A stretch of 64,000 nucleotides of DNA from Streptomyces uncialis (GTDB lineage: Bacteria; Actinomycetota; Actinomycetes; Streptomycetales; Streptomycetaceae): positions 7,310,001 through 7,374,000 of the forward strand of contig NZ_CP109583.1 in assembly GCF_036250755.1 (NCBI RefSeq), written 5' to 3'. The position numbers and the translations under genes are program-made. Shown piece by piece: positions 1-64,000 of this stretch (its first letter is position 1; each line of letters starts with the position of its first letter). The notes under the pieces are model-generated. The model saw only the letters and a list, made by a program, of their open reading frames with translations. It searched no databases and had not been told where the DNA came from.

Positions 1-1608
<1,608 letters not shown>

Positions 1609-1744
1609 AGTTGCTCGCGTCCACTGTGTTGTTCTCAGACAACGAACAGGTTGTGCTGGCTGAACAGTTTCACTACTTAATTAAATAGTGTGCTTGTTCG
1701 CTGCCCTGTTCGTGTCCCGTGTCATAACGGGGCGAACTGATAGG

Positions 1745-1864
1745 GTTTCGGTGGTCATAGCGTGAGGGAAACGCCCGGTTACATTCCGAACCCGGAAGCT
1801 AAGCCTTACAGCGCCGATGGTACTGCAGGGGGGACCCTGTGGGAGAGTAGGACACCGCCGAACA
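1745..1864 (+). rRNA. rrf: 5S ribosomal RNA
   Basis: A 120-base 5S rRNA of Streptomyces type. The 5' GTTTCGGTGGTCATAGCG pairs with the 3' GGACACCGCCGAAC, and the conserved loop CCCGGTTACATTCCGAACCCGGAAGCTAAG-like core is at about 1776-1805. It lies 136 bases after the 23S end. That spacer (1609-1744) is AT-richer and probably holds rRNA processing stems. No tRNA is visible in the spacer. Confidence 0.95.
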
Positions 1865-1872
1865 ATCTTTGG

Positions 1873-1925
1873 AGGACCTTTGGTCCCAGCGTTCATGCTG
1901 GGACCAAAGGTCCTTTTTCGTTTTT
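1873..1925 (+). terminator. Rho-independent terminator of the rRNA operon
   Basis: A perfect 18-bp stem (1873-1890 with 1897-1914) has a 6-base loop and is followed at once by TTTTTCGTTTTT. It starts 9 bases after the 5S end, which makes it the strong terminator expected of an rrn operon. Confidence 0.95.
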
Positions 1926-1988
1926 CCGAAGCGCGCCGGCCGAACGGCTGCGCGAGAATGACTGCGGTACCTAAGACAGGAGTCACCC

Positions 1989-4778
1989 ATGTCCACCAAC
2001 TCTCCCGACGACCGTCCGGAGCGCGACCCACACCGACGGGACAGCGGTGACCGAGGCGGGTACCGCGGCGGTCCTCGCCGCGACAACGACCGTGGTGGAT
2101 ACGGGCGTCGCGACGACCGTGACCGAGGTTCTGGCAACCGTGAGGGCGACCGCGGCCGGGGCGCCGGCGACCGTAGTGGCGGCGGCGACCGCGGCGGGCG
2201 TCCGCCGTTCAAGCGGGATGACCGTGGCGGTAGCGGCGACCGTCCCCCGTTCCGTCGCGACGACCGCGGTGGCGGGGACCGTCCCGCGCACCGCCGTGAT
2301 GACGACCGTGGCGGCTTCCGCCGCGATGACCGTGGCGGCAGCGGAGAGCGTCCCCCGTTCCGCCGTGATGACCGCAGCGGTGGTGGGGATCGCCCCGCAC
2401 ATCGCCGTGATGACGACCGCGGTGGTTTCCGCCGTGACGACCGGAGTGGTGGCGGCGACCGTCCCCCGTTCCGGCGTGATGACCGGAGTGGTGGCGGCGA
2501 CCGTGGTGGTTACCGAGGTGGCCGTGACGACCGCGGTGGTAGCGGTGAGCGTCCGCCGTTCCGCCGCGACGACCGTGGCGGCAGCGGTGGCGGTGACCGT
2601 CCGGGCTTCCGCCGCGACGACCGCGGTGGCAGCAGTGACCGTCCCCCGTTCCGCCGTGATGACCGCAGCGGTGGTGGGGATCGCCCCGCGCACCGTCGTG
2701 ATGACGACCGTGGCGGTTTCCGTCGTGACGACCGGAGTGGTGGCGGCGACCGTCCCCCGTTCCGGCGTGATGACCGCGGGGGTAGCGGTGGCGGTGACCG
2801 TCCGGGCTTCCGTCGTGACGACCGTGGTGGCAGTGGTGAGCGTCCGCCGTTCCGCCGCGATGACCGCAGTGGTGGGGACCGTCCTCCGTTCCGCCGTGAC
2901 GAGCGCGGTGGTGGGGATCGTCCCGCGCACCGTCGTGATGACGACCGTGGTGGTTTTCGCCGTGACGACCGGAGTGGTGGCGGCGACCGTCCGCCGTTCC
3001 GGCGTGATGACCGCAGTGGTGGCGGTGACCGTGGTGGTTACCGAGGTGGCCGTGACGACCGCGGTGGCAGTGGTGACCGTCCCCCGTTCCGCCGCGACGA
3101 CCGTGGCGGCAGTGGCGGCGGTGACCGTCCGGGCTTCCGCCGCGACGACCGCGGTGGCAGCAGTGACCGTCCGCCGTTCCGGCGCGACGGCGACCGGCCG
3201 GCCCATCGCCGTGATGACGACCGTGGTGGTTTCCGCCGTGACGACCGGAGTGGTGGCGACCGTCCCCCGTTCCGTCGTGATGACCGCAGCGGTGGCGGGG
3301 ATCGCCCCGCGCACCGTCGTGATGACGACCGTGGCGGCTTCCGTCGCGACGACCGGAGTGGTGGCGGCGACCGTCCCCCGTTCCGGCGCGACGACCGTGG
3401 CGGCAGTGGCGGCGGTGACCGTCCGGGCTTCCGCCGTGACGACCGCGGTGGCAGCAGTGACCGTCCCCCGTTCCGCCGCGACGAGCGCGGTGGCAGTGGT
3501 GAGCGTCCGCCGTTCCGGCGCGACGACCGCAGCGGTGGGGACCGTCCTCCGTTCCGTCGGGACGAGCGGGGCGATGACCGTCGGCACGACCGCCGCGACG
3601 ACCGTCCCGGCGGCTTCCGCCGTGACGACCGCAGCGGTGGCGGCGACCGTGGCGGCTACCGAGGTGGCCGTGACGACCGGCGCGGTGACGACGACCGCCG
3701 TGGTGGCGGCCGGTTCCGTGATGAGCGGGAGCGGGAGCCGATCAAGCGGCTGCCGATCCCGGAGGACGTCACCGGTGAGGAGATCGACAAGGATGTGCGG
3801 CAGGAGCTCCTGAGCCTGCCGAAGACCCTCGCCGAGGATGTCGCACGGAACCTGGTGATGGTCGCCCGTCTCATCGACGAGGACCCCGATGGCGCCTACG
3901 AGTACTCCAAGATCGCTCTGCGGCTCGCGTCGCGGGTCGCCGCCGTACGGGAGGCCGCTGGTTTCGCCGCGTACGCCACCCACAAGTACAGCGAGGCACT
4001 GTCGGAGTTCCGGGCCGCACGCCGGATGACCGGCAACGCCGATCTGTGGCCGCTGATGGCCGACTGCGAGCGTGGCCTCGGCAGGCCGGAGAAGGCGCTT
4101 GAGATGGCCGGCGCGCCGGAGGTGCAGAAGCTCGACAAGGCGGGTCAGGTCGAGATGCGGCTCGTCGCCGCCGGTGCCCGGCGGGACCTGGACCAGATCG
4201 ACGCGGCCATCGTGACGTTGCAGAGCCCTGAGCTGGCGTCCAGTTCCATCCAGCCGTGGACCGCGCGACTGCGGTACGCCTACGCCGACGCCCTGCTGGC
4301 CGCGGAGCGTGAGGACGAGGCGCGTGAGTGGTTCGCCAAGGCCGTCGAGTCCGACAAGGACGGGACGACCGACGCGTCCGACCGTCTCGCGGAGCTGGAC
4401 GGGGTCGAGTTCGTGGACGCCCTGGACGAGTCCGCTGACGACAGCGAGCAGGACGCGTCCGAGAAGGCCGGGTCGGACACCGTCGTGACCGATGCGTCCT
4501 CCGATGAGCCCTCCGATGAGCCCTCCGACGAGGACGACATCGCTGACGAGGACGACATCGACGATGAAGACGACATCGATGACGACTCCGATGACGACTC
4601 CGATGACGAGGTCGCCACGGACGAGCTCCGCGAAAACGGCGACGCCGTCGCCGACGCTGAGGTCGACGCGGATGACGCCGGGACCGAGGGTGTCGCGGAC
4701 CGTCAGGCCGACGAGGACGCCGACAAGGCCGGCTCCGGGGACCGTGAGAGCGGTCGTACGGAGCGGGACTCCGACTGA
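1989..4778 (+). CDS. Arg/Asp/Gly-repeat protein with TPR-like domain and acidic tail
   Basis: 929 residues starting at ATG 1989, with AGGAG at 1978-1982. Residues 1 to about 580 are low-complexity Arg/Asp/Gly with nested repeats: at least six copies of PAHRRDDDRGGFRRDD and many of PPFRRDDR. Residues about 584-800 are helical and TPR-like (for example ALSEFRAARRMTGNADLWPLM). From about 805 to the end the chain is strongly acidic, with Asp/Ser/Glu runs such as DEDDIDDEDDIDDDSDDD. The charge switch from basic/RG-rich to acidic suggests an RNA-associated or condensate-forming scaffold, but that is inference. The gene is the first after the rRNA operon and has its own start signal. The repeats create long false ORFs in other frames and on the opposite strand. 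Confidence 0.9.
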   Translation: MSTNSPDDRPERDPHRRDSGDRGGYRGGPRRDNDRGGYGRRDDRDRGSGNREGDRGRGAGDRSGGGDRGGRPPFKRDDRGGSGDRPPFRRDDRGGGDRPAHRRDDDRGGFRRDDRGGSGERPPFRRDDRSGGGDRPAHRRDDDRGGFRRDDRSGGGDRPPFRRDDRSGGGDRGGYRGGRDDRGGSGERPPFRRDDRGGSGGGDRPGFRRDDRGGSSDRPPFRRDDRSGGGDRPAHRRDDDRGGFRRDDRSGGGDRPPFRRDDRGGSGGGDRPGFRRDDRGGSGERPPFRRDDRSGGDRPPFRRDERGGGDRPAHRRDDDRGGFRRDDRSGGGDRPPFRRDDRSGGGDRGGYRGGRDDRGGSGDRPPFRRDDRGGSGGGDRPGFRRDDRGGSSDRPPFRRDGDRPAHRRDDDRGGFRRDDRSGGDRPPFRRDDRSGGGDRPAHRRDDDRGGFRRDDRSGGGDRPPFRRDDRGGSGGGDRPGFRRDDRGGSSDRPPFRRDERGGSGERPPFRRDDRSGGDRPPFRRDERGDDRRHDRRDDRPGGFRRDDRSGGGDRGGYRGGRDDRRGDDDRRGGGRFRDEREREPIKRLPIPEDVTGEEIDKDVRQELLSLPKTLAEDVARNLVMVARLIDEDPDGAYEYSKIALRLASRVAAVREAAGFAAYATHKYSEALSEFRAARRMTGNADLWPLMADCERGLGRPEKALEMAGAPEVQKLDKAGQVEMRLVAAGARRDLDQIDAAIVTLQSPELASSSIQPWTARLRYAYADALLAAEREDEAREWFAKAVESDKDGTTDASDRLAELDGVEFVDALDESADDSEQDASEKAGSDTVVTDASSDEPSDEPSDEDDIADEDDIDDEDDIDDDSDDDSDDEVATDELRENGDAVADAEVDADDAGTEGVADRQADEDADKAGSGDRESGRTERDSD

Positions 4779-4810
4779 CGTTCCGTAGGACCGTCGCTCC
4801 GCGTCGGGCG

Positions 4811-4854
4811 CATGGGTAAGGGGCAGGCTCCATGGAGCCTGCCCCTTACCCATG
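4811..4854. terminator. Perfect 44-bp palindrome, bidirectional terminator
   Basis: The sequence is perfectly self-complementary over 44 bp around a central CCATGG. It lies between two convergent genes, 32 bases after the stop at 4778 and 2 bases beyond the minus-strand stop at 4857. It has no T-tract, as is common for Streptomyces terminators. A hairpin in either transcript would have almost no loop. Confidence 0.8.
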
Positions 4855-4856
4855 TC

Positions 4857-6173
4857 CTAATTGCCGTGCCCCGGCTTCTCGGCGAGGGTGCGCAGCACCA
4901 GTCCGGTCGCGGGCTTCGGTCCGAACGATGTCGACTTGCGGGGCATGGTGACACCCTGCTGTGCCAGCTCCCGGACGACCTCCTCGCGGACAGGATGCAG
5001 CAGGACCGCCGTACTGCCGTCCTGCTCCGCCTTGGCGACGGTGGCCGCCGTGTCGTGGATGTAACCGATCCGGTCGGCGCTGTCCGGGATGCCCCACACC
5101 TGGTCGAGCAAGGTCGAGTGCAGCACCGTGGCGTCGAGCGCGCGCCAGGCCGCGGGCCGGTCCGCGGGGACCGTCCGGGCCAGCAGGCCGGGATCCGGCC
5201 GGTCGACCAGATGGAACGCGCCGTCGCCGGTGATCAGGAACGCGTTGCCCTTGGCCGATGCCTCGCCGAGCGTCTCCATCGCGTGTGCCAGCGGGCCCTC
5301 GACCGTCCGCACCCGGAAGTGGCCGTCCAGCGCGGCGAGGGCCTTCCCCACCGGGAGCCCGTGCAGCAGGCGGTGGATGGCGCGGACCCGCAGCGGATAG
5401 CGGACGGTGTCGACGAGGAGCACCAGGCCGTAGTCCCAGGGGCTCGGCGACAGGTGCTCCGCGCGGAGCTTCAAATAGGTCGCCCACCGGTGATGGCCGT
5501 CCGCGATGAGGGCCTGGCGGCGGGCGAGGTCGGCCTGGATCCGGGTGATCTCCGTCGGGTCCGTGACGTTCCACAGCCGGTGATGGACCCCGTCCTCCGT
5601 GACGGTGTCGAGCAGCGCCGGGCGGTCGATCACGCTCTCGACGACCTCGGCGGTCCCCTGACCGCTGTCGTCGCCCCGGTAGGTGAGCAGGAGCGGCTCC
5701 AGATTGGCGCTGGTCGCCCGCATCAGTGCCGCCCGGTCGGCGACGACCGGCGCCATCACGTCCTCATGGGGCAGCACCACGCCGTCCGCCGCCTCCGACA
5801 GCCGCAGTGCGCCGATGACGCCACGCTGGAGGTGCTCGCCCTGCCGCTGCTCGTACACGTACAGGCCCGGGTCAGGGTCGACCGCGAGGACGCCTTCGGA
5901 GAGCCAGCGGCCGAGGGTGTCGGCGGCGCGTTCCGTGCGGGCGCTCGGGGAGACGGCCTGGGGGAGGATGAGCCGCACGATGTTGTGGGGGTCGGCCGAC
6001 TCCAGGTGGTGCAGTCCGTCGGGGCGGACCACCACGTCGTACGGAGGTGAGGTCACCGCGGAGAGGCTGCCGACCCGCTCGGGGACGTAGCGCACCCCCC
6101 GGAACGGGACCAGGTCCAGGCCCTGGGCCGTTGGTTCGTCCACCCGAGGCTGCCCGGGACCCGCGTCGCTCAT
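4857..6173 (-). CDS. DUF1015 family protein
   Basis: 438 residues from ATG at 6173 (MSDAGPGQP...) to TAG at 4857-4859. The order of motifs fits DUF1015: an N-terminal PFRGVRYVPERVGSLSAVTSPPYDV-type segment, LPHEDVMAP in the first third, and IADGHHRWATYLKLR near the middle. Members of this family are often annotated as putative HTH or phosphatase proteins, but the biochemical role is not established. The same frame stays open far upstream to 8723, but that part is the antisense of tlyA and other genes and is not coding. It is divergent from the HAD gene at 6246, with 72 bases for both promoters. Confidence 0.88.
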   Translation of the reverse strand: MSDAGPGQPRVDEPTAQGLDLVPFRGVRYVPERVGSLSAVTSPPYDVVVRPDGLHHLESADPHNIVRLILPQAVSPSARTERAADTLGRWLSEGVLAVDPDPGLYVYEQRQGEHLQRGVIGALRLSEAADGVVLPHEDVMAPVVADRAALMRATSANLEPLLLTYRGDDSGQGTAEVVESVIDRPALLDTVTEDGVHHRLWNVTDPTEITRIQADLARRQALIADGHHRWATYLKLRAEHLSPSPWDYGLVLLVDTVRYPLRVRAIHRLLHGLPVGKALAALDGHFRVRTVEGPLAHAMETLGEASAKGNAFLITGDGAFHLVDRPDPGLLARTVPADRPAAWRALDATVLHSTLLDQVWGIPDSADRIGYIHDTAATVAKAEQDGSTAVLLHPVREEVVRELAQQGVTMPRKSTSFGPKPATGLVLRTLAEKPGHGN

Positions 6174-6245
6174 TGGGGCATCGTAAGTCTGTCCCCGGGG
6201 TGCGGGATGATCGGGGGAGTGCGACCGACCGAGGAGCGATGCGTG

Positions 6246-7310
6246 ATGAGCCAGACCGTCAGGACCCGGCCCGAGGGCAGTGCGCGTGCGCTGAACGAGG
6301 CGTACGACACCGCGCTGCTCGATCTGGACGGAGTGGTGTACGCGGGCGGCAACGCCATCGCGTACGCCGTCGCCTCCCTGGAGACGGCGCGTGACGCGGG
6401 GATGCGGCTCGCCTATGTGACGAACAACGCCCTGCGTACTCCTGACGCGGTCGCCGCGCACCTCACCGAGCTGGGCATACCGACCGGCGCGGGAGAGGTC
6501 ATCACTTCGGCGCAGGCGGTGGCACGGCTCATCAGTGAGGAGGTGCCGGCCGGTGCCCGGGTGCTGGTGATCGGCGGTGAGGGGCTGCGGGTCGCGCTGC
6601 GGGAGCGGGGACTGACCCCGGTGGAGTCGGCGGACGACGACCCTGCGGCGGTCGTCCAGGGGTTCGGAGGGCCTGAGCTGCCCTGGGGGCGGTTCGCCGA
6701 GGCCGCCTACGCCGTGGCGCGCGGGGTGCCCTGGTACGCGTCGAACACCGATCTGACGATCCCGAGCGGACGGGGCATCGCCCCCGGCAACGGTGCGGCG
6801 GTGGAGGTCGTACGGATCGCCACCGGGGCCGAACCCCGGGTCGCGGGGAAGCCGTTGCCGCCGATGCACCGGGAGACGATCCTGCGTACCGGCGCCCGGC
6901 GGCCCTTGGTGGTGGGTGACCGGCTGGACACCGACATCGAGGGCGCGTTCAACGGCGATGTCGACTCGCTGCTCGTCCTCACCGGGGTGACCGACGGGGC
7001 GGGGCTGCTGGCCGCGCCGCCGCAGCATCGGCCCACCTATGTCGACGCGGATCTGCGGGGTCTGCTGACCGGGCAGCCGGAGGTCGTGCCGGGGGAGGCC
7101 CCGGCGGGCGTCGAAGGGGCGGCGGGTCCGGTCTTCCGTTGCGGTGGCTGGATCGCGTGGGCCGGGCCGGACCGGCTGGAGGTGGCCGAACAGGGGAGCG
7201 GCAAGACCCTGGACGGGCTGCGGGCGCTGTGCGCGGCGGCCTGGACCGCCGCCGGGGACGGGGTCTGCGAGCTGGACGGTGGGAAGGCCCTGGCCCGTAT
7301 CGGCCTGTGA
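6246..7310 (+). CDS. HAD superfamily hydrolase, NagD/PGP-like phosphatase
   Basis: 354 residues. ATG 6246 is chosen over the ATG at 6207 because GAGGAG at 6231-6236 sits 9 bases before it. Motif I is LLDLDGVVY with the nucleophile Asp26 and acid/base Asp28. NNALRTP follows motif II, the catalytic Lys is in VAGKPLPPM, and motif IV is VVGDRLDTDIEGA near residue 222. These mark a C2-capped (type IIA) HAD phosphatase. Substrates in this branch range from p-nitrophenyl phosphate to glycolate phosphates and cannot be chosen from sequence. The C-terminal 80 residues after the HAD fold look like a small extra domain. Confidence 0.9.
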   Translation: MSQTVRTRPEGSARALNEAYDTALLDLDGVVYAGGNAIAYAVASLETARDAGMRLAYVTNNALRTPDAVAAHLTELGIPTGAGEVITSAQAVARLISEEVPAGARVLVIGGEGLRVALRERGLTPVESADDDPAAVVQGFGGPELPWGRFAEAAYAVARGVPWYASNTDLTIPSGRGIAPGNGAAVEVVRIATGAEPRVAGKPLPPMHRETILRTGARRPLVVGDRLDTDIEGAFNGDVDSLLVLTGVTDGAGLLAAPPQHRPTYVDADLRGLLTGQPEVVPGEAPAGVEGAAGPVFRCGGWIAWAGPDRLEVAEQGSGKTLDGLRALCAAAWTAAGDGVCELDGGKALARIGL

Positions 7311-7561
7311 GGCGCGGCCCTGGGTGAGCGGCCGGTCCTCGGTGCGTGCCTGGGGCCCGGCGCGCCCGCGCTGAACCGGCGGGACACCTCGGGCTGTTCG
7401 GCCCCCGCAGTCGTGCCGCTGGGCCGGGGCGTCCTGCCGTGCCCAGGTGGGCTCCGGTGCCGGGGCCGACCGTGATCGCGGTGCCGGGGCCGGTGTCGGC
7501 ACCGGCATCGGTGCTGGTCGCGGGGACAGGACAGGGCGCTGTGCCGGGCCGGCCTGTGGTG

Positions 7562-7909
7562 TCAGAGCAGGGTGCGCAGTCGCAGCAGATCCCGGAAACC
7601 GGCCTCCAGTTTGATCCGGCCGGTGCCCCATGCCTTGGCGAAGTTCAGCCGGCCGGCCACCAGGGCCACCAGATCGTCGCCGGTCATGGCCAGCCGGATC
7701 TGCGCCCGGTCCGGGGGAGCGCCCCGCACCGTGTCCACCACATGGATCCGGCCATCCGTGAGTCGCCCCACGAATGTGGTGTCCAGGTCCGTGATGTGGC
7801 AGCTCAGCGAGCGGTCCATCGCCGTGGCCGCGCGAACACCGCCGTCGGCGGTCGCCAGATTGTCCGAGAGTGTGTCGAGTGCCGTACGGCACTCCTCGAT
7901 CGTCGCCAT
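7562..7909 (-). CDS. SCP2 sterol-transfer-like domain protein
   Basis: 115 residues from ATG 7909 (MATIEECRTALD...). The C-terminal half, with RLAMTGDDLVALVAGRLNFAKAWGTGRIK, matches the SCP2/sterol-carrier fold signature (a Gly-Arg-Leu/Lys-Leu-n...Ala...Gly-Lys-Ile pattern). These small stand-alone proteins probably bind a hydrophobic ligand; none is known for this subfamily. The frame is open upstream beyond 7909, but the next gene on the plus strand occupies that region. It is divergent from the gene at 7952 with only 42 bases between, so promoters must overlap. A small GC hairpin (ACCCCAGTGCTTCGGGGT, about 7924-7941) lies between them. Confidence 0.82.
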   Translation of the reverse strand: MATIEECRTALDTLSDNLATADGGVRAATAMDRSLSCHITDLDTTFVGRLTDGRIHVVDTVRGAPPDRAQIRLAMTGDDLVALVAGRLNFAKAWGTGRIKLEAGFRDLLRLRTLL

Positions 7910-7951
7910 CGGGACCGACGTTACCCCAGTGCTTCGGGGTAGCGTCGGGGC

Positions 7952-8347
7952 ATGAGCAGTGACTTCGCGGGCCGACACGTGGCGTTCCCCACGCCGTCCC
8001 CGGCCGGGCCCCGTGATCCGGTGGCCACGGCACCGTCCGCCGGTGCGCCGGGCGCGGCGCCCTCGCACGCCCCGGCCACCCTGGCGGCCGGGGTCCCGGA
8101 GGACGGCACGCCCGCGGACGCGGCGCCGCTCGGGGTCGGGCGCGCGCCCACCGGGCATCCGGAGGTCGACGCCCGGCTCGGCCGGCTGGCCGACGCCGAC
8201 CACCTCGCGACCGAGGGGCATCTGGAGGTGTACGAGGATGTACACCGGGCCCTGCGGGACACACTGACCGCACTCGACAGCCGTCCCGGCCCACCGGTCC
8301 CCGCACCCCAGCGGACGCCCGCGTCCTCGTACGACCACAGGAGCTGA
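7952..8347 (+). CDS. Conserved actinobacterial hypothetical protein upstream of tlyA
   Basis: 131 residues, starting at ATG 7952. Residues 1-70 are Ala/Pro/Gly-rich and look disordered. The C-terminal part (HPEVDARLGRLADADHLATEG and HLEVYEDVHRALRDTLTALD) is a predicted amphipathic helical hairpin with a coiled-coil look. It is followed after 7 bases by tlyA, so the two are likely co-transcribed. I do not recognise a function; the position directly before tlyA is shared with other Streptomyces as I recall. Confidence 0.75.
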   Translation: MSSDFAGRHVAFPTPSPAGPRDPVATAPSAGAPGAAPSHAPATLAAGVPEDGTPADAAPLGVGRAPTGHPEVDARLGRLADADHLATEGHLEVYEDVHRALRDTLTALDSRPGPPVPAPQRTPASSYDHRS

Positions 8348-8354
8348 ACCGAAC

Positions 8355-9170
8355 GTGGCAGGAGTGGCACGCCGCCGCCTCGACGCCGAACTGGTCCGCC
8401 GCAAGCTCGCCCGCTCGCGTGAGCAGGCCAGCCAGTTGATCGCCGACGGCCGGGTGACCGTCGGCGGCGCCATCGCGGTGAAACCCGCGACCCAGGTGGA
8501 GACCAGCGCCGCCATCGTCGTCAAGCAGGACGACAACGACCCCGACTACGTCTCGCGCGGTGGCCACAAGCTCGCCGGGGCGTTCGGCGCCTTCGTCCCC
8601 CTGGGGCTGGTCGTCGAGGGGCGCCGCGCTCTTGACGCGGGTGCCTCCACGGGGGGTTTCACCGATGTCCTGCTGCGTTCGGGCGCCGCTCATGTGGTGG
8701 CCGTCGACGTCGGGTACGGACAACTCGCCTGGTCGCTCCAGAGCGATGACCGGGTCACCGTCAAGGACCGGACGAATGTGCGGGAGTTGACGCTGGAGGC
8801 CATCGACGGCCGGCCGGTGGGCCTGGTGGTGGGTGACCTGTCGTTCATCCCGCTGGGGCTGGTGCTGCCCGCCCTCGCGCGCTGCGCCGCCGCCGACGCC
8901 GACCTGGTGCTGATGGTGAAGCCGCAGTTCGAGGTGGGCAAGGAGCGGCTGGGCAGCGGCGGGGTGGTGCGCAGCCCGGAGCTGCGCGCCGAAGCGGTGC
9001 GCGGCGTCGCGCGGCAGGCCGCGGAACTCGGCCTCGGGGTGCGCGGGGTGACCGCCAGTCCGCTGCCGGGTCCCTCGGGGAACGTCGAGTACTTTCTGTG
9101 GTTGCGGGCGGGAGCACCGGCACTCGACCCGGCGGATGTTGATCGGGCAGTGGCGGAGGGGCCGCGTTGA
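8355..9170 (+). CDS. tlyA: TlyA-family 16S/23S rRNA 2'-O-methyltransferase (hemolysin A family)
   Basis: 271 residues from GTG 8355, with AGGAG at about 8339-8343. The N-terminal S4 RNA-binding domain (about 7-65) contains RRKLARSREQASQLIADGRV. The Rossmann methyltransferase domain contains the SAM loop ALDAGASTGGFTDVLL (about 95-110), VVGDLSF and LVLMVKPQFEVGKE, which carry the K-D-K-E type catalytic residues of FtsJ-like 2'-O-methylases. Known homologues methylate ribosomal RNA riboses and affect capreomycin sensitivity in mycobacteria. Its stop overlaps the NAD kinase start (TTGA), indicating translational coupling. Confidence 0.93.
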   Translation: MAGVARRRLDAELVRRKLARSREQASQLIADGRVTVGGAIAVKPATQVETSAAIVVKQDDNDPDYVSRGGHKLAGAFGAFVPLGLVVEGRRALDAGASTGGFTDVLLRSGAAHVVAVDVGYGQLAWSLQSDDRVTVKDRTNVRELTLEAIDGRPVGLVVGDLSFIPLGLVLPALARCAAADADLVLMVKPQFEVGKERLGSGGVVRSPELRAEAVRGVARQAAELGLGVRGVTASPLPGPSGNVEYFLWLRAGAPALDPADVDRAVAEGPR

Positions 9171-10072
9171 CGCAGAACCGGATTCGTACTGTTTTCCTTC
9201 TGGCGCACACCGGACGGCCCGCCGCCATCCGCAGTGCCGAACTCGTCGTCCAGGGGCTGCTCCGGGCGGGGCTGCGGGTGAGGGTGCTGGAGGCGGAGGC
9301 TTCCGACCTGCCGTTGCCTTCGGAGGTCGAGCTCGTCCAGGAGGCCACTCCGGCGTCCCTCGACGGGTGCGAGCTGCTGATCGTGCTCGGCGGGGACGGC
9401 ACGCTGCTGCGGGGTGCCGAGTTCGCCCGGGCCTCCGGGGTGCCGATGCTCGGGGTCAACCTCGGGCGGGTGGGCTTCCTCGCCGAGGCCGAACGCGACG
9501 ATCTCGACCGGGTGGTCGACCGGGTGGTCACCCGCGCCTACGAGGTCGAGGAGCGGATGACCATCGATGTGGTGGTCCACCGCAACGGCGATGTCGTCCA
9601 CACGGACTGGGCGCTCAACGAGGCCGCGATCCAGAAGGTGTCGCCCGAGCGGATGCTGGAGGTGGTCCTGGAGGTCGACGGACGGCCCGTGACCGGCTTC
9701 GGCTGCGACGGCATCGTCTGCGCCACGCCCACCGGCTCCACCGCCTACGCCTTCTCCGCCGGTGGACCTGTCGTGTGGCCAGAGGTCGAGGCGCTGCTCA
9801 TGGTCCCGATCAGCGCGCACGCGCTCTTCGCCAAACCGCTGGTGACCTCCCCGAACTCCGTGCTCGCCGTCGAGGTGCAGCCGCACACCCCGCACGGAGT
9901 GCTGTGGTGCGACGGCCGCCGGACCATCGAGCTGCCCGCCGGTGCCCGGGTCGAGGTGCGGCGGGGCGCGGTGCCCGTACGGCTCGCGCGGCTGCATCAC
10001 GCGTCGTTCACGGACCGGCTGGTGGCGAAGTTCGCCCTGCCCGTGTCCGGTTGGCGGGGCGCCCCGCAGTGA
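9167..10072 (+). CDS. ppnK: NAD kinase
   Basis: 301 residues. The start is TTG 9167, inside TTGA overlapping the tlyA stop. GGDGT (residues 75-79) is the diphosphate-binding signature of NAD kinases; NEAAIQKV and DGIVCATPTGSTAYAFSAGG are the second and third conserved blocks. It phosphorylates NAD to NADP in the cytoplasm. Coupling with tlyA, and recN further downstream, is the usual actinobacterial arrangement. Confidence 0.95.
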   Translation: MTQNRIRTVFLLAHTGRPAAIRSAELVVQGLLRAGLRVRVLEAEASDLPLPSEVELVQEATPASLDGCELLIVLGGDGTLLRGAEFARASGVPMLGVNLGRVGFLAEAERDDLDRVVDRVVTRAYEVEERMTIDVVVHRNGDVVHTDWALNEAAIQKVSPERMLEVVLEVDGRPVTGFGCDGIVCATPTGSTAYAFSAGGPVVWPEVEALLMVPISAHALFAKPLVTSPNSVLAVEVQPHTPHGVLWCDGRRTIELPAGARVEVRRGAVPVRLARLHHASFTDRLVAKFALPVSGWRGAPQ

Positions 10073-10483
10073 TCCGCGGGGCCGGCCGGGCCCACGACCG
10101 GGCACCGGCCGGGCGGCGCGGGTGGCGTGGGTGGCGGCGGGGTCATGGCGGGCCGTCGTGGCCGGTCGGCTGTTCACGCTTCCCGGACTGCGGCCCGGCC
10201 CCCTCCCGCCACCATGAGGTGTCCCGCAGTGTTCACCTGCGGAAAACCACACCCCGTGCGCTTCCCGGCTCCCTCGCCGGGCACCTGGCACCGGCACCCC
10301 GCGACATGTCCGGGTCCGGTCGGGCGGCGGCGTCCCCTTCCGTCTCCCCGGCGCCGTACGGACCGTGCCGTGCGGGGCCACTCCCAGGGGTGACAGCCGC
10401 CTCGGAGCGGACCTTCGCCACCTGCGTCTTCCCCGAACCGGGGCAGGTGCCGTCGCACATCGGGTCCGGGACCTCGTAAGGTC
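10073..10483. other. 411-bp intergenic region, NAD kinase to recN
   Basis: Very GC-rich. The short reading frames in it have no RBS and no recognisable product. I looked for an actinobacterial LexA box (CGAAC-N4-GTTCG type) before recN and saw none. No terminator with a T-tract is visible. The recN promoter presumably lies in the last 150 bases. Confidence 0.5.
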
Positions 10484-12229
10484 ATGTCCGTGTTGGAGGA
10501 GATGCGGATACGGTCGCTCGGGGTCATCGACGACGCGGTGGTCGAGCTGTCGCCCGGATTCACCGCGGTGACGGGTGAGACCGGCGCGGGCAAGACGATG
10601 GTGGTCACCAGCCTGGGCCTGCTGCTGGGCGGGCGCGCGGACCCGGCCCTCGTACGGATGGGCGCGAAGTCGGCGGTCGTCGAAGGCCGGATCAGTGTGC
10701 CCCCGGGCGCCGCGGCGGCCCGGCGGGCCGAGGAGGCGGGGGCCGAGCTGGACGACGGCGTCCTGCTCATCAGCCGTACCGTTTCCGCGGAGGGCCGCTC
10801 CCGGGCCCATCTGGGGGGCAGATCCGTTCCGGTGGGCCTGCTCGCCGAACTCGCCGACGACCTCGTCGCCGTCCACGGGCAGACCGATCAGCAGGGGCTC
10901 CTCAAGCTCAGCCGTCAGCGGCAGGCCCTCGACCGGTACGCGGGCGACGCGGTGGCCGTCCCGCTCGGCACGTACAGCGCCGCCTACCGCAGGCTCCGTG
11001 CCGTGGCCGGGGAACTCGCCACCCTCACCACCCGCGCGCGGGAACGCGCTCAGGAAGCCGATCTGCTGCGTTTCGGACTGGACGAGATCGCCGCCGTGGA
11101 ACCGCGCGCGGGCGAGGACACCGAGCTCGCCGCGGAGGCGGAACGCCTCGGGCACGCGGAGGCGCTCGCCTCCGGCGCGACCGCCGCCCACGCGGCGCTC
11201 GCCGGGAACCCCGAGGACCCGGAGGACATCGACGCGGCGGCGCTCGTCGCGGGCGCGCACCGCGCGCTGGACAGCGTCCGTTCGTACGATCCCGCGCTGG
11301 CCGCGCTCGCCGACCGGATCGGGGAGATCGGCATCCTGGTCGGTGATGTGGCGGGGGAGCTCGCCGGATACGCCGACGACCTCGACGCCGACCCGCTGCG
11401 GCTGGCGGCCGTGGAGGAGCGCCGTGCCGCGCTGGGACAGCTGTCCCGCAAGTACGGCGGCGCGGAGCCGGGCGTGGCCGCCGTGCTCCGCTGGGCGGAG
11501 GAAGGCACGGCCCGGCTGCTGGAACTCGACGGCGACGACGGCCGGATCGGTGACCTCACCACGGAACGGGACACCCTGCGCGCCGAACTCTCCGGCCTGG
11601 CGCAGACCCTGAGCGACGCCCGGCGGGAGGCGGCGGCCCGGTTCGCGGACGCCGTCACCGCGGAGCTGGCGTCCCTGGCGATGCCCCACGCGCGGGTGAC
11701 CGTCGACATCCGGCACACCGACGACCCGGAGGGCGTCGAGGTCGGCGGCCGGACCGTGGCCTGCGGCCCGGCGGGCGCCGACGAGGTCGAACTGCTGCTG
11801 GCCCCGCACCCCGGTGCCCCGCCGCGGCCCATCGCGAAGGGCGCGTCCGGGGGTGAGCTGTCCCGTGTGATGCTCGCCGTGGAGGTCGTCTTCGCGGGGA
11901 CGGACCCGGTGCCCACCTATCTGTTCGACGAGGTCGACGCGGGCGTCGGCGGCAAGGCGGCCGTCGAGATCGGGCGCAGGCTCGCCCGGCTCGCCAGGTC
12001 CGCGCAGGTCGTCGTCGTCACCCATCTGCCGCAGGTCGCCGCCTTCGCGGACCGCCAGCTCCTGGTGGAGAAGACCAGCGACGGCTCGGTCACCCGTTCC
12101 GGGGTGAAGGTCCTGGAGGGCGAGGAGCGTGTCCGGGAGCTGTCCCGGATGCTCGCCGGGCAGGAGGACTCGCAGACCGCCCGCGCGCACGCGGAGGAAC
12201 TGCTGGCCACCGCCCGCGCGGACGCCTGA
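10484..12229 (+). CDS. recN: DNA repair protein RecN
   Basis: 581 residues, an SMC-like ATPase for double-strand break repair. EEMRIRSLGVIDDAVVEL starts the N-terminal half; Walker A GETGAGKT is at about 30-37. A coiled-coil middle follows, and the C-terminal half has the ABC signature GASGGELSRVMLA and Walker B YLFDEVDAGVGG near residue 480. ATG 10484 is used. Starts at GTG 10490 or ATG 10502 are also possible, since none has a clear RBS and the conserved part begins at MRIRSLG. Confidence 0.94.
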   Translation: MSVLEEMRIRSLGVIDDAVVELSPGFTAVTGETGAGKTMVVTSLGLLLGGRADPALVRMGAKSAVVEGRISVPPGAAAARRAEEAGAELDDGVLLISRTVSAEGRSRAHLGGRSVPVGLLAELADDLVAVHGQTDQQGLLKLSRQRQALDRYAGDAVAVPLGTYSAAYRRLRAVAGELATLTTRARERAQEADLLRFGLDEIAAVEPRAGEDTELAAEAERLGHAEALASGATAAHAALAGNPEDPEDIDAAALVAGAHRALDSVRSYDPALAALADRIGEIGILVGDVAGELAGYADDLDADPLRLAAVEERRAALGQLSRKYGGAEPGVAAVLRWAEEGTARLLELDGDDGRIGDLTTERDTLRAELSGLAQTLSDARREAAARFADAVTAELASLAMPHARVTVDIRHTDDPEGVEVGGRTVACGPAGADEVELLLAPHPGAPPRPIAKGASGGELSRVMLAVEVVFAGTDPVPTYLFDEVDAGVGGKAAVEIGRRLARLARSAQVVVVTHLPQVAAFADRQLLVEKTSDGSVTRSGVKVLEGEERVRELSRMLAGQEDSQTARAHAEELLATARADA

Positions 12230-12742
12230 CCGCACGGCGACACGCGCGCACGCGCGTCCCGTACGAGAGGCCACGCGGACGCCCGCGCGTGAACGGCGTC
12301 CGCGCGGGCGAACGGGAGGGTCCCGGCCCTCGGTCGGGGCACTGTCCGCCAGGGGCCGGGACGTGTCCCTGTGAGGTGTCCGCCGGTGATGCGTTGGTCA
12401 CAGCGACGGTCCCGCGGCGGTGGTGCCACCGGTGCGGCACCCGGCATGTGCCGTTCCGGTGGCGGGTGAAGCGTCCCAGGCGGCGGCGGTATGACGGCAT
12501 GTCACCTGAACGGGTGACGGTGTTCGGCGTGACCTCGGCGCCGACACCTCACGGAGTCGAACCGTGACGGAACGCTCGTACGGGATGGCATCCTTGGCGC
12601 GGCGCCTCTTTGCGTACGACGTGCTGTACGTTCCTTCGCGTCGCTCACTTCCGTGACCGTTCCACCCATGTTCCTCCCGCGACCTTCCCCTCGTGACGCG
12701 ACCCTTGTGGCCGTCGCCCGCCGAAACAGGAGTTCCGCCGCC
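12230..12742. other. 513-bp intergenic region, recN to glycosyltransferase
   Basis: It begins with the recN terminator hairpin (12280-12310). A GTCACC-N6-GGTGAC inverted repeat lies at 12501-12518 and could be an operator. The stretch from about 12575 to 12660 is somewhat less GC-rich and may hold the promoter of the downstream glycosyltransferase. No gene is supported; an in-frame extension of the glycosyltransferase to 12653 lacks an RBS. Confidence 0.4.
12280..12310 (+). terminator. Hairpin terminator after recN
   Basis: CGCCCGCGCG (12280-12289) pairs perfectly with CGCGCGGGCG (12301-12310) across an 11-base loop, 50 bases after the recN stop. There is no T-tract. Confidence 0.5.
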
Positions 12743-13882
12743 GTGAGCAGCCATGCGCCGCACGGTCAGACCCCGCTGCGTACCGTGCAGGTGCTCGGTG
12801 GCGGGAGTGCGGGCAGCGGCGCGCATGTGCGGTCGCTGTCGGCCGGTCTGGTCGCGAGGGGCGTGCGGGTGACGGTGTGCGCCCCCGCCGAGGTGGGGGA
12901 GAGCCATACGTTCGACGCGGTGGGTGCCCGGTACGCGCCGGTGGCCCGGCGCGGCGACCCCGCGTCCGTGGCGGCGCTGCGGGCCGAGTGCGCGGACGCG
13001 GACCTCGTACACGCGCACGGGGTGAACGCCGGGCTGCGGGCCGCGCTCGCCCTGCGCGGGCTGAGGGTGCCGCTGGTCGTCACCTGGCACGCGCGCGTGC
13101 ACGCGCAGGGGCCACGCGCGCAGGTGGTGCGGCTGATGGAGCGCCGGGTCGCGCGGGCCGCGTCCGTGGTGCTCGGTACCTGCTGCGATTTAGTGGACCG
13201 GGCCCGGCGGCGGGGTGCCAGGGACGCGCGGTTGGCGGCCGTGGCGTTCCCCGCGCGGGACACGGACCCGGCCGAGGACATGAGCCCGGAGGACCGTGAG
13301 GTCGTCCGGGGCAAGGCGCGGGCCGAACTGGGCGCGGTCGGACGGCCGCTGCTCGTCGCCGTCGGCTCCCTCGACGCGCACCGGGGCTACGAGACCCTGC
13401 TGGACGCCGCGCACACGTGGCTGGGGCTGGACCCCGTGCCGCTGCTGGTCATCGCGGGGGAGGGGCCGCTCAGGGGGCAGCTCCAGCGGCGGATCGAGGC
13501 GGAGCGGCTGCCGGTCCGGCTGCTGGGCCGCCGGGACGACTCGCCGGAGATCCTGGCCGGGGCCGACGCGGCGCTGCTGACCAGTCGCTGGGAGGCGCGC
13601 TCGCCGGTGGCACAGGAGGCGCTGCGGGCGCGGGTGCCGCTGATCGCCAGCGCGGTCGGCGGTACGCCCGAGCTGGTGGGGGACGCCGCGTCGCTCGTGC
13701 CCTACGGTGACGCGGGCGCCCTCGGGGACGCCGTCGCGCGGGTCCTGGGCGACGCCGCGTACCGTGACGCGCTGCGGGACCGGGGGGTCGCCCAGGCGGC
13801 GACATGGCCCACCGAGGACGAGACCGTGGCGCAGGTCCTCAGCGTGTACGACGAGCTGACCCGGCCGCTGGTGCTGCGCTGA
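12743..13882 (+). CDS. GT4-family glycosyltransferase containing a TTA codon
   Basis: 379 residues. GTG 12743 is chosen because AGGAG at 12729-12733 lies 9 bases upstream. The N-terminal glycine loop VLGGGSAGSGAHVRSLSAGL and the C-terminal LLVIAGEGPLRGQLQRRI, then SRWEARSPVAQEAL with the E-x7-E type nucleotide-sugar motif, are those of retaining GT4 glycosyltransferases. Donor and acceptor are unknown. Codon 150 (13190-13192) is TTA, in frame, in DLVDRARRRG. That is very rare in Streptomyces and implies dependence on the bldA leucyl-tRNA, hence expression late in growth or with differentiation. It converges with the PucR gene, 12 bases apart. Confidence 0.88.
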   Translation: MSSHAPHGQTPLRTVQVLGGGSAGSGAHVRSLSAGLVARGVRVTVCAPAEVGESHTFDAVGARYAPVARRGDPASVAALRAECADADLVHAHGVNAGLRAALALRGLRVPLVVTWHARVHAQGPRAQVVRLMERRVARAASVVLGTCCDLVDRARRRGARDARLAAVAFPARDTDPAEDMSPEDREVVRGKARAELGAVGRPLLVAVGSLDAHRGYETLLDAAHTWLGLDPVPLLVIAGEGPLRGQLQRRIEAERLPVRLLGRRDDSPEILAGADAALLTSRWEARSPVAQEALRARVPLIASAVGGTPELVGDAASLVPYGDAGALGDAVARVLGDAAYRDALRDRGVAQAATWPTEDETVAQVLSVYDELTRPLVLR

Positions 13883-13894
13883 GCGGACGCGTCC

Positions 13895-15547
13895 TCAGCC
13901 GACGTGCCGACGGGCCCGCAGGGCCAGGCTCAGCGCCAGCACGGTCTGCGGGTCGTCGAGGTCGGTGCCGAGGAGTTCCCCGATGCGGGCGAGCCGGTTG
14001 TAGAGGGTCTGGCGGTTGAGGTGCAGTTCGCGGGCGGTCTCCGCCTTGCGTCCGGCGTGCGCCAGATAGGTCTCCAGGGTGGGCAGCAGCGGCGGCTTCG
14101 CCCGGCTGTCGTGGGCGCGCAGCGGGCCGATGGCGCGGTCGACGAACGCGGCGAGGTCCGGGTGGTCCCGCAGCCGCCACAGCAGCAGGTCGATGTCGAG
14201 TCGCCGCGCGTCGTACCAGGGGCGTTCGCCGAGGCCCTGGGCGGCGGTCGCGGTCTCCGCGGCGTGCCGCAGCCCCGCGGAGGCGGCCGTCCAGCCGCCG
14301 GTGGCGCCGACGACCACGGTCGGGGCGCGGGTGCCCGTGTGCCGCAGTCCCGCGCGTTCGACGCCCGCGCGCAGGGCCGCCGCGACCCGGTCGGCGACCG
14401 CCTCACGGTCCTCTTCGGTCCGTAGTGCGACGAGCAGCGGGACCCGTCCTTCGACGGGGCGGACCCCGAGCAGGACCGGGACCCCGACGGAGGCGAGTTC
14501 CTCGTTGACCGCGCGGGCGAGGACGGCCCAGCCGCCGCCCGCGGACAGTCCGCTGCCCTCGGGGAGCCTCATCACCACCGGCAGCAGGGGGGAGGCGCCG
14601 GGCCGGAAGCCCAGGACCTGGGCCTGCGCGGGGGCGTCCCCGGGGGTGACGCGGCCCTCGGCGAGGTCGGTGAGGAAGTCGCCGCGGCCCCGGGCGGCCA
14701 GTTCCTCGTCCTGCCGGGCCTGCATCAGGACCACGGCGAGGGAGGCCGCCGCGCGTTCCGCCGCCATCCGGTGGACGGGTGCGGGCGGGCCCGTGACGGG
14801 CAGCAGGACCAGCCGCGCGCGGGGGGAGGCGGGCCCCTGGCCGCCGGTGCCGCCGCCGGGGACGTCGATCACCACGGCGCCGCCGGGCGGGTCCTCGCGG
14901 GCGGCCCGCCCACCGCGCAGCTTGTCCCACACCTGGAGCGGGTCGGCGCCCTCGGTCCCGGCGCCGGCCGCGTACAGGAGCCGGCCGTCCGGGGTCTCCA
15001 GGAAGACGGGGTTGCCGCCGAACCCGGCGAGGATGGTGAGCACCTGGGGCACCCCGCCGCCGTCGAGGAGTGCCTCGGTGCAGCGCCGGGAGACCTCCTC
15101 CGCGCGCTGGAGCAGCGCGTAGTGGCCGTTGACGATCTCGGTGTGGACCTCCTCGGTGACCGTCACGAACGGCACCTCGCGGTGGAGCTGGACGAGGGGG
15201 AGTCCGGCGGTCCGCGCGGTATCCACCAGGGCGGGGGGCAGCCGGGGGAAGCGGGGGCCGAGTTCGACGACGAGGGCGGCGATGCCCCGTTCGGCGAGTC
15301 CGCGGACGAAGACGCGCTGTTCGGCGGGGCGGGTGCTCAGGCCGAGGCCGGTCGTGAGGAGGAGCTCGCCGCCCTTCAGCAGGGAGGCGATGTTCGGGGC
15401 CTCGCCCGCGTGGACCCAGCGGACGGTGCGGTGGAGGCGGTCCGCGCAGGCGACGACCTCCGGGAGGCCGCCGCGCAGCCCCGGTAGTTCCAGGGCCCGC
15501 TGTACGGTGATTCCGCCCGTGGTGCCCAGCACGTCCTGTCTGTCCAT
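13895..15547 (-). CDS. PucR-family transcriptional regulator
   Basis: 550 residues from ATG 15547. The N-terminal PucR domain (about 10-135; VQRALELPGLRGGLPEVVA, LLKGGELLLTTGLGL) is followed by a middle region of GGDEF-derived type. The C-terminal CdaR/PucR helix-turn-helix contains ETYLAHAGRKAETARELHLN and RQTLYNRLARIGELLG. Regulators of this class sense purine, amino acid or sugar-acid metabolites. Its target is not evident: the neighbours are a GH15 enzyme and a convergent glycosyltransferase. Confidence 0.9.
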   Translation of the reverse strand: MDRQDVLGTTGGITVQRALELPGLRGGLPEVVACADRLHRTVRWVHAGEAPNIASLLKGGELLLTTGLGLSTRPAEQRVFVRGLAERGIAALVVELGPRFPRLPPALVDTARTAGLPLVQLHREVPFVTVTEEVHTEIVNGHYALLQRAEEVSRRCTEALLDGGGVPQVLTILAGFGGNPVFLETPDGRLLYAAGAGTEGADPLQVWDKLRGGRAAREDPPGGAVVIDVPGGGTGGQGPASPRARLVLLPVTGPPAPVHRMAAERAAASLAVVLMQARQDEELAARGRGDFLTDLAEGRVTPGDAPAQAQVLGFRPGASPLLPVVMRLPEGSGLSAGGGWAVLARAVNEELASVGVPVLLGVRPVEGRVPLLVALRTEEDREAVADRVAAALRAGVERAGLRHTGTRAPTVVVGATGGWTAASAGLRHAAETATAAQGLGERPWYDARRLDIDLLLWRLRDHPDLAAFVDRAIGPLRAHDSRAKPPLLPTLETYLAHAGRKAETARELHLNRQTLYNRLARIGELLGTDLDDPQTVLALSLALRARRHVG

Positions 15548-15695
15548 GCTGGGACGCTACCCGTCCGGTGGCGCCGGGCCCAGTGTGGACCCTGAGCAGC
15601 GGTGATCCCCGACCTCCGGGGCCCGTGGTGTGCGAGGCACGGAACACGGGGCACGGCGGCCGGGGATCGGCGGGAGCGCGCTCAAGCGCGCGGGG

Positions 15696-17495
15696 TCAGC
15701 CTCCGTAGGCGCCCGACGCGGTGAGCCTGAGGGCGGTGTCGATGAGCGGAACATGGCTGAAAGCTTGCGGGAAGTTGCCGACCTGACGCTTCAGATGGGG
15801 GTCCCATTCCTCGGCGAGCAGGCCGAGGTCGTTGCGCAGGGCGAGCAGCTTCTCGAAGAGCTTGCGGGCCTCGTCGACCCGGCCGATCATCGCGAGGTCG
15901 TCGGCGAGCCAGAAGGAGCAGGCGAGGAAGGCGCCCTCGTCGCCCGCGAGGCCGTCCACACCGGCGTCGTCGCCCGCGGTGGGGTAGCGCAGGATGAAGC
16001 CGTCGGAGGTGGACAGCTCGCGCTGGATGGCCTCGATGGTGCCGATGACGCGCTTGTCGTCGGGCGGCAGGAAGCCCATCTGGGGGATGAGGAGCAGGGA
16101 CGCGTCGAGTTCACGGGACCCGTAGGACTGGGTGAACGTGTTGCGTTCCTTGTCGTAGCCCTTCTCGCAGACATCGCGGTGGATGTCGTCGCGCATCTGC
16201 CGCCAGCGCTCCAGGGGGCCTTCGGCGTCCCCGGACTCGATGAGCTTGATGGTGCGGTCGACGGCGACCCAGGCCATGACCTTGGAGTGGACGAAGTGGC
16301 GGCGCGGGCCGCGGACCTCCCAGATGCCCTCGTCGGGCTCCGTCCAGTGCTTCTCCAGGTAGCCGATGAGGCGCAGCTGGAGCAGTGAGGCGTAGTCGTT
16401 GCGGGCCAGCCCGGTCATATGGGCCAGGTGCAGGGCCTCGGTGACCTCGCCGTAGACATCGAGCTGGAGCTGGTGGGCGGCGCCGTTGCCGACCCGTACG
16501 GGGCCGGAGTTCTCGTAGCCGGGCAGCCAGTCCAGCTCGCTCTCGCCGAGTTCCCGTTCCCCGGCGATGCCGTACATGATCTGGAGGTTCTCCGGGTCGC
16601 CCGCGACGGCCCGCAGCAGCCACTCGCGCCAGGCGCGGGCCTCCTCGCGGTAGCCGGTGCGCAGCAGCGAGGAGAGGGTGATCGCGGCGTCGCGCAGCCA
16701 GGTGAAGCGGTAGTCCCAGTTGCGCACCCCGCCGATCTCCTCCGGGAGGGAGGTGGTGGGGGCGGCGACGATCCCGCCGGTCGGGGCGTAGGTGAGCGCC
16801 TTGAGGGTGATCAGGGAGCGGACCACGGCCTCGCGGTAGGGCCCGTGGTACGTGCAGTGCTCGACCCACTCGCGCCAGAAGTCGGCGGTCGCCTCCAGGG
16901 CCGCCTCGGGTTCCCCGACGGCCGGGGCCTCGCGGTGCGAGGGCTGCCAGGACAGGGTGAAGGCGACCCGTTCCCCGGCGGAGACCGTGAAGTCGGCGTA
17001 GGTCGTCAGATCCTCGCCGAAGGTCTCCACGTCGGTGTCCAGCCAAACCGAATCGGGTCCGGCGACGGCGACCGTGCGGTTCTCGACCTTGTGCACCCAG
17101 GGCACGATCCGGCCATAGGAGAACCGCATTCGCAGCGCCGAACGCATCGGAACGTGTCCGGATACGCCTTCGACGATGCGGATCAGCTGTGGTGCGCCGT
17201 CCCGGGGCGGCATGAAATCCGTCACACGGACGGTTCCGTCGGGTGTGTCCCACTCGGATTCCAGGATGAGCGAGTCGCCGCGGTAGGTCCGGCGGTCGGA
17301 CCTGGGGGGTGCGGCGTCGCCATGTGCGGGGCCCAGCCGCCAGAAACCGTGCTCCTCGGTACCGAGCAGCGCGGCGAAGACGGCATGGGAGTCGAACCGG
17401 GGAAGGCACAGCCAGTCCACGGTTCCGTCCCGGCAGACCAGGGCGGCGGTCTGCATGTCCCCGATGAGTGCGTAATCCTCGATGCGCCCGGCCAC
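15696..17495 (-). CDS. GH15 family glucoamylase/trehalase-like glycoside hydrolase
   Basis: 599 residues. GTG 17495 (VAGRIEDYALIGD) is preferred to the ATG 75 bases upstream because a GGAG lies 6 bases before it and homologues begin here. An N-terminal beta-sandwich (about 1-230) precedes the (alpha/alpha)6 barrel with EIGGVRNWDYRFTWLRDA, LDWLPGYENSGPVRVGN and the catalytic-base region LGLLAEEWDP. Actinobacterial members act on trehalose or alpha-glucans; sequence alone does not decide. There is no signal peptide, so it is cytoplasmic, which favours trehalose or storage-glucan turnover. Confidence 0.88.
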   Translation of the reverse strand: MAGRIEDYALIGDMQTAALVCRDGTVDWLCLPRFDSHAVFAALLGTEEHGFWRLGPAHGDAAPPRSDRRTYRGDSLILESEWDTPDGTVRVTDFMPPRDGAPQLIRIVEGVSGHVPMRSALRMRFSYGRIVPWVHKVENRTVAVAGPDSVWLDTDVETFGEDLTTYADFTVSAGERVAFTLSWQPSHREAPAVGEPEAALEATADFWREWVEHCTYHGPYREAVVRSLITLKALTYAPTGGIVAAPTTSLPEEIGGVRNWDYRFTWLRDAAITLSSLLRTGYREEARAWREWLLRAVAGDPENLQIMYGIAGERELGESELDWLPGYENSGPVRVGNGAAHQLQLDVYGEVTEALHLAHMTGLARNDYASLLQLRLIGYLEKHWTEPDEGIWEVRGPRRHFVHSKVMAWVAVDRTIKLIESGDAEGPLERWRQMRDDIHRDVCEKGYDKERNTFTQSYGSRELDASLLLIPQMGFLPPDDKRVIGTIEAIQRELSTSDGFILRYPTAGDDAGVDGLAGDEGAFLACSFWLADDLAMIGRVDEARKLFEKLLALRNDLGLLAEEWDPHLKRQVGNFPQAFSHVPLIDTALRLTASGAYGG

Positions 17496-17980
17496 GTGCA
17501 ACTCCAGTAGAACGGCCGCCGCCCGGCCCCCGGAGCGGGGGCTGGCTCTGCGGTCAGATGATCCAGTCAAGGGCGTGCCGACGGGCTCGTGTTACCGGGG
17601 GACGGGCGGGGGTGGTGCCGTTTTGCCGGCCTGGCTCGGCAGCAATGTCCGAAGAGGATACGACGCGCTCAGGGGTTGCGGTGCCCGCTCAGGTGAACAG
17701 GTTTGCGCCATCGGGGTGAGCGTCCGAAGCGTGTCGCTCGACTGCGGTGCGAAGGGTGTGCGGGGCTGGTGTGACTTCTGTGGTGGGCTGGAAGCGGAGT
17801 GTGGCCGGACGCGGTCGCCTCGTGTCGCTGATACCCTGGTAGCCCGTGGACCGGTGGGCTCGCAGGAGTCCCAGCGACAGCGACGAGACCCCCGAACCGC
17901 AGCGCAGGCACCTCCCGATTCTTCCGGGCCGGGCGCCGATCCGCATCTCAGACCGCGACCACGGGAGCCCCCTCTTGCCC
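17496..17980. other. 485-bp divergent region, GH15 gene to pyrG
   Basis: It holds the promoters of two divergent genes. It is less GC-rich around 17680-17800. I could not fix a convincing -35/-10 pair for pyrG; GATACCCT at about 17829-17836 is a weak -10 candidate. I saw no pyrimidine-rich reiterative-transcription start of the Bacillus pyrG type. No gene supported. Confidence 0.35.
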
Positions 17981-19639
<1,659 letters not shown>

Positions 19640-19702
19640 CCCACCGCCGTCCCCTCCGCCCGGCCGGGCGCGGGGACGGACGGCGACCCGCGATACGGTG
19701 AG

Positions 19703-19741
19703 CCGGGGCGCGTGCCTTCACGGGCACGCGCCCCGGTTTTT
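19703..19741 (+). terminator. Rho-independent terminator after pyrG
   Basis: A perfect 14-bp GC stem (19703-19716 with 19723-19736) has the loop TTCACG and is followed by TTTTT. It lies between pyrG and the Nudix gene, so the latter has its own promoter. Confidence 0.9.
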
Positions 19742-19777
19742 CGTCGACGCCGGTGACGGTACGGAGGACAGCTCGAA

Positions 19778-20404
19778 ATGATCATCAAGGACACCCCGGA
19801 GGAGTGGGAGACCCGGGCGAGCGTGACCCCGTTCACCGGTGCCAAGACCTCGGTGCGCACCGACGACGTGGTCATGCCCGACGGCTCCGTCGCCCGCCGC
19901 GACTACCAGGTCCACCCCGGCTCGGTCGCCGTCCTCGCCCTGGACGGCCAGGACCGGGTCACGGTCCTCAACCAGTACCGCCACCCCGTACGGCAGCGGC
20001 TGTGGGAGATCCCGGCCGGACTGCTCGACGTCCCCGGCGAGAACCCGCTGCACGCCGCGCGCCGCGAGCTGTACGAGGAAGCCCACATCAAGGCCGAGGA
20101 CTGGCGCGTCCTCACCGATCTGTACACGACACCCGGCGGCTGCGACGAGGCCGTCCGGATCTTCCTCGCCCGGGAGCTCTCCGAGGCCGAGGCCGAGCGG
20201 TACGCCGTCGAGCACGAGGAGCTCGACATGGCGGTCACCGCGGTCCCCCTCCAGGATCTCGTCCGGGGCGCCCTCGCCGGGGACCTGCACAACAACTGCC
20301 TGGTCGTGGGCGTGCTGGCACTGGTCGCGGCCCGCGCCGGCGACGGACTCGACGCGCTGCGCCCCGCCGACGCGCCCTGGCCCGCCCGGCCCTTCGAGGT
20401 CTGA
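19778..20404 (+). CDS. Nudix hydrolase, ADP-ribose pyrophosphatase type
   Basis: 208 residues from ATG 19778. The Nudix box is in EIPAGLLDVPGENPLHAARR plus ELYEEAHI: the Arg-Glu-Leu-x-Glu-Glu catalytic helix is intact. One residue is inserted before the first Glu, and Ala replaces the usual Thr-Gly end, both common in ADP-ribose pyrophosphatases. The PAG before the box and TPGGCDEAVRIFLAREL after it fit that subfamily. The likely reaction is ADP-ribose to AMP and ribose 5-phosphate. The gene is monocistronic, with terminators on both sides. Confidence 0.88.
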   Translation: MIIKDTPEEWETRASVTPFTGAKTSVRTDDVVMPDGSVARRDYQVHPGSVAVLALDGQDRVTVLNQYRHPVRQRLWEIPAGLLDVPGENPLHAARRELYEEAHIKAEDWRVLTDLYTTPGGCDEAVRIFLARELSEAEAERYAVEHEELDMAVTAVPLQDLVRGALAGDLHNNCLVVGVLALVAARAGDGLDALRPADAPWPARPFEV

Positions 20405-20497
20405 TCCGCCCGGCCCCTCGCGTTCCGCTCCGCGGCCGGGCCGCCCGCCCCGGAACCAGGCGGTCCGAACATCCGTCCGGCCACCGGCCCGGATGAA

Positions 20498-20529
20498 TCG
20501 CCCGATCGGCTGATCATCCGATCGGGCGA
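20498..20529 (+). terminator. Hairpin terminator after the Nudix gene
   Basis: TCGCCCGATCGG (20498-20509) pairs perfectly with CCGATCGGGCGA (20518-20529) across the loop CTGATCAT. No T-tract. Confidence 0.65.
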
Positions 20530-20649
20530 CGCTCCCGCCCCGCCCGCCGTGCTCCTCACTGTTCGTCGCAGAGCGTGAACTAGGCTCTGAAAGCACCCCG
20601 TCCGGAGCCCCGGCGGGCACCTGCGCGCAGTGGAACGGGAGCGTGGCCC

Positions 20650-23600
20650 GTGACGGATCAGGCGGTGGACACCGACGGCACCCGGCTTTCCGGGGGCGGG
20701 CGGCCCCGTGCGTCGGCGACCGCCCCCACGGAGAGTCAGTTCCTCGGACGGACCCGGGAGTTGAAGGAGCTGCGCGCCGACATCGAACGCGCCGGCCTCG
20801 ACACCATCGCCGGGAAGAAGGCGCCACGCGCGCGCGTGCTGCTCATCGCCGGACGCCCCGGCTCGGGCCGCACCGCCCTCGCCGACGAACTCGTCCGGCA
20901 GGTCGCGCACCGTTACCCCGACGGGGTGCTCCGGGCCCGGCTCACCGAACCCGACGGCACCCCCGTCCCCACCGACCGGGCCGCCCGCGCGCTCCTCGAC
21001 GCATTCGGCGTCCCCGCCCCCGCGGGGGCGTCCGCCGACGACCTGACCGCCGATCTGCGCGAAGCCCTCACCGACCGGCGCGTACTGCTCCTCCTCGACG
21101 GCGCCGCCGACGCCGAACAGGTCGACGAACTGGTGCCGCCCACCCCGTCCAGCCTGGTCCTCGCCGTCACCGAGGGCCCCCTGACCGGCGTCGCCGACGT
21201 ACGGCCCTGCACCCTCGGCGGCCTCGACACCAAGTCGGCCGTGGAGCTCCTCACCCGCTGGACCGGCTCCGTACGCGTCACCGTCGACCCGCTCGCCGCC
21301 GAAGGACTCGTCGAGGAATGCGGCGCCCAGCCCGCCGCGCTCGTCCTCGCCGGCGGCTGGCTCGCCGCCCGCCCCAAGTCGTCCGTCGCGGACCTCGCCA
21401 AACGGCTGCGCGCCCGGTCCGAGGACGGCCCCGTCCTGGCCCGGATCTTCCACCACTCCTACGAGGCCCTGCCCGCCGTCGCGGCCCGGATACTGCGACT
21501 GCTCAGCCTCACCCCCGGCGGCCTCGCCGACCCGCACACCGCGTCCGCCCTCGCGGGCTGCTCGGTCTCCGCCGCCCGGTCGACCCTCGACGACTTCACC
21601 GCGCTCGGCCTGCTGCGCCGCGTCGACTCCCCGCTCCCGCAGTACGAGGTCCCCGACTGCCTCGTCCCCCTGCTGCGCAACCTCACCGAGACCAAGGACC
21701 GGCCCGCCGAGGTCCAGCTCGCGCGGGCCCGCATGCTGGAGCGGACCGTACGGCTGCTCCAGTCCTGCCGCGCGATCACCCAGACCGACGACGCCCTGGC
21801 CCAGAGCCGGCTCGCCGGGCTCCCGCGCGCGCTGCGCTTCCCCAACCCGCGGGCCGCCGCCGACTGGCTGCGCATCCGGCGGCCCGCGCTGCTCGCCGCC
21901 GCCCGGACGGCCGTCGCGGACGGCGAGCTGGACACCCTGGCCCGCCGGCTGATGGCCGCGCTGACCCGGGCGCTCGTCGCCCATGAGGGCACCGGGGCCG
22001 CCGCCCCCGATCTGTACGGCATCCACGCGCTGGTCCTGGACGTGGCCGAGCGCCGCGACCTCCCGCGTGAACGGGCCGCCGCCCTGCTGAACCTCGCCGA
22101 CCTGGACGCCCGGACCGGCCGCACCCAGGACGCCCTGGTCCGCTACCGGGCCGCGCTGGACGCCGGACGGCAGGCCCGGGACCCGTACGCGACCGGCCGC
22201 GCGATGGAGTCCGTCGGCGGCGCCTATCAGGAACTGGGGGACTGGTACCGGGCCGCCGACTGGTACGGACGCGCGCTGGCCCAGCGGCTGGCCCGCGGTG
22301 AAGGGGAGGACGCGGCCCGGCTGCACGGCCGGATCGCGGGCGTGCAGACCTACGCGGGCCGCTACGGCGACGCCCTGCGCAACTGGCGTTCGGCGGTGTC
22401 CGGGCACCGCAGGACCGGGGACATCCCCGCGGTGGCCCGCGCGCTCAGCGAGCTGGCCCGGGTGCAGGAGTACGCGGGCCGTCCCGACGAGTCGCTCGGT
22501 ACCTGCCACGAGGCCGTCGAGTGGGCACGCCGGGCCGACGACGCCCGGCTCCAGGCCGCGCTCCAGCTCCGGCTGGCGGACACCCTCGACCGGCTCGGGG
22601 ACTCCTCGACCGCGCAGCTGCACCGCAACGCGGCCGAGCGGATGCTGGGCGAGGACCCGGCCGGGCCGGACGGGTACGAGTACGGGGGCACGGGCACGGG
22701 CGTGGCGACGGCCGGCCGGACGGCGGGGAGCACGACGGTGTCCGCCCCTGGTGGTGGGATCGGCCCGGACGACCCGGTCACCCCGCACGACGGCCCGGAC
22801 AGTCCGGACAGCCAGGACGGCCTAGGTGTTCAGGTCGCTGTGGGTGCTGTGGGTGCTGTGGGTGCTGTGGGTGCTGTGGGTGCTGCGGGTGCTGCGGGCG
22901 GTCAGGGCGCTCCGGGTGGTCAGGCTGGGCAGGGTGTCCCGCAGGTGCTGGACGTCTCGGGTGTCCCGGACGCCGCGCACGCCCCGCGGGCCTCTGATGC
23001 GCCTCAGTCGCTGGATGCCTCAGGCGCATCGGCCGCCTCGGGTACCTCGGATGCCCTGGCCGCCTCGGGTGTCCAGGACGGTCCGGACAGCGGCGGCACC
23101 GGGTCGGACGGCAGCCGGACGAGCCGGGACGAGCACGCGGCCTCGGTCGACCTGGGCGGGCCGGACGACCTGGGCGGGCCGGGTGGCCTCGTCGGGCCGG
23201 AACCGGAACTGCTTCGCGAGCCCGCCGCGGAGCCCGTCGCCCCGACGCGGGCGGAGGCCGTCCCGGAGCCGGTGGCACGTCCCGGTGCCGACGGCGCGGA
23301 CAGCGCGCCGGACAGCGCGCCGGACAGCGCGCCCCGACCCGACGCCCGGCCCGCCGCGCCCGCCGCGCTCGTCGTGGAGGAACCCGGTGCCGCACCGGCC
23401 GCCGGTGGCGCGGACCAGGCGAGGCCCGCGCTTGACGTGAGCGGACCTGCGGCCGGGGCGGGTGCTCCCGGACCCGCCGTGGCGCCGGACCCGGGCGGGG
23501 CGGGACCCGGCGAGCCGGAGACCGTGGAGCGCGCGGGGGACGCGGCCGCGGAATCCGTCGTGGTACCGCTCACGCCGATCGCCCCCGCCCCGGAAGCGGA

Positions 23601-23664
23601 ACAGCGGTCCGGGCCGACGCGCAGGCGGAGCTCACGCGGTGGCAAACCGCGCGGCCGGTCCTGA
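20650..23664 (+). CDS. STAND-like P-loop ATPase with TPR repeats and a long Ala/Gly/Pro-rich tail
   Basis: 1004 residues from GTG 20650. QFLGRTRELKELRADIE and the phosphate loop LLIAGRPGSGRTALADEL (about 60-78) begin an AfsR/NB-ARC-like ATPase module with Walker B-like RRVLLLLDGAAD. The usual Walker A lysine is Arg (GSGRT). A winged-helix-like region is followed by TPR segments from about 470 to 665 (AAALLNLADLDARTGRTQDA, SVGGAYQELGDWYRAADWYG). From about 680 to the end the chain is low-complexity and disordered, with a basic finish. Unlike AfsR-type SARPs there is no N-terminal DNA-binding domain, so it probably acts through protein contacts. Role unknown. Confidence 0.85.
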   Translation: MTDQAVDTDGTRLSGGGRPRASATAPTESQFLGRTRELKELRADIERAGLDTIAGKKAPRARVLLIAGRPGSGRTALADELVRQVAHRYPDGVLRARLTEPDGTPVPTDRAARALLDAFGVPAPAGASADDLTADLREALTDRRVLLLLDGAADAEQVDELVPPTPSSLVLAVTEGPLTGVADVRPCTLGGLDTKSAVELLTRWTGSVRVTVDPLAAEGLVEECGAQPAALVLAGGWLAARPKSSVADLAKRLRARSEDGPVLARIFHHSYEALPAVAARILRLLSLTPGGLADPHTASALAGCSVSAARSTLDDFTALGLLRRVDSPLPQYEVPDCLVPLLRNLTETKDRPAEVQLARARMLERTVRLLQSCRAITQTDDALAQSRLAGLPRALRFPNPRAAADWLRIRRPALLAAARTAVADGELDTLARRLMAALTRALVAHEGTGAAAPDLYGIHALVLDVAERRDLPRERAAALLNLADLDARTGRTQDALVRYRAALDAGRQARDPYATGRAMESVGGAYQELGDWYRAADWYGRALAQRLARGEGEDAARLHGRIAGVQTYAGRYGDALRNWRSAVSGHRRTGDIPAVARALSELARVQEYAGRPDESLGTCHEAVEWARRADDARLQAALQLRLADTLDRLGDSSTAQLHRNAAERMLGEDPAGPDGYEYGGTGTGVATAGRTAGSTTVSAPGGGIGPDDPVTPHDGPDSPDSQDGLGVQVAVGAVGAVGAVGAVGAAGAAGGQGAPGGQAGQGVPQVLDVSGVPDAAHAPRASDAPQSLDASGASAASGTSDALAASGVQDGPDSGGTGSDGSRTSRDEHAASVDLGGPDDLGGPGGLVGPEPELLREPAAEPVAPTRAEAVPEPVARPGADGADSAPDSAPDSAPRPDARPAAPAALVVEEPGAAPAAGGADQARPALDVSGPAAGAGAPGPAVAPDPGGAGPGEPETVERAGDAAAESVVVPLTPIAPAPEAEQRSGPTRRRSSRGGKPRGRS
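22837..22899 (+). repeat. 9-bp tandem repeat inside the STAND-like gene
   Basis: Five perfect copies of GCTGTGGGT (22837-22881) are followed by GCTGCGGGT and GCTGCGGGC. They encode a Val/Ala-Gly-Ala run in the disordered tail. Unit number changes would keep the frame, so length polymorphism between strains is expected. Confidence 0.9.
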
Positions 23665-24209
23665 GCCGCCTGGCGCTTCGGGTGCCGAATGCCGGGGGCC
23701 GGTTCTGAGCCCTCCGGCACACCGGGTGCCGTCGCCCGTCCTGCGACCCCCGGCATACCGAGAGCTCACCGCAGCCCGGCCGACCGACTCGCCGGCCGAC
23801 CGACTCGCCGACCGGCCGGACGGGCTGGTCGAGCTGGTCGGGCCGGGTGGTCGCCCGTGACGGGTCGGAGCGGGGTGGGGCGTGGCGGGGCGCAGGGTGG
23901 CGTGCGGGGGCGCGTGGGGCTGTGTTCCGGCGGCCCTCTACCGGGGGCCGTGGGGCACCGGAACGCCGTGCCGATGACGGTGATCGGGCCCGTAATCAGG
24001 GAGGTGTAAGGCGGAATCACCGATTCCACCTACGAAATCCGCAGTGCATCCAGGAAAGATTGATGCTTTGGAAGGCTAGACAGCTGGAAGTCCTTCATTA
24101 GACTGGCTCCGCCGCGTTCTTTCGTGGTGCCGCTCGATGTGCCCACGCATATCCGGGTGTGTAGTGCATTGCCCCGAAAAAACCCCTGAGTCAAGGACCG
24201 TGATCGACG
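23665..24209. other. 545-bp intergenic region before ald
   Basis: The first 200 bases are GC-rich with short direct repeats (CCGACTCGCCGGCCGACTCGCCG at about 23779-23815). From about 23990 to 24110 the composition drops sharply in GC and contains the promoter candidate for ald. No gene is supported; a 12-codon ORF from ATG 24063 lacks an RBS. Confidence 0.5.
24077..24104 (+). promoter_or_regulatory. Candidate ald promoter
   Basis: TAGACA (24077-24082), a 16-base spacer and TAGACT (24099-24104) resemble a housekeeping sigma promoter in the AT-rich patch. It would give a leader of about 100 bases before the ald start at 24210. Confidence 0.4.
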
Positions 24210-25325
24210 ATGAAGGTCGGCATCCCCCGCGAGGTCAAGAACAACGAGTTCCGCGTCGCCATCACCCCCGCCGGTGTGCATGAGCTGGTGCGCCACGGCC
24301 ACCAGGTCGTCGTGGAGCAGAACGCCGGTGCCGGGTCGTCGATCACGGACGCCGAGTACGTCGCCGCCGGGGCCGTGATCCTCGCCACCGCCGACGAGGT
24401 GTGGGCCACCGCCGACCTGCTGCTCAAGGTCAAGGAGCCCATCGCCGAGGAGTACCACCGGCTGCGCAAGGACCAGACGCTCTTCACGTACCTGCATCTG
24501 GCGGCCTCCAAGGAGTGCACCGACGCCCTCGTCGCCTCCGGCACCACCGCGATCGCCTACGAGACCGTCGAGCTGCCGAACCGCGCGCTGCCGCTGCTCG
24601 CCCCGATGTCCGAGGTCGCGGGCCGGCTCGCCCCGCAGGTCGGCGCCTACCACCTGATGCGCCCGGCCGGTGGCCGCGGTGTGCTGCCGGGCGGGGTCCC
24701 GGGTGTGGCCGCGGGCAAGGCCGTCGTCATCGGTGGCGGGGTCTCCGGCTGGAACGCCGCGACCATCGCCATCGGCATGGGCTTCCACGTCACGCTGCTC
24801 GACCGTGACATCAACAAGCTCAAGGAGGCCGACAAGCTCTTCGGCACCCGCATCCAGACCGTCGTCTCCAACTCCTTCGAGCTGGAGAAGGCGTGCCTCG
24901 ACGCCGACCTCGTCATCGGCGCGGTCCTCATCCCCGGCGCCAAGGCCCCCAAGCTCGTCACCAACGAGCTGGTGTCCCGGATGAAGCCGGGAAGTGTTCT
25001 TGTCGACATCGCGATCGATCAGGGCGGCTGCTTCGAGGACTCGCGTCCCACCACGCACGCCGAGCCGACCTTCCCGATCCACGGCTCGGTCTTCTACTGC
25101 GTCGCCAACATGCCCGGCGCGGTGCCCCACACCTCCACCTACGCCCTCACCAACGCGACGATGCCCTACATCGTGGAGCTGGCCAACCGCGGCTGGGTCG
25201 AGGCGCTGCGCCGTGACCCGGCGCTGGCCAAGGGCCTGAACACCCATGACGGCAAGGTCGTCTACCGCGAGGTCGCCGAGGCCCACGGGCTCGACCACCT
25301 GGAGCTCGACACGCTTCTCGGCTGA
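24210..25325 (+). CDS. ald: Alanine dehydrogenase
   Basis: 371 residues, full length, from ATG 24210. It begins [20 protein letters not shown], the conserved N-terminus. Lys in LLLKVKEP and His in [11 protein letters not shown] are catalytic. [20 protein letters not shown] is the NAD-binding loop, and [20 protein letters not shown] the C-terminal signature. It interconverts L-alanine and pyruvate/ammonia with NAD. A long leader and AT-rich upstream region suggest regulated expression. Confidence 0.96.
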
Positions 25326-25404
25326 GCCCGACCGCGCCCGGCGGCGCGGCCGGTGACCTGCGGCGCCGCGCGTCGCGGTCAACGGATGCCGCCAAGCTCA
25401 CGCG

Positions 25405-25438
25405 TACGGCCGGACCTTGTGGACGAGGTCCGGCCGTA
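25405..25438 (+). terminator. Hairpin terminator after ald
   Basis: TACGGCCGGACCT (25405-25417) pairs perfectly with AGGTCCGGCCGTA (25426-25438) across an 8-base loop. No T-tract. Confidence 0.7.
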
Positions 25439-25629
25439 GGCATGTCGATGTGTGGATCGCGCCACTGTGCGAAGCGCTGTGAGGTGTTCGTACCGACCGG
25501 TCCAACTCGCCTCGAACGTAACCCTTTAACCGATTCGTACACCCGTGAACAGCGGTGGAGAGCCGCCGTACGCCCTTGACAGGGGCGGGTTCCGATGCCG
25601 ACACATCGTGCCGGGTCCGGCGGATTGTG

Positions 25630-25659
25630 TTGCTGCGGAGCGGTGACACGCCATAGAGT
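25630..25659 (+). promoter_or_regulatory. Candidate promoter of the parA-scpAB run
   Basis: TTGCTG (25630-25635), an 18-base spacer and TAGAGT (25654-25659) lie 73 bases before the parA start. The match is moderate and unproven. Confidence 0.35.
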
Positions 25660-25731
25660 CGCCAACCGTCGGCATGGTGCCACGCTGACCTATCGAGAAG
25701 TTTCCTGGTCACCAAGGAGGTAAGACGACTT

Positions 25732-26895
25732 GTGAATGAGTCGACATTTACTCCCGGGGGTGGTCAACCAGGAATCCCTGGGCGGGGCCAGGGCCCCGTG
25801 GGGTTCGAGGCTGTCGGCTCGGTCGCTGTCCGCACCTTCGCAGCCCACCAGCAGAGTCCCCAGCGGATTCAGACAGCACACCAGAGCATGGATGGCCCTC
25901 ACGTGAACGCCATGGCCGGCGACCGAAACGGCGACAGCCACTTCGCCGACTACGACCTGCCCGACGGGCACTTCTACGACCCCGACGCGGAGTACGAGCC
26001 CGACCCGGAGTACGCGGCCACGCTCGCGCCCGACGCGGCACGGCAGCGCCGGGAGCGCATCGGCCCCACGGGCCGCCCGCTCCCGTACTTCCCGATCCCG
26101 GGCCCGCTCACCGAGCACGGACCCGCGAAGATCATCGCGATGTGCAACCAGAAGGGCGGCGTCGGCAAGACCACGTCGACCATCAACCTGGGTGCCGCCC
26201 TCGCGGAGTACGGACGCCGGGTCCTCCTCGTCGACTTCGACCCCCAGGGCGCCCTTTCGGTCGGCCTCGGGGTGAACCCGATGGAGCTGGACCTGACGGT
26301 CTACAACCTGCTCATGGAGCGGGGCATGTCGGCCGACGAGGTGCTGCTCAAGACGGCCGTTCCGAACATGGACCTGCTGCCGAGCAACATCGACCTGTCC
26401 GCGGCCGAGGTGCAGCTCGTCTCCGAGGTGGCGCGCGAGTCCACGCTCCAGCGGGCGCTCAAGCCGCTGCTGCCGGACTACGACTACATCGTGATCGACT
26501 GTCAGCCCTCGCTCGGTCTGCTGACGGTGAACGCGCTCACCGCGGCGCACAAGGTGATCGTGCCGCTGGAGTGCGAGTTCTTCGCGCTGCGCGGTGTGGC
26601 CCTGCTCACCGAGACGATCGAGAAGGTCCAGGAGCGGCTCAACCCGGAACTGGAGCTCGACGGCATTCTCGCCACGATGTACGACTCCCGCACGGTGCAC
26701 AGCCGCGAGGTCCTCGCGCGCGTGGTGGAGGCGTTCGACGATCACGTGTACCACACGGTGATCGGCCGGACGGTCCGCTTCCCGGAGACCACGGTCGCCG
26801 GTGAGCCGATCACCACGTACGCGTCGAACTCCGTCGGTGCCGCCGCCTACCGCCAGCTCGCCAGGGAGGTGCTCGCCCGGTGTCACGCCGAGTGA
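25732..26895 (+). CDS. ParA/Soj-family ATPase (orphan, next to scpAB)
   Basis: 387 residues. GTG 25732 is supported by AAGGAGG at 25714-25720. Residues 1-130 are an acidic, Asp/Tyr/Pro-rich extension. The deviant Walker A MCNQKGGVGKTTSTINLG is at about 138-155, the A' motif LVDFDPQGALSVGLG follows, and DYIVIDCQPSLGLLT is Walker B. ParA proteins form ATP-dependent dimers on DNA to move cargo. There is no parB here; instead the next gene (16-base overlap) encodes a ribbon-helix-helix-like protein. A later start at a methionine near residue 45-55 is possible. Confidence 0.92.
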   Translation: MNESTFTPGGGQPGIPGRGQGPVGFEAVGSVAVRTFAAHQQSPQRIQTAHQSMDGPHVNAMAGDRNGDSHFADYDLPDGHFYDPDAEYEPDPEYAATLAPDAARQRRERIGPTGRPLPYFPIPGPLTEHGPAKIIAMCNQKGGVGKTTSTINLGAALAEYGRRVLLVDFDPQGALSVGLGVNPMELDLTVYNLLMERGMSADEVLLKTAVPNMDLLPSNIDLSAAEVQLVSEVARESTLQRALKPLLPDYDYIVIDCQPSLGLLTVNALTAAHKVIVPLECEFFALRGVALLTETIEKVQERLNPELELDGILATMYDSRTVHSREVLARVVEAFDDHVYHTVIGRTVRFPETTVAGEPITTYASNSVGAAAYRQLAREVLARCHAE

Positions 26896-27563
26896 GTCTG
26901 CCGGGAGCCGACGAGTTGTTCCGTACCACCGGGGGGACGGCGCTCCAGTCGTCCTCCCCCAGGCGCCCGCCGAACGGCGGGGCCAGGGTGCCGGGTCCCG
27001 CCGCCGAGGGTGACGGGACCGCCGCCGACGGGAGCACGGAGCCGTCGGCGGCTCAGCCGTCCGTACCGTCGCCCGCCCGCTCCCCGCACACGCCGCAGCA
27101 GAACGGGCGGCACGGCGAGGGCGCGGCCGAGCACGGTTCCGCGGCCGACGCGGAGGCCGGGGAGTCCCGCACCCGGGGCGCTGAGCGCTCGTCTGACGGC
27201 ATGGAACAGTCTCCAGGGCATCCTGGGCGCCGTACGGCCCCGGAGGCCGCCACAGGGGCGACAGGGGCCACCGCCACGGCCGGCCGGGGCGCGGTCGCGC
27301 CCGCGTCCGGCAGCGCGGCCCGGCGGCGGGGCCGCGCGGCGCGCAGGCCCAGCGGCCGGGAACGCCACGACGAGAAGATCACCGTGTACGTGTCCGCCGA
27401 GGAGCTCATGGACCTGGAGCACGCCCGGCTCGTGCTGCGGGGCGAGCACGGTCTCGCGGTGGACCGGGGGCGGATCGTGCGGGAGGCGGTCGCCGTCGTC
27501 CTGGCCGATCTGGAGTCACGGGGCGACGCGAGCATCCTGGTACGGCGGCTTCGTGGTCGGTAG
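26880..27563 (+). CDS. Ribbon-helix-helix-like partner of ParA
   Basis: 227 residues, GTG 26880 overlapping the parA stop by 16 bases. Residues 1 to about 155 are disordered and Ala/Gly/Ser/Arg-rich. The C-terminal 67 residues are ordered: DEKITVYVSAEELMDLEHAR then GLAVDRGRIVREAVAVVLAD. They read as a beta strand plus two helices of CopG/ParG-like RHH type, with a basic patch RRRGRAARRPSGRER just before. The inferred role is DNA binding and stimulation of the adjacent ParA ATPase; not demonstrated to my knowledge. Confidence 0.75.
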   Translation: MSRRVSLPGADELFRTTGGTALQSSSPRRPPNGGARVPGPAAEGDGTAADGSTEPSAAQPSVPSPARSPHTPQQNGRHGEGAAEHGSAADAEAGESRTRGAERSSDGMEQSPGHPGRRTAPEAATGATGATATAGRGAVAPASGSAARRRGRAARRPSGRERHDEKITVYVSAEELMDLEHARLVLRGEHGLAVDRGRIVREAVAVVLADLESRGDASILVRRLRGR

Positions 27564-28668
27564 CCCTCGGCGGGGGCGACGTGTACTGGGTACGGGACCC
27601 GCGGGGTCCGACGGCCACGACGGGTCCGACGGGCTCGGTGGGTCCGAGGCGTCCTGGCGGCCCGGGGAGCCCGGTGGGCCTGCGGAAGAAACGCCTGATG
27701 ACGCGCTCGTGTCCGATGACGCGCTCGTGCGTGAAGAGGTGCCGGAGGCATCCGGCGGCACGGGCGCCGCGAGCGGGGGCGACACCCGCTTCCAGGTGCG
27801 GCTGGTCAACTTCGAGGGGCCGTTCGATCTGCTGCTCCAGCTGATCGCCAAGCACAAGCTGGATGTGACCGAGGTCGCGCTGTCCCGGGTCACCGACGAG
27901 TTCATGGCGTACATCCGGGGCCGCGGACCTGACTGGGACCTGGACGAGACGACCGAGTTCCTGGTCGTCGCCGCGACCCTGCTCGACCTCAAGACGGCCC
28001 GGCTGCTGCCGACCGCGGAGGTTGAGGACGAGGCGGACCTGGCGCTCCTGGAGGCGCGGGACCTGCTCTTCGCCCGGCTGCTCCAGTACCGCGCCTACAA
28101 GCAGATCGCGGACATCCTCGGTGCCCGGCTGGAGGCCGAGGCCCTGCGCCGGCCGCGCACCGTCGGACTGGAACCGCACCACGCGGAACTGCTGCCCGAC
28201 GTGGTGATCAGCATCGGGCCCGAGGGGTTCGCGCGGCTCGCCGTCAAGGCGATGCAGCCCTGCCCCGAGCCCCAGGTGTACGTGGACCACATCCACGCCC
28301 CGCTGGTGAGCGTGCGGGAACAGGCCGCGGCGGTGGTGGCACTGCTGCGGGAACGCGGCGAGACGAGCTTCCAGGAGCTGGTCGCGGACGCGGGCGACAC
28401 GCTCACGGTGGTGGCGCGGTTCCTGGCCCTGCTGGAGCTCTACCGGGAGAAGGCCGTGGCGCTGGAGCAGGAGGAGGCCCTCGGTGAACTCCTGGTGCGC
28501 TGGACCGGCGGCGACGGGGACGAGCCGCCCCGGGTCACGGACGAGTTCGACCGCCCCGCGGACCCGGACGCCCGTGGACGCGCCACCGGCCGATCGGACG
28601 GCGACGGTACGGCGGGCGGCGAGGGTGACCAGGGCGGCAGACGCGACAAGGCTGGGAGTGCGGTGTGA
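27553..28668 (+). CDS. scpA: Segregation and condensation protein ScpA (kleisin)
   Basis: About 371 residues. The kleisin core starts at FQVRLVNFEGPFDLLLQLI (27792 on). LDVTEVALSRVTDEFMAYI and LVVAATLLDLKTARLLP follow, and the C-terminal winged helix has LTVVARFLALLELYREKAV. It bridges SMC heads with ScpB. The start is uncertain: GTG 27553 overlaps the previous gene by 11 bases and leaves an 80-residue low-complexity N-terminus, which homologues also have. GTG 27709, 27727 and 27739 are alternatives. The stop overlaps scpB as GTGA. Confidence 0.88.
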   Translation: MVGSPRRGRRVLGTGPAGSDGHDGSDGLGGSEASWRPGEPGGPAEETPDDALVSDDALVREEVPEASGGTGAASGGDTRFQVRLVNFEGPFDLLLQLIAKHKLDVTEVALSRVTDEFMAYIRGRGPDWDLDETTEFLVVAATLLDLKTARLLPTAEVEDEADLALLEARDLLFARLLQYRAYKQIADILGARLEAEALRRPRTVGLEPHHAELLPDVVISIGPEGFARLAVKAMQPCPEPQVYVDHIHAPLVSVREQAAAVVALLRERGETSFQELVADAGDTLTVVARFLALLELYREKAVALEQEEALGELLVRWTGGDGDEPPRVTDEFDRPADPDARGRATGRSDGDGTAGGEGDQGGRRDKAGSAV

Positions 28669-29339
28669 GTGACAGGGACGACCACATGGCGGCCGGGGGA
28701 CCGGCGGGGGCCCGGGACGTCGCCGCGCTGGAGCTGAGGCCCGCGCTGGAGGCCGTCCTGATGGTCGTCGACGTACCGGCCACCGAGGAGCATCTGGCGA
28801 AGATCCTCCAGCGGCCCCGGCGGCAGATCGCCGACACCCTTCGGGAGCTGGCCGACGAGTACACCGTCCAGGGGCGCGGCTTCGAGCTGCGCCTGGTCGC
28901 GGGCGGCTGGCGCTACTACACCCGGCCGGCCTACGCGGCGGCCGTCGAGGGCTTCGTCCTGGACGGTCAGCACGCGCGCTTGACCCAGGCGGCGCTGGAG
29001 ACCCTGGCGGTCGTCGCGTACCGGCAGCCGGTCAGCCGTTCCCGGGTCTCCGCGGTGCGCGGGGTGAACTGTGACGGGGTGATGCGGACCCTGCTCCAGC
29101 GGGGTCTGACCGAGGAGGCGGGCGCGGAACCCGAAACAGGTGCGATCCTGTACAGGACGACGGACTACTTCCTGGAGCGGATGGGCCTGCGAGGCCTGGA
29201 CGAGCTTCCGGAGCTCGCGCCCTTCCTCCCGGAGGCGGCGGCGATCGAGGCCGAGACCCAGGAGGGTGTCCCGTCGTTCGATCCGGATGCACCCGATTCC
29301 GGGACCTTCGAGCACGCAGACGACAAGACGGAACTTTGA
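28665..29339 (+). CDS. scpB: Segregation and condensation protein ScpB
   Basis: 224 residues from GTG 28665, 4-base overlap with scpA. Two winged-helix domains: LRPALEAVLMVVDVPATEEH in the first, and LTQAALETLAVVAYRQPVSR with VSAVRGVNCDGVMRTLLQRG in the second. The acidic C-terminal tail is typical. It dimerises and binds ScpA in the SMC condensin complex. Confidence 0.93.
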   Translation: MSDRDDHMAAGGPAGARDVAALELRPALEAVLMVVDVPATEEHLAKILQRPRRQIADTLRELADEYTVQGRGFELRLVAGGWRYYTRPAYAAAVEGFVLDGQHARLTQAALETLAVVAYRQPVSRSRVSAVRGVNCDGVMRTLLQRGLTEEAGAEPETGAILYRTTDYFLERMGLRGLDELPELAPFLPEAAAIEAETQEGVPSFDPDAPDSGTFEHADDKTEL

Positions 29340-30508
29340 TGCGAAGCAGCGGCAGCGGTGGCGGCAGGACCAGCGGACGCGGTGACAACCGCGGCGCGGG
29401 TGACGGGCGCGGTAACAGCCGCGGCGCGGGTGGCGGACGCGGCACGGGCGGCGGACGCGGTAACAGCCGCGGCGCGGGCGACGGGCGCGGCGACAAGCAG
29501 AAGCGGACCGGGCCCCCGCGCCCGGAGGAGCGGCGCTACGAGGCGGGCGGTTCCGGCGGGTCGGGAGGCGGCTCCCAGGGCGGCGGCACCGGTCCCCGGA
29601 GCGGCAAGGGTGCCGCCGCGCGCGGTGGCGCCAAGGGCGGCCCCCGGCAGTCCCCCCAGCCGCGCGGCGGCCGGACGGCTCCGGCGCGCTCCCGCGAGTA
29701 CGACGCGCGGGCGGAGGAGCGCAACAGGGAGCGGTACGCCGACAAGAAGGACGTGAAGCCCCCGAAGACGTTCCCGGGCGCCGAGCAGGAGGGCGAGCGG
29801 CTCCAGAAGGTGCTCGCGCGCGCCGGATACGGTTCCCGGCGGTCCTGCGAGGAGCTGATCGAGAACTCCCGGGTCGAGGTCAACGGCTCCATCGTGATCG
29901 AGCAGGGGCTCCGGGTGGACCCCATGAACGACGAGATCAAGGTCGACGGGCTGACCGTGGCCACCCAGTCGTTCCAGTTCTTCGCGCTGAACAAGCCGGC
30001 CGGTGTGGTCTCGACCATGGAGGACCCCGACGGCAGGCAGTGCCTCGGTGACTACACGAACAACCGGGAGACCCGGCTGTTCCACGTGGGCCGCCTCGAC
30101 ACCGAGACCGAGGGTGTCATCCTGCTCACCAACCACGGCGAGCTGGCCCACCGGCTGACGCACCCCAAGTACGGCGTCAAGAAGACCTATCTGGCGCACC
30201 TCGTCGGACCCATCCCGCGGGACCTGGGCAAGCAGCTCAAGGACGGCATCCAGCTGGAGGACGGCTACGCGCGCGCGGACCACTTCCGGGTCGTGGAGCA
30301 GACCGGCAAGAACTACCTGGTCGAGGTGACCCTGCACGAGGGGCGCAAGCACATCGTGCGGCGCATGCTCGCGGAGGCGGGCTTCCCCGTCGACAAGCTG
30401 GTGCGGGTGGCCTTCGGGCCGATCACCCTGGGCGACCAGAAGTCGGGCTGGCTGCGCAGGCTGTCCAACACCGAGGTCGGGATGCTCATGCAGGAGGTCG
30501 ACCTCTAA
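29339..30508 (+). CDS. rluB: RluB/RsuA-family pseudouridine synthase with Arg-Gly-rich N-terminus
   Basis: 389 residues. ATG 29339 overlaps the scpB stop by one base; TTG 29336 is an in-frame alternative. Residues 1 to about 125 are Gly/Arg/Ser repeats (GRGNSRGAG units) of the RGG kind. The S4 domain follows (about 150-210; RLQKVLARAGYGSRRSCEEL), then the synthase domain with catalytic Asp in VGRLDTETEGVILLTNHGEL. KPAGVVSTMEDP and HEGRKHIVRRMLAEAGFPV are conserved flanks. It modifies 23S rRNA near the peptidyl-transferase centre in known homologues. The RG-rich extension probably adds RNA affinity. Confidence 0.92.
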   Translation: MRSSGSGGGRTSGRGDNRGAGDGRGNSRGAGGGRGTGGGRGNSRGAGDGRGDKQKRTGPPRPEERRYEAGGSGGSGGGSQGGGTGPRSGKGAAARGGAKGGPRQSPQPRGGRTAPARSREYDARAEERNRERYADKKDVKPPKTFPGAEQEGERLQKVLARAGYGSRRSCEELIENSRVEVNGSIVIEQGLRVDPMNDEIKVDGLTVATQSFQFFALNKPAGVVSTMEDPDGRQCLGDYTNNRETRLFHVGRLDTETEGVILLTNHGELAHRLTHPKYGVKKTYLAHLVGPIPRDLGKQLKDGIQLEDGYARADHFRVVEQTGKNYLVEVTLHEGRKHIVRRMLAEAGFPVDKLVRVAFGPITLGDQKSGWLRRLSNTEVGMLMQEVDL

Positions 30509-30554
30509 GGTCCACCGAGTTCCACGCCTGGTGGCGGTACACCGCCCGAGGTGT

Positions 30555-30596
30555 CCGAAGGCCGGGTCCGGGGAGTTCCCCGGGCCCGGCCTTCGG
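30555..30596 (+). terminator. Hairpin terminator after rluB
   Basis: CCGAAGGCCGGG (30555-30566) pairs perfectly with CCCGGCCTTCGG (30585-30596), with additional inner pairing (TCCGGGGA/TTCCCCGG). It ends the parA-rluB run. Confidence 0.75.
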
Positions 30597-30710
30597 CGTG
30601 TCCCGGCCCGGGCGGGCCCCGCGCACGGGCGGGACCCCACCCGAGGTCCCGCGCGCGGGCGGGCCGGCGGAATTTCCGGTGTGCCGACGGAAATCCCCCG
30701 GGCAATCGCC

Positions 30711-30740
30711 TTGTGGCGGACCCCTCTCCCTCTTTATAGT
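30711..30740 (+). promoter_or_regulatory. Promoter of the NAD-salvage operon
   Basis: TTGTGG (30711-30716), an 18-base spacer and TATAGT (30735-30740) form a good promoter. The start of transcription would fall around 30747, giving a very short leader before the GTG at 30766. Confidence 0.55.
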
Positions 30741-30755
30741 CGAAGCGACCATTAA
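30734..30755. promoter_or_regulatory. Imperfect palindrome over the -10 region, candidate NrtR operator
   Basis: TTATAGTCG-AAG-CGACCATTAA is a near-palindrome centred at 30744 that covers the -10 box and the expected start site. The operon encodes its own NrtR-like regulator, so autoregulation by binding here is the simplest reading. I did not compare it with known actinobacterial NrtR boxes. Confidence 0.5.
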
Positions 30756-30765
30756 GGAGGCGGGT

Positions 30766-31416
30766 GTGGAACTCGCGAACCTCGTCGAGCCGTTGCAGCG
30801 TCCGCTGTTCACCCTGCTCGGCACCCCTGTGAGCTGGACCGAGGTGCTCGGGTTCGGCAGTGGCGCGCTGTGCGTCTGGCTCGTCACCCGGCGGCACATC
30901 GCCAACTGGCCCGTCGGCATCGCCAACAACCTGTTCTTCGTCCTGCTGTTCAGCGAGGCCGGGCTGTACGCCGACGCCGGACTCCAACTGGTCTTCATCA
31001 CCCTCGCCGTGTACGGCTGGCGGACCTGGGCCCACGGGGGTGGTCCTGGCTCCGGCCCCGTCCGGGTGCGGCGCACGAGCCGTACCGAAGGGGTCCTGCT
31101 GCTCACGGCGGGGGTGGTGGGCACACTCGCCCTCACCCTGCTCCTGGACCGGGCGACCGACTCCACCGTGCCCTTCTGGGACGCCCTGACGACCGCGCTG
31201 TCCCTCACGGCCACCTACGGCCAGTGCCGGGGGCTGGTCGAGTCCTGGTGGCTGTGGATCGCGGCGGACCTCGTCTACATCCCGCTCTACGCGCACAAGG
31301 AGCTGTATCTGACATCACTCCTGTACGCCGGATTCCTCGCCCTGTGCGTGATCGGGCTGCGCAACTGGCGGCGCGCCCTGCCCGCCCCCGCGCGCGTCGC
31401 CGGGGCCCTGGCATGA
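30766..31416 (+). CDS. pnuC: PnuC-family nicotinamide riboside transporter
   Basis: 216 residues from GTG 30766; AAGGAGG at 30754-30760. Hydrophobic, about seven membrane segments. TRRHIANWPVGIANNLFFVL and YGQCRGLVESWWLWIAADLV are PnuC hallmarks, followed by VYIPLYAHKELYLTS. It imports nicotinamide riboside, trapped by phosphorylation by the next gene product. Its stop overlaps nadR as ATGA. First gene of a four-gene coupled operon. Confidence 0.93.
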   Translation: MELANLVEPLQRPLFTLLGTPVSWTEVLGFGSGALCVWLVTRRHIANWPVGIANNLFFVLLFSEAGLYADAGLQLVFITLAVYGWRTWAHGGGPGSGPVRVRRTSRTEGVLLLTAGVVGTLALTLLLDRATDSTVPFWDALTTALSLTATYGQCRGLVESWWLWIAADLVYIPLYAHKELYLTSLLYAGFLALCVIGLRNWRRALPAPARVAGALA

Positions 31417-32525
31417 GCGCCCGCGCGGGAGGGGCCCACCGCTACCGGCACGGCCTCGTGCTCGGCAAGTTCTATCCACCGCACGCGGGCCACCACCATC
31501 TGGTCCGCAGCGCGCTGGAACACTGCGCGGAGGTCACCGTCCTGGTGTGCGCCGCCTCCGTGGAGTCCGTCCCGCTCGACGCGCGCGTGCGCTGGATGGC
31601 CGAGGCCCATCCCCGCGCGCGGGTCGTCGGCGTCGTCGACGACATCCCCATGGACACCGGCGACCCCGCGATCTGGGACGCCCATATGGCGGTCTTCCGC
31701 TCCGGGCTGCGCGGACTGCCGCACCCCGTGGACGCCGTCCTCACCTCGGAACGGTACGGCGACGAACTCGCCCGCCGGTTCGGCGCCGCGCATGTCTGCG
31801 TCGACCTGGAACGCACCGCCTTCCCGGTCTCCGGCACGGCCGTCCGCGCGGACCCGGTCGCCCACTGGGACCGGCTGTCCGGCCCCGTACGGGCGTGGCT
31901 GGCCCGCCGGGTCGTCGTGCTCGGCGCCGAGTCCACCGGCACCACCACCCTGGCCCGCGCCCTCGCCGCGCACTACCGGGACCGGGGCGGCGTATGGGCG
32001 GACACCCGGTGGGTGCCCGAGTACGGCCGTGAGCACAGCGCCGCCAAGCTCGACGCGCTCCGCGCGCGGTGGGCCGAGGCCCAGTGGGAGGACGTCGAGT
32101 TCACCTCCGACGAGTTCCCGGTCATCGCCCGGCGGCAGAACGAACGCGAGGAGGAGGCGGCCCGCGCGGGCTCACCCGTCCTGTTCTGCGACACGGACTC
32201 GTTCGCCACGACCGTCTGGCACGAGCGGTACATCGGCGGACGCCGCCCCCAGGTCGAGGAGATCGCCGACCAGGTCGACCACCATCTGTGGCTGCTCACC
32301 GACCACCACGGGGTGCCGTTCGAGGACGACGGGCTCCGGGACGGCGAAGAACTGAGACCGTGGATGACTGAACGTTTCCGCGCGGAACTTCTCCGTACCG
32401 GACGGAAGTTCATCCAGGTGACCGGCTCGCACGAGGAGCGCGTACGCACCGCCGTGACGGCGGTCGACGCCCTGCTCGCGGCGGGCTGGGACCTCGCCGA
32501 CCCGCTCCCGGAGAGACAACGATGA
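31413..32525 (+). CDS. nadR: NadR-like bifunctional NMN adenylyltransferase / ribosylnicotinamide kinase
   Basis: 370 residues from ATG 31413. The N-terminal nucleotidyltransferase domain has GKFYPPHAGHHHL (His24-x-x-His27). The C-terminal kinase has the P-loop VVVLGAESTGTTTLARAL (about 168-185) and FCDTDSFATTVWHERYIG. Together they turn nicotinamide riboside into NMN and then NAD. It lacks the N-terminal HTH of the enterobacterial protein, so regulation falls to the NrtR-like protein encoded next. Confidence 0.92.
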   Translation: MSARAGGAHRYRHGLVLGKFYPPHAGHHHLVRSALEHCAEVTVLVCAASVESVPLDARVRWMAEAHPRARVVGVVDDIPMDTGDPAIWDAHMAVFRSGLRGLPHPVDAVLTSERYGDELARRFGAAHVCVDLERTAFPVSGTAVRADPVAHWDRLSGPVRAWLARRVVVLGAESTGTTTLARALAAHYRDRGGVWADTRWVPEYGREHSAAKLDALRARWAEAQWEDVEFTSDEFPVIARRQNEREEEAARAGSPVLFCDTDSFATTVWHERYIGGRRPQVEEIADQVDHHLWLLTDHHGVPFEDDGLRDGEELRPWMTERFRAELLRTGRKFIQVTGSHEERVRTAVTAVDALLAAGWDLADPLPERQR

Positions 32526-33433
32526 CGACGCGCCCGGACCAGTCCGCCAGCCGCTCCGACGACCGGAACCCGGCCGCCCGCCCCGACCCCGCAGCCCGCC
32601 CCGGCGACCTCGGCGACGCCGGTGACGCCGGTGACGCCGACGGCAGCCCCGGCAGCCTCGGTACCCCCGGCGCGTCCGACGGTGGCCCCGGCGCGCCCGA
32701 GGGCGTCCGAGCCCCCGAGGGGTACGACAAGTACGCCTTCGAACCCTTCGCCGTCACCGTCGACCTGGCCGTCTTCACCGTCCGGGACGGCGCGCTCCAG
32801 ATCCTGCTCGTCCAACGCGGCCAGGAGCCCTATCTGGGCCGCTGGGCGCTGCCCGGCGGCTTCGTCCTGCCGCGTGAGTCCGCCGGGGTGGCCGCCCGGC
32901 GCGAGCTCGCCGAGGAGACGGGACTGGCCGCCGACACCGTCGCCGGACTCCACCTCGAACAGCTGCGGACGTACAGCGACCCCGACCGGGACCCGAGGAT
33001 GCGGGTCGTCTCCGTCGCGTACACCGCGCTCGTCCCCGACCTGCCCGAGCCGCGCGGCGGAGGCGACGCGGCACACGCCCGCTGGGTACCGCAGGGCCGC
33101 TGGGAACCCCTCGCCTTCGACCACGACCGCATCCTGGCCGACGCGCGCACCCGCGTCGGCGCCAAGCTGGAGTACACCTCCCTCGCCACCGAGTTCTGCC
33201 CGCCCGAGTTCACGCTCGGGGAGCTGCGCCGTGTCTACGAGACGGTCTGGGGCACCTCGCTGGACCCCGCCAACTTCCGCCGCAAGGTCCTCGCCACGCC
33301 CGGCTTCGTGGCACCCGTCCCCGGCGCCGCCAGACTCACCGGCGGCCGGGGAAAGCCCGCCGCGCTGTACCGCGCCGGTACGGCCACCGCCCCGCACCCA
33401 CCTCTGCTGCGCCCGGAAGGACGGCCCGTATGA
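32522..33433 (+). CDS. nrtR: NrtR-like regulator: Nudix domain plus winged helix
   Basis: 303 residues from ATG 32522, ATGA overlap with nadR. A disordered Asp/Gly/Pro-rich region (1-70) precedes the Nudix domain (AVTVDLAVFTVRDGALQILL onwards). The Nudix box GGFVLPRESAGVAARRELAE plus ETGL is intact (G-x5-E-x7-REL-x-EE-x-G). The C-terminal winged helix contains PPEFTLGELRRVYETVWGTS and NFRRKVLATPGF. NrtR proteins repress NAD genes and are released by ADP-ribose. An intact box leaves open that this one also hydrolyses ADP-ribose. Confidence 0.88.
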   Translation: MTTRPDQSASRSDDRNPAARPDPAARPGDLGDAGDAGDADGSPGSLGTPGASDGGPGAPEGVRAPEGYDKYAFEPFAVTVDLAVFTVRDGALQILLVQRGQEPYLGRWALPGGFVLPRESAGVAARRELAEETGLAADTVAGLHLEQLRTYSDPDRDPRMRVVSVAYTALVPDLPEPRGGGDAAHARWVPQGRWEPLAFDHDRILADARTRVGAKLEYTSLATEFCPPEFTLGELRRVYETVWGTSLDPANFRRKVLATPGFVAPVPGAARLTGGRGKPAALYRAGTATAPHPPLLRPEGRPV

Positions 33434-34485
33434 CCGCCTCACCGACCATCACCCCGACATCCCGTGGCCCGCAGCCGGCAAGCGCCGCCACCGGGGCCCT
33501 CGTCGGCCTCGCCCTCGGGGACGCCCTCGGCTTCCCCACCGAGTTCAACGACGTTCCGTCGATCCTCGCCAAGTGCGGACCCTGGCGGACGATGGAGCTG
33601 CCCACCCCCGCGTTCATCACCGACGACACCCAGATGACGCTCGCTCTCGCGCGCGGGCTACGCACCGCCCAGGAGGGCGGCACCCTCGGACCGCTGCGGA
33701 TGGAGCGCCCGGTGCGGGAGGAGTTCGTCGACTGGTACCGGTCGCCCGACAACAACCGCGCCCCCGGCCGCACCTGTCTCCAGGCCTGCGACCTTCTCAA
33801 GACCGAAAGCCGCGCCTGGCAGGACGCCAGCCAGATCCACTCCAAGGGCTGCGGCGCCAACATGCGCGTCGTGCCCGTCGGACTCGTCCCCGGACTCGAC
33901 GACGAACAGCGCGCGGGCGCGGCCCAGTTGCAGGCCGCCCTCACCCACGGCCACCCCACCGCGCTCGCCGCGTCCGACCTCACGGCCCACGCCGTACGGC
34001 TCCTCGCCCGCGGCGCCGAACCGGCCGGACTCGTCGGGCGCTTGCGCTCGTACGTGTACGAGAACCGCACCCGCTACCACGAGCGCTGGCTGGGCGATCT
34101 GTGGAGCCGCGCCGACGACCGGTCACCGCAGGAGTTCATCGCGCGCGGGTGGGACGAGTGCGCGGCCGTGCTCGACCGGCTCCGTGCCGCGCTGCGGTCG
34201 CCCTCCCCGGAGACCGACCCCTGCCTCGCCACGGGGGAGGGCTGGATCGCCGAGGAAGCCCTCGCCACCGGACTGCTGTGCTTCCTGCTCTTCCCCGACG
34301 AACCGCTGACCGCGCTGCGCCGGGCCGCCTGCACGTCCGGCGACTCCGACTCCCTGGCCTGTCTCACCGGCGCGTTCGCGGGCGCGCACCTGGGCGCCGG
34401 TGCGTGGCCCGCGTCCTGGGCCGACCGGGTCGAGCACGCGGGTGAGCTGCGGGAGTTCGGTGCGCTGTGGGACGACGCGGGCTGA
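33430..34485 (+). CDS. ADP-ribosylglycohydrolase (DraG family)
   Basis: 351 residues from ATG 33430, ATGA overlap with nrtR. ALVGLALGDALGFPTEFND (about 24-42) and ITDDTQMTLALARGL (Asp65-Asp66) supply one set of metal ligands; the C-terminal SGDSDSLACLTGAFAGAHLG supplies the rest of the dinuclear site. It removes ADP-ribose from modified substrates or cleaves free ADP-ribosyl compounds. Its product could feed the ADP-ribose signal read by the NrtR-like protein, which would make the operon a closed NAD/ADP-ribose circuit (inference). Confidence 0.9.
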   Translation: MTASPTITPTSRGPQPASAATGALVGLALGDALGFPTEFNDVPSILAKCGPWRTMELPTPAFITDDTQMTLALARGLRTAQEGGTLGPLRMERPVREEFVDWYRSPDNNRAPGRTCLQACDLLKTESRAWQDASQIHSKGCGANMRVVPVGLVPGLDDEQRAGAAQLQAALTHGHPTALAASDLTAHAVRLLARGAEPAGLVGRLRSYVYENRTRYHERWLGDLWSRADDRSPQEFIARGWDECAAVLDRLRAALRSPSPETDPCLATGEGWIAEEALATGLLCFLLFPDEPLTALRRAACTSGDSDSLACLTGAFAGAHLGAGAWPASWADRVEHAGELREFGALWDDAG

Positions 34486-34605
34486 GTGGGCCGTAGCCGG
34501 TTCGTGCCGGGGCGGGGGCGGCGGGGGTCGCGCCACCCGGACCGGCCGCGCCACCCGAGCCACCTGGACCGCCGTACGTCCAAGCCGTCGGGCCGGGCCG
34601 CCCGG

Positions 34606-35328
34606 CTAACCGGCTGTACCGGCTGCCTCGCTACCTGCCTGAACGCCGGACCGGGCGGACCGGGCGCGGGTCCGGACCAGGAAGTCCTCCACCCGCGCGC
34701 GGTCCGGCGCCTCGGGCAGCGGGCTGCGGGACAGCGCCTCGTCCGCCCGGGCCGTCAGACGGTTCATCCGGGCCTGCACCTCGGGCCAGGGCACCTCACC
34801 GCGCCGGACCGCGAGCAGCGGCTCGCGGTCCTCCCCCACGTCGAGGGTGAGGGCGCCCGTGCGCAGCAGGGCCTCGCAGCTGCTCAGCAGCCGCAGCAGA
34901 TGCATCGCGTGCTTCCAGCGCGGCTCACCGTGCCGCCGGACACCCGCCATGAGCTTGTCGCGCTGCCCCAGCGCGTACCCCGTGAACGTCACATGGACCT
35001 GCCGGGACAGGAACGCGTCCCGCAGGGACAGCAGCTCGCGTCCGGTGTCGTCCAGCCGCTCGACCAGCGGGGAGTGCAGGCACTCCAGGATGTTGGGATT
35101 GGCGCGCAGCGCCAGCTCGCAGAAGCGTTCCAGCTCCCAGCTGAACTGCTCCTCGGCGGGTCCGTCGACATGGGTGGGCGGCTTCTCGAAGCGCCAGAAC
35201 AGCGGGGTCGGGGCGAGGAACACCCCGCGCCGGTCCGTGTCGCTGGCCCCGGTCGCCAGCCCGAAGGCGCGGGAGCCCATCACACAGGAGTAGATCGTGT
35301 GGTCGCGGATCAGGTCTTCGGGCGCCAT
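34606..35328 (-). CDS. Predicted nucleotidyltransferase (COG3541/RlaP-like, Pol-beta fold)
   Basis: 240 residues from ATG 35328 (MAPEDLIRDHTIYSCVMGSR...). CVMGSRAFGLATGASDTDRR is the G-S/Y-R...D-x-D motif of minimal nucleotidyltransferases. LSWELERFCELALRANPN-like and ILECLHSPLVE follow, and WKHAMHLLRLL lies in the C-terminal helical part. RlaP-like proteins are linked with RNA repair or ligation systems; this copy stands alone, convergent to the NAD operon. The open frame extends to 35451, but the conserved part begins at 35328. Confidence 0.8.
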   Translation of the reverse strand: MAPEDLIRDHTIYSCVMGSRAFGLATGASDTDRRGVFLAPTPLFWRFEKPPTHVDGPAEEQFSWELERFCELALRANPNILECLHSPLVERLDDTGRELLSLRDAFLSRQVHVTFTGYALGQRDKLMAGVRRHGEPRWKHAMHLLRLLSSCEALLRTGALTLDVGEDREPLLAVRRGEVPWPEVQARMNRLTARADEALSRSPLPEAPDRARVEDFLVRTRARSARSGVQAGSEAAGTAG

Positions 35329-35449
35329 GCCGGACAGGCTACGGCGTGCGTTCCCCCAGGTGGCGGAGCGGGAGGGATCGGGTGACATTGGCAGGGTCCG
35401 CGGCCGGTGTCCCAGTCCAGTGGCCCGGCCCCTCTCGGAAGGCGTGGTC

Positions 35450-35968
35450 ATGGCGGGAAACGATCTGGGAAGCCTGCTCGGCGGACTCCTCGGAGGTGGT
35501 CAGAGCGGTCAGGGCGGCTCCGGTGGGGCCGGGAAGATCCTCGGCGCGCTGCTCGGCGCGCTCAGCAGTGGCGGCCAGGCGGGCCAGGCGGGCCAGGCGG
35601 GACAGGCGGGACAAACCGGCCAGGCGGGCCAGGTGGCACAAGCGGGACAGGCGGCACCGAGCGGGGCGGCGGGCGGCGGGGGCAATCCGCTGGGTGGTCT
35701 GCTCGACCTGCTCCAGAAGTCGGGCCTCGCCGATCAGGCGAGATCCTGGATCGGGACGGGGAACAACCAGCCGGTGAGCGGCGCCCAGGTCAAGGACGCC
35801 CTGCCCGACGACACCCTCCGCAAGGTCGCGGACGAGACCGGGGTCAGCACCGACCAGGCCGCCGACCGGATCGCCGAGTCCCTGCCGCAGGCCGTCGACA
35901 AGCTCACACCCGAGGGACAGGTCCCGTCGGGCTCCCTGGAGGACGCGATCCGGACCCAGCGGCTGTGA
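35450..35968 (+). CDS. YidB-like (DUF937-type) small protein with Gly-Gln-Ala repeats
   Basis: 172 residues from ATG 35450; GTG 35444 is an in-frame alternative. MAGNDLGSLLGGLLGG and NPLGGLLDLLQKSGLADQAR are typical of this family, as is the C-terminal PVSGAQVKDALPDDTLRKVA helical region. Residues about 42-66 are GQA tripeptide repeats encoded by 9-bp DNA repeats. Function is unknown for the family. The gene ends in CAGCGGCTGTGA, which resembles the 14-bp repeat array that follows immediately. Confidence 0.82.
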   Translation: MAGNDLGSLLGGLLGGGQSGQGGSGGAGKILGALLGALSSGGQAGQAGQAGQAGQTGQAGQVAQAGQAAPSGAAGGGGNPLGGLLDLLQKSGLADQARSWIGTGNNQPVSGAQVKDALPDDTLRKVADETGVSTDQAADRIAESLPQAVDKLTPEGQVPSGSLEDAIRTQRL

Positions 35969-36180
35969 CCCCACCGGCGGTGACCCACCGGCGGTGACCC
36001 ACCGGCGGTGACCCACCGGCGGTGACCCACCGGCGGTGACCCACCGGCGGTGACCCACCGGCTCTGATCCGGCGGCTCTCACCCAGCGCCTGTGACCGGG
36101 CGTCCGTGACCAGGCGCCCGTGACCGGGCGGCTCTGATGCGACCGGGCTGATCCGGCCCACAGGCAGTGCCCCACCGGCT
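35956..36180 (+). repeat. 14-bp tandem repeat array, six perfect copies plus decayed copies
   Basis: Six perfect head-to-tail copies of CCACCGGCGGTGAC fill 35971-36054. The 14-bp period continues in degenerate form for about seven more units (CCACCGGCTCTGAT, CCGGCGGCTCTCAC, CCAGCGCCTGTGAC, CGGGCGTCCGTGAC, CAGGCGCCCGTGAC and others) to about 36152, fading by 36180. A related 14-mer, CCAGCGGCTGTGAC, covers the last codons and stop of the preceding gene (35956-35969). Each junction can fold as CGGTG-ACC-CACCG. There are no spacers, so it is not a CRISPR array. The rest of the gap to 36462 is plain GC-rich DNA. Confidence 0.92.
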
Positions 36181-36462
36181 GTGCCCCGGGCGCAGACCGG
36201 GGCTCCCACCCACCCGGCCGCCGCGACCCGGCCGCCGCGCCCGGACCCGCGACCCGGACCCGGGGGGGGTGCCCGTCTCGGCACCCGGTCGCCCGAACCG
36301 GCCCGCTCCCACCTGGCTAGGCTTGTGGCATACGGCGGGCCCCGCCGGGCCGATCCAGGGCCCCAGGTCCGGCCCAGGTCCGGCACCGGGCCTCCCGGCC
36401 CGGTCACCTGACCACGGGCGACGGCCCGATCAGCGCCGGACGGACGACAAGGAGCGGTGAGC

Positions 36463-36825
36463 GTGGCGGTACGAGCGGTCCGCGGAGCGGTCCAACTGGA
36501 ACGCGACGAGGCCGGGCACATGGCCGAGCGGGTCGGTGAGCTGCTGGGGACGATCCTGGAGCGCAACCGCCTCACCGCGGACGACCTGATCAGCGTCTGG
36601 TTCACGGCCACCCCCGATCTGCACAGCGACTTCCCCGCGGCCGCCGCGCGGGGCATCGGCATCCTCGACGTCCCGCTGATCTGCGCCCAGGAACTCGACG
36701 TCACCGGGGCGATGCCCCGGGTCGTCCGTGTCCTCGCCCACATCGAGTCCGACCTGGCCCGCCCCGACATCGCCCACGTCTACCTGGGCGCCACCGCTGC
36801 CCTGCGCAAGGACATCGCCCAGTGA
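36463..36825 (+). CDS. aroH: Chorismate mutase, AroH type
   Basis: 120 residues. GTG 36463 is preferred over GTG 36457, because AAGGAG at 36449-36454 is 8 bases from it and homologues begin AVRAVRGAVQ. VRAVRGAVQLERDEAGHM, WFTATPDLHSDFPAAAARG and PLICAQELDVTGAMPRVVRV are AroH-type signatures, including the active-site Arg and Glu. It converts chorismate to prephenate for the next enzyme. GTGA overlap with tyrA. Confidence 0.94.
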   Translation: MAVRAVRGAVQLERDEAGHMAERVGELLGTILERNRLTADDLISVWFTATPDLHSDFPAAAARGIGILDVPLICAQELDVTGAMPRVVRVLAHIESDLARPDIAHVYLGATAALRKDIAQ

Positions 36826-37907
36826 GAACCGCCCTTGTCATCGGTACCGGTCTGATCGGTACCTCCATCGCCCTCGCCCTCGCGGGCCGGGGCGTCACCG
36901 TCCACCTCATGGACCACGACCCGCAGCAGGCGCGTACCGCCGCCGCGCTCGGCGCGGGCACCGACGACCCGCCCGCCGGGCCGGTGGACCTCGCGATCGT
37001 CGCCGTCCCGCCCGCGCACGTGGCCGCGACCCTCGCGGGCGTGCTGCGCGACGGGGCCGCGCGGGCCGCGCTCGACGTCGCCAGCGTGAAGGGCGGGCCC
37101 CGGCGCGAGCTGGAGGCCCTCGGGGTCGACCTCTCCGCGTACATCGGCACGCACCCCATGTCCGGGCGGGAGAAGTCGGGGCCGCTCGCCGCCACCGACA
37201 ACCTCTTCGAGGGGCGCCCCTGGGTGCTCACCCCCACCCGGGACACCGACACCGAGGTGCTGAACGTCGCGCTGGAACTGGTCTCGCTGTGCCGCGCGGT
37301 GCCCGTCGTGATGGACGCGGACGCCCATGACCGGGCGGTCGCGCTGGTGTCGCACATGCCGCATCTGCTGGCCAGCCTGGTGGCTGCGCGACTGGAGCAC
37401 GCGGAGGAGTCCGCGGTACGGCTCAGCGGCCAGGGCATCCGCGATGTGACCCGGATCGCCGCGTCCGAGCCCCGGATGTGGATGGACATCCTGGCCGCCA
37501 ACCCCGGCCCCGTCGCGGATCTGCTCTCGGAGGTGGCCGCCGATCTCGACGACACGGTACGGGCGCTGCGGGCGCTCCAGTCGTCGGACCAGGAGAAGCG
37601 GCTCGGTGGCGGGCTCGCGGTCGAGGGTGTGCTGCGCCGGGGCAACGCCGGGCAGTCCCGGGTGCCCGGCAAGCACGGGTCGGCCCCCGCGTCGTACGAG
37701 AGCGTCGTCGTGCTGATCGGGGACGAGCCGGGCCAGCTCGCCCGGATCTTCGCGGACGCCGACCGGGCCGGGGTGAACATCGAGGACGTCCGGATCGAGC
37801 ACGCCACCGGGCGCCAGGAGGGCCTGGTCCAGCTGATGGTCGTCCCCGCCGCGATGCCCGCCCTGATCGTGGCCCTGCGCGAGCGCGGCTGGTCCCTGCG
37901 CCAGTGA
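36822..37907 (+). CDS. tyrA: Prephenate dehydrogenase with C-terminal ACT domain
   Basis: 361 residues from GTG 36822. NAD-binding loop LVIGTGLIGTSIALAL at the N-terminus; IGTHPMSGREKSGPLAATDN carries the catalytic His. HMPHLLASLVAARL and GIRDVTRIAASEPRMW lie in the helical dimer domain. The last 70 residues (VVLIGDEPGQLARIFADADR and following) form an ACT-like domain, suggesting feedback by tyrosine. Works with aroH in tyrosine synthesis. Confidence 0.94.
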   Translation: MRTALVIGTGLIGTSIALALAGRGVTVHLMDHDPQQARTAAALGAGTDDPPAGPVDLAIVAVPPAHVAATLAGVLRDGAARAALDVASVKGGPRRELEALGVDLSAYIGTHPMSGREKSGPLAATDNLFEGRPWVLTPTRDTDTEVLNVALELVSLCRAVPVVMDADAHDRAVALVSHMPHLLASLVAARLEHAEESAVRLSGQGIRDVTRIAASEPRMWMDILAANPGPVADLLSEVAADLDDTVRALRALQSSDQEKRLGGGLAVEGVLRRGNAGQSRVPGKHGSAPASYESVVVLIGDEPGQLARIFADADRAGVNIEDVRIEHATGRQEGLVQLMVVPAAMPALIVALRERGWSLRQ

Positions 37908-38107
37908 CCCCGCGTCCCGCCCCGGGTGACCCGGCACCGGGTACGGGTGACCCGGCGCGGCGGGGGCGGGCGGGTCCGGCGCGGCGGGGCCGGGCGGGCG
38001 TGGCCGTCCCCGGGGTGAGCGGTCAAGGCGTCCCCGCCGGAACCAGTAACCTTGTGCGAGGCCGACGATCGGCCCACCCACCCCGCTCCACACCTGGAAG
38101 GTGCCCC

Positions 38108-38827
38108 GTGGAAACCGTCGCCGGAAGCCCCGCAGTCATCGTCGCGATCGACGGTCCGTCCGGCACGGGCAAGTCCAGCACCTCCAAGGCCGTCGCCGCC
38201 CAGCTCGGGCTCCGCTACCTGGACACCGGTGCCCAGTACCGGGCGATCACCTGGTGGATGGTGCACCACGGCGTCGACATCACGGACCCCGCGGCGATCG
38301 CCGCCGTGGCCGGGCAGCCGGAGATCGTGTCCGGTACCGACCCGGCCGCCCCGACGATCAGCGTCGACGGCACGGATGTCGCCGGGCCGATCCGTACCCA
38401 GGAGGTCACGGCGAAGGTCAGCGCGGTCAGCGCGGTGCCCGAGGTGCGCACCCGGATCACCGAGCTCCAGCGCACCATCGCCCGCGCCGCCGAGGGCGGC
38501 ATCGTGGTGGAGGGCCGGGACATCGGTACGACCGTCCTGCCCGACGCCGATCTCAAGATCTTCCTCACCGCCTCCCCGGAGGCCCGCGCCGCCCGCCGCA
38601 GCGGGGAGCTGAACGGTGCCGATGTGAAGGCCACCCAGGAGGCCCTGGTCAAGCGGGACGCGGCGGACTCCAGCCGGAAGACGTCCCCGCTCGCCAAGGC
38701 CGGCGACGCGGTCGAGGTCGACACCACCGACCTCACCCTCCAGCAGGTCATCGAGTGCGTCGTCACCCTGGTCGAGGAGAGGCGCGAGGGGAAGACCCTC
38801 GTCGAGGGCAAGCGGGCCGCACGGTGA
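38108..38827 (+). CDS. cmk: Cytidylate kinase
   Basis: 239 residues from GTG 38108, with GGAAGG about 7 bases upstream. P-loop VIVAIDGPSGTGKSSTSKAV; LRYLDTGAQYRAITWWMVHH is the CMP-kinase lid/substrate region, and VVEGRDIGTTVLPDADLKIF the conserved nucleotide site. Phosphorylates CMP/dCMP. GTGA overlap with the acyltransferase. It is separated from tyrA by 200 GC-rich bases with no clear terminator. Confidence 0.95.
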   Translation: METVAGSPAVIVAIDGPSGTGKSSTSKAVAAQLGLRYLDTGAQYRAITWWMVHHGVDITDPAAIAAVAGQPEIVSGTDPAAPTISVDGTDVAGPIRTQEVTAKVSAVSAVPEVRTRITELQRTIARAAEGGIVVEGRDIGTTVLPDADLKIFLTASPEARAARRSGELNGADVKATQEALVKRDAADSSRKTSPLAKAGDAVEVDTTDLTLQQVIECVVTLVEERREGKTLVEGKRAAR

Positions 38828-39480
38828 CGCCCGGGGTCCAGGTCCCCTCGACGCGGAGCGCCGATCTCGGCCGCCGGATCGGGGTCGGCCTGATGTACGG
38901 GCTGTGGAACCCGAGGGTGCTCGGCGCCTGGAAGGTGCCCGTCGGCGGTCCCGTGATCTTCGCGGTCAACCACTCGCACAACATCGACGGTCCGATGCTC
39001 ATGGGCACCGCGCCCCGGCCCGTGCACTTCCTGATCAAGAAGGAAGCGTTCATCGGCCCGCTCGGCCCCTTCCTGGAGCGCATCGGCCAGCTCAAGGTGG
39101 ACCGCTCCATCGCCGACCGGTCCGCGATCACCCGGGCCCTCGGGGTGCTGGAACAGGGCGGCGCCCTCGGGATCTTCCCGGAGGGCACCCGGGGCGAGGG
39201 CGACTTCGCGTCGCTGCGCGCGGGGCTCGCGTACTTCGCGGTCCGCAGCGGTGCCGCGATCGTCCCGGTCGCGGTGCTCGGCAGCACGGAGCGCCGCAGC
39301 AGACTGATACGGGCGGTGCCCCCGCTGCGCAGCCGGGTCGACCTGGTGTTCGGGGACCCGTTCCAGGCGGGCGACGGCAGTGGACGGCGGACCCGCACGG
39401 CGCTCGACGAGGCGACGGTCCGCATCCAGGAGCACCTGACCACCCACCTGGAAAACGCCAGGCGGCTCACCGGCCGCTAG
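38824..39480 (+). CDS. plsC: 1-acylglycerol-3-phosphate acyltransferase (PlsC family)
   Basis: 218 residues from GTG 38824, coupled to cmk. [20 protein letters not shown] contains the H-x4-D catalytic motif, and [13 protein letters not shown] the glycerophosphate-binding FPEGTR block. Makes phosphatidic acid at the membrane. The cmk-plsC-der order is conserved in actinobacteria. Confidence 0.92.
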
Positions 39481-39553
39481 GCGACACTTGAGTAGTGGAT
39501 CTCCCGGAACGGGCCGGTCCACCGATCACCACGATGAACGAGGTACGGACTTC

Positions 39554-41029
39554 ATGAACGAGCACATTCCCTCCGAGGGCGCGGGCGACGGGCACGACCA
39601 CGGGGCGCTCGGCGACGCCGAGTACGCGGAGTTCATGGAGCTCGCCGCCGTCGAGGGCTTCGACCCCGAGGATGTCGAGGGCGCGATCGACGAGGCCGGA
39701 CACGGTCCGCTGCCCGTCCTCGCCGTCGTCGGCCGCCCCAATGTCGGCAAGTCGACCCTGGTGAACAGGATCATCGGCCGCCGTGAGGCCGTCGTCGAGG
39801 ACCGCCCCGGGGTGACCCGCGACCGGGTGACCTATGAGGCCGAATGGGCCGGCCGCCGCTTCAAGCTGGTCGACACCGGCGGCTGGGAGCAGGACGTCCT
39901 CGGTATCGACGCCTCCGTGGCCGCGCAGGCGGAGTTCGCGATCGAGGCGGCCGACGCGGTCGTCTTCGTCGTGGACGCCACGGTCGGCGCCACCGACACC
40001 GACGAGGCCGTCGTCCGGCTGCTGCGCAAGGCGGGCAAGCCGGTCGTCCTGTGCGCCAACAAGGTCGACGGGCCGAGTGCCGAGGCCGACGCCGCAGCGC
40101 TGTGGTCGCTGGGGCTCGGCGAGCCGCACCCGGTGTCCGCGCTCCACGGCCGGGGTACGGGCGACATGCTCGACGCCGTGCTGGACGCGCTGCCCGAGGC
40201 GCCCGCGCAGACCTTCGGCACCGCGATCGGCGGGCCCCGCAGGATCGCGCTGATCGGCCGCCCGAACGTCGGCAAGTCGTCGCTGCTGAACAAGGTGGCG
40301 AACGAGGAGCGGGTCGTCGTCAACGAGATCGCGGGCACCACCCGGGACCCGGTCGACGAGATCATCGAGCTCGGCGGCAAGACCTGGAAGTTCGTGGACA
40401 CCGCCGGTATCCGCAAGCGGGTCCACCTCCAGCAGGGCGCCGACTACTACGCCTCCCTGCGCACCGCCGCCGCGGTCGAGAAGGCCGAGGTCGCGGTGAT
40501 CCTCATCGACGCGTCCGAGAGCATCAGCATCCAGGACCAGCGCATCGTCACCATGGCCGTCGAGGCCGGGCGCGCGATCGTCCTCGCCTACAACAAGTGG
40601 GACACGCTGGACGAGGAGCGGCGCTACTACCTGGAACGGGAGATCGACACCGAGCTCGCGCAGGTCGCCTGGGCCCCGCGGGTGAATGTCTCCGCGCGCA
40701 CCGGACGGCATATGGAGAAGCTCGTCCCGGCGGTCGAGGCGGCCCTCGCGGGCTGGGAGACCCGGGTGCCCACGGGCCGGCTGAACGCCTTCCTCGGTGA
40801 ACTGGTCGCCGCCCACCCGCACCCGATCCGCGGCGGCAAGCAGCCCCGCATCCTGTTCGGGACGCAGGCGGGGACCAAGCCCCCGCGGTTCGTGCTCTTC
40901 GCCTCCGGCTTCATCGAGCACGGCTACCGCCGCTTCGTGGAGCGCAGGCTGCGGGAGGAGTTCAGCTTCGAGGGCACCCCGATCCACATCTCCGTGCGGG
41001 TGCGCGAGAAGCGCGGCCGGAAGAAGTAG
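39554..41029 (+). CDS. der: Ribosome biogenesis GTPase Der
   Basis: 491 residues. ATG 39554 (MNEHIPSEG) is chosen over an in-frame TTG at 39488; homologues start here. An acidic N-terminal extension of about 55 residues precedes two GTPase domains with GRPNVGKST (about 61-69) and GRPNVGKSS (about 235-243), each with DTGGW/DTAGI and NKVD/NKWD motifs. The C-terminal KH-like domain ends in VREKRGRKK. Required for 50S assembly. Confidence 0.95.
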
Positions 41030-41043
41030 CGGGAAGAAGCGGT

Positions 41044-41073
41044 CGGGCGGGCCGGGGCGGCCCCGCCCGCCCG
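41044..41073. terminator. GC hairpin between convergent der and hypothetical gene
   Basis: CGGGCGGG (41044-41051) pairs with CCCGCCCG (41066-41073), with further GGGG/CCCC pairing inside. It sits in the 52-base gap between convergent stops and may serve both. Confidence 0.5.
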
Positions 41074-41081
41074 GACCCGGG

Positions 41082-41675
41082 TCAGGACTCCCGGCGCGGG
41101 GCGGGCGGCAGGGCCGGCAGATGCGAGCCGCGCCCGCCCTGCCACACGGGAACCATCCCGGTGGGATGGGCCTGCGGCGCCGGGCCCTGACCCTGTCCCT
41201 GTCCCTGGCCCGGCCCCCCGTTCTGACCGTGGCGCTGTTGCTGCTCGGGCCGGTGCTGCTCCGGCCGGTGGTGCTCGGGCCGCTGATGGTCCGGCCGGGC
41301 GTCGTAGCGCGGTCCGGGACCGGGGTCGTAGCCGGGGCCGTGCCGCAGCTCCGGCTGGTACATCGTGCCGTGCTGGGTCATGCCGTAGCCGACGGACGAC
41401 AGCCCGCCGGTCATCCCCGAGGGCGTGCCGCCGTACGACATGCCGTAGCGGAGATCGGGGAACGAGCCGTGGGGGCCGGTGCCGAACGCGGTGAACCCCA
41501 TCCCCTCCTCGCCGTGGCGGTCACCGGGCAGGGTCCGGAACAACCGGCGGTACTCCGCGTACAGCGCGTCGTAGATCGGCGTGGCCGATACACCGCCCGC
41601 CTGTTCATGCGCGGGGCGCATGGACGGGATGGGGCTCTGCTGCGGCGGGCGGCGGGTGGGGTCGTAGGTGTGCAC
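41082..41675 (-). CDS. Hypothetical Pro/Gln/Gly/His-rich protein
   Basis: 197 residues from GTG 41675 (VHTYDPTRRPPQQSP...). A short ordered-looking segment, ATPIYDALYAEYRRLFRTLP, at about 31-50 is the likely conserved core. The C-terminal half is low-complexity: GPGYDPGPGPRYD, tandem RPEHHRPEQHRPEQ, then GQGQGQGQG. No signal peptide or membrane segment. I do not recognise a function; position after der, convergent, is shared with other Streptomyces as I recall. Confidence 0.7.
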   Translation of the reverse strand: MHTYDPTRRPPQQSPIPSMRPAHEQAGGVSATPIYDALYAEYRRLFRTLPGDRHGEEGMGFTAFGTGPHGSFPDLRYGMSYGGTPSGMTGGLSSVGYGMTQHGTMYQPELRHGPGYDPGPGPRYDARPDHQRPEHHRPEQHRPEQQQRHGQNGGPGQGQGQGQGPAPQAHPTGMVPVWQGGRGSHLPALPPAPRRES

Positions 41676-41794
41676 GAACTGCCAAACGACCCCGGGCCCG
41701 GACGGATGCGGCCATCGCGCACCATTTCGCCGACCGCGGCGGACGTACCCGGCGGGGCCCGGTCCGGGCCGGCAGCCCGCTCCGGACCGGCCGA

Positions 41795-41837
41795 GCGTGA
41801 CGGCCGTGCGGGACCGCGGTGCGTACGGCCGTCACGC
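41795..41837 (-). terminator. Hairpin after the 41872-42657 gene
   Basis: GCGTGACGGCCGT (41795-41807) pairs perfectly with ACGGCCGTCACGC (41825-41837) across 17 bases, 35 bases beyond the minus-strand stop. Confidence 0.55.
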
Positions 41838-41871
41838 ACCCGCCGTCGCGCACGGCCCGCGGGGCTCCGGC

Positions 41872-42657
41872 TCAGGTGCCCGCGAGGGGCATCGCGCAGC
41901 CGACGAGGGCGCCGTTGACGGCTGCCTTGTCGAGGGCGTCCCGCAGCAGGTCCTCACGCGGCTGGCGGCCGATGGCGCCCACCGGCGCGGCGAACACCAG
42001 TACCTGCTGGAGCTTGTTCGCCGCCGCCCGCCAGCCCTCGGTGACCTGGAGCGGCCGGTGGGCCTGCCACCAGGCGACGGGCTGGCCGCCGGTCGGGCCC
42101 GGCTGGAGCACGGCGTGCAACTGGCCCATGGCCAGCAGCACCGACCAGCCGTGCAGCACCGGCGGTACCGAGTCCACACCCGACGCGGGATGGAAGCCCT
42201 GCTCGACCAGCAGGGCCAGGAACTCGTCGCCGTTCTCCCCGGTGGTACCGGCCCGCGCGATGGGCGCGGTGGGTTCGACGACCAGTGCCGGGTGCAGTTC
42301 GCCCTCGATGAGGACCAGACCGCTGGTGATGCCCAGGACGGCCTGCTCGGGTCCGGTGTCGCCGGGCCCGGCCCCGTCGCCGTCCCCGGTGATGGAACGG
42401 ACGGCCCCCTGGAGCTGCTCCTCGCTGACCTTGACGATCTGTGAGGGCAGGCAGGTGGCATGGGCGAAGGCGAGGACGGCGGTCTCCTCGCCGATGAACA
42501 GGACGGTGCTGGTGCGTTCCTGTTCCGAGTCGCCCGGGGTGCGGCAGGACGTGCAGTCGTAACTGCCCGGGTCGTTCTCTCCGGCGAGCAGCCGGTCGGC
42601 TTCTGCGTCGCCGATCTCGGCGCGTACGTCGTCGCTGACGTCGAGCATGCGCGGCAC
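41872..42657 (-). CDS. Conserved actinobacterial hypothetical protein
   Basis: 261 residues from GTG 42657; ATG 42648 (MLDVSDDVRAEIGD) is an alternative. A CxxC pair with nearby Cys (YDCTSCRTPGD, about 34-44) could bind metal or be redox-active. The body looks like a mixed alpha/beta fold: TAVLAFAHATCLPSQIVKVS and ITSGLVLIEGELHPALVVEP. The C-terminal QQVLVFAAPVGAIGRQPRED ends in MPLAGT. No signal peptide. Function unknown. Confidence 0.72.
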   Translation of the reverse strand: MPRMLDVSDDVRAEIGDAEADRLLAGENDPGSYDCTSCRTPGDSEQERTSTVLFIGEETAVLAFAHATCLPSQIVKVSEEQLQGAVRSITGDGDGAGPGDTGPEQAVLGITSGLVLIEGELHPALVVEPTAPIARAGTTGENGDEFLALLVEQGFHPASGVDSVPPVLHGWSVLLAMGQLHAVLQPGPTGGQPVAWWQAHRPLQVTEGWRAAANKLQQVLVFAAPVGAIGRQPREDLLRDALDKAAVNGALVGCAMPLAGT

Positions 42658-43925
<1,268 letters not shown>

Positions 43926-43945
43926 CCGGGTCGCCCCCCGCACGC

Positions 43946-43979
43946 ACGGCCCCGCCCCTGGGCTCGGAGGCGGGGCCGT
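43946..43979 (+). terminator. Hairpin terminator after the Rpf-like gene
   Basis: ACGGCCCCGCC (43946-43956) pairs perfectly with GGCGGGGCCGT (43969-43979) across 12 bases, 20 bases after the LysM stop. Confidence 0.75.
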
Positions 43980-44335
43980 CCGCATGCCCGCGGCCGGGCG
44001 TGCGGGGCATCTGTTCGGGGTACCCCGGGTTGGCCTATCGTCCGTCAGGCGGTACCGGCGCGCGCCGGTCGCGGGAATGGTTCCCGTCCGGCGCTATCGA
44101 TCAGGCAACTCTTGCAGCACAAGATGATGTTCCTCGCCGAGCGGACGACGTGGGAGCGATTCCAAACCTACGGTAGGCGGAGGAGCGGGACGGTTCGGCG
44201 GGGAACCGTCCCAAGCGGGAGGAGAGCGGGGGAACGGCAGAGACCGGGAAAGCCTGGTCAATCCTTGGAAACCGCCCGGACGGTCCGCCGTACGGGGGCC
44301 GACGGAAGCCGCAGAGAGGGGGAGAGGAGACGCGG
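43980..44335. other. Intergenic region before the TTA gene
   Basis: About 356 bases with lower GC between about 44090 and 44180 and a purine-rich stretch at 44190-44335. No tRNA or clear promoter pair was found. Long plus- and minus-strand frames crossing it have no start signals and random composition. Confidence 0.4.
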
Positions 44336-44554
44336 ATGCACATCTCCTTCCCGACCCAGCACGCCCACGGCACAGCCCGCACACTCCACACAGCCCGCAC
44401 ACTCCGCGCGACCCGCACCGCACCCGTCCGCCACGCGTTCCCCGGCCGCGCCGTCCCGCACCGCGCCCGCCGCACCGGGAGCGTCCCGCCCGCCGCCCCT
44501 GACCCGGGCGGCGCCGTCCCGAGAGCCGTCCACAGAGAGGCACGTCCCGTATGA
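44336..44554 (+). CDS. Possible small ORF upstream of and coupled to the TTA gene
   Basis: 72 codons, ATG 44336 with GAGGAGA about 8 bases upstream, ending in ATGA shared with the next start. The product is Arg/Ala/Thr/His/Pro-rich with a repeated TARTL motif and no recognisable domain. The good RBS and the exact overlap argue for translation; the composition argues against a folded protein. It may act as a leader whose translation couples to the downstream gene. Confidence 0.3.
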   Translation: MHISFPTQHAHGTARTLHTARTLRATRTAPVRHAFPGRAVPHRARRTGSVPPAAPDPGGAVPRAVHREARPV

Positions 44555-45402
44555 CGACGTTGGTCCCCGCCGCCGAGCGGCCCGACGGCGACGGCCGGGA
44601 ACGGACGCCCCGCGCCCACTGCATAGCCGACTCCGCGGGCGGCCTCACCTTCGACGTCCGCGACCCGGGAACGCCCGGCGACGCCCATCTGGTGCTGCTG
44701 CGCCGGGGCTCCGGACACCCCGCCGAGGAGGTGCGGCTGCCCCTCACCCCCGCCTCCGGCGGCAGTCTGCGGGCCGCGCTGCCCAGCGGGGTCGCCCTCA
44801 CCGAGGGCCGCTGGGACGTCCACGCGCAGGTCGCGGGCGGACGGCTGAGACGGCTGGCGCCCGGCGCGCACGATCTGCGGTCCCTGCTCGACCGCGTCCC
44901 CAGCGGCGCACTCGGCCATGTCGCCGTCCGTATCCCCTACGCCACCAAGAACGGCAATCTGTCCGTGCGCAGCTGGTGGCGCGCCCCGCACGCCGAGGCC
45001 GGGGAACTCCTGGTCGCGGACCCCGGTCTCACCGTCAGCGGCCGGATGTACGGCACCGTCCCCACCACCGCGGCCCACGCCGAGTCGGTGTTACGCGCCG
45101 ATCCGTCCGTCCTCGTACGCGCCGGGGTCACCGTGCGCCAGCGGGACTTCGTCTTCACCGTGCCGTACGCCGAACTGATGTCCCGGCCCGGACTGTGGGA
45201 CCTGTGGCTGTGTCCGGACGGGGCGGACGGGCCCCGGGTGCGGATCGCCCGGATCATCGACCGGGCCGCCGACATCGCCGACCGCCGGGCCGTCCACGGC
45301 TACCCCGCCGTCCGGCCGGCCGCCGGGCAGGGCGTGTTCGAGGCCCGCGCCCTGTACACCCAGGACAACGATCTCTCGGTACGGGTCACGCCCGTGCGCT
45401 GA
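44551..45402 (+). CDS. Conserved Streptomyces hypothetical protein (beta-sandwich-like) with a TTA codon
   Basis: 283 residues from ATG 44551. The product looks like two related beta-rich halves. Residues 125-160 (AVRIPYATKNGNLSVRSWWR, APHAEAGELLV) and the C-terminal YTQDNDLSVRV share the asparagine-leucine-serine-valine-arginine pattern. I have seen similar proteins near cell-wall glycopolymer transferases, but assign no function. Codon 181 (45091-45093) is TTA, in frame, in AESVLRADPS, so expression should depend on bldA tRNA. Convergent to ctaD, 74 bases apart. Confidence 0.72.
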   Translation: MTTLVPAAERPDGDGRERTPRAHCIADSAGGLTFDVRDPGTPGDAHLVLLRRGSGHPAEEVRLPLTPASGGSLRAALPSGVALTEGRWDVHAQVAGGRLRRLAPGAHDLRSLLDRVPSGALGHVAVRIPYATKNGNLSVRSWWRAPHAEAGELLVADPGLTVSGRMYGTVPTTAAHAESVLRADPSVLVRAGVTVRQRDFVFTVPYAELMSRPGLWDLWLCPDGADGPRVRIARIIDRAADIADRRAVHGYPAVRPAAGQGVFEARALYTQDNDLSVRVTPVR

Positions 45403-45476
45403 CCCCGCGCCGGGGCGGACGATCCCCGGGCAGCCCGCCGTCGGGGTACCGGGACCCGCCGCGCCCGTTCGCCCCG

Positions 45477-47219
45477 TCAGCCCCGCCCGGGACCCGCCGG
45501 TCCGGGTGCCGGTGCGCTCCGCCGGGTGTCCCGGGGGCCGCCGGGGAACTCCGGATGGGCCAGGTCGAACGCGGGGGACTCCGAGCGGATCACCGGCATC
45601 GTCACGAAGTTGTGCCGGGGCGGCGGGCAGGACGTCGCCCACTCCAGCGAACGGCCGTAACCCCAGGGGTCGTCCACGGTGACCCGCTCGCCGTGATGGG
45701 CGGTCCGCCAGACGTTGTAGAGGAACGGCAGGGTCGAGGCACCCAGCAGGAACGCGCCGATGGTGGACAGGGTGTTCAGCGCGGTGAAGCCGTCGGCCGA
45801 CAGATAGTCCGCGTACCGCCGGGCCATGCCCTCCGCGCCCAGCCAGTGCTGCACCAGGAACGTCAGATGGAACCCGGTGAACAGGGTCCAGAAGTGGATC
45901 TTCCCGAGCCGTTCGTCCAGCAGCTTCCCGGTGAACTTCGGCCACCAGAAGTGGAACCCGGCGAACGTCGCGAAGACCACCGTCCCGAAGACCACGTAGT
46001 GGAAGTGCGCCACGACGAAGTACGAGTCGGTGACATGGAAGTCCAGCGGCGGCGACGCGAGGATCACACCGGTGAGCCCGCCGAAGAGGAACGACACCAG
46101 GAACCCGGTCGCCCACAGCATCGGCGTCTCGAACGACAGCGATCCCTTGAGCATGGTCCCGGTCCAGTTGAAGAACTTCACCCCGGTCGGCACCGCGATC
46201 AGGAACGACATCAGCGAGAAGTAGGGCAGCAGCACCGCGCCCGTCGCGAACATATGGTGCGCCCACACCACCATCGACAGACCGGTGATCGTCATCGTCG
46301 CCCCCACCAGCGTCACATAGCCGAAGATCGGCTTGCGGCTGAAGACCGGGATGATCTCCGAGACGATCCCGAAGAACGGCAGCGCGATGATGTAGACCTC
46401 GGGGTGCCCGAAGAACCAGAACAGGTGCTGCCACAGCAGCGCGCCCCCGTTCGCGGCGTCGAACACCACCGAACCGAAGCGCCGGTCCGCCTCCAGGACC
46501 AGCAGCGCCGCCGCGAGCACCGGGAACGCCATCAGGACCAGGATCGAGGTGAACAGCACGTTCCAGGTGAAGATCGGCATCCGGAACATCGTCATCCCCG
46601 GGGCGCGCATCACGATGATCGTCGTCAGGAAGTTCACCGCGCCGAGGATCGTCCCGAACCCGGCGAGCGCCAGCCCCATGATCCATATGTCGGCGCCGAT
46701 CCCCGGGGTGCGCTCGGCGCTGTTGAGCGGCGCGTAGGCGAACCACCCGAAGTCGGCGGCCCCGCCCGGGGTGAGCAGCGACCCCAGCACGATCAGCCCG
46801 CCGAACAGGAACAGCCAGTAGGCGAACATGTTCAGCCGGGGGAAGGCCACATCGGGAGCGCCGATCTGGAGCGGCACGATCTCGTTGGCGAACCCCGCGA
46901 ACGTCGGGGTCGCGAACAGCAGCAGCATGATCGTGCCGTGCAGGGTGAACAGCTGGTTGAACTGCTCGTTCGACACCAGCTGGGTGCCCGGCCGGGCCAG
47001 CTCGGCGCGCATCACCATCGCCATCAGGCCCGCGATCAGGAAGAACACGAACGACGTGATCAGGTAGAGATGGCCGATCTTCTTGTGGTCGGTCGTGGTC
47101 AGCCAGTCGACCACCAGCCACCCCCGGCGCGCCGCCCGGTCCTTCCCCGCCGCCTCGTGGCTCTCCGGGGCCCCGGAGCTCCTCGGCTCTTCGGCCGTCC
47201 GCGCGCTGCCGGTCACCAT
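45477..47219 (-). CDS. ctaD: Cytochrome c oxidase subunit I, orphan second copy
   Basis: 580 residues. ATG 47219 has AAAGGGGG about 7 bases upstream; the frame extends to 47282 without need. Twelve membrane segments expected. Haem and copper ligands are all visible: [32 protein letters not shown] (His-Tyr pair), [15 protein letters not shown] and [17 protein letters not shown]-terminal [20 protein letters not shown] is typical of Streptomyces CtaD. No ctaC, ctaE or qcr genes are adjacent, unlike the main oxidase operon, so this is an isolated paralogue that must borrow partner subunits. Confidence 0.92.
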
Positions 47220-47684
47220 CGTCTGCCCCCTTTGTGGTCCGCGCCGGGCCCGCGTGCGGGGATGTCCGGCCTGACCGGCCATGGCCCCGAGCCCGCTGCC
47301 GGACGGATGGTGTTCCGGGCTTCCCGGAGCTCACGTCATGATGCGCGGGAAGCGGCCCCCACCCCTTGAAGGCGTCCGGGTGTTGTGTGGGGAAATCGTG
47401 AAACTCCGGCACTCGTTCAGCTTTTCCGAAGAGCTGTGGAATGCCTCGTCCCGCTCCTCCTTGAAGGGGCCGGAGCGAATCCTTGCGAAGATATTCCGAG
47501 TGCTTTCCCGGAAGTCCGCTAATAGGCGGCGGATGACCGGAGGAAGGAATGCGTATGGCGTATGACCGCCAACTACGAGAAGTCGGCCGCGCGGAATCGG
47601 GCGTCGTGATCCTGTGACCCAAGCGTGACCCCGCAGGGACGACCCGGCCCCTGCCGGAGTCGACGCGCGGTTAACGTGGCGGGC
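47220..47684. other. 465-bp divergent region between ctaD and the I78 inhibitor gene
   Basis: GC drops between about 47390 and 47590. A 94-codon plus-strand frame (47281-47565) spans it, but has no RBS, random composition and poor GC at third positions, so I do not call it. The region probably holds the ctaD promoter. Confidence 0.45.
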
Positions 47685-47900
47685 ATGGCACCCAATCCGC
47701 AGACACCCGAAGAGCCCCAGGACGACCCGGCCGCCTACGCGGGTCTCGACGCCGAGTCCGCCGAGCGACTGGCCCGTGAACGCGGCTGGTCGAGCGTCCG
47801 GTCACTGCCCCCGGGCGCCCTGATCACCATGGAGTACCGCTTCGGGCGGCTGAACTTCGAGGTCGCCGACGGTGTGGTGCGCCGCAGCTGGAAGGGCTGA
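47685..47900 (+). CDS. Small peptidase-inhibitor I78 family protein
   Basis: 71 residues from ATG 47685. LDAESAERLARERGWSSVRS and the C-terminal ALITMEYRFGRLNFEVADGV match the I78 (potato-inhibitor-I-like) signature Ile-Thr-Met-x-Tyr-Arg-x-x-Arg-Leu-Asn. No signal peptide, so if it inhibits a protease it is intracellular or exported unconventionally. Ends at a bidirectional terminator. Confidence 0.85.
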   Translation: MAPNPQTPEEPQDDPAAYAGLDAESAERLARERGWSSVRSLPPGALITMEYRFGRLNFEVADGVVRRSWKG

Positions 47901-47923
47901 GGCCACCAGGACGCTCCAGGGCA

Positions 47924-47973
47924 CCGCGAAGGCCCCGGCAAACCCGTGGTGGGGTTCGCCGGGGCCTTCGCGG
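47924..47973. terminator. Bidirectional hairpin terminator
   Basis: CCGCGAAGGCCCCGGC (47924-47939) pairs perfectly with GCCGGGGCCTTCGCGG (47958-47973), and AAACCC/GGGGTT extends the pairing inwards. It lies between convergent genes ending at 47900 and 48022. Confidence 0.85.
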
Positions 47974-48021
47974 CGCGGGGCGGGCTGTGCGTACCGTGCC
48001 CCGCTGTCCCTGGGCCGTCCG

Positions 48022-49083
48022 TCAGGGGCGGGTGCCGCCGGGCGGACCGCCCGCCGGTACGGCCGCCGGTGGTGTGCCGTGCCCCGGGCGCTCCTGGTGG
48101 TGCGTTCCGCGCCGCCCGCCGACGGGTGTGCCCGGGGCGCGGTCCGGGCGCGGGGTGTGCCCGCCGGGCGCCGGCCGGGGCTGCGCCCGGCCGGTGTGCG
48201 GGGCGCCGACGGTCTCCGGCGTGGCGGGCTCCTGGGCCGGACCGGGAATGCGTACCGGCGGTGGGCCGTCCGCGGGGTCCGGTGTGGCGACGGGGGCCGT
48301 GGAAGCGGGGGCACCGGCTGCCGCGCGGCGGCGGCGCCAGGTGTCCCGGAGTCCGAAGAGCCAGCGCTCCGCCCGTGCCACCAGCGGCTCGAACCACGGC
48401 AGCGCGAGCAGGATCAGCAGCCCGGCCGCCCAGCCGAGCAGGACATCGCTGAGCCAGTGCGTACCGAGATAGACCGTGGTCAGACCCACCCCGAGCGAGA
48501 CGACGGCCGACAGCGCCGACAGATACCGGCGGGCGCGCGGGGTCGCCGCCAGATACGCGAGGATTCCCCAGGTCACCACCGCGTTCGCGGTGTGCCCGGA
48601 GGGGAATATGTCCCCGCCGAGCCACATCTCGTTGGAGCCGATCACGGTCGCGTAGTGCGGACCGAGGCGGCCCATGCCCAGCTTGGCCGCGCCCACCGTC
48701 ACATTCAGCAGCAGCAGGGACATCCCGAGCGTCAGCATCGGACGCAGGGTGCGCTGGCGCCATGACCGCCAGCCCAGCCACGCGGCGACCATCACGGCGG
48801 TCGGGCCGCGCTGGCCGAGGACCACGTAGTAGTCGAGGTAGGCGTGCAGCTCCGGCCACTGCTGGTACGGCCGGAAGAACATGACCTGCCAGTCGAGGCG
48901 CACGAGCCAGGACGTGGTGAGCACCGCGACGACGATCGCGGCGTAGAAGCCCAGGGTCGCCGAGAAGAGGACGACCCTGTGCCGGCTCATCCCCGGTACG
49001 GAGACATGAGCCGGTCGTTCCGGCTCACGGTCCAGCCGGGCGAACACCCGGTCCAGACGGGTGGGGTTTGGTTCGGTACGCAC
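48022..49083 (-). CDS. PAP2-family membrane phosphatase
   Basis: 353 residues from GTG 49083 (VRTEPNPTRLDRV); the RBS is poor and ATG at about residue 31 (MSRHRVVLF) is an alternative. Five to six membrane segments. AKLGMGRLGPHYA replaces the canonical K-x6-RP; GGDIFPSGHTANAVV is a good PSGH motif; TTVYLGTHWLSDVLLGW keeps the His and Asp of the third motif but has Thr-Thr where Ser-Arg is usual. After residue 240 the tail is Pro/Gly/Arg-rich and cytoplasmic. It may dephosphorylate a lipid phosphate; the altered motifs leave activity open. Confidence 0.82.
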   Translation of the reverse strand: MRTEPNPTRLDRVFARLDREPERPAHVSVPGMSRHRVVLFSATLGFYAAIVVAVLTTSWLVRLDWQVMFFRPYQQWPELHAYLDYYVVLGQRGPTAVMVAAWLGWRSWRQRTLRPMLTLGMSLLLLNVTVGAAKLGMGRLGPHYATVIGSNEMWLGGDIFPSGHTANAVVTWGILAYLAATPRARRYLSALSAVVSLGVGLTTVYLGTHWLSDVLLGWAAGLLILLALPWFEPLVARAERWLFGLRDTWRRRRAAAGAPASTAPVATPDPADGPPPVRIPGPAQEPATPETVGAPHTGRAQPRPAPGGHTPRPDRAPGTPVGGRRGTHHQERPGHGTPPAAVPAGGPPGGTRP

Positions 49084-49556
49084 GCAATCGACGTTACAGG
49101 GGCGCGCACCCGGCGACGTCCAATCCCTCGCTTTGTGATGACCATGTGATGTGGCATTCCTCTCAGTTGCCACTGTCAATACGGCATCGGCCTTATTGCA
49201 TGAGGGACTTCTCATCTATTTCCGCCGCACTATGACAAGCGGGCTTTATGGGCGGGACGAATTCTGTTCACCGGCCGCCGGCCAGGAATTCCCCGGCCGC
49301 TCACCGGCGATCTTGGACCGCCCGCTCCTCGTGTCCGCCGGCGCGGCACGGGGCGCACCGGCGGACACGAGTGGCGCACGCCACACGCGCCGACCCGGAC
49401 GGGGGGAGGTCCGCCACCCGGGGCCCCGGGTGACTCGCGTACGCTGGCCGCTCACTCGCTCTGTGTGACCGGACCGGGAGCGTCCCCACTCCCGACGCCG
49501 CGGGAAGCCCCTCCCGCGGGTCCGCCGAGGGTGAGCGACCATCCGGGAGGTACCGC
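49084..49556. other. 473-bp divergent region between PAP2 and MFS genes
   Basis: An AT-rich block at about 49130-49265 is followed by a 13-bp perfect inverted repeat at 49329-49370. A 105-codon plus-strand frame at 49151-49468 covers the repeat and has no RBS; not called. Promoters of both flanking genes are expected here. Confidence 0.45.
49329..49370. promoter_or_regulatory. 13-bp perfect inverted repeat upstream of the MFS exporter gene
   Basis: TCGTGTCCGCCGG (49329-49341) and CCGGCGGACACGA (49358-49370) are separated by 16 bases. No gene ends nearby on the plus strand, so a terminator role is less likely. A dimeric repressor site or an mRNA hairpin in the exporter leader fits the position. 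Confidence 0.4.
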
Positions 49557-51254
49557 ATGCCAGGGACGACCACGGCCGCCGCACGGGCAGCCGCGGACGC
49601 GCTCGGCGAGCGTCTCGGCAGGCTGCGCGACACGCTCCTCGCCCGGCCGGGCGACCCGAAGGACCCCGGCGCCAACCGCTGGCTCGTCCTGCTCGTCCTC
49701 TGCGTCAGCCTGCTGCTCGTCGCCGTCGACGCGACCGTCCTGCACGTCGCCGTCCCCGCCGTCACCGAGGACCTGCGGCCCAGCGGTGTCGAGCTGCTGT
49801 GGATCGTGGACGTGTACCCGCTGGTCTGCGCCTCGCTGCTGATCCTCTTCGGCACCCTCGGCGACCGGGTCGGCCGCCGCCGGGTGCTGCTCCTCGGCTA
49901 CGCGCTGTTCGGGGTGGCCTCCGCGATCGCCGCCGTCGCGGACGACGCGGGCGTACTGATCGCGGCCCGCGCCCTGCTCGGTGTCGGCGGCGCGATGATC
50001 ATGCCCGCCACGCTCTCGATCCTGCGGCAGATCTTCCCCGACCGCCGCGAACGCGCCCTCGCCATCGGCGTCTGGAGCGCGGTCGCCGCCGTCGGCGCGG
50101 CGATGGGCCCGCTCGTCGGCGGCTTCCTGCTGGAGCACTTCTGGTGGGGCTCCGTCTTCCTGATCAACATCCCCCTGATGCTGATCAGCCTTCCGATCGG
50201 GCGGCTGCTGCTGCCCGAGTCCACGGGCGACCGCGACGGACCCTGGGACGTGGTCGGCGCGCTGATGGCCGCCGCCGGACTCTTCGCCCTGGTCCTCGGC
50301 GTCAAACAGCTGGGCGGCGAGGGCGCGGACGGCGGCCCGCTGACCCTGCTGCCGCTGATCGGCGGCGCGGCCCTGCTCGTCACCTTCGTACGGCGCCAGC
50401 GCCGCCGCACCTATCCGCTGGTCGATCTGCGGCTGTTCGCGCGGCCCGCGTTCAGCACCTCGGTCGGGTGCATCGTGCTCGCGATGCTCGCCCTCGTCGG
50501 CCTCGAACTCGTGGCCGCGCAGTACTTGCAGCTCGTCCTCGGGCTGTCCCCGCTGGAGACCGGGCTGCGGCTGCTGCCGCTCACCGTCGCCGCGATGGCC
50601 GCGGGTCTCGCCGGAGCCCGGATGCTCCAGCGCTTCGGCCCCCGCACCATGGTCGCCCTCGGCTTCGTGCTCACCGCCACCGCCGTGCTGACCCTGACGT
50701 TCATGGGACACCAGGACAATCGCGGTCTGCTGCTCTGCGGATTCCTGATGCTCGGCTTCGGCCTGGAGACCACCCTGTTCGGGGCGTACGAGTCGATGCT
50801 CGCCGAGGCGCCCGAGGAACAGGCGGGCGGCGCCGCCGCCATCGGGGAGACCTCCTACCAGCTCGGCGCGGGCATCGGCATCGCCCTGCTCGGCAGCGTC
50901 ATGAACGCGACGTACGGACACGGCCTCAGCGTGCTGCCCGGGGTGCCCGGCGGCGCCCAGGAGGCGGCGCGCCACTCGCTGGGGGAGGCGTACGAGGTGT
51001 CCGAGCGGCTCGGCCCCGGCGCGGGGGAGACGCTGCGCACCGCCGCGCGCGACTCCTTCGTCGACGGGCTGCACATGACGCTCGCGGTGAGCGCCGCCCT
51101 GCTGGTGCTCGGCGCGCTGGCCGCGCTGCGGCTGCCGAGGGACATGGAGTGCCCGGCCCCCGCGGCGAAGCCCGTGACGTCCGGTCCGGGCGCGGAGCTG
51201 CCCTCGCCCCGCAGCGCGAGCGGCTCGCGCACCTCCGCCGACGCGACGGTGTGA
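49557..51254 (+). CDS. MFS drug exporter, DHA2/EmrB-QacA type
   Basis: 565 residues from ATG 49557 with GGGAGG 6-7 bases upstream. Fourteen membrane segments. SLLLVAVDATVLHVAVPAVT (motif D1-like), FGTLGDRVGRRRVLLLGYAL (motif A) and GAAMGPLVGGFLLEHFWWGS (motif C) identify a DHA2 proton antiporter. Probably exports a toxic compound; no TetR-type regulator gene is adjacent. N-terminal 40 and C-terminal 45 residues are cytoplasmic. Confidence 0.9.
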   Translation: MPGTTTAAARAAADALGERLGRLRDTLLARPGDPKDPGANRWLVLLVLCVSLLLVAVDATVLHVAVPAVTEDLRPSGVELLWIVDVYPLVCASLLILFGTLGDRVGRRRVLLLGYALFGVASAIAAVADDAGVLIAARALLGVGGAMIMPATLSILRQIFPDRRERALAIGVWSAVAAVGAAMGPLVGGFLLEHFWWGSVFLINIPLMLISLPIGRLLLPESTGDRDGPWDVVGALMAAAGLFALVLGVKQLGGEGADGGPLTLLPLIGGAALLVTFVRRQRRRTYPLVDLRLFARPAFSTSVGCIVLAMLALVGLELVAAQYLQLVLGLSPLETGLRLLPLTVAAMAAGLAGARMLQRFGPRTMVALGFVLTATAVLTLTFMGHQDNRGLLLCGFLMLGFGLETTLFGAYESMLAEAPEEQAGGAAAIGETSYQLGAGIGIALLGSVMNATYGHGLSVLPGVPGGAQEAARHSLGEAYEVSERLGPGAGETLRTAARDSFVDGLHMTLAVSAALLVLGALAALRLPRDMECPAPAAKPVTSGPGAELPSPRSASGSRTSADATV

Positions 51255-51354
51255 CGCTCCGGCCCGGTCGCCGTTGCCACCGGGAGGACCCCCGGCTAAC
51301 GTCGGCCCCCGAGCCTGGTTACCGCTGCTAGTTTCCGCCGTCGGAGGTACACCC

Positions 51355-52545
51355 ATGTCCGCGCCGCCCAAGCCGCCGCCCTTCGACCCCGCCGACCCGC
51401 TCGGCATCGACGACCTCCTGGAGCCCGAGGACCTCGCGATCCGGGACACCGTCCGGGCCTGGACCCGCGACCGGGTGCTGCCGCACATCGCCGAGTGGTA
51501 CGAGAGCGGCGAGCTGCCCGTCGTCCGGGAACTGGCGCGGGAGCTCGGCGCGCTCGGCGCCCTCGGGATGTCCCTGGAGGGGTACGGCTGCGCGGGCGCG
51601 AGCGCGGTGCAGTACGGCCTCGCCTGTCTGGAGCTGGAGGCCGCCGACTCCGGCATCCGCTCCCTGGTCTCCGTGCAGGGCTCGCTCGCGATGTACGCGA
51701 TCCACCGCTACGGCTCCGAGGAGCAGCGCCGGGAGTGGCTGCCCGGGATGGCCGCGGGGGAACTCATCGGCTGCTTCGGACTGACCGAGCCCGACCACGG
51801 CAGCGACCCGGGGTCGATGCGCACATACGCGCGCCGCGACGGTGACGACTGGGTGCTGAACGGCCGCAAGATGTGGATCACCAACGGGTCCGTGGCGCAG
51901 GTCGCCGTGGTCTGGGCGCAGACCGACGGGGGAGTGCGCGGCTTCGTCGTCCCCACCGGCGCCCCGGGGTTCAGCGCGCCCGAGATCAAGCACAAGTGGT
52001 CGCTGCGCGCCTCCGTCACCAGTGAGCTGGTGCTGGACGACGTACGGCTGCCCGCCGACGCGGTGCTGCCCGGGGTCACCGGGCTGCGCGGTCCGCTGGG
52101 CTGTCTGTCGCACGCGCGCTACGGGATCGTCTGGGGCTCGATGGGCGCGGCCCGGTCGAGTTTCGAGACGGCGCTGGCGTACGCCGGGTCACGGGAGCAG
52201 TTCGGCAGGCCCATCGGCGGCTTCCAGCTCACCCAGGCCAAGCTCGCCGACATGGCGGTCGAGCTGCACAAGGGCATTCTGCTGGCCCATCATCTGGGCC
52301 GCCGGATGGACGCGGGGACGCTGCGGGCCGAGCAGATCAGCTTCGGCAAGCTCAACAACGTGCGGGAGGCGATCGAGATCTGCCGTACCGCCCGGACGAT
52401 CCTCGGCGCGAACGGCATCTCGCTGGAGTACCCGGTGATGCGGCACGCCACGAACCTGGAGTCGGTGCTCACCTACGAGGGCACCGTGGAGATGCATCAG
52501 CTCGTGCTGGGCAAGGCGCTCACCGGACTCGACGCCTTCCGGTAA
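51355..52545 (+). CDS. Acyl-CoA dehydrogenase, glutaryl-CoA dehydrogenase-like
   Basis: 396 residues from ATG 51355 with GGAGG upstream. MSLEGYGCAGASAVQYGLAC and ADSGIRSLVSVQGSLAMYAI match the glutaryl-CoA dehydrogenase signature, including the substrate-carboxylate Arg. LIGCFGLTEPDHGSDPGSMR is the flavin/substrate loop, and LTYEGTVEMHQLVLGKALTG has the catalytic Glu. It would oxidise, and probably decarboxylate, glutaryl-CoA to crotonyl-CoA in lysine/tryptophan breakdown. Confidence 0.9.
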   Translation: MSAPPKPPPFDPADPLGIDDLLEPEDLAIRDTVRAWTRDRVLPHIAEWYESGELPVVRELARELGALGALGMSLEGYGCAGASAVQYGLACLELEAADSGIRSLVSVQGSLAMYAIHRYGSEEQRREWLPGMAAGELIGCFGLTEPDHGSDPGSMRTYARRDGDDWVLNGRKMWITNGSVAQVAVVWAQTDGGVRGFVVPTGAPGFSAPEIKHKWSLRASVTSELVLDDVRLPADAVLPGVTGLRGPLGCLSHARYGIVWGSMGAARSSFETALAYAGSREQFGRPIGGFQLTQAKLADMAVELHKGILLAHHLGRRMDAGTLRAEQISFGKLNNVREAIEICRTARTILGANGISLEYPVMRHATNLESVLTYEGTVEMHQLVLGKALTGLDAFR

Positions 52546-52633
52546 GGCCCCCCGGCCCTTCCGTCGCCCGTCCGGGTGATCCCCGGTACGGGCGGTGACG
52601 CCCCGGCCGAACCGGCCGGTGAGCGGCCCTGCC

Positions 52634-53083
52634 TCAGCTCTGGTTGAAGAAACCGTCGCTGCGACGGCCCTGGGCCTCGCCGCTGACGATCTCGGTGTGC
52701 GAAGGGGTGAGCAGGAAGACCCGCGTGGCCACGCGCTCGATCGAGCCGCGCAGTCCGAAGGTCAGACCGGCCGCGAAGTCGACGACGCGCTTGGCGTCGC
52801 CGGGCTCCATGGCCGTGAGGTTCACGATGACCGGGACACCGTCCCGGAACAGTTCACCGATGGCGCGGGCGTCCCGGAAACTGTCCGGGGTGACCGTGCC
52901 GATGCGGCGGCCGGTCTCCTCGGCGGTGTCCGTGGCGACCTTCACCCGCGGGTCGGTCACCCAGGCGTTGCCGTGGCTCCCGGTCGCGTCGGTCGTGTCG
53001 TCCTCGTAGCTGTCGTAGTAACGCTCATCATCGTTGTCGTCGACGAGGCCAAGCCAGGCACTCGCCTTGCGCACCGATCCCAT
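52634..53083 (-). CDS. SepF-like cell-division protein (SflA-type)
   Basis: 149 residues from ATG 53083. Short N-terminal amphipathic helix [16 protein letters not shown] (membrane-binding in SepF), acidic linker [15 protein letters not shown], and the SepF core: [60 protein letters not shown]. Streptomyces have one SepF and two SepF-like proteins. The position next to the DUF5685 gene and away from ftsZ fits the SflA homologue as I recall it, not SepF itself. Likely acts on FtsZ or membrane curvature at division or hyphal growth sites. Confidence 0.87.
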
Positions 53084-53369
53084 GGACGCCTCCTCTCACA
53101 GCGGTCTTGCGTGGTTCCGCCCCCCTATGGTCGACCATGATGCTGACAACGCGCCAAGGGGTTGGTCGCCGCGCTGGGTTTTCGTGACGGTACTGGTGCA
53201 CAGCAAATCGGTAGAGGTCCCCTGATTCCAAGGGTCTTGCGGCACAACGCTGCTGACTGTGAGTGAAATATGATTTCTCGCGGCGTTTGGGTGATGCCCG
53301 GTGCGTCCGGGTGAACGGACCGGCCGGTAGCATGCGCCGATTCGGTTACGGCACGGGGGGAGCGTCGTC

Positions 53370-54662
53370 ATGTTCGGCATTGTCAGGCCCTGCAAGCATC
53401 GCTTGGGGGAGCGGCTCGGAGCCGCGTGGATGGCTCATTTGTGCGGCCTGTGCCTCGCTCTGCGAAGGGATCACGGGCAGTTCGCCCGGCTTGTCACCAA
53501 CTATGACGGTCTGCTGGTCTCGGTTCTGACGGAAGCTCAGGCCGAGCGGGCCGAGGAGGGCCGGCGCCGGGCCGGACCCTGTCCGCTGCGCGGGATGCGT
53601 GGTGCCTCAGTGGCCCGTGGGGAGGGTGCCAGGCTCGCCGCGGCGGTCTCCCTGGTGCTCGCCGCGGCCAAGATGCGGGACCACGTCCTGGACGGTGACG
53701 GACTGTTGGCTCGAAAGCCCATAGCGGTCGCCGCACGGCGTGTCGCGGCCAACTGGGACAAAGCGGGTCAACGTACCGGTACGGCTGTGGGCTTCGACAC
53801 CGCGCTCCTGCTCGACGCGGTCGACCGCCAGCCGGGCATCGAGGCACTCGCGGGCCCCGGCACCCCGCTGCTCACCGTCACCGAACCCACCGAGACCGCG
53901 ACGGCCGCCGCCTTCGCGCACACCGCCGTCCTCGCCGGCAGACCCCACAACGCCGCGCCGCTCGCCGAGGCCGGACGCCTCTTCGGCCGGCTCGCCCATC
54001 TCCTGGACGCCGTCGAGGACCGGGACACCGACGCCGCCACGGGCGCGTGGAACCCGCTCACCGCCACCGGCACCGACCTCACCGAGGCCCGCCGCCTCGC
54101 CGACGACGCGCTGCACGGGATACGTCTGGCCCTGCGCGAGGCCGACTTCACCGACGGCGGACTCGCCCATGTGCTGCTCGCCCATGAACTGCGGAACTCG
54201 GTGGACCGCGCCTTCGGGTCGCGCTCCTGCGGGCACCCGGGCGCGGGGGACGAGGCCGCGCCGGGCACGCACGGGACCCTGTCCGGACCCGGCGCCGCCC
54301 ACACGGTCGGCGCCCACACACCCGGCGGGCCGAACGGGCCTTACGCGCCGAACGGACCGTACGCCCCGAACGGGCCTTACGCGCCCGGCGGACCCGGTGA
54401 CCCCGGTCCGGGTGGTCCCTTCCCGCCCGGACCGCCGCGCCGGGACCGGCGGGGGATGCTCGCGGGCTGTCTGGTCTGGGCCGGACTCGCCTGCACGTGT
54501 CAGCTCTGCTGCGGCGAGTACGAGGACCCCTGGTCGCGTGAGCGCCGTCCGTCACCGTGCGGGAACTGCGACTGCGGGGTGTGCGGCGAATGCTGCAACT
54601 GCTGTAGCTGCTGCGGCGGGGACGGCGAGGGCGGCTGCTGCGACTGCGGGTGCGACTGCTGA
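53370..54662 (+). CDS. DUF5685-type protein with Cys-rich C-terminal tail
   Basis: 430 residues from ATG 53370, GGGGAG upstream. N-terminus MFGIVRPCKHRLGERLGAAW and MAHLCGLCLALRRDHGQFAR is the conserved block, with Cys8, Cys25 and Cys28 as a possible metal site. The helical middle contains VLAAAKMRDHVLDGDGL, RLFGRLAHLLDAVEDRDTDA and WNPLTATGTDLTEARRLADD, reminiscent of a helical all-alpha domain with acidic clusters. A linker with three NGPYAP copies leads to the last 68 residues, which hold 20 cysteines in CC, CxC and CxxC patterns. Function unknown; the tail suggests metal or cluster binding or disulfide packing. Confidence 0.82.
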   Translation: MFGIVRPCKHRLGERLGAAWMAHLCGLCLALRRDHGQFARLVTNYDGLLVSVLTEAQAERAEEGRRRAGPCPLRGMRGASVARGEGARLAAAVSLVLAAAKMRDHVLDGDGLLARKPIAVAARRVAANWDKAGQRTGTAVGFDTALLLDAVDRQPGIEALAGPGTPLLTVTEPTETATAAAFAHTAVLAGRPHNAAPLAEAGRLFGRLAHLLDAVEDRDTDAATGAWNPLTATGTDLTEARRLADDALHGIRLALREADFTDGGLAHVLLAHELRNSVDRAFGSRSCGHPGAGDEAAPGTHGTLSGPGAAHTVGAHTPGGPNGPYAPNGPYAPNGPYAPGGPGDPGPGGPFPPGPPRRDRRGMLAGCLVWAGLACTCQLCCGEYEDPWSRERRPSPCGNCDCGVCGECCNCCSCCGGDGEGGCCDCGCDC

Positions 54663-54987
54663 TCCTTCCGTCGCCCGGTTCGCCTCCTGCCCGGCCGGAT
54701 ACGGTCCCGTACGTGGGCGGGCAGGCGTGCGGGACCCGTCCCTGGGCGGGCGGGCGTGCGGGACCCGTCCCTGGGCGGGCGGGGCGCGGGTGCGGGACCC
54801 GCACCCGGGCGGGAGGGGTACGGCACCCGCACCGGGACGGCAGGGGTACCGGTCCCGTACCCCGGGTCGCCCGTACCTCGGGTCGCCGGGTCGCCGGGGT
54901 GCCGGTCCCGTACCCAGGGCCGCCGGGGTGCCGGGGTGCCGGGGGTGTCGGGTGGCCCTGGGTACGGGACCGGCGGCCGGGGTGTGC
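54663..54987. repeat. 325-bp GC-rich repeat region between convergent genes
   Basis: GTGCGGGACCCG recurs several times. A 29-bp period repeats twice from about 54724 (GGCGTGCGGGACCCGTCCCT...). GGGTGCGGG-A-CCCGCACCC (54788-54806) is a perfect palindrome. A 20-bp perfect inverted repeat follows at 54901-54920/54955-54974. No coding potential. The array probably arose by slippage and now serves as a termination zone for both convergent genes. Confidence 0.8.
54901..54974 (-). terminator. 20-bp perfect inverted repeat, terminator of the solute-binding protein gene
   Basis: GCCGGTCCCGTACCCAGGGC (54901-54920) and its exact complement at 54955-54974 are separated by 34 GC-rich bases. The repeat starts 13 bases beyond the minus-strand stop at 54988. 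Confidence 0.7.
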
Positions 54988-55947
54988 TCAGCCCTTGGAC
55001 TCCGGCGGGGAGATCTCCGAGGTCTTGATGGCGGAGCCCTTCGTGCCCCACTTCGCCAGGATCTTGTCGTACGTCCCGTCCTCGATGAGCTTGTTGACCG
55101 CGGCCTGGAAGGCGGGGGCCAGCGGGGTGTTCTTCTTGAAGGCGAAGCCCACGTCCAGCCGGTGGAACTCGCTCAGGAACTTCAGCCCCTTCTGATGGGA
55201 CACCGCGTACCGCAGACCGTTGATGGTGCTCATCACCACATCGGCGCGGCCCTGCTGGAGCGCGGACCAGATCGCGCTCTGATCGCTGTACGTCTGGACG
55301 CTGTACGCCTTCTGCCCGTCGCACACCTTCTTGTTGTCCTGGAGCGTCGCCTCGAACGTCGTGCCCGCGCTCGTCGCGACCTTCAGCCCGCAGAGCTGCT
55401 TGAGATCGTTGATCTCGGGCAGATCGCTGTCCTCGCGCGCGGCGAAGCCCTGGCCGTCGTTGATGTACGTCACGAAGTCGATCGTCCTGCGGCGCTCCTC
55501 CGTCACCCCGAAGTTGCCGGTGCCCAGGTCGTACTTGCCGCTGCCGAGCGCGGGCAGGATCGCCTCGAAGCTCGCCACCTCGCGCTTCAGCTCGATGCCC
55601 AGCACCTTCGCCACCGCGTCCGCGAAGTCCACGTCCTGACCGACGAGCGTCTTCCCGTCGTCCAGGTACGCCGAGCCCGGCGGGTTGCCGCCGACGCTGG
55701 TCGCGAGGGTCAGTTCACCGTTCCCGCGGACCTCCGCCGGCAGCAGCGCCGCGGCGGCCGGGTCCTTGGCGAGCGAGGACACCACATCGGTCGTCGGGAG
55801 GTCCGCGTTCTTCGCGGCGCCCGTCCGGGTACCCGGGTCCGAACCGCCCGACCCGTCCGAACCGCACGAGGTGAGCGTCAGCGCGGTGGCCGTGATCAGG
55901 GCGAAGGTGGCGAAACTGCGATGGCGGGACAGCGTGGACGTACTCAT
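54988..55947 (-). CDS. Polar amino acid ABC transporter solute-binding lipoprotein (SBP_bac_3)
   Basis: 319 residues from ATG 55947. Lipoprotein signal with lipobox around Cys28 (ALTLTSCGSD). The SBP_bac_3 fold shows GQDVDFADAVAKVLGIELKR, YDLGTGNFGVTEERRRTIDF and LKVATSAGTTFEATLQDNKK. C-terminal DGTYDKILAKWGTKGSAIKT is characteristic. It binds an amino-acid-like ligand outside the cell for the permeases transcribed divergently from 56666. Confidence 0.9.
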   Translation of the reverse strand: MSTSTLSRHRSFATFALITATALTLTSCGSDGSGGSDPGTRTGAAKNADLPTTDVVSSLAKDPAAAALLPAEVRGNGELTLATSVGGNPPGSAYLDDGKTLVGQDVDFADAVAKVLGIELKREVASFEAILPALGSGKYDLGTGNFGVTEERRRTIDFVTYINDGQGFAAREDSDLPEINDLKQLCGLKVATSAGTTFEATLQDNKKVCDGQKAYSVQTYSDQSAIWSALQQGRADVVMSTINGLRYAVSHQKGLKFLSEFHRLDVGFAFKKNTPLAPAFQAAVNKLIEDGTYDKILAKWGTKGSAIKTSEISPPESKG

Positions 55948-56535
55948 GGTGTGGCGTTCTCCAAGTACCGACAGATGAGACGGACGACCGGAAGGTGAGA
56001 GGCCCGGCGGGAAGGCGGTGCGCGCGGCCCGGCCCAGGCGCGGCCGGCCGGCCCGTCCGGGGTCGCCGGTCGGGCCGCGCGGGGCGCGGCGGAGCTGTCG
56101 GGAAGCGGTCGGGAAGCGGCCGGCCGCGGGTCCCGCCGGAGCGGGTCACCCGCCGGCGGTCACCGAGGGCACTGCGGGAAGGGCACTGCTGAGGGGAGGG
56201 GCCGAGCTGGCGAACGTGTGTGAAGGCACTGCGGGCACTGCGAAAAGGGAAAGGGCGCCGGAACGGCGGGAACAGCGGGAACGGCGGGGCGGACCGTGCG
56301 CGGGACGCGGAAGGTGGCCCGGTGCCTCGGAGAACGCGTGACGGCCGTCGCGCGGAGAGAGAACCGCGGGGCCGGGCAGCGTGGCGTCAGCTCAACAAGA
56401 CGCCGACCACACTCGACCGAAGTCGATGTGGGAGCGTGTGACCAGCCACTGCTGCGGATGCATGGTCACAAGTGGAACAGGCATCCGGGTCGCCGTCAAC
56501 CGACTTGAGACGTACGGCTCAGAGTGTGGACACCC
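55948..56535. other. Divergent regulatory region of the transport cluster
   Basis: About 590 GC-rich bases with short repeats: GGCACTGCGGG-like units at about 56167-56240 and GGAACGGCGGGAACAGCGGG at 56262-56288. No gene supported; three plus-strand frames here are compositional. No T-box or other riboswitch recognised. Confidence 0.45.
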
Positions 56536-56566
56536 TTGACAGCGTGGCGGACAACACCCTTAGTCT
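56536..56566 (+). promoter_or_regulatory. Candidate promoter of the amino-acid transporter operon
   Basis: A perfect -35 TTGACA (56536-56541) is followed by CTTAGT at 17 bases or TAGTCT (56561-56566) at 19 bases. The transcript would begin near 56573, giving a leader of about 90 bases to the ATG at 56666. Confidence 0.5.
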
Positions 56567-56665
56567 CAAGGCGTATTGGGACGCCCGCCGCTGCTGAGGG
56601 GCTCGGTCGGTGTCCATGTGTGAAGGCCAGTCCGTGCCGACTTCCCGTGCCCGCGGAGCCTTCGC

Positions 56666-57532
56666 ATGTCCTTGCCCACGCTCACCAAGAGCTCCCCCGC
56701 CCGACCACGTGATCCGTCCGGCGGCCCGCCTCTCACCCTGTCGATCGTGCGCCGGCCCAAGGCCGGTCAGTGGATCGCCGCCGTCGTCCTGCTCGTCCTG
56801 CTCGCGGCCGCCGTCCGGTCCGTGGTCCGCAACGACGCCTTCCAATGGGGCGTCGTCGGTGAGTACTTCACCTCCGCGTCCGTACTGCGCGGCCTCGGTC
56901 TCACCCTGTGGCTGACCGCCCTGGTGATGGTCCTCGGCTTCGCCCTCGGCACCCTGCTCGCCGTGATGCGCCTGTCCGACAACCCGGTACTGCGCGCCGT
57001 GAGCTGGGGATACGTCTGGCTGTTCCGGTCCATGCCGATCCTCGTCCAGCTGCTCTTCTGGTTCAACATCGGCGCCCTGTACCCGCAGATCCTCGGGGTC
57101 AGCACCGTCAATCTGCTCGACCCCATCACCGTCGCCATCATCGGGCTGACCCTGCACGAGGCCGCGTACGCCGCCGAGGTCGTCCGCGGCGGCATCCTCT
57201 CCGTGGACCGCGGACAGATCGAGGCCGCGCAGGCGCTGGGGCTCGGCCGGGGGCGGCGCTGGCGGCGGATCGTGCTGCCGCAGGCCATGCGGGCGATCGT
57301 GCCACCGGCCGGGAACATGCTGATCGGCACCCTCAAGGGCACGTCCATCGTCTCCGTGATCGCGGTCGCCGATCTCCTCTACTCGGTGCAGCTCGTCTAC
57401 CACCGCACCTACCAGGTGATCCCCCTGCTGCTCGTCGCCACCGTCTGGTACGTGGTCGTCACCTCCGTGCTCAGCGTCGGCCAGTACTACGTCGAACGGC
57501 ACTACGCCCGGGGAACGGAGACCCGCCGATGA
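56666..57532 (+). CDS. Amino acid ABC transporter permease (His/Glu/Gln family)
   Basis: 288 residues from ATG 56666. Five to six membrane segments. LRGLGLTLWLTALVMVLGFA opens the BPD_transp_1 domain; YVWLFRSMPILVQLLFWFNI is the HAAT-family signature, and LHEAAYAAEVVRGGILSVDR-GQIEAAQALG the EAA loop that docks on the ATPase. N-terminal 30 residues cytoplasmic. ATGA overlap with the flavoprotein gene. Confidence 0.92.
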   Translation: MSLPTLTKSSPARPRDPSGGPPLTLSIVRRPKAGQWIAAVVLLVLLAAAVRSVVRNDAFQWGVVGEYFTSASVLRGLGLTLWLTALVMVLGFALGTLLAVMRLSDNPVLRAVSWGYVWLFRSMPILVQLLFWFNIGALYPQILGVSTVNLLDPITVAIIGLTLHEAAYAAEVVRGGILSVDRGQIEAAQALGLGRGRRWRRIVLPQAMRAIVPPAGNMLIGTLKGTSIVSVIAVADLLYSVQLVYHRTYQVIPLLLVATVWYVVVTSVLSVGQYYVERHYARGTETRR

Positions 57533-59313
57533 GACCCACCCTGGTCATCGTGGGCGCCGGCCCCCGGACCACCGGCCTGCTGGAACGCATCGCCGCCAAC
57601 GCGCCCGGACTGCTGTCCGGCGACGGCGCCGACGCGCTGGACATCCATCTCGTGGACCCCTATCCGCCGGGCAGCGGCCGGATATGGCGCCAGGACCAGT
57701 CCCCGCTGCTGTGGATGAACTCCATGGCCGAGGACGTCACCATGTTCACCGACGAGACCGTCCCCCTGGACGGGCCCGTCCGCCCCGGACCCACCCTCCA
57801 CCAATGGGCGGGACTCGACGGCGCCGCCTTCCCCGGCCGCCGGCTCGGCGGTTCCTATCTGCGCTGGGTGTACGAGCGGGCCGTGGCCGCGCTGCCCCCC
57901 GGGATCACCGTCCACCACCACGCGCGCCGCGCGACCCGCCTCCAGGGGGACCGCGACGGCAGCCAGCGGGTCTGGATCGAAGGACGCGCCGAACCGCTCA
58001 CCGCCGACCTGGTGATCCTCGCCCTCGGCCATGTCGAAGCCGAACTCGACGCCGAACAGCGCGGGTTGCGCGCCTACGCGGACCGCCATGGCCTGCTCCA
58101 TCTGCCGCCCGACTACACCGCCGACATCGATCTGTCCGCACTCGCGCCCGGCGAACCGGTACTGGTGCGGGGCTTCGGTCTCGCCTTCGTCGACCTGATG
58201 GTCCTGCTCACCGAGGGCCGCGGCGGACGGTACGAGGAGGGCCCCGGCGGGGAGCTGACGTACCTGCCCACCGGACGGGAACCCGTACTGCACGTCGGTT
58301 CCCGGCGCGGGGTGCCGTACCACTCGAAGATCGGGTACTCCTGGTCGGGGGAGCGCCCGCCGCTGCCCCGGTTCTTCGGCCCCGCCGAGGTGGACGGGCT
58401 GCTGGCCCGGCCCGGTGGCGCCGACTTCGTCCGCGACGTGTGGCCGCTGATCGACAAGGAACTGGGCTTCGCCCACTACCACCGGCTGTTCGCCACGCAC
58501 CCCGAACGGACCCGGGTCTCCTGGACCGACTTCGAGGAGAAGTACGCCGCCGCCGGGCCGCTGAGCAAAGAACTGCGCGCCCTGGTGGCGTCCTCGGTGC
58601 CCGACCCCGCCGACCGGCTCGACCTCGCCGCCCTCGACCGGCCCCTCGACGGGGTGCGCTACCCCGACGGCGACGCGCTCCAGGACGGGGTACGCGCCTA
58701 CATCACCGCCGACCTCGCCCGCCGGCACGACCCCGCGCACAGCCCCGACCTGGCGGTCTTCCTCGGACTGCTGTCGGTGTACGGGCAGCTCATCCGGCTC
58801 GGCGACACCGGTCCCTGGTGGCACGGCTTCTTCAGCTACCTCGCCTCCGGACCGCCCGGACCCCGGCTGCGGCAACTGCTCGCGCTCTCCCGGGCCGGGA
58901 TCGTCCGGTTCCTCGGACCCGGTATGACCGTCACCGCCGAGGACGGGGTCTTCCGCGGCTCAGGCCCCTCGGTGCCCGGACGGTCCGTCACCGCCCGCGC
59001 GCTCATCGAGGCGCGGCTGCCGCACCCCACCCTCCAGGACACCAGCGACTCCCTGCTGCGCGGGCTGTACACGGAAGGCGTACGGGTCACCTCCGCCGGA
59101 CTGCTCGCCGTGGACCCGGCGGACGGCCGGGTCCTGGACCGGGACGGCGTACCGCATCCACGGAGGTTCGCCCTCGGCCCGCACACCGACGCCCGGGGCT
59201 CCGGGGCGTTCACCCGCCCCTGCACGGGCGGCCCCTCCTTCCGTCAGAACGACACCACCGCGCGCACCGTGCTCGCCTTCCTGCGTGACGTGTCCTGTCG
59301 CGCCGCCGCCTGA
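57529..59313 (+). CDS. Large FAD/NAD(P)-binding protein (NAD_binding_9-like)
   Basis: 594 residues from ATG 57529, coupled by ATGA to the permease. The N-terminal dinucleotide loop is LVIVGAGPRTTGLLERIAAN, followed by HLVDPYPPGSGRIWRQDQ and WMNSMAEDVTMFTD, typical of the uncharacterised FAD-NAD(P)-binding family. ADLVILALGHVEAELD at about 160 is the ATG/GD-like motif. GEPVLVRGFGLAFVDLMVLL starts a second Rossmann-like segment, and ALGPHTDARGSGAFTRPCTG the C-terminal flavin region. Being inside an import operon with two monooxygenases, it probably oxidises, or supplies electrons for oxidation of, the imported compound. Confidence 0.85.
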   Translation: MRPTLVIVGAGPRTTGLLERIAANAPGLLSGDGADALDIHLVDPYPPGSGRIWRQDQSPLLWMNSMAEDVTMFTDETVPLDGPVRPGPTLHQWAGLDGAAFPGRRLGGSYLRWVYERAVAALPPGITVHHHARRATRLQGDRDGSQRVWIEGRAEPLTADLVILALGHVEAELDAEQRGLRAYADRHGLLHLPPDYTADIDLSALAPGEPVLVRGFGLAFVDLMVLLTEGRGGRYEEGPGGELTYLPTGREPVLHVGSRRGVPYHSKIGYSWSGERPPLPRFFGPAEVDGLLARPGGADFVRDVWPLIDKELGFAHYHRLFATHPERTRVSWTDFEEKYAAAGPLSKELRALVASSVPDPADRLDLAALDRPLDGVRYPDGDALQDGVRAYITADLARRHDPAHSPDLAVFLGLLSVYGQLIRLGDTGPWWHGFFSYLASGPPGPRLRQLLALSRAGIVRFLGPGMTVTAEDGVFRGSGPSVPGRSVTARALIEARLPHPTLQDTSDSLLRGLYTEGVRVTSAGLLAVDPADGRVLDRDGVPHPRRFALGPHTDARGSGAFTRPCTGGPSFRQNDTTARTVLAFLRDVSCRAAA

Positions 59314-59387
59314 CGGCACCGGCCCGTCCGGCCCTACGCGAACCCTCCCGCGCGCGTGCGCGAACCCACAGGCCCCGAGGAAACCTC

Positions 59388-60281
59388 ATGTCCCTGACCA
59401 GCGATCCACCTCTCGACACCACGACACCACGACCCGTCCCGGCCGACGACGGCTTCGCCTCGCTCAAGGTCGTTCCCGTCCGGCATCCCTGGCGCTGGGC
59501 CGCGGTCGTCGCCACCGCCGTGCTCCTGGCCCAGTTCGTCCACGGGCTGGTCACCAACGCGGGCTGGGAATGGGAGGTGTTCGCGGAGTTCTTCACCGCG
59601 GACGTGGTCCTCAGGGCGGTGTGGGTCACCCTTCAGCTCACCTTCTACGGCACCGCCCTCGGCTTCGCGCTGGGGATCGTGCTGGCCTTCATGCGGCTGT
59701 CGGCCAGCCCGTTCCTGAAGGCCGTCGCCTTCGGCTACATCTGGGCGTTCCGCTCGATCCCGCTGATCGTCCAGCTGCTCTTCTGGTTCAACCTGGCCTA
59801 TCTGTACAAGGAGTTGCAGTTCGGTATCCCGTTCGGGCCCGGCTTCTTCACCTTCGACACGATGGGCCTGGTCGGCGCGATGAGCGCGGCGGTCCTCGGA
59901 CTCGCGCTGCACCAGGCCGCGTACGCCGCCGAGATCGTCCGCGGCGGGGTGCTCGCCGTGGACACCGGGCAGCTGGAGGCGGCCGCCGCGCTCGGTATCC
60001 CACGGCTGCGGCAGATCCGCCGGATCGTGCTGCCGCAGGCGATGCGGTCGATCCTGCCCAACGCCGCCAACGAGGTGATCTCCCTCTTCAAGGGCACCTC
60101 GATCGTCTCCGTCATGGCGATCGGCGAGCTGTTCTACCAGGTCCAGGTCATCTACGGCCGCAACGGGCGCGTGGTCCCGCTGCTGATGGTCGCCACGGTC
60201 TGGTACATCCTCCTGACCACCGCGCTGTCCGTCCTCCAGTACTACGTCGAACGACACTTCTCGAAGGGGGCCACGCGATGA
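59388..60281 (+). CDS. Amino acid ABC transporter permease, second subunit
   Basis: 297 residues from ATG 59388. YIWAFRSIPLIVQLLFWFNL and LHQAAYAAEIVRGGVLAVDT-GQLEAAAALG mirror the first permease; the two are clear paralogues (a shared C-terminal QYYVERH). They probably form a heterodimeric channel. ATGA overlap with the ATPase gene. The 74-base gap after the flavoprotein holds no terminator. Confidence 0.92.
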   Translation: MSLTSDPPLDTTTPRPVPADDGFASLKVVPVRHPWRWAAVVATAVLLAQFVHGLVTNAGWEWEVFAEFFTADVVLRAVWVTLQLTFYGTALGFALGIVLAFMRLSASPFLKAVAFGYIWAFRSIPLIVQLLFWFNLAYLYKELQFGIPFGPGFFTFDTMGLVGAMSAAVLGLALHQAAYAAEIVRGGVLAVDTGQLEAAAALGIPRLRQIRRIVLPQAMRSILPNAANEVISLFKGTSIVSVMAIGELFYQVQVIYGRNGRVVPLLMVATVWYILLTTALSVLQYYVERHFSKGATR

Positions 60282-61261
60282 GCGCGCCCGTACCCGCTTC
60301 CGCGGTCACGAAGACCGCAGGCACGGTCGGTCCGGCCGGCACGGTCACGAGCACCACAGGGGAACCCGCCGGGGGTACCGCCGGGGAGGCCGGCGGCAAG
60401 GTGGCCAGCGACAACGCGGCTGTCGGCAAGGCGGCTGCCGGTGAGGCGGTCGTGGCGGACGGCCCCGGCGACCAGGTGGCCGTCGAGGAGGAGTCCGGGG
60501 CGCCGGTCATGGTCGAGATCCGCGGTGTCCACAAGAGCTTCGGGACGCTGGAGGTGCTCAGGGGCATCGATCTGGACGTCCCCGTGGGCGAGGTCACCGT
60601 GATCCTCGGCCCCTCCGGCTCCGGCAAGTCGACCCTGCTGCGGACCATCAACCATCTGGAGAAGGCCGACAGCGGCTGGATCAGCGTCGACGGCTCCCTC
60701 ATCGGCTACCGCCGCTCCGGCGACAAGCTGTACGAGCTCCGCGAGCGCGAGGTACTGAGGCAGCGCACCCGGATCGGGTTCGTCTTCCAGAACTTCAACC
60801 TCTTCCCGCATCTCACCGTGCTGGAGAACATCGTGGAGGCTCCCGTCTCCGCGCTGAAACGGCCCCGCAAGGACGCCGTCGCGGCGGCCCGGCGGCTGCT
60901 GTCCCGGGTGGGGCTCGACGACAAGGCCGACGCCTACCCCAAGCAGCTCTCCGGCGGTCAGCAGCAGCGGGTCGCGATCGCCCGCGCGCTCGCCCTCGAA
61001 CCGAGGCTGCTGCTCTTCGACGAGCCGACCTCCGCGCTCGACCCCGAACTCGTGGGCGAGGTGCTCGACGTCATCAAGGACCTCGCCCACCAGGGCACCA
61101 CGATGATCGTCGTCACCCATGAGATCGGCTTCGCCCGCGAGGTCGCCGACACCGTCGTGTTCATGGACGAGGGCCGGGTGGTCGAACAGGGGCCGCCCGC
61201 GGCCGTCCTCGACGCGCCCCGGCACGAGCGCACCAAGGCGTTCCTGTCCAAGGTCCTGTGA
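60278..61261 (+). CDS. Amino acid ABC transporter ATP-binding protein
   Basis: 327 residues from ATG 60278. Residues 1-75 are an unusual Ala/Gly/Thr/Val-rich extension not found in most HAAT ATPases. The domain then begins VEIRGVHKSFGTLEVLRGID, Walker A ILGPSGSGKSTLLRTINHLE (about 108-127), Q-loop FVFQNFNLFPHLTVLENI, signature QLSGGQQQRVAIARALA, Walker B RLLLFDEPTSALDPELVGEV and the H-switch VTHEIGF. Energises the two permeases. An internal ATG near 60509 (MVEIRGVH) is a possible alternative start. Confidence 0.93.
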   Translation: MSAPVPASAVTKTAGTVGPAGTVTSTTGEPAGGTAGEAGGKVASDNAAVGKAAAGEAVVADGPGDQVAVEEESGAPVMVEIRGVHKSFGTLEVLRGIDLDVPVGEVTVILGPSGSGKSTLLRTINHLEKADSGWISVDGSLIGYRRSGDKLYELREREVLRQRTRIGFVFQNFNLFPHLTVLENIVEAPVSALKRPRKDAVAAARRLLSRVGLDDKADAYPKQLSGGQQQRVAIARALALEPRLLLFDEPTSALDPELVGEVLDVIKDLAHQGTTMIVVTHEIGFAREVADTVVFMDEGRVVEQGPPAAVLDAPRHERTKAFLSKVL

Positions 61262-61315
61262 CCTGCCCGTAGCTGTCCGGTCCGTATCCGTACCGTCCGC
61301 TGATCGTTTTCGCAG

Positions 61316-61353
61316 CTCCCTTCTCCCTTCTCCCTTCTCCCTTCTCGCTTCTC
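61316..61353 (+). repeat. 7-bp pyrimidine tandem repeat (CCCTTCT)
   Basis: Four perfect CCCTTCT units (61318-61345) and a variant CGCTTCT lie between the ATPase and second binding-protein genes. A 38-base transcript stretch without purines may stay single-stranded, and its complement looks like repeated RBS sequence. Confidence 0.85.
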
Positions 61354-61475
61354 AGGTCCTTTCGCTGTTCCCGCCGCTGTTCCGTTCGCGCGGCGGCTGC
61401 CCGGTCCGTCCGGGTCCGCCGCGCGTGGAACCGCCTCATCCCACCCTCATCGGTCACCAGTTCAGGAGTACGACT

Positions 61476-62486
61476 GTGTCTTCCCGTTCCCCTCGTGGTC
61501 CCCGGTCCGTCCGGCGGCCCCGCCGCGCTCTCGTCCTGTCCGCCGCCGCGCTGGTGGCCGCACCGCTGCTGGCCGCCTGCGGAGGTGACAGCGACGCCGC
61601 GTCGTCCGCGACGGGGCAGGCCAAGGGCGACAAGGCCGGCGGGATCAACATCGGCCCCGACCAGAACCGGGTCAGAGGCACCAAGGACGAGAAGATCGCG
61701 GCCCTGCTGCCCGACGGCATCCGCGAGAGCGGTCTCCTGCGGACCGGGCTGGGCGCCGACTCCTCCCCGCCGCTCGGCTTCTTCGCGACCGACGACAAGA
61801 CCCGGATCGGCTCCGAGATCGACATAGCGACCCTGGTCGCCGACACCCTCGGACTCAAGGTCAAGCCCCAGACGGTGTCCTGGGAGAACCTCTTCGTCGG
61901 CCTCGACAGCGGCAAGTTCGACGCCGTCTTCTCCAATGTCACGGTCACCGAGGAGCGCAAGGAGAAGTACGACTTCGCGACCTACCGGCTCGACAACATC
62001 GCGTTCGAGGCGAAGAAGGACGCCGACTGGAAGATCACCGGCCCGAAGGACGTCGCGGGCCGGACCATCTCGGTGTCCTCCGGCACCAACCAGGAACGCA
62101 TCCTGATCGACTGGAGCGAGCAGAACGAGAAGGCGGGCCGCAAGCCCGTCGACATCAAGTACTTCCAGAAGGACACCGACTACTACCTCGCCCTCCAGTC
62201 GGGACGGATCGACGGCCACCTCGGCCCCTACCCCACGGTCGCCTACCACGTCGCGACCTCCGGACAGACCAAGGTCGTCGGTTCGCTGTCCGGCGCGGGT
62301 GACGCCCTCCAGGGCAAGATCGCCGCCACCACGAAGAAGGGCAGCGGGCTGGTCGACGCCTATGCCGCCGCCCTCGACCACGTCATCGCCGACGGCTCGT
62401 ACGCCAAGGTCCTCAAGCGCTGGGGACTGTCCGGTGAGGCCGTGAAGAAGTCCGAGGTCAACCCGGAGGGGCTGCCCCGGACCTGA
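61476..62486 (+). CDS. Second solute-binding lipoprotein of the transporter (SBP_bac_3)
   Basis: 336 residues from GTG 61476 with AGGAG at about 61463-61467. Lipobox LLAACGG, lipidated Cys35. GSEIDIATLVADTLGLKVKP, KFDAVFSNVTVTEERKEKYD and GRTISVSSGTNQERILIDW identify SBP_bac_3. It differs clearly from the divergent one at 54988, so the transporter may take two ligands. C-terminal DGSYAKVLKRWGLSGEAVKK. Confidence 0.9.
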   Translation: MSSRSPRGPRSVRRPRRALVLSAAALVAAPLLAACGGDSDAASSATGQAKGDKAGGINIGPDQNRVRGTKDEKIAALLPDGIRESGLLRTGLGADSSPPLGFFATDDKTRIGSEIDIATLVADTLGLKVKPQTVSWENLFVGLDSGKFDAVFSNVTVTEERKEKYDFATYRLDNIAFEAKKDADWKITGPKDVAGRTISVSSGTNQERILIDWSEQNEKAGRKPVDIKYFQKDTDYYLALQSGRIDGHLGPYPTVAYHVATSGQTKVVGSLSGAGDALQGKIAATTKKGSGLVDAYAAALDHVIADGSYAKVLKRWGLSGEAVKKSEVNPEGLPRT

Positions 62487-62605
62487 CCCGGTGCCATGCG
62501 GGGCCCGTCGGCCTACCCCCGACCGGTCCGGCGGCCCGTCCGCCGGCCCGGTCCGCCGCCGGGCCCCGCGTGGGACCCCCACCCCCACCCGAGAGGTACA
62601 CCGAC

Positions 62606-63685
62606 ATGACCGCTTCCACCGGCCGGGGGCTGCTGCACCTGGCCGCCGCCCTCGATCTGCCAGGCGCCTACGACCCCCAGCCCTACACCGAACTGGTCCG
62701 GCTCGCCGAACGGGGCGCCCTGGACTTCGTGACCCTCGGCGACTCCTTCGGCCGCCCCGGCCCCGACGCGCTCGCCGTGCTCGCCCGGCTCGCCCCGGTC
62801 ACCGGGCGCGTCGGACTGGTGCCGACCGTGACGACCACCCACACCGAGCCCTTCCACCTCCAGGCCGCCGTGGCCACCCTCGACTGGGTGAGCCGGGGCC
62901 GGGCCGGCTGGCAGGCCGAGGTCTCGCAGGGGGAGCACGAGGCCCGGCTGTTCGGCCGCCGCGACGCCGCGCCCCCCGAGGCACTGTGGCGGGAGGCGGC
63001 GGACGTGGCCGAGGCGGCCACCCGGCTGTGGGACAGCTGGGAGGACGACGCCGAGATCCGCGACACATCGACAGGGCGCTTCATCGACCGCGACAAGCTG
63101 CACTATGTCGACTTCCAGGGCGCCACCTTCTCCGTGAAGGGCCCCTCGATCGTGCCCCGGTCCCCCCAGGGCCACCCCGTCATCGTCGTCGACGCCACCG
63201 ACCCGCACGCCCGTGACACCGCCGCCCGGTACGCCGATGTGGCGCTGGTCCGCGCGGCGGGCCCCGCGCAGAGCGCTGCCCTGCGCACCGGACTGCGTAC
63301 GGCCGCCGCCGCCCACGGCCGTGACCCCGACACCCTGCGGGTCCTCGCCGCCCTCGCCGTCGACCTCGGCGAGGGCGAGTACGCGGCCGAACCGGGCCAC
63401 GGCGGCGGAGGCCCCCGGCCCAGCCCGTACGGTCCGCTCTACCGGGGCGGGCCCGTCGACCTCGCCGAGCTGATCGCCGCCTGGCACTCCTCGGGCGCCG
63501 CCGACGGCTTCCACCTCACCCCCGTCGAACCGCGCCGTGACCTGGAGCGGCTCGTCAACGGAACCGTCCCGCTGCTCCAGCACCGCGGACTGTTCCGCAC
63601 CTTCTATCCGGGCAGCACGCTCAGGGAGCACCTGGGACTCGCACGGCCCGCCAACCGCTACGCCCTCGTGGGGGACCCCTCATGA
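62606..63685 (+). CDS. LLM-class flavin-dependent monooxygenase (YtmO-like)
   Basis: 359 residues from ATG 62606 with GAGAGG at 62591-62596. TIM-barrel luciferase-like: ALDFVTLGDSFGRPGPDALA, VGLVPTVTTTHTEPFHLQAA, LDWVSRGRAGWQAEVSQGEH. HPVIVVDATDPHARDTAARY and FYPGSTLREHLGLARPANRY close the fold. Such enzymes use FMNH2 and oxygen to cleave C-S or C-N bonds. ATGA overlap with the next monooxygenase gene, so the pair is made together. Confidence 0.88.
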   Translation: MTASTGRGLLHLAAALDLPGAYDPQPYTELVRLAERGALDFVTLGDSFGRPGPDALAVLARLAPVTGRVGLVPTVTTTHTEPFHLQAAVATLDWVSRGRAGWQAEVSQGEHEARLFGRRDAAPPEALWREAADVAEAATRLWDSWEDDAEIRDTSTGRFIDRDKLHYVDFQGATFSVKGPSIVPRSPQGHPVIVVDATDPHARDTAARYADVALVRAAGPAQSAALRTGLRTAAAAHGRDPDTLRVLAALAVDLGEGEYAAEPGHGGGGPRPSPYGPLYRGGPVDLAELIAAWHSSGAADGFHLTPVEPRRDLERLVNGTVPLLQHRGLFRTFYPGSTLREHLGLARPANRYALVGDPS

Positions 63686-64000
63686 CCAGCACCCACCGCG
63701 GCCCCGGCCGCGCCCGCAGGCGGATGCATCTCGCCGCCCACTTCCCCGGCGTCAACAACACCACCGTGTGGTCCGATCCGCGCTCGGGTTCGCAGATCGA
63801 CTTCGCGTCCTTCGAGCATCTGGCCCGCACCGCCGAGGCGGGACTGTTCGACTTCTTCTTCCTCGCCGAAGGGCTCAGGCTCCGCGAGCACAACGGACGC
63901 GTCCACGACCTGGACGTGGTGGGCCGCCCCGAGTCGATCACCGTGCTCAACGCGCTCGCCGCCGTCACCGACCGGCTGGGGCTCGCGGCCACCGTCAACG
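63682..64000 (+). CDS. NtaA/SnaA/DszA-family FMN-dependent monooxygenase, 5' part (runs off the window)
   Basis: 106 codons visible from ATG 63682. MHLAAHFPGVNNTTVWSDPR, SGSQIDFASFEHLARTAEAG and LFDFFFLAEGLRLREHNG are the family's N-terminal signature; SITVLNALAAVTDRLGLAAT starts the second strand-helix unit. Members include dibenzothiophene-sulfone, nitrilotriacetate and YtnJ-type monooxygenases. Expect about 430-450 residues in full. Confidence 0.87.
   Translation, partial: MTSTHRGPGRARRRMHLAAHFPGVNNTTVWSDPRSGSQIDFASFEHLARTAEAGLFDFFFLAEGLRLREHNGRVHDLDVVGRPESITVLNALAAVTDRLGLAATVN

Follow-up and report, generated by a model that had tools for sequence, protein, structure and literature searches.

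A Streptomyces cluster that probably imports sulfur-bearing amino acids and removes their sulfur, with a predicted flavoprotein of amino-acid-modifying ancestry that seems to stand where similar clusters have a different oxygenase

The window, a 64,000-nucleotide stretch of the Streptomyces uncialis genome, ends inside a gene cluster that extends beyond it. A solute-binding lipoprotein gene (SBP1) is transcribed divergently from permease 1, FAD protein, permease 2, ATPase, SBP2, LLM1, LLM2, and DUF1684 genes, in that order (Table 1). Pfam and NCBIfam profile matches identify a polar amino acid ABC importer in which the SBP and the permease are each present in two versions. They also confirm the inventory given by a first-pass annotation, made from the sequence alone: two SBP_bac_3 lipoproteins, two paralogous permeases, an ATPase, a FAD protein, and two luciferase-like monooxygenases (LLMs).

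Table 1. Features of the cluster, in window coordinates
Feature	Position	Strand	Evidence
SBP1, SBP_bac_3 amino-acid-type solute-binding lipoprotein, divergent	54988..55947	-	Pfam PF00497 6e-26
Leader ORF MHPQQWLVTRSHIDFGRVWSASC* upstream of SBP1	56392..56463	-	Pattern search
Permease 1, HAAT type, HEQRo_perm_3TM	56666..57532	+	TIGR01726 over cut-off
FAD protein, 594 aa, predicted class B flavin monooxygenase	57529..59313	+	PF13454 9e-38
Permease 2	59388..60281	+	TIGR01726 over cut-off
ATPase, TcyN-like	60278..61261	+	NF008428 326 bits, below cut-off 406
SBP2, second SBP_bac_3 lipoprotein	61476..62486	+	PF00497 7e-26
LLM1, NtaA/DmoA/DszA-type luciferase-like monooxygenase	62570..63685	+	TIGR03860, best PDB DszA
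LLM2, YtnJ-like monooxygenase	63682..65073 (window ends at 64000)	+	TIGR03860, best PDB YtnJ
DUF1684 gene, after LLM2	65342-66178 (window-equivalent, beyond window)		

Three junctions overlap by 4 nt (permease 1/FAD protein, permease 2/ATPase, and LLM1/LLM2), and gaps of 74 nt and 214 nt separate the FAD gene from permease 2 and the ATPase gene from SBP2, respectively. The two permeases share 50% identity. The ATPase has either a 77-residue Ala/Gly-rich N-terminal stretch or an alternative start at 60509; SBP2 begins with GTG preceded by AGGAG, and its Pfam search included 27 additional upstream residues. Beyond 64000 lie the YtnJ-like LLM2, the DUF1684 gene, and one 282-aa gene without a family. 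The first-pass annotation had suggested looking there for an acetyltransferase, amidohydrolase, or regulator, and none was found among the genes called (with M20 for amidohydrolase). The regulator of the Bacillus subtilis ytm operon is the LysR-type protein YtlI. At E ≤ 0.001, the AF2 model of the DUF1684 homologue from L131 (pLDDT 87.7) matched only uncharacterised haloarchaeal proteins, and Rfam gave no match over 20 kb at E ≤ 1.

The neighbourhood recurs in 12 other genomes of the same genus, in which the common genes keep their order, with losses, and the arrangement is therefore not a chance one. The importer is missing from L037 and L039, LLM1 and LLM2 from L042, and permease 2 and SBP2 from several relatives within the genus. 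FAD-LLM1-LLM2 is present in 51 of 80 named loci retrieved with LLM2; as 11 of the 51 keep these three genes without permease 1 and SBP1, the FAD protein is not merely an extra inserted between permeases, as it had been described. Contig ends cut four more of these loci. The permease 1/FAD overlap of 4 nt occurs in 33 of the 38 loci with both genes (by our own gene calls, one being uncallable). GNAT adjoins SBP1 in 10 of the 51 FAD loci, and distant versions of the cluster carry GNAT, SsuD-like, and (L050) SsuA-type genes. FAD-type genes are also found without LLM1 or LLM2 nearby (L042, L049, L050, L256, L257, L262, L268, and L269) or with LLM1 only (L038, L040, L270, and L271), and LLM1-LLM2 pairs are found with neither FAD nor MsnO8 (L131, L175, L176, L185, L189, and L077). 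Such unpartnered genes and pairs count against the S-oxygenation pathway set out below.

LLM2 exceeds the cut-off of TIGR03860, the NtaA/DmoA model (401 bits), matches YtnJ/MoxC best of all solved structures (E 2.9e-77), and is predicted to be a C-S monooxygenase of the CmoJ/YtnJ type. LLM1 scores 239 bits against the same model, below the cut-off of 279.7, and its best PDB match is the sulfone monooxygenase DszA (1e-50); it had no match to the MsnO8 model TIGR03558 at E ≤ 0.001. Thus, of the two LLM assignments in the first-pass annotation, NtaA/YtnJ-like holds for LLM2 and YtmO-like fails for LLM1. In a Paenibacillus operon, the gene at the ytmO position belongs to the MsnO8 family, and our equation of YtmO with MsnO8 is based on this position rather than on the B. 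subtilis sequence. A CmoO/YtmO-type (MsnO8 family) S-oxygenase is absent from the window's cluster, and searching the genome at E ≤ 1e-90 with an MsnO8 of the L205 type gave nothing; the genome does carry two other above-cut-off MsnO8 genes, away from the cluster. Neither of two cluster GNAT queries had a tblastn match over 20 kb at the locus, and the nearest match in the genome to one GNAT query is 41% over 113 aa. The M20 N-acetylcysteine deacetylase model (TIGR01891) had no match at the locus and is exceeded by four genes elsewhere, the nearest ∼150 kb away. The missing acetyltransferase and deacetylase likewise weigh against that pathway.

The flavoprotein, previously described as uncharacterised, has a characterised relative: it is a full-length homologue of the L-aspartate N-hydroxylase 8CP2 (phmmer 9.2e-98, residues 4 to 583), and its AF2 model superimposes on 8cp2 with a TM of 0.82. 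The next matching folds, KtzI, SidA, and PvdA, are all N-hydroxylases, which also counts against S-oxygenation. As judged from aligned residues, the flavin site is retained and most aspartate-binding arginines are lost. Arg13, Trp51, Asn62, and Arg577 of 8CP2 are retained in the cluster FAD proteins, and the positions of Arg266, 276, 409, 412, and 416 are occupied by other residues in 46 of 46. A length filter had removed 5 of the 51 cluster proteins from this comparison, and L020_par, being the same protein as L049, was not taken as a paralogue. Within the 8CP2 aspartate-binding set (Arg13, Arg276, Asn413, Arg416, and Arg577), the window's protein has only Arg13 and Arg577, with Arg276 replaced by Pro, Asn413 by Gly, and Arg416 by Ile. 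An oxygenase acting on S-(2-succino)cysteine had been considered because this compound is aspartate with S in place of N, and was rejected because the five 8CP2-chamber arginines are absent in 46 of 46 cluster proteins; the same loss of most dicarboxylate-holding arginines leaves unsupported the earlier proposal of S-(2-succino)cysteine as a substrate. A nitrosuccinate lyase neighbour occurs at four of six arginine-type loci, and the 18 loci with other residue types have none; the CreD-type query from L266 (NCBIfam nitrosuccinate lyase, 692 bits, cut-off 650) had no tblastn match in L005, L006, or L125. A plasmid search with the FAD protein gave 56 records, all of <60% identity, the best among those listed being 37%. 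Among 120 homologues listed, names, if any, are “FAD/NAD(P)-binding”, YdhS-like, or hypothetical.

FAD and MsnO8 alternate between loci. Among 79 loci with LLM1 and LLM2, 51 have FAD, 19 have MsnO8, none has both, and nine have neither, and FAD was found in none of 40 further MsnO8 loci from the same genus (contexts were taken for 40 of 68 MsnO8 genomes and for 20 of 35 matches of one further search). The exception is L263 (G511), where FAD, MsnO8, LLM1, and LLM2 occur together. In the LLM2 tree, FAD-bearing L051 and L052 fall inside the MsnO8 clade (SH-aLRT 99 in a quick tree, with FAD loci thinned to 20 of the 51 named, of which 19 entered), and G007 has a closely similar set of transporter, GNAT, SsuD-like, and leader elements with MsnO8 present and FAD absent. 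Seven independent pairs gave two to three opposite contrasts and four to five without difference (sign test median p 0.25), and changes in the same direction numbered zero in nearly all pairings. The tree for this test kept every fourth FAD locus and omitted L210, a long branch in the LLM2 tree; long branches also make the placement unsure for L237 and for L258, L260, L261, and L264, which are distant loci. The exchange of FAD for MsnO8 depends on few independent events.

The leader, a short ORF, lies ahead of sulfur genes; its Cys codons are close to the stop, its peptide follows R-x-H-[IV]-D-[LF]-x-R-V-x-[ST]-A, its wobble positions are nearly invariant, and it holds the inverted repeat CCACATCGAC-TTCG-GTCGnGTGTGG. 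The pattern matched four times in the 9.26-Mb genome (none in the reversed control) and 66 times across 25 genomes (one in the control), of which 33 were examined, and a relaxed form was found in 48 of the 51 FAD loci. A second leader of this type in the genome precedes a NirA/sulfite-reductase-family gene followed by CysH, CysC, CysD, CysN, and SsuA; the genes after the NirA-family gene each exceed at least one NCBIfam cut-off, which the NirA-family gene itself does not. Another precedes an SsuE FMN reductase gene (equivalog, 225 bits, cut-off 164), and another has an SsuD-like LLM 1.5 kb downstream (458 bits, cut-off 518) with no intervening gene called. The leader type ties the window locus to a sulfate assimilation operon and is independent support for the sulfur reading. 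Together with the LLM2-YtnJ match and the GNAT, SsuD-like, and SsuA-type genes of relatives, this link supports the original idea of ytm-like organosulfur scavenging. A plus-strand ORF, MWERVTSHCCGC..., once read as a polycysteine leader, was dropped: it is antisense to the minus-strand leader, and it is the peptide of the latter that distant loci have in common. A consensus promoter scan found none, and terminator-like sites overlapping the leader numbered two, with 0.5 expected.

We give about even chances to salvage of S-substituted cysteines or thioether amino acids, with the FAD protein predicted to replace the MsnO8/CmoO S-oxygenase. The amino acid would be imported by SBP1 or SBP2, the two permeases, and the ATPase, as their families suggest. 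By homology, the FAD protein would be a single-component, NADPH-using class B monooxygenase, and it may oxidize the thioether sulfur to the sulfoxide, a role that elsewhere would belong to a CmoO-type LLM of the MsnO8 family. LLM2, with LLM1 and reduced FMN, could then cleave the C-S bond of the sulfoxide; this chemistry is published for CmoJ of B. subtilis and is applied to LLM2 by homology. FMNH2 may come from the SsuE reductase behind the leader of the same type elsewhere in the genome, the cysteine equivalents set free would enter sulfur metabolism, and the leader, from its placement, would couple expression to cysteine status. No S-oxygenation by this FAD family was found in the literature searched, the characterised member being an N-hydroxylase. 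More tentatively, at somewhat below even chances, an N-hydroxylase-type FAD monooxygenase may have been recruited more than once as a non-orthologous displacement of the luciferase-family S-oxygenase of S-alkylcysteine salvage. Its dicarboxylate-binding arginine cluster would have been stripped, and the clusters would carry as their mark a cysteine-type leader, with coding DNA that also forms a conserved hairpin common to two divergent transcripts.

Mutual exclusion could also be a matter of inheritance: FAD and MsnO8 would then not be equivalents but belong to lineages or subclusters with different substrates. The sign test value, the coexistence in L263, and the taxonomy are consistent with this, the FAD loci of the named survey being from Streptomyces and Kitasatospora except one record titled Microtetraspora (L163), and 18 of its 19 MsnO8 loci bearing other genus names. 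The position of L051 and L052 in the MsnO8 clade within one genus and the gene set of G007 argue against it, and we consider it somewhat unlikely. The ancestry of the FAD protein would fit another reading, N-hydroxylation of an imported sulfur-bearing amino acid and cleavage of the N-hydroxy or oxime product by the LLMs, a new N-oxidative sulfur salvage. Both the characterised homologue and the next folds are N-hydroxylases, and with no GNAT at the locus the amine may be free. However, the substrate pocket has been rebuilt relative to 8CP2, and FAD alternates with MsnO8, whose presumed B. subtilis counterpart CmoO is a sulfoxidase, making N-hydroxylation unlikely in our view.

A substrate other than a cysteine conjugate, such as a sulfonate, sulfone, or taurine-like amino acid that the FAD protein prepares and LLM1 and LLM2 desulfonate, would suit the SsuD-like LLM and SsuA-type genes of distant clusters and the DszA match of LLM1. 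The transporter is of the polar amino acid type, however, and LLM2 is closest to YtnJ, so that this substrate class seems quite unlikely.

Soil actinobacteria need sulfur from organic forms, and many enzymes for its acquisition lack an assignment. The S-oxygenation pathway offers a testable function for a protein whose names go no further than those listed above. Residues and neighbours distinguish it from nitrosuccinate-forming enzymes, a possible confusion in genome mining, and the leader motif is a marker of sulfur genes in Streptomyces and relatives.

The B. subtilis ytmI-tcyJKLMN-ytmO-ytnIJ-ytnLM (cmo) operon is an S-alkylcysteine salvage operon (gene list, PMC2885750). The window's cluster shares with it two SBPs, two HAAT permeases, a TcyN-like ATPase, a YtnJ-like LLM, probable sulfur regulation, and, in some relatives of the cluster, an acetyltransferase. 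In contrast to ytm/cmo, the window locus lacks an MsnO8-family gene, acetyltransferase, and deacetylase and adds an aspartate-N-hydroxylase-type FAD protein, a second NtaA-type LLM, DUF1684, and an actinobacterial leader ORF. The Streptomyces L-aspartate N-hydroxylase FzmM (8CP2; CreE type) resembles the FAD protein in full-length homology, fold, and the presence of Arg13, Trp51, Asn62, and Arg577; its Arg266, Arg276, Arg409, Arg412, Asn413, and Arg416 are replaced in the FAD protein, which, unlike FzmM, has no nitrosuccinate lyase neighbour and lies among sulfur genes. The B. subtilis scm (yxe) pathway for S-(2-succino)cysteine (PMC12757645) likewise releases cysteine from a modified cysteine with LLM-type C-S cleavage, but the window locus lacks the acetyltransferase and deacetylase, and its FAD protein has lost dicarboxylate recognition. 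Leader peptides of cys operons in Mycobacterium and Propionibacterium, in the part of the source seen (PMC1262725), are likewise short ORFs before sulfur genes with Cys codons by the stop and no clear terminator; that part names Mycobacterium, P. acnes, and B. longum, whereas the window's leader is from Streptomyces and has its own consensus.

The window covers bases 7310001-7374000 of a 9.26-Mb genome of Streptomyces type, whose FAD protein and LLM2 share 97% and 99% identity, respectively, with S. uncialis proteins. Read past the window end, the gene order is SBP1 (minus strand) / permease1–FAD–permease2–ATPase–SBP2–LLM1–LLM2–DUF1684, followed by serine-protease genes. SBP1 and SBP2 are SBP_bac_3 lipoproteins, the permeases are of the HAAT type, FAD is an FAD/NAD(P)-binding protein, and LLM1 (NtaA/DmoA/DszA type) and LLM2 (YtnJ-like) are luciferase-type monooxygenases. 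The set of two SBPs, two permeases, ATPase, flavoprotein and two LLMs proposed by the first-pass annotation is present in full. The extension that it recommended completed LLM2 and added DUF1684; the cluster acetyltransferase (GNAT) is absent from the strain. No gene of the Rrf2 family, to which CymR belongs, was called near the window's cluster; Rrf2-family regulators do lie near related clusters (see table). The ATPase carries an N-terminal extension compared with relatives of about 250-310 residues, and its true start could be 60509. A second LLM1-LLM2 pair in the same genome has no ABC, FAD or MsnO8 gene within the 20 kb read.

Coordinates of features in and around the cluster and in related loci
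Feature	Position	Strand	Remark
DUF5685 protein	window 53370-54662		very Cys-rich C-terminus
Leader ORF, MHPQQWLVTRSHIDFGRVWSASC*	window 56392-56463	minus	in SBP1–permease1 gap
FAD protein	window 57529-59313	plus	594 residues
ATPase extension	window 60278-60508		~77 Ala/Gly-rich residues ahead of ABC domain
Rrf2-family regulator	L118:17039-17494		Pfam run
Rrf2-family regulator	L122:9624-10082		Pfam run
Rrf2-family regulator	L124:12936-13394		
Second LLM1-LLM2 pair	L077:8620-11171 (G000:C1:1366664-1369137)		own genome

FAD homologues occur in 30 of 41 genomes searched (own genome counted), and in 12 other genomes of the genus they are 65-76% identical and keep the same neighbourhood, with some genes lost. 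A scan of named genomes used an alignment of seven LLM2 proteins as query; among the best 80 loci, 79 hold both LLM1 and LLM2, and 51 hold FAD. These 51 FAD loci include permease1 (38), SBP1 (36), ATPase (40), permease2 (22), SBP2 (21), DUF1684 (42) and GNAT (10). By these counts, FAD–LLM1–LLM2 is the usual core; permease2 and SBP2 are optional, as is the whole importer in some loci. FAD had been described as an extra element between the permeases. That position holds in all 22 loci with the three genes, but in 11 of the 51 neither permease1 nor SBP1 is present on a contig that continues, and 4 more loci are cut. The DUF5685 gene adjoins the cluster in 33/51 FAD loci. FAD-type proteins of other families, 44-50% identical to the L049 protein, again have LLM1/LLM2, ABC, GNAT or SsuD-like neighbours in five loci, drawn from four families (L258-L261 and L264); no such gene lies alongside in L256, L257 and L262.

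The leader pattern H[IV]D[LF]xRVx[ST]A has 4 matches in the 9.26-Mb S. uncialis genome and 0 when read backwards. One precedes a NirA/sulfite-reductase-family gene (reaching no NCBIfam cut-off), then CysH, CysC, CysD, CysN and SsuA (each over one) and a permease; another precedes an SsuE FMN reductase (over cut-off), and downstream of a third, after 1.5 kb in which no gene was called, comes an SsuD-like LLM (under cut-off). Across 25 genomes there were 66 matches versus 1 in the control. A gene linked by BLAST or Pfam to sulfur assimilation follows the leader in 14 of the 33 loci examined: SsuE-like (4), sulfite-reductase-like (2), CysH-like (1), SsuD-like (2), SsuA/NMT1-like (4) and LLM1 (1), five of them (L093, L094, L102, L111, L115) at 24-33% identity. 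SBP1/permease1 types follow in 4/33, two being this cluster; the remaining genes tested encode a sulfatase, SBP56, a GST-like protein, an ABC permease and an SCO4226-like protein. A GST-like gene follows a sulfur-type leader in several Streptomyces (L097, L098, L100, L105, L106, L109; Pfam on L097 alone). A relaxed form occurs in 48/51 FAD loci; of the other three, L142 and L147 are cut upstream and L159 probably is. PMC1262725 describes Cys leader peptides in Mycobacterium, P. acnes and B. longum, and a list of 8 leader peptides for S. lividans in PMC8079986 has none for cysteine.

The coding DNA of the leader forms a near-perfect inverted repeat whose loop is TTCG. Within H-I-D-F-G and V-W the wobble bases never differ among 36 SBP1 loci and hardly differ among 12 others, but they vary freely at the hairpin bulge. 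The leader is intact in the 11 SBP1-less loci read (L136, L137, L139, L140, L149, L162, L165, L166, L171, L177, L181). In nine, no minus-strand gene was called between leader and upstream neighbour. For L162 and L171 it is this neighbour, 143-150 residues long and some 0.5-0.6 kb away, that is called next; its counterpart in the window is SepF-type. FAD starts 251-335 nt from the leader on the opposite strand in 10 of 12 SBP1-less loci (including L184, a cut contig). The leader DNA could act toward FAD, as operator or RNA hairpin.

By homology, the FAD protein is a predicted class B monooxygenase. Its best PDB relative by phmmer is the L-aspartate N-hydroxylase 8CP2 (E 9.2e-98, residues 4-583), and its AF2 model (pLDDT 76.6, falling below 50 within parts of residues 45-68 and 523-564) superposes on 8CP2 with TM 0.82, ornithine N-hydroxylases ranking next. 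The chamber residues named in PMC10404684 were compared in 46 cluster proteins (8CP2 numbering). Arg13 (44/46, 2 gaps), Trp51 (44/46, 2 gaps), Asn62 (45/46, 1 gap) and Arg577 (46/46) are shared with 8CP2, whereas Arg266 is Lys (46/46), Arg276 is Pro (45/46, else Thr), Arg409 falls in a gap (46/46; Leu in another alignment), Arg412 is Tyr (46/46), Asn413 is Gly or Ala (46/46) and Arg416 is never Arg. Arg266, 409, 412, 416 and 577 are retained in 13/13 paralogues. A nitrosuccinate-lyase-like gene adjoins arginine-type proteins in 4/6 loci and other types in 0/18, and in a tree of a thinned set the cluster proteins group with the L049-L052 type in a single clade (100/100), separate from 8CP2. Judged by these residues, the FAD protein is therefore predicted not to be an aspartate hydroxylase.

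Beside the gene set, conservation, homology, leader placement and residue changes established here, a pathway can be proposed. The importer would take up an S-substituted cysteine, the FAD protein would S-oxygenate it, and LLM2/LLM1 would cleave the C-S bond with FMNH2 from the reductase behind a like leader, setting cysteine free.

Such a role would place FAD where other clusters have an S-oxygenase of the MsnO8 family, taken as the counterpart of CmoO (presumably YtmO; CmoJ is presumably YtnJ). Among the 79 LLM1+LLM2 loci from the best 80, 51 have FAD, 19 MsnO8, 0 both and 9 neither, 4 of these being cut near LLM1 (Fisher p 8e-12, kinship ignored). A search with an MsnO8 protein matched 68 of 246 genomes of the genus, and 40 contexts from these contained FAD in 0, LLM2 in 37 and LLM1 in 34. 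The two can share a genome at separate places (G001, G011, G014, G017). Transporter, GNAT, SsuD-like gene and leader accompany MsnO8 without FAD in G007, and FAD without MsnO8 in G002 and G021. On the LLM2 tree the labels require 2 changes, or 4 once distant loci, some on long branches, are added. Against a swap, locus L263 (G511) holds an FAD-type protein, MsnO8, LLM1 and LLM2 together, independent FAD/MsnO8 pairs give p 0.25, and L131 (Streptomyces sp. MZ04) has the whole cluster with neither, permease1 directly overlapping permease2 by 4 nt.

The S-(2-succino)cysteine paper (PMC12757645) states that S-methyl- and S-benzylcysteine can be substrates of the ytn and yha clusters. CmoO of B. subtilis turns N-acetyl-S-alkylcysteine into a sulfoxide, which CmoJ cleaves (PMC10863075). 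One gene of an Agrobacterium cluster is of the MsnO8 family (335 bits). In a Paenibacillus replicon, the gene after the ATPase, at the position of ytmO, is also MsnO8 family (349 bits), whereas the S. uncialis cluster contains no such gene, and the YtmO-like LLM of the first-pass annotation is not upheld.
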